From assembly GCA_946886925.1 (NCBI GenBank), contig CAMPJQ010000040.1, positions 1 to 11,431 on the forward strand: a stretch of DNA of 11,431 bases, in the 5' to 3' direction. Of this stretch, positions 1-11,431 are shown piece by piece. Both the position numbers and the translations under genes were made by a program. This stretch comes from an uncultured Terrimonas sp. GTDB taxonomy: Bacteria > Bacteroidota > Bacteroidia > Chitinophagales > Chitinophagaceae. The notes under the pieces are model-generated. The model did no database searches. It was not told the DNA's origin and saw only the letters and a program-made list of their open reading frames with translations. How positions within the stretch are numbered: position 1 is the first letter of the stretch; each line of letters begins with the position of its first letter.

Positions 1-1721
1 GCGCGTACGTGTTGCCTGGAGGATGCTGAAAGCCGTGCTGTTGATAAATTGCTCAGGGCTTTTATTATCAACATAATTTCTTCCACTGGCATTGAGTTGT
101 CCGTAACTACTGGCAAGCAGTGCATAGCTGCCTGCAGCCATTCCCAAACAAATACCGTCTCCAAAGCCGTCTAAGAACAAGGCGCCGGTTTCGGTGGCAA
201 AATGTATAAGATGTTCATCGGGTGTTTGCCAGTTGCTATCGGTTATCAATACAGCAGGATTACGAATATCTTTTTGCAACAGCTTCGTAAACATATGCCG
301 TACCGATTGCATTGCATTCTTATTGGTACTGCTCAGTGCAAGCACTACAGCAGGATCATTTTTTATTTTATCCAGTTTATCTATATCGAACGCATCTTTC
401 TCGTTAAAACAATCGAGCATTACAATATTTAATATGTCGCTTTTTTGTTGATGACCGGCGTTAAGATATTCCTCAAAAGCAAACAAAGGATAATACTTTT
501 CTTTATCCGTGCAATGCAGCCAGCGCTTTGCCGGAAGGATCACTTTTAAGGTTCCCGGTAATGCGAAAGGCAATTCATCACTGTCATAGAATATATAATC
601 AGCCGCAAGATCACTAATGTTCCATTTATCAAGTGCTTCATCATAGCTATATCCTATACGTTGTAAAACTTCCTTTGTAATGGCGCCTGCCTTGCTCATA
701 TCCGCTATAACCACGGGAACACTGTGCCCGCCGACATGATTAACCACAAAGGTTTCCCGCCGTTTATACTGGAAGGGGGAGTAGTTAGTGATAAGAGGTA
801 AGGAGTAAGGGGCAAGAGGTGGATGGGGAATGGTGAGTGACTCCGCAGGATAACGTTTTACAATATCACGGCATACCGGTATTTCAAACTCAGGATCTTC
901 GGTTAGGGATACCCGTATGGTGTCACCTATGCCGTCTTCCAGCAAAGTGCCGATGCCTATTGCAGATTTTATTCTTCCGTCTTCCCCGTCACCCGCTTCT
1001 GTTACGCCCAGGTGCAGCGGGTAACATTCCTTAAACTCGTCGGTCATTTGCCTTACCAGCAAACGGTAAGCCTGCACCATTACCTGCGGATTGCTCGACT
1101 TCATGCTGAGCACGATATTGTGAAAACTTTCATCGCGGGCGATCCGCAAAAATTCCATAGCGCTTTCCACCATGCCCATGGGCGTATCGCCATAGCGGCT
1201 CATGATGCGGTCGCTCAGCGAACCATGATTGGTTCCAATGCGCATAGCCGTTCCATATTCCCTGCAAATTTTCACCAATGGGGTAAACCGCTGCCTTATT
1301 CTTTCTATTTCGGGTATGCGCTATCGGTGTATTCAATAAATTCAAACTTCTTTTTATCAATATAATTGCCGGGGTTTACCCGCACCTTTTCAACAATACG
1401 CGCTGCAATTTCGGCTGCATTGGGCGTAAAATGAATATCGGCGATAAGCGGCGTATCGTACCCCCGTTTGCGGAGTTCATTTTTAATGTTGAGCAAATTT
1501 TCTGCTTCTCTTTTGCTGGGTGCAGTGATCCGAACCATTTCTGCGCCGGCTTCAATGCAACGAACAGACTGCTCCACCGTAGCCAGGGTATCCATCGTAT
1601 CGGTAGTGGTCATGGTTTGCACACGAATGGGATGAAAATTGCCCGTTAACAATCCCCCAATATTTACTTCCCTGGTTTTAAGCCTTTTATATTCAGTTAA
1701 GGATTCACAATACCACTGCAT
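1..1721 (-). CDS. ispG: 4-hydroxy-3-methylbut-2-enyl diphosphate synthase (IspG/GcpE), long Bacteroidota form; frameshifted and cut by window edge
   Basis: IspG makes HMBPP from methylerythritol cyclodiphosphate in the cytosolic MEP isoprenoid pathway, using a [4Fe-4S] cluster. The first 138 codons from ATG 1721 carry family motifs such as [26 protein letters not shown] and [12 protein letters not shown]. They end in a stop at 1305-1307. Homology resumes at once in the next frame from about 1311 ([55 protein letters not shown]) and stays open to base 1, giving about 575 visible residues. The last roughly 90 residues, including the cluster cysteines, lie outside the window. From about 900 down to 1 the frame encodes the inserted domain typical of Bacteroidota and plant IspG. 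I prefer ATG 1721 ([19 protein letters not shown]) over an upstream ATG at 1784, because a promoter box lies between them and family members start near YCESLT. The family and the frame break are certain; whether the break is real is not. Confidence 0.93.
770..842. repeat. Purine-rich low-complexity stretch inside the ispG insert domain
   Basis: The plus strand holds loosely tandem 7-8 bp units (taagaggt, aaggagt, aaggggc, aagaggt), followed by ggatggggaatggtgagtga. Read as ispG on the minus strand it stays open and encodes a proline/leucine-rich linker ([20 protein letters not shown]) between the core barrel and the inserted domain. It resembles simple AG-rich repeats seen between genes in this phylum, but here it lies within a gene. 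Confidence 0.5.
1305..1316 (-). other. Frameshift point within ispG
   Basis: On the minus strand the reading frame goes GCA TAC CCG AAA TAG, while the conserved protein continues as GAA ATA GAA AGA ATA AGG CAG (EIERIRQ) from 1311. One base is missing, most simply from the C run (GGG on the plus strand, 1312-1314). Compared with remembered homologues the segment is about one residue shorter still, so a four-base loss is also possible. Everything on both sides is intact coding sequence. Confidence 0.85.
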
Positions 1722-1748
1722 AATATAAGTATAAAAGAAAACTAAGGG

Positions 1749-1756
1749 CAAAGGTA
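1749..1756 (-). promoter_or_regulatory. -7 promoter box of ispG (TACCTTTG)
   Basis: A perfect match to the Bacteroidota -7 consensus TAnnTTTG, 28 bp upstream of the ATG at 1721. A start of transcription near 1742 would leave a leader of about 20 nt. I see no clear -33 TTTG at the usual spacing. Confidence 0.55.
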
Positions 1757-1783
1757 AACAAAACTGAGATGGCAGGGAGGGCA

Positions 1784-1835
1784 ATCAGCCATTAGCTATC
1801 AGTGAAACACTCACTGCTCATAGCTCAAGGCTGAT
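1784..1835. repeat. Long imperfect inverted repeat (hairpin) upstream of ispG
   Basis: The arms are ATCAGCC (1784-1790) with GGCTGAT (1829-1835), AGCTAT (1794-1799) with ATAGCT (1820-1825), and AGTGA (1801-1805) with TCACT (1811-1815). The loop is AACAC, with internal loops of att/caa and c/gctc. That is 18 base pairs in 52 nt. No T tract follows on either strand, so a simple terminator is not supported. The 'attagct'-like wording resembles low-complexity intergenic repeats of this phylum. Confidence 0.6.
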
Positions 1836-2294
1836 CTGAAAGCTTCCTTCGGATTTTAGGCTTTGAGAAGTTATCGGCCGCAACGGGTATCGAAGCACTT
1901 GTTTTGATCGCGGTGAAGTCAGATTTTCCTCCAACCCTTGTTCTTTTCCATTATAAACCTTGTATCTTTTCAGGATAGAAAAAGCCTTTTTATGCTTATT
2001 TCCAAAGCGGCCTCACCCTTCTGCAGCGGGGGCCGACAGCATTACGGATGTGGACTTGTATTAACCTTTTCAGGTTCCAAACGTTTATAAACTATACGAT
2101 AAAAGTACTACGACCCTTCCAGGTTCGAACAACGAATACTGAAGCATCTGTATCCACGGCAAACAAGTTGGATATTGTATTTCGCTTCGGATTGGACCTT
2201 TGACTTTTATTTGTTTCTTGTTATTTGCTTTTTGGTGTTTTGTATTTCATCTGATTTCGTCTTCCGGCTTTTGTCCGAATATCCGACAGGTACA
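1836..2294. other. Gene-free region of about 460 bp between ispG and the lipoprotein gene
   Basis: No reading frame here has a plausible start and protein-like composition; short open stretches on either strand look random. It holds short CAGGTTC-type palindromes (annotated separately), an imperfect GC-rich hairpin around 2008-2038 (GGCC...GGGGGCC), and a T-rich tract at 2200-2260. A GGTTCGAAC at 2122-2130 recalls a tRNA T-loop but has no flanking stem. No function can be assigned. Confidence 0.6.
2063..2126. repeat. Pair of short CAGGTTC-type palindromic repeats
   Basis: AACCTTTTCAGGTTC (2063-2077) and ACCCTTCCAGGTTC (2113-2126) are near-identical direct copies 49 bp apart. The first can fold as AACCT/AGGTT. 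A more diverged partial copy lies near 1957-1978 (aacctt...tcaggat). They resemble the AACCTG(A/T)CAGGTT palindromes common between genes in Bacteroidota. The copy number is low and the role unknown. Confidence 0.4.
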
Positions 2295-3089
2295 TCAATA
2301 TTCCACAGTGTACTCAGCCGTTTCCGGCCGGTTGAGCATATCGCTCAGCGTTGTTAAAAAGGTGAGCGTTTTTTTATCATCAGACAAAATGGTTTGGTTG
2401 CCCTTATATTTTTTTACCTTCCTGGGTAAAACAATAATCGTTTTATAATTCATATCTCCCATCATCATTGACATTTGCTGAAGCATTTGCATAGATGAAT
2501 CGTTCTGTATCTTGTTATTGAATAAATCTTTATTCACGAGTGTATTGGACAGCTTTCCCGGTGCGGCGGCAAAAGCAAATGCATCACGGGCGGGATTCAA
2601 AATATTTTTGTCTTTTGCTATCTCTTGCGGCACATCTTCCGCAGATCCACTGTCGCCAGGGCTCTTCAATTTATTTGATATACCCAATTTGTCTATTACC
2701 GACATGTAAGATGATTTGAGTTCCGGTAAATCTCCTATATGCCTGAAGGGAAAATTGAGAACGATAATTAATTCTTTTTCCGCTTCATCTACCCGCATCC
2801 GCAGGCTTCCATCTTTAAACATTTCTTTTTCCCTGGCGGAAAGCACGGTGGAAGTATCTACAAAGGATTTAAAGTAAACAGTTGAATCTTTTTTTTCCGG
2901 TATTTTAGAATCATCTTTTTTTTCCTGGCCAAACTGGTCCATGAGCTGCAGCATTTTGCTCATATCAAGGGTAAGCGTATAAATACCGCTGTTGTTTTTA
3001 TTGATCACAATTTTTTCTTCTGTGTCTAAACAGGAAGTTAAGAACACAAAAAGCACCAACGAAACAATAACGTATATTTTCTTTATCAT
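2295..3089 (-). CDS. Predicted lipoprotein of unknown function
   Basis: This 264-residue protein starts MIKKIYVIVSLVLFVFLTSC: a short basic N-terminus, a hydrophobic helix and a lipobox (LTSC) with the lipidated cysteine at residue 20, so it is exported and anchored in the envelope. The mature part begins with a charged stretch (LDTEEKIVINKNNSGIYTLTLDM), as in beta-rich lipoproteins, then has lysine/aspartate-rich and methionine-rich (QMLQQMSMMMGDM-like) segments. It has no catalytic motif I recognise. I chose ATG 3089 over ATG 3131 because it begins a clean signal peptide and because a promoter box lies between the two. It follows the FAH-family gene by 58 bp on the same strand. Export is well supported; the function is unknown. 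Confidence 0.85.
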   Translation of the reverse strand: MIKKIYVIVSLVLFVFLTSCLDTEEKIVINKNNSGIYTLTLDMSKMLQLMDQFGQEKKDDSKIPEKKDSTVYFKSFVDTSTVLSAREKEMFKDGSLRMRVDEAEKELIIVLNFPFRHIGDLPELKSSYMSVIDKLGISNKLKSPGDSGSAEDVPQEIAKDKNILNPARDAFAFAAAPGKLSNTLVNKDLFNNKIQNDSSMQMLQQMSMMMGDMNYKTIIVLPRKVKKYKGNQTILSDDKKTLTFLTTLSDMLNRPETAEYTVEY

Positions 3090-3107
3090 ATTAATAAATT
3101 GATATTG

Positions 3108-3115
3108 TAAAGGTA
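3108..3115 (-). promoter_or_regulatory. -7 promoter box of the lipoprotein gene (TACCTTTA)
   Basis: Seven of eight positions match TAnnTTTG, 19 bp upstream of ATG 3089 and inside the short gap after the FAH-family gene. The lipoprotein can therefore have its own promoter even if there is readthrough from upstream. Confidence 0.4.
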
Positions 3116-3147
3116 GAAAGATAGACAGCAATTGTATTACCGTTCTT

Positions 3148-4146
3148 CTATATTTTCTTCTCTTTTAAAATGCTCCAGTTTTCCTCCTCGGCAACAATCA
3201 AATTGCTAAGGCAGCCCAGGCAGCCTGCCTGCATTTCTATTGCATCACCTGCTTGCAGCCACTGCGCGTTATAAGCAGGATTGTTTTGTTTACCGGTTTG
3301 GTTCAGTTGAAAGAAACATCCACCATCCGGGGCTCCGCTCCCGATAATGTCGCCGGGATAGAGATCGGCTCCATAAGAAGCCTGTTCAATAAGCTCTGCA
3401 AAAGTCCAGGTCATATCACCCAAATTCCATTCACTCATCTGAACTCCATTTATATTGCACATCACAGGCAGGTTCCAGCTTTTCCCGATATGATTTTCCG
3501 GGGCGGGCATCTCAAACTGCTCCAGGTCATCAGGTGTTATCAGTACCGGTCCTGTTGCAGTTGAAAAACCTGCTCCGCCTGCTAGTGGGGAATTTACTCC
3601 CATTTGCAATTTACTTGCGCACATATCATTCATGATCATCACGCCGCCCACATATTCATCCGCATGTGCCGCGCGAATGTTCCTGCCATGCTTACAGATT
3701 ACAATGGCCACCCCGAATTGAAAATCTAAGTTTTCCAAATGATCGGGCAGGCAACGTATCTCTCCGGTACCTTGTATGCTGTGATGATTGCCGAAATGGA
3801 ATCCGGGGTATTGATCAAACTTCTGCGGTATGAACACATCACGGTTGCTACTGTCGGCAACAACGTTCCGGTAAAAGGAATGCGCACTCCTGTATGAGGT
3901 GGGAAAAGGAACAGGGGCCAATAATTGCACTGTATTGTATGGAATACCCCTGTTTTGCAGAAACCTCCCGGCTTTAACGCCTTCTTCAGCCCTTTTTGCC
4001 AACGGAAAAGCGTCTTCCCAGTAATTCAGGAACATACCAATGCTTCCCGGCAGATCGGGATGCAGCTCATCCATATTATATAAAAAGTCACCAATTAAAA
4101 GGGCCAACTGATCATTCGAATCGCGGAGGTAGGAAACCAATTGCAC
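3148..4146 (-). CDS. Fumarylacetoacetate hydrolase (FAH) family protein with altered metal site
   Basis: FAH-fold enzymes hydrolyse or decarboxylate beta-diketo acids at a divalent metal held by acidic residues. This 332-residue protein has the family layout: an N-terminal domain (to about 85), then ADEYVGGVMIMNDM, WTFAELIEQASYGADLYPGDIIGSGAPDGG split over residues 247-276, and a C-terminal GD.IE...GCLG.L.N segment. Where active relatives have DFELE (two glutamates binding metal) it reads DFQFG (residues 141-145). The catalytic-lysine loop (KGKDF in relatives) reads AGGAGF. The next acidic ligand, Asp174 of MIMND, is kept. I chose GTG 4146 (relatives start MKLVSYL; here VQLVSYL) over TTG 4167. 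It is divergent from the serine hydrolase gene. The fold is sure; ordinary catalytic activity is doubtful. Confidence 0.88.
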   Translation of the reverse strand: MQLVSYLRDSNDQLALLIGDFLYNMDELHPDLPGSIGMFLNYWEDAFPLAKRAEEGVKAGRFLQNRGIPYNTVQLLAPVPFPTSYRSAHSFYRNVVADSSNRDVFIPQKFDQYPGFHFGNHHSIQGTGEIRCLPDHLENLDFQFGVAIVICKHGRNIRAAHADEYVGGVMIMNDMCASKLQMGVNSPLAGGAGFSTATGPVLITPDDLEQFEMPAPENHIGKSWNLPVMCNINGVQMSEWNLGDMTWTFAELIEQASYGADLYPGDIIGSGAPDGGCFFQLNQTGKQNNPAYNAQWLQAGDAIEMQAGCLGCLSNLIVAEEENWSILKEKKI

Positions 4147-4184
4147 AGCTAAAATTTTAAACTGCAATATAACTGAATGTTTTG

Positions 4185-4192
4185 TACCTTTT
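4185..4192 (+). promoter_or_regulatory. Possible -7 box abutting the serine hydrolase start (TACCTTTT)
   Basis: Matches TAnnTTTG except the last base, ending five bases before ATG 4197. It lies in the 50 bp divergent gap between the FAH-family and serine hydrolase genes. If used, transcription would begin at or within the start region, giving a leaderless or nearly leaderless mRNA. Confidence 0.35.
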
Positions 4193-4196
4193 TTGT

Positions 4197-5450
4197 ATGA
4201 AAATGTTTCTGCTCTTTCTTACTCTATTTTCCACCACACAGCATATGAACGCACAGGTAAAAACAAACGCATGGCTTTCGCAGTTATTACGCAATAATGC
4301 TTCGGAACCGCTACTTCATGTATTAAACAATCCCAACAGTTTTCAGTACCAGTTGATCTATACACAGATCAACCGCGACCACAATAACAAACCTTCGTTT
4401 ACACATCATCATCTCCATGTTGATAGAAACCAGTATTTTAACCCCGCCTCTACTGTAAAAATGCCGTTGGCTTTCCTGGCATTGGAAAAGTTGAACAAAA
4501 TAAATAAACAGGGCGTAAACAAATTTACCCCAATGCTAACGGATAGTGCATACACCGGGCAAACAACTGTTATGGAAGATAGCAGCGCCGAAAACGGGTT
4601 GCCTTCTATTGCCCATTACATAAAAAAAATATTCTTAGTAAGCGATAACGATGCTTATAACCGGTTGTACGAATTCATCGGCCAAAAAACCATCAATGAG
4701 CGGCTCTGGCAAATGGGGTATAAAGATTTTCGCATTACCCGCCGCTTTGTTCGCGCCACGGAAGAGGAGAACCGTTACACCAATCCTGTACGGTTTGTTG
4801 ATGGCCCGGGAAAATTACTTTATAAACAATCTGCCGCTTACAATGATCTGAATTTTGATTTCAGTAAAAAGATCCTGGTAGGACAGGCGCATTATAACCG
4901 CGACGATAGTTTGGTTCATGCTCCTATGGAATTTACCACGCACAACAATGCGCCGCTCGAAGACCTGCAGCAGATACTGCAATCCGTTTTGTTTCCCGCT
5001 TCGGTGCCTGCACACCAAAGGTTCGGTCTTACCGGAGACGACTATAAGTTTTTATATGAATACATGTCGAAGCTACCGGCGGAAAGCAAATTTCCTAAAT
5101 ATGATACCACAGTATATTTTGACAGCTATACCAAGTTTTTTATGTTTAAATCCGGTAAAACCGAAATCCCGGAACATATAAGAGTATTCAATAAAACCGG
5201 CTGGAGCTATGGCTTTTTAACGGATATTGCTTACATAGTTGATTTTAAAAATAAAGTGGAGTTTATGCTAAGCGGTACTATTTATGTAAACCGCGACGGA
5301 ATACTTAATGATGATAAATATGAGTATGAAGAACTGGGGTATCCCTTTTTTAAAGAAGTAGGAAACATCATTTACCAGCATGAGTTGGAAAGAAAGCGGA
5401 AATTTGCTCCTGATCTTAAGGGCTTTGAAATGAAGTATCATAAACAGTGA
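4197..5450 (+). CDS. Secreted class A beta-lactamase-like serine hydrolase
   Basis: A 417-residue exported protein of the penicillin-recognising serine hydrolase superfamily. The N-terminus (MKMFLLFLTLFSTTQHMNAQ) is a signal peptide, probably cut near NA/QVK, so it acts in the periplasm or outside. All three active-site motifs are present: S85-T-V-K (nucleophile, in PASTVKMPLAFLAL), S149-D-N and K333-T-G. The omega-loop ExxLN that lets true class A beta-lactamases deacylate is not evident. The chain is also about 130 residues longer than a typical class A enzyme. A role on peptidoglycan peptides or another amide/ester is more likely than antibiotic resistance. I chose ATG 4197 over TTG 4182; ATG 4203 is also possible. 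The GH9 gene follows after 69 bp on the same strand without an obvious promoter box, so the two may be co-transcribed. Confidence 0.87.
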   Translation: MKMFLLFLTLFSTTQHMNAQVKTNAWLSQLLRNNASEPLLHVLNNPNSFQYQLIYTQINRDHNNKPSFTHHHLHVDRNQYFNPASTVKMPLAFLALEKLNKINKQGVNKFTPMLTDSAYTGQTTVMEDSSAENGLPSIAHYIKKIFLVSDNDAYNRLYEFIGQKTINERLWQMGYKDFRITRRFVRATEEENRYTNPVRFVDGPGKLLYKQSAAYNDLNFDFSKKILVGQAHYNRDDSLVHAPMEFTTHNNAPLEDLQQILQSVLFPASVPAHQRFGLTGDDYKFLYEYMSKLPAESKFPKYDTTVYFDSYTKFFMFKSGKTEIPEHIRVFNKTGWSYGFLTDIAYIVDFKNKVEFMLSGTIYVNRDGILNDDKYEYEELGYPFFKEVGNIIYQHELERKRKFAPDLKGFEMKYHKQ

Positions 5451-5519
5451 GTACCATAAAGTTCATCGAACCAAACGAAGATGATTTTCTGTTACACACA
5501 TCACACAAACATAAAAAAC

Positions 5520-7334
5520 ATGAATGTTACTGTTCGTATCATTGTATTTGCACTTTTAACACTCAGCAGCCAAATGACTTTTTCGCAATCTTCATGGATA
5601 CGCATTAACCAATTGGGTTATAAGCCGGAGGGCATTAAAGTAGCGGTATGGGGCGGTAAAGAAAAACCTTCGTTTAAGCAATGGCAATTGATAGATGCCG
5701 TTTCAAAAAAAGTGGTATTAAGCGCAAAGTCCGGCAAGTTTTCTGGCGCATACGGACCATTTAGTGAAACCTTACGTTTAAATTTCTCCGCATTCAAAAA
5801 TCCCGGGCGTTATTATTTGCAGGCAGGCAATACCCTATCGCCTGAATTTGAAATTGGCAACGATGTATACAAGGGCGCTGCCGATTTTTGCCTGTACTAC
5901 ATGCGGCAGCAACGCAATAATTTCAACCCGGTTACCAAAGACAGTTGTCATACGCAGGACGGATTTACGCTCTACGGTCCTATGCCCGATAGCACATTTA
6001 TTGATGTTAGTGGCGGCTGGCACGATGCAACCGATTACCTGCAATATGTAACCACTTCGGCCAATGCCACCTTTCATTTGCTCGCTGCGTACCGCGATTT
6101 CCCCGGGGCTTTTGGTGATGCCCACCAGGCCAATGGACTGGAAGGAGGAAACAATATACCCGATGTATTAGACGAAGCGCGCTGGGGGTTAGACTGGCTG
6201 TTAAAAATGCATCCGCGTGCAGACTGGATGTTTAACCAGGTAGCCGATGACCGGGATCATATCGGGATGCGTATGCCCGGAATGGATAGTCAGTACGGCC
6301 GTGGATACCAGCGGCCTGTTTATTTCGTAAGCGGAGAACCGCAAATACGGGGGAAATTTATGAACCATACAAAGGGCACTTCTTCAACAGCAGGTAAATT
6401 CAGCAGTGCTTTTTCGCTGGGATCTCTCGTTTTTAACTCGCTGGATGACGATTATTCAAAAACATTAAAAGAAAAGTCGCGCACCGCTTTCGCATTTGGA
6501 TTAAAGAAGCCGGGCAACACGCAAACCGCTTCAGTAGCATCACCTTATATTTATGCCGAAGACAACTGGATGGACGACATGGAACTGGCGGGTGCGATGC
6601 TTGGCGAGGGTGCTAAAGCTCAGTTAAGCGGAACCAATGGGATTGACTATGCTTATAGGCTGGCACAAAAAGAACCGCTAACCCCCTGGCTGGGTGCTGA
6701 TACCGCCAGTCATTACCAGTGGTATCCCTTTATTAATGTGGGTCATTACGAACTGATCAAAAAATTAAACGATAACAGAAGGGATACTGTAGCCGGATAT
6801 TACAAAAAGGGAATTGAACTGGTGTGGAACAAAGCAAAACAGAATGCGTTTTTACGCGGTGTGCCTTTTATATGGTGCAGCAATAACCTTACCACTTCAT
6901 TCGCGATACAGTGTTACTGGTACAGGCAGGCCACCGGTGATACAGGCTTTGAAGAACTGGAGCAGGCCAACTTCGACTGGTTGTTCGGCTGCAATCCCTG
7001 GGGAACGAGCATGGTATATGGTTTACCATCATGGGGCGATACACCCGCTGACCCGCATGCTTCATTTTTAAAAGTGGGCAATTTCCCGGTTAACGGCGGC
7101 ATTGTGGATGGACCTGTATATGGAAGTATTTTTGGAAATCTTATCGGGCTGCAGCTTACTAAACCCGACGAATATGCGCAGTTTCAAAGCCAGTTGGCAG
7201 TATATCACGATGATTCGGGTGATTACAGCACCAACGAGCCCACCATGGATGGAACAGCTTCATTGATATACCTGCTGGCAGCTAAAGAAAGTGGTGACTT
7301 TTTACCCGCAAAAATTTCTAAAAAAAAACGCTAA
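5520..7334 (+). CDS. Glycoside hydrolase family 9 protein with N-terminal Ig-like domain; frame ends at an A9 run
   Basis: A secreted glycosidase, 604 residues to this stop. The signal peptide (MNVTVRIIVFALLTLSSQMTFSQ) is followed by an Ig-like cellulase N-terminal domain (about 25-115, WIRINQLGYKPEGIKVAVW). An (alpha/alpha)6 GH9 barrel then runs from about 117 to 590. Catalytic elements are GGWHDATDYLQYV, with Asp169 and Asp172 as base/nucleophile-side residues; the GCNPWGTSMVYG and PHASF substrate loop; and DYSTNEPTMDG with Glu573 as the general acid. GH9 enzymes cut beta-1,4-glucans or, in some members, act as exo-beta-D-glucosaminidases; the substrate here is not determined. I chose ATG 5520 over ATG 5481 because it begins the signal peptide. 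The frame ends KISKKKR-stop directly after nine A's, and a deacetylase domain continues in the -1 frame. The natural product is probably one longer protein. Confidence 0.95.
   Translation: MNVTVRIIVFALLTLSSQMTFSQSSWIRINQLGYKPEGIKVAVWGGKEKPSFKQWQLIDAVSKKVVLSAKSGKFSGAYGPFSETLRLNFSAFKNPGRYYLQAGNTLSPEFEIGNDVYKGAADFCLYYMRQQRNNFNPVTKDSCHTQDGFTLYGPMPDSTFIDVSGGWHDATDYLQYVTTSANATFHLLAAYRDFPGAFGDAHQANGLEGGNNIPDVLDEARWGLDWLLKMHPRADWMFNQVADDRDHIGMRMPGMDSQYGRGYQRPVYFVSGEPQIRGKFMNHTKGTSSTAGKFSSAFSLGSLVFNSLDDDYSKTLKEKSRTAFAFGLKKPGNTQTASVASPYIYAEDNWMDDMELAGAMLGEGAKAQLSGTNGIDYAYRLAQKEPLTPWLGADTASHYQWYPFINVGHYELIKKLNDNRRDTVAGYYKKGIELVWNKAKQNAFLRGVPFIWCSNNLTTSFAIQCYWYRQATGDTGFEELEQANFDWLFGCNPWGTSMVYGLPSWGDTPADPHASFLKVGNFPVNGGIVDGPVYGSIFGNLIGLQLTKPDEYAQFQSQLAVYHDDSGDYSTNEPTMDGTASLIYLLAAKESGDFLPAKISKKKR
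7320..7328 (+). other. A9 slippery run at the GH9/deacetylase junction
   Basis: Nine consecutive A's precede CGC TAA of the GH9 frame. A one-base backward ribosome slip (A AAA AAA type), or insertion of one extra A by RNA polymerase, would carry ...KISKKK straight into TLTGNNQHKKFSYSHGG of the deacetylase frame. By eye I find no strong stem-loop just downstream. The same picture would arise from one A lost from an A10 run by mutation or by sequencing error. Confidence 0.75.
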
Positions 7335-8050
7335 CCGGCAATAACCAGCACAAAAAATTCAGCTACAGCCATGGTGGTATAATAAGGGGCGACACAAACA
7401 CCAAAGCCATCGCCATTGTTTTTACAGGAGATGAGTTTGGAGATGGCGGTAATTTTATTGCAAATACATTAAAAGAAAAAAAAGTAAAAGCATCCTTCTT
7501 TCTTACCGGGAACTTTTACCGGAATCCCGCCTTTAACAAGCTTATTAAACATTTAAAGAAAGATGGGCATTACCTGGGCAGTCATTCCGATAAGCATTTG
7601 CTGTATTGCGACTGGTACAAAAGAGACAGCTTATTGGTAACAAAAGAAGAATTTAGCTCCGACCTGCAGCATAGCTATACTGCCATGAACGGCTTTGGCA
7701 TAACAAAAAAAACTGCTTCCTTTTTTCTGCCTCCCTATGAATGGTACAATGACAGTATTACTGCATGGACACATCAATCCAGACTGCAGTTGATCAATTT
7801 TACACCTGGCACACTAAGCAATGCGGATTATACTACACCCAATATGAAAAACTACCGGTCATCGGATACCATATATCAATCCATAACCAGATATGAACAA
7901 TCGCATGGACTGAATGGATTCATTTTATTGCTGCATATTGGCACCGATGCCAAACGAACAGACAAAATGTATCATCGTTTAGGCAGGCTGGTGGATTATT
8001 TAAAACAAAAGCAATACCGCCTTGTGAGAGTAGATGAATTACTGAAATAA
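7322..8050 (+). CDS. Polysaccharide deacetylase (NodB-like) domain, lacking its own start; probable C-terminal half of the GH9 protein
   Basis: Carbohydrate esterase family 4-like domain that would remove N- or O-acetyl groups from a polysaccharide using a metal ion. The frame is open from 7322 and encodes IVFTGDEFGDGG, a variant of the TFDDG motif with its Asp codon at 7430-7432. VKASFFLTGNFYRNP and HYLGSHSDKHL follow, with the metal-binding HSxxH at 7583-7597, then FFLPPYEWYN and FILLLHIGTD. Between the preceding in-frame stop (7319-7321) and the HSxxH motif there is no ATG, GTG or TTG. The first is TTG 7598, which would leave out the metal site. Read as a -1 continuation of the GH9 frame, the joined product is 843 residues. 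I believe GH9-deacetylase fusions of about this size exist in Bacteroidota, but I cannot check this here. Confidence 0.88.
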   Translation, partial: KKTLTGNNQHKKFSYSHGGIIRGDTNTKAIAIVFTGDEFGDGGNFIANTLKEKKVKASFFLTGNFYRNPAFNKLIKHLKKDGHYLGSHSDKHLLYCDWYKRDSLLVTKEEFSSDLQHSYTAMNGFGITKKTASFFLPPYEWYNDSITAWTHQSRLQLINFTPGTLSNADYTTPNMKNYRSSDTIYQSITRYEQSHGLNGFILLLHIGTDAKRTDKMYHRLGRLVDYLKQKQYRLVRVDELLK

Positions 8051-8058
8051 CTATATAA

Positions 8059-8084
8059 CGGTTTCCCCCCTTTGGAGGGTACCG
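8059..8084 (+). terminator. GC-rich hairpin after the deacetylase stop, possible terminator
   Basis: CGGT (8059-8062) pairs with ACCG (8081-8084), and CCCCCC (8065-8070) with GGAGGG (8074-8079) around a TTT loop with one mismatch. It lies 8 bp after the stop codon, where a terminator would be expected, but has no U tract, so intrinsic termination is not assured. Similar ccccctttggaggg wording is a common intergenic motif in this phylum. Confidence 0.35.
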
Positions 8085-8116
8085 GCTGCTATGTAAAATG
8101 GATAGTTGATATTCTT

Positions 8117-8124
8117 TACCTTTA
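8117..8124 (+). promoter_or_regulatory. Possible -7 box overlapping the radical SAM gene start (TACCTTTA)
   Basis: Seven of eight positions match TAnnTTTG; the last A is the first base of ATG 8124. A transcript from it would begin near ATG 8130, implying a leaderless mRNA or that 8130 is the true start. A chance match cannot be excluded. Confidence 0.3.
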
Positions 8125-9158
8125 TGCTCATGCCTGGCATTCATATTCACGATAGCATCAATTTATTGTCCAAACTTAGCCTTCGCCGTGCCTGGAATGC
8201 CGGCAAGGTATTAAGCAGCTATTATATAAGTCGCTGGAGAAAAAAACCGGTGCAATGGGGCTATCCTATTTCTGTTTCTTTTGAACCTACTACATCGTGC
8301 AACCTGCGCTGTCCCGAATGCCCAAGCGGCTTAAGAAGTTTTACCCGGCCTACAGGCATGCTTAAAAAAGATTTCTTTAGTCAAACCATTGATGAAATAC
8401 ACAAAGAGCTCTTATATCTTATTTTTTATTTCCAGGGCGAACCTTATCTCAACCCCGGCTTCCTCGAAATGGTGCAGTACGCTTCACAAAAAAAAATTTA
8501 TACTGCAACATCAACCAATGCGCATTATCTAAATGATGCCAATGCCCGGAAAACTGTAGAAAGTGGTTTAGACAGGTTGATCATTTCCATTGATGGTACT
8601 ACACAGGAGGTATACCAGCAATACCGGCGCGGGGGCAAATTAAATAAAGTATTAGAAGGCGCTAAAAATATAGTGAAATGGAAAAAAGAACTGAAAAGCA
8701 AAACCCCGTTTATTATTTTTCAGTTCCTCGTAGTAAAGCCTAATGAACACCAGGTAGAAGAAGTAAAACAATTGGCAAAAGAAGTGGGTGTTGACGATAT
8801 ATGGTTTAAAACAGCCCAGGTATACGATTATGAAAATGACCCCAACAATTTAATTCCTTCTGTCGGTAAATTCAGCCGTTACAAAAAAGACAAGGACGGA
8901 CAATACAAAGTAAAAAATAAACTGAACAATCATTGCTGGAAATTGTGGCATGCCAATGTAATTACCTGGGATGGGCTGGTAGTTCCCTGCTGCTTCGATA
9001 AAGATGCCATGCACCGTCTGGGTAATTTAAAAATGCAGTCATTTAAAGAAATATGGCACAATGATAATTACAGGCAATTCCGCAGTGAGTTGATGACCAG
9101 CCGCAAGAATATTGACATTTGTGCCAATTGCAGCGAAGGAACAAAAGTTTGGAGCTGA
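8124..9158 (+). CDS. Radical SAM protein with C-terminal SPASM domain, function unknown
   Basis: A 344-residue cytosolic enzyme. The radical SAM cluster motif CxxxCxxC is Cys59, Cys63, Cys66 in TTSCNLRCPECPSG. It is followed by a barrel with FYFQGEPYLNP (the glycine/glutamate SAM-binding loop) and LIISIDGTTQEVYQQYRRGG. The C-terminal cysteines (Cys271, Cys289-Cys290, Cys333, Cys336, in CCFDKDAMHRLGN and CANCSEG) match a SPASM-type auxiliary iron-sulfur region. SPASM enzymes modify ribosomal peptides, activate sulfatases or act on small molecules. No precursor peptide, sulfatase or transporter is visible nearby, so the substrate is open. The first 50 residues are basic and lack known motifs. 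The start is ATG 8124 or ATG 8130; TTG 8106 is less likely. It is separated from its neighbours and probably transcribed alone or with the next gene. Confidence 0.9.
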   Translation: MLMPGIHIHDSINLLSKLSLRRAWNAGKVLSSYYISRWRKKPVQWGYPISVSFEPTTSCNLRCPECPSGLRSFTRPTGMLKKDFFSQTIDEIHKELLYLIFYFQGEPYLNPGFLEMVQYASQKKIYTATSTNAHYLNDANARKTVESGLDRLIISIDGTTQEVYQQYRRGGKLNKVLEGAKNIVKWKKELKSKTPFIIFQFLVVKPNEHQVEEVKQLAKEVGVDDIWFKTAQVYDYENDPNNLIPSVGKFSRYKKDKDGQYKVKNKLNNHCWKLWHANVITWDGLVVPCCFDKDAMHRLGNLKMQSFKEIWHNDNYRQFRSELMTSRKNIDICANCSEGTKVWS

Positions 9159-9241
9159 TCGTTAAAGAACCCATTTTCTCCATTTATTTTCCAGCCTTCT
9201 GCCCCGGTCGTCATTGCTAAAAATTAATTTGTTCATCACAT

Positions 9242-9862
9242 ATGCTTTTGCACGTACATCCTGTTGATCCGCAACCCCGCCAAATAAAAACCATTGTGGA
9301 ATGTTTGCAAAATGGCGGCATCATTATATACCCCACGGATACCATTTATGGTTTGGGCTGCGACATCTTTCAGCATAAAGCCATTGAGCGTATTGCACGC
9401 ATTAAGCATGTGGATCCGCAAAAAGCTAATTTTTCATTTGTGTGTTACGATCTCAGCGACCTGAGCATTTATACCAAAAGCATTGACACGCCTTTATACC
9501 GCATATTAAAAACCCATCTTCCCGGTCCCTACACATTTATATTACCATCAAGTAAGGAAGTGCCCAAAATATTGAAAAGTAAAAAAAACACGGTGGGTAT
9601 AAGGGTGCCGGAAAACAAAATTGCCAGAATGATCGTGCAGGAACTGGGGCATCCTATATTGAGTACAACCCTGCCCGGCGATATGGTGGAGGAGTATACC
9701 GATCCTGAAATCATTGAAGAGAATTTTAATAAACTGGTTGACATTGTTATAAACGGCGGCATCGGCGGCGTAACGCCATCTACTGTTGTTGATTGTACAG
9801 GGAAGGATCCTGTGCTCATCAGGAAAGGATTGGGGGAGTGGGTGGAAGAAGAACCATTCTGA
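9242..9862 (+). CDS. yciO: Sua5/YciO/YrdC family protein, YciO type
   Basis: This family uses threonine, bicarbonate and ATP to make threonylcarbamoyl-AMP for the tRNA t6A modification; the YciO branch has an uncertain role. The 206-residue protein has IYPTDTIYGLGC (residues 29-40), GPYTFILP, VGIRVPENKIARMIV, ILSTTLPGD and TPSTVVDCTG...LIRKG, so the whole single domain is present. Its length, the HPxxPQ N-terminus, KHVDPQKANFSFVCYDLSDLS and STTLPGD follow the YciO pattern. TsaC/Sua5 instead has a KxRP..KPL and STSAN pattern. The genome may therefore carry a separate TsaC elsewhere. The start is ATG 9242, with an AT-rich leader, a weak TTAATTTG box at 9224-9231 and no Shine-Dalgarno sequence. 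It converges on the TPR gene with a 35 bp gap. Confidence 0.88.
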   Translation: MLLHVHPVDPQPRQIKTIVECLQNGGIIIYPTDTIYGLGCDIFQHKAIERIARIKHVDPQKANFSFVCYDLSDLSIYTKSIDTPLYRILKTHLPGPYTFILPSSKEVPKILKSKKNTVGIRVPENKIARMIVQELGHPILSTTLPGDMVEEYTDPEIIEENFNKLVDIVINGGIGGVTPSTVVDCTGKDPVLIRKGLGEWVEEEPF

Positions 9863-9897
9863 AATGCAGGTGGCGATTTGATTTTGGCGCTATGTCT

Positions 9898-10632
9898 TCA
9901 ATCCAACTTCTTCAACCACTGTTTCGCTTCCCTACTTCCTTCTAAATCGCCTGCTACTATTTCGTGCAATAGCTTTTTTGCCGCATCTGTATCAGCAGGC
10001 TCGCCTCTTTTGACCAAAGCAATGGTCTGGTAAAACCTGCCTGGGTTGCTGTGTAAGGCAGTATCACTTGCCAGTGCAGAAAAATAAAAAAGTGCTTTAT
10101 CATATTGAGAAAGCCGGAGGGCAGCAATGCCGGCATATTTCTTTGCGTTGAAATTTGCGGAATCCTTCGCTGCAATGGCCTCGAACTGTAATAATGCTGC
10201 TGCCGGTTTGCCAGCATTAAATAATGCCGCTCCTTTTTGCAGGCTGTCTTGTCTGCTGCTCATTGTTATATCTAAAGTTTCCCAGTTTTGCTGCACATAG
10301 TCGTCCGCGAGTTGTTTCAGAGAAGTGCCTGAACTGAACAGTAGCCGTGACATTGCTATCACTGCCACTGTGCATGCAGCAATCGCATATTTCCACATTT
10401 GTCTAACCGGCTGTTTTTGGGGCAGGACTGTTTTTTGCTGTTCATATATCTCTCTGAACCTTTGTTTTTTCTGGATTTGAAGCTGTTCCTTAGTTACCTC
10501 GTGGGTAGAAATATAAAAGGACACATCTTCTGCAAATGATGCATCACTGATGATCCGTTGTTCAAACTGTTGCTTTTGCTCCGCCGTGTTTGTCCGGTTA
10601 AAATAATCATCAATATATTCCATACTATCCAT
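9898..10632 (-). CDS. Single-pass membrane protein with periplasmic TPRs, probable anti-sigma or sensor partner of the adjacent ECF sigma factor
   Basis: A 244-residue protein with three parts. The cytoplasmic N-terminal region of about 80 residues (EYIDDYFNRTNTAEQKQQFE) resembles the N-termini of Bacteroidota anti-sigma-like proteins. One membrane helix lies at about 80-101 (MWKYAIAACTVAVIAM). The outer part has tetratricopeptide-like helices at about 129-190 (LQKGAALFNAGKPAAALLQF; YAGIAALRLSQYDKALFYF). The layout suggests a signal passed from the periplasmic TPRs to a cytoplasmic sigma-binding region. I chose ATG 10632, one base after the sigma factor stop; ATG 10650 (overlapping by 17 bp) and ATG 10623 are alternatives. 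This spacing implies translational coupling. No classic zinc anti-sigma HxxxCxxC motif is seen, so the anti-sigma role rests on context. Confidence 0.85.
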   Translation of the reverse strand: MDSMEYIDDYFNRTNTAEQKQQFEQRIISDASFAEDVSFYISTHEVTKEQLQIQKKQRFREIYEQQKTVLPQKQPVRQMWKYAIAACTVAVIAMSRLLFSSGTSLKQLADDYVQQNWETLDITMSSRQDSLQKGAALFNAGKPAAALLQFEAIAAKDSANFNAKKYAGIAALRLSQYDKALFYFSALASDTALHSNPGRFYQTIALVKRGEPADTDAAKKLLHEIVAGDLEGSREAKQWLKKLD

Positions 10633-10633
10633 C

Positions 10634-11233
10634 TCAGCTTTTTTTAACATTATACAATAGCCGTAGTTTATCCAGGCAACGCAAACGGCTTGTTTTTACT
10701 ACATCTGCAGATCTGTATTCCAGTAGTACCGATACCTCCTTATCGTTGTATCCATCCGCAAACAATGTTAACAACTTCCGGCAGTTTTCTCCCAACTCCA
10801 GCAACCTGTTTTTCAACGCATCCCTATCCGTTCGTTCAATCAATTGCTGAACAATTGTTTTTGCCGGATCGGCCATTAACAGAAGCATATCCGAAACAGA
10901 TGAAGTGTGATGAACACTGTTCTTATTGGTCGTTTTCTTTCGCAAAAGGTCAACACATTTATTAATAAATATTCTATACAGGTAGGTTTTAAGTGCAGAC
11001 CTGTTTTCAAAATGTCCTTTCCTGATATTATCAATAGCATGCAAAATGGTATCCGAATATGCATCAAAGGATTCATCTTCCTGCAATTCATATTTTTTTA
11101 TCCCTTCCTTTATAAAATAGGCAAACCGATTAAATAACGCATCCTCAGCTTTTCTTTTAAGCAAATTGTTTTCCTGAAGATTCTGGATTAATTCTCCATC
11201 GGAAGAAACAATACGTGGGGCGTCGGAAGACAT
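10634..11233 (-). CDS. ECF-type RNA polymerase sigma-70 factor
   Basis: A 199-residue sigma factor with only regions 2 and 4, as in the extracytoplasmic-function group. Region 2 spans about 30-100 (DAYSDTILHAIDNIRKGHFE; LKTYLYRIFINKCVDLLRKK), binding core polymerase and melting the -10. A linker of about 35 residues follows. Region 4 spans about 135-192 (LLELGENCRKLLTLFADGYN then DKEVSVLLEYRS..VVKTSRLRCLDKLR), with the helix-turn-helix that reads the -35. The start is ATG 11233 (MSSDAPRIVSSDG). It is followed immediately by the membrane TPR gene, a pairing that usually means the partner controls sigma activity. Its target promoters are not identifiable here. Confidence 0.93.
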   Translation of the reverse strand: MSSDAPRIVSSDGELIQNLQENNLLKRKAEDALFNRFAYFIKEGIKKYELQEDESFDAYSDTILHAIDNIRKGHFENRSALKTYLYRIFINKCVDLLRKKTTNKNSVHHTSSVSDMLLLMADPAKTIVQQLIERTDRDALKNRLLELGENCRKLLTLFADGYNDKEVSVLLEYRSADVVKTSRLRCLDKLRLLYNVKKS

Positions 11234-11251
11234 GATATGTAGTGTGTTTCA

Positions 11252-11259
11252 GAAAGATA
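11252..11259 (-). promoter_or_regulatory. -7 promoter box of the sigma/TPR operon (TATCTTTC)
   Basis: Seven of eight positions match TAnnTTTG, 19 bp upstream of ATG 11233, the same distance as for the lipoprotein gene. A T-rich tract lies about 19-25 bp further upstream, where the -33 TTTG element is expected. This looks like a housekeeping promoter rather than self-activation by the ECF factor. Confidence 0.45.
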
Positions 11260-11320
11260 ATAAAAATAGCATGAAAAAAAGTGGTTTTTTGTTTCCTGTC
11301 CTTTTTCGCATTACGACAAA

Positions 11321-11351
11321 GTGATAAAGGCTTAAAACTGCCTTTATTCAC
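11321..11351. repeat. Inverted repeat upstream of the sigma operon
   Basis: GTGATAAAGGC (11321-11331) and GCCTTTATTCAC (11340-11351) pair over 11 bp with one bulged T and an 8-nt loop. A perfect 10-bp palindrome, GCAAGCTTGC, follows at 11354-11363. On the minus strand only a short TTTG follows the stem, so it may be a weak terminator for a gene beyond the right edge, or an operator. No gene is visible in 11234-11431. Confidence 0.5.
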
Positions 11352-11431
11352 CGGCAAGCTTGCAAAGCAATTTTAATAATCCTTTTTTCTTCGACAAACC
11401 TTACTGATCTGTTTGATGATGAATAATTAAG

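Follow-up and report, generated by a model that had tools for sequence, protein, structure and literature searches.

Does a glycosidase gene that ends just past a run of nine A's, with a deacetylase domain carrying on in the -1 frame, specify one product or two? We addressed this question for a locus in an 11,431-nucleotide stretch of DNA from an uncultured Terrimonas sp. (hereafter the window). An earlier note on this DNA had drawn attention to the arrangement, and had offered two readings, one gene with two products or a fusion interrupted by the loss of one base.

Two Enzyme Domains in Two Reading Frames

The features at issue are as follows (L001-L004 are the four nearest genomic relatives, described below).

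5520..7334, + strand: GH9 glycoside hydrolase in the 0 frame, with CelD_N and Glyco_hydro_9 domains; product 1, GH9 alone, 604 aa
5520..5588, + strand: likely Sec signal peptide, roughly residues 1 to 23, judged from the hydrophobic N-terminus of the sequence
7320..7328, + strand: putative slip site, nine A's (A9) forming three 0-frame AAA codons; same run and phase in L001-L004
7332..7334, + strand: 0-frame stop TAA; TAA, TAG, TAA, and TGA in L001-L004, respectively
7322..8050, + strand: -1 frame with linker and polysaccharide deacetylase (PDA, PF01522); joined product, 843 aa

The junction reads TCT AAA AAA AAA CGC TAA, with the A9 in phase 0 of the GH9 frame. The GH9 stop does lie just past the run, but a single sense codon (CGC) precedes it, not the two codons originally described. 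The -1 frame opens at 7322, right behind a TAA, and has its own stop at 8048-8050. Pfam searches matched the first frame to Glyco_hydro_9 (215.9 bits against a cut-off of 27.7) and CelD_N, and the second to Polysacc_deac_1 (1.2e-12, 48.3 bits against a cut-off of 23.1), and sequence relatives in the PDB include a GH9 enzyme with CelD_N (3x17) and a CE4/NodB-type deacetylase (2j13). The deacetylase motifs VFTGDE, HSDKH, PPYEWYN, and LLHIG all lie in the -1 frame, and HSDKH is presumably the metal-site motif of CE4/NodB deacetylases. By profile and metal-site motifs, the frame encodes a predicted polysaccharide deacetylase of this type.

The claim that a complete deacetylase follows the A9 in the -1 frame is borne out by the Pfam match in a frame open to 8050, as is the claim that no ATG, GTG, or TTG lies ahead of HSDKH: the first possible start is a TTG at 7598, inside the PDA domain. 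A slip at the run would yield the smooth 843-residue fusion that had been predicted (603 + 240 residues). The observation of a GH9 domain and a PDA joined at the A9 in the -1 frame is thus confirmed. The likely Sec signal would probably be the sole secretion signal for either product.

Related Genes Are Fused, Split, or Without a Deacetylase

Using the joined protein as a query, at least 7999 candidates were scored, at least 7924 of them at E <= 0.001. The earlier note had proposed an alignment against homologues, and 117 of the best 120 protein relatives are continuous proteins of at least 759 aa. Two others (P0022, 91% identity, 605 aa; P0064, 88%, 608 aa) end behind a KKK tail, as the window does, and in the continuous P0007 (81%, 746 aa) the PDA is shortened. 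At the DNA level, the best 80 of 155 related loci were kept from a genome scan. Further sampling covered the family (394 genomes, 161 with a strong match), the order (396), and the relatives of genome G007 (197), and more genomes were picked individually, from which 41 regions were retrieved.

The four nearest loci, L001 (Agriterribacter humi YJ03), L002, L003, and L004, are 90, 89, 80, and 75% identical to the window. Their junctions read NNT AAA AAA AAA CNN, with the deacetylase at -1, so that the same A9, phase, and break occur in all four nearest genomes compared, with three different stop codons. Twelve genomes of the genus of L001 were covered; nine have the gene, split in L001-L004 and fused in the other five. 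Among the fused relatives, L005 and L057 (A9) and L019 (A8) keep the run in the same linker.

The census comprises 157 GH9 loci (124 from 156 rows after removal of duplicates, plus 33 fresh ones from 62 loci), and these still include contig fragments and a few near-duplicates (L005/L150). Of these loci, 82 are fused, 23 are split at -1, 4 are otherwise broken, and 48 have no detected PDA (41 + 7), among them L107, L226, and L232, where the contig ends before a stop. Every split is in the same direction (-1 in 23 of 23 across the 157 loci). A PDA at +1 was found in two loci only: in L048 it starts 529 nt past the GH9 stop and is a separate gene, and in L080 the break falls within the PDA. L075 and L134 have a same-frame stop.

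In 20 of the 23 splits, a slippery run ends no more than one codon from the GH9 stop, vs. 3 GH9-only genes of 41, one of which lacks a stop on its contig (Fisher 1.3e-10; scored by eye, and related loci are non-independent). L120, L125, and L137 are GH9-only genes that lack a PDA, yet have lysine-rich tails with heptamers before the stop. Linkers could be compared where both anchors were present (70 of 79 PDA-bearing loci), and 26 of 52 fused linkers contain A-runs. No GH9 relatives were found among viral contigs.

Short-Run Splits With a Ribosomal-Type Cassette

Eleven splits have a short run (L007, L009, L020, L024, L066, L092, L118, L152, L182, L207, and L211). Their slip sequence, either A AAA AAG or A AAA AAA, directly abuts the stop or is separated from it by one codon. 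A GCCTCC-loop-GGAGGC hairpin starts exactly 5 nt past the slip codon in 10 of the 11, one of which (L182), unlike the other short-run loci, was recovered by a pattern that itself requires the 5-nt spacing. L066 has A AAA AAG but lacks the hairpin. Upstream, all 10 hairpin-type loci have a GGAGG at 17-22 nt from the run, vs. none of the 10 long-run loci described below; 4 of 52 fused linkers have one at about that position. Heptamer, hairpin, and Shine-Dalgarno (SD)-like site therefore occur together in 10 of the 11 short-run loci, and ribosomal slippage is the most likely route for those relatives that carry hairpin and GGAGG. The folds are at -12.7 to -16.2 kcal/mol in eight short-run loci, with modest z-scores against shuffles (-0.55 to -2.62). 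The stem is invariant, so covariation offers no support for the hairpin, and since fused kin carry other palindromes in the same linker, it may derive from an interspersed palindrome.

SD-like sites at these loci are unexpected for Bacteroidia, whose ribosomes have an occluded anti-SD sequence; prfB frameshifting with AGGAGG nonetheless persists in 523 of 726 Bacteroidia genomes (PMC8710568, available text).

We also considered the cassette as a device shared by many genes. A search of 394 genomes for heptamer plus hairpin gave 21 matches in 20 genomes. Of 20 matches read, seven have an upstream frame of at least about 500 aa ending within 10 nt of the slip and an open -1 frame, and all seven are GH9-PDA genes; the remaining 13 lack such a layout. 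No second gene with the exact pattern was found among these matches, and the idea was dropped.

Long-Run Splits, Including the Window

The ten long-run splits are the window and L001-L004 (A9), L100, L140, and L154 (A9 followed by G), L133 (A10 followed by G), and L215 (A10, nine codons before the stop). None has the hairpin at 5 nt; L154 has a weaker stem and GGAG only. The hairpin thus occurs in 10 of 11 short-run vs. 0 of 10 long-run loci (Fisher 3.4e-5, or 3.5e-4 if the weaker stem of L154 is counted; related loci are non-independent). No downstream stem-loop stimulator was found in the window, where the best fold reaches -4.7 kcal/mol (z 0.16), and no stable downstream stem in the window or L001-L004 (z -0.42 to 0.69). 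Likewise, the window has no GGAGG or other SD-like site within 24 nt upstream. Two odd splits complete the set: L056, broken at an A9 inside the PDA, and L143, which is at -1 without an A run.

Three predictions were set down before the fresh genomes were examined, and these yielded three new splits (L207, L211, and L215). The direction was -1 in 3 of 3, the hairpin was present with a short run and absent with a long run in 3 of 3, and in 2 of 3 no more than two codons separated the slip from the stop.

The slippage route in Thermus has been tied to its two lysine tRNAs (PMC5009743, available text). The tRNA-Lys with anticodon CUU was found in 2 of 9 hosts of A_AAA_AAG loci vs. 6 of 8 long-run hosts, a trend at p 0.057, or 0.27 with the clade of the window counted once, among related loci that are non-independent. 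The genomes of the window's relatives (G001-G004) have both lysine tRNAs. A clean split between the two designs came from a strict pattern for the D arm and was set aside, because a looser pattern, which also found the CUU tRNA in G006, G008, G161, and G171, left only the trend. Ten of the 15 CUU loci were submitted to ARAGORN and all 10 were confirmed.

Conservation, Selection, and Alternative Explanations

The length of the junction A9 is kept in 4 of 4 relatives vs. 2 of 17 aligned positions of the window's other A8-A9 runs (Fisher p 0.0025, uncorrected for relatedness), and a second A9 in the window (8488-8496) is interrupted in 3 of 3 relatives. Retention of the A9 as AAA codons is by itself weak evidence (f^15 = 0.011 by codon usage, ignoring the tree). 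In split pairs, PDA dN/dS is 0.060-0.136 (6 of 10 pairs, with dS 0.5 to 2.8; the other four are saturated), and in fused pairs 0.061-0.106 (n = 4). The PDA of split genes is under purifying selection. The break is shared, the offset is -1, the run is conserved, and the deacetylase is selected, all of which can be read directly in the sequences.

These observations bear on several other explanations of the frame change. A homopolymer error in sequencing or assembly has in its favor that the ispG gene of the window has a private frame break, and the window sequence is therefore imperfect. The ispG control is continuous in the genomes of L001-L004 (open frames of 697, 690, 697, and 708 aa), and those genomes share the junction break, as do non-MAG records (Agriterribacter humi YJ03, L001; Chitinophagaceae bacterium IBVUCB2, L020) and one-contig-scale assemblies (G326 and G169), so that error is largely refuted and exceedingly improbable. 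It could also be that the PDA is decaying, the fusion having been broken repeatedly by indels in A-rich linkers where GH9 alone is enough. The tree shows split and fused forms intermingled, as such decay would have it, and the 48 of 157 loci without a PDA (three of them running off the contig before a stop) indicate that its loss is tolerated. Against this stand the low dN/dS of split pairs over dS of 0.5 to 2.8, the uniform -1 direction, and a hairpin and GGAGG cassette at fixed spacing, and we reject decay as improbable.

Two separate proteins, with the deacetylase translated alone by re-initiation, are if anything less probable. Some splits do offer a possible start, and in L211 an ATG overlaps the stop (TAATG). 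In 12 of the 23 splits, the window included, the -1 frame has no ATG, GTG, or TTG before the first domain motif, the 82 fused relatives are continuous, and a stand-alone PDA would presumably be without a signal peptide. As to the choice posed at the outset, we favor the programmed two-product reading, not a broken gene, since relatives share the break, which lies always at -1 at the junction, leaves the PDA under purifying selection, and is accompanied in other split relatives by a canonical ribosomal frameshift cassette.

Proposed Mechanism

We propose that this one gene has two products, a secreted GH9 enzyme alone and a secreted GH9-deacetylase made by slippage, and put the probability of this reading at roughly 0.86. 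Standard decoding would end past the A9 and give the secreted GH9 enzyme, and slippage at the A run would shift a share of transcripts or ribosomes to the -1 frame and give the secreted fusion. That both products are made, and by which route, is what we infer from these sequences. In the window, the shift would more likely than not be brought about by RNA polymerase slippage adding one A. This route is probably the likelier one here because the run is nine long and is flanked by no strong hairpin or GGAGG. A tandem -1 slip of the ribosome on A AAA AAA, followed after one codon by the 0-frame stop, is a credible though less probable route. An in-frame A AAA AAA heptamer does lie within the A9, one codon ahead of the stop, the short-run relatives clearly look ribosomal, and A_AAA heptamers are functional in Escherichia coli (PMC4066793, PMC5009743; available text), but the stable downstream stem and the GGAGG are both absent. 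In environmental Chitinophagaceae-type bacteria, slippage at an A run appears to decide whether an enzyme that cuts sugar polymers is produced by itself or with a deacetylase attached.

Apparent Changes of the Default Product Across the Family

The window groups with L001-L004 in a single clade (98*) on the GH9 tree. A tree of GH9 plus deacetylase included 98 of the 105 PDA-bearing rows (seven were too short, identical, or otherwise dropped); the four nearest are starred on it, and the five-row clade is not. About 14 changes between split and fused are needed with two odd rows excluded, and branches with good support require the label fused to change 11 times (odd rows taken as not fused), counts that do not separate gain from loss. 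Several fused sisters keep the run: L005 and L057 (A9), L019 (A8), L064 (A9, sister of split L140), and L194 (A9, nearest to split L133). In L005, L057, L064, and L019, stops in the other frames follow 4-45 nt past the run. In these sister pairs, the default product seems to have been flipped while the slip site was retained.

Different slippage routes seem to lead related bacteria to one and the same two-product layout. As a tentative suggestion, to which we give slightly less than even odds, the selected trait may be the two-product output and not the route. It could be written interchangeably as a GH9 default with a ribosomal -1 slip (heptamer, hairpin, and GGAGG), as a GH9 default with slippage on A9-A10, or as a fusion default with an A9 and nearby stops in the other frames; L140 and L064, L133 and L194, and the clade of the window with L005, L057, and L019 would keep the run with the default frame flipped. 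If this is true, the family is a natural experiment on the gain, loss, and exchange of programmed slippage in bacteria whose ribosomes mostly ignore SD sites.

Significance and Comparison With Known Systems

There are few well-studied cases of programmed frameshifting in cellular bacterial genes. Many natural versions of a single junction are found in this family, in relatives that can be cultured; the split loci include those of the named isolates or strains Agriterribacter humi YJ03, Chitinophagaceae bacterium IBVUCB2, and Olivibacter sitiensis. The family allows one to ask whether SD-like stimulators act on the ribosomes of Bacteroidota, where the anti-SD is occluded, and is a warning that such genes get annotated as GH9-only or broken. 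No slip-joined GH9 or deacetylase turned up in a literature search. The words "deacetylase" and "cellulase" are absent from the available main texts of PMC3711429 and PMC4066793 and from the available part of PMC5009743, for all of which a cluster given only in a supplement is possible.

By Pfam and by PDB sequence matches, GH9 endoglucanases with CelD_N and CE4/NodB-type deacetylases belong to the same domain families as the two halves of this gene. What sets the gene apart from these known enzymes is that GH9 and PDA are combined in one architecture, through a join that would depend on a slip. An archaeal alpha-L-fucosidase, recoded by -1 frameshifting (PMC8037382, available text), is likewise a glycosidase whose full product requires a -1 frameshift. 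It is a different glycosidase, is archaeal, and is not known to gain a second catalytic domain.

In Escherichia coli dnaX, -1 ribosomal frameshifting occurs on A_AAA_AAG with an upstream SD and a 3' hairpin (PMC5009743, PMC4066793; available text). The window differs in having neither hairpin nor GGAGG, and throughout the GH9-PDA family frameshifting would lengthen the product, not shorten it. The short-run relatives do resemble this system in their A AAA AAR, their GGAGG 17-22 nt upstream, and their GC stem 5 nt after the run.

The dnaX gene of Thermus thermophilus uses transcriptional slippage on nine A's, and slippage by RNA polymerase is efficient at nine A's or T's (PMC1088944, PMC5009743; available text). 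The comparison with this gene, drawn at the outset, is apt: in the window, the nine A's likewise lie at the frame junction, and run and frame change are conserved in L001-L004. Both have a sense-strand A9, and the window, like Thermus dnaX, would need no hairpin and would obtain two products from one gene. The two differ in that the longer product is the default in Thermus and GH9 alone in the window, and in that one is a polymerase subunit and the other a secreted glycosidase-deacetylase. As in Thermus dnaX, the fused relatives L005, L057, L064, and L019, with their A8-A9 runs, also have close stops in the other frames. Within this single family of genes, both classic dnaX solutions, the ribosomal and the transcriptional, stand next to each other.

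Other features of the window

Three further features of the window were noted:

1-1784, minus strand: ispG/gcpE, with a break near 1280-1310
4182-5450, plus strand: beta-lactamase-fold protein (PF13354), adjoining GH9 on its upstream side
8488-8496: a second A9, inside a radical SAM/SPASM gene (8106-9158)

The window ispG/gcpE is split between two frames, an N-terminal piece (1305-1784) and a C-terminal piece (1-1278), and the break site has no A run. Because the gene is continuous in all four of the nearest genomes, the break is private to the window and reflects either an error in the sequence or a mutation that these relatives lack. The second A9, which served as a control for retention of run length, leaves the frame unchanged and is interrupted in all three aligned relatives.

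Observations at other loci

The GH9-only gene L120 reads A AAA AAG AAA TAG around its stop, followed by a GTTGCC/GGGCAAC palindrome. No deacetylase was found downstream of this stop, and the region is possibly a split-gene remnant or a terminator. In-frame TAG codons upstream of the match end occur in the GH9 genes L025 (one; the same locus as L108), L144 (two) and L075 (one). Outside the GH9 layout, AAAAAAAAGAAGGCCTCCGTTAACGGAGGCCTTATACTTAGTAAACCCAATTTGC is nearly identical across L157, L158 and L159 (genomes G101, G272 and G176); it may be a mobile element or a regulatory one.

In loci where the two domains form one continuous frame (for example, L012, L013, L014, L018, L021, L023, L042, L046 and L231), the GH9-deacetylase linkers contain palindrome-like stretches, among them CCCTCTAAATCTCCC...GGGGAGACTT. 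These resemble in-frame insertions of interspersed repeats, and the frameshift hairpin, the GC stem past the slip codon of most short-run split loci, may have originated in such stretches.
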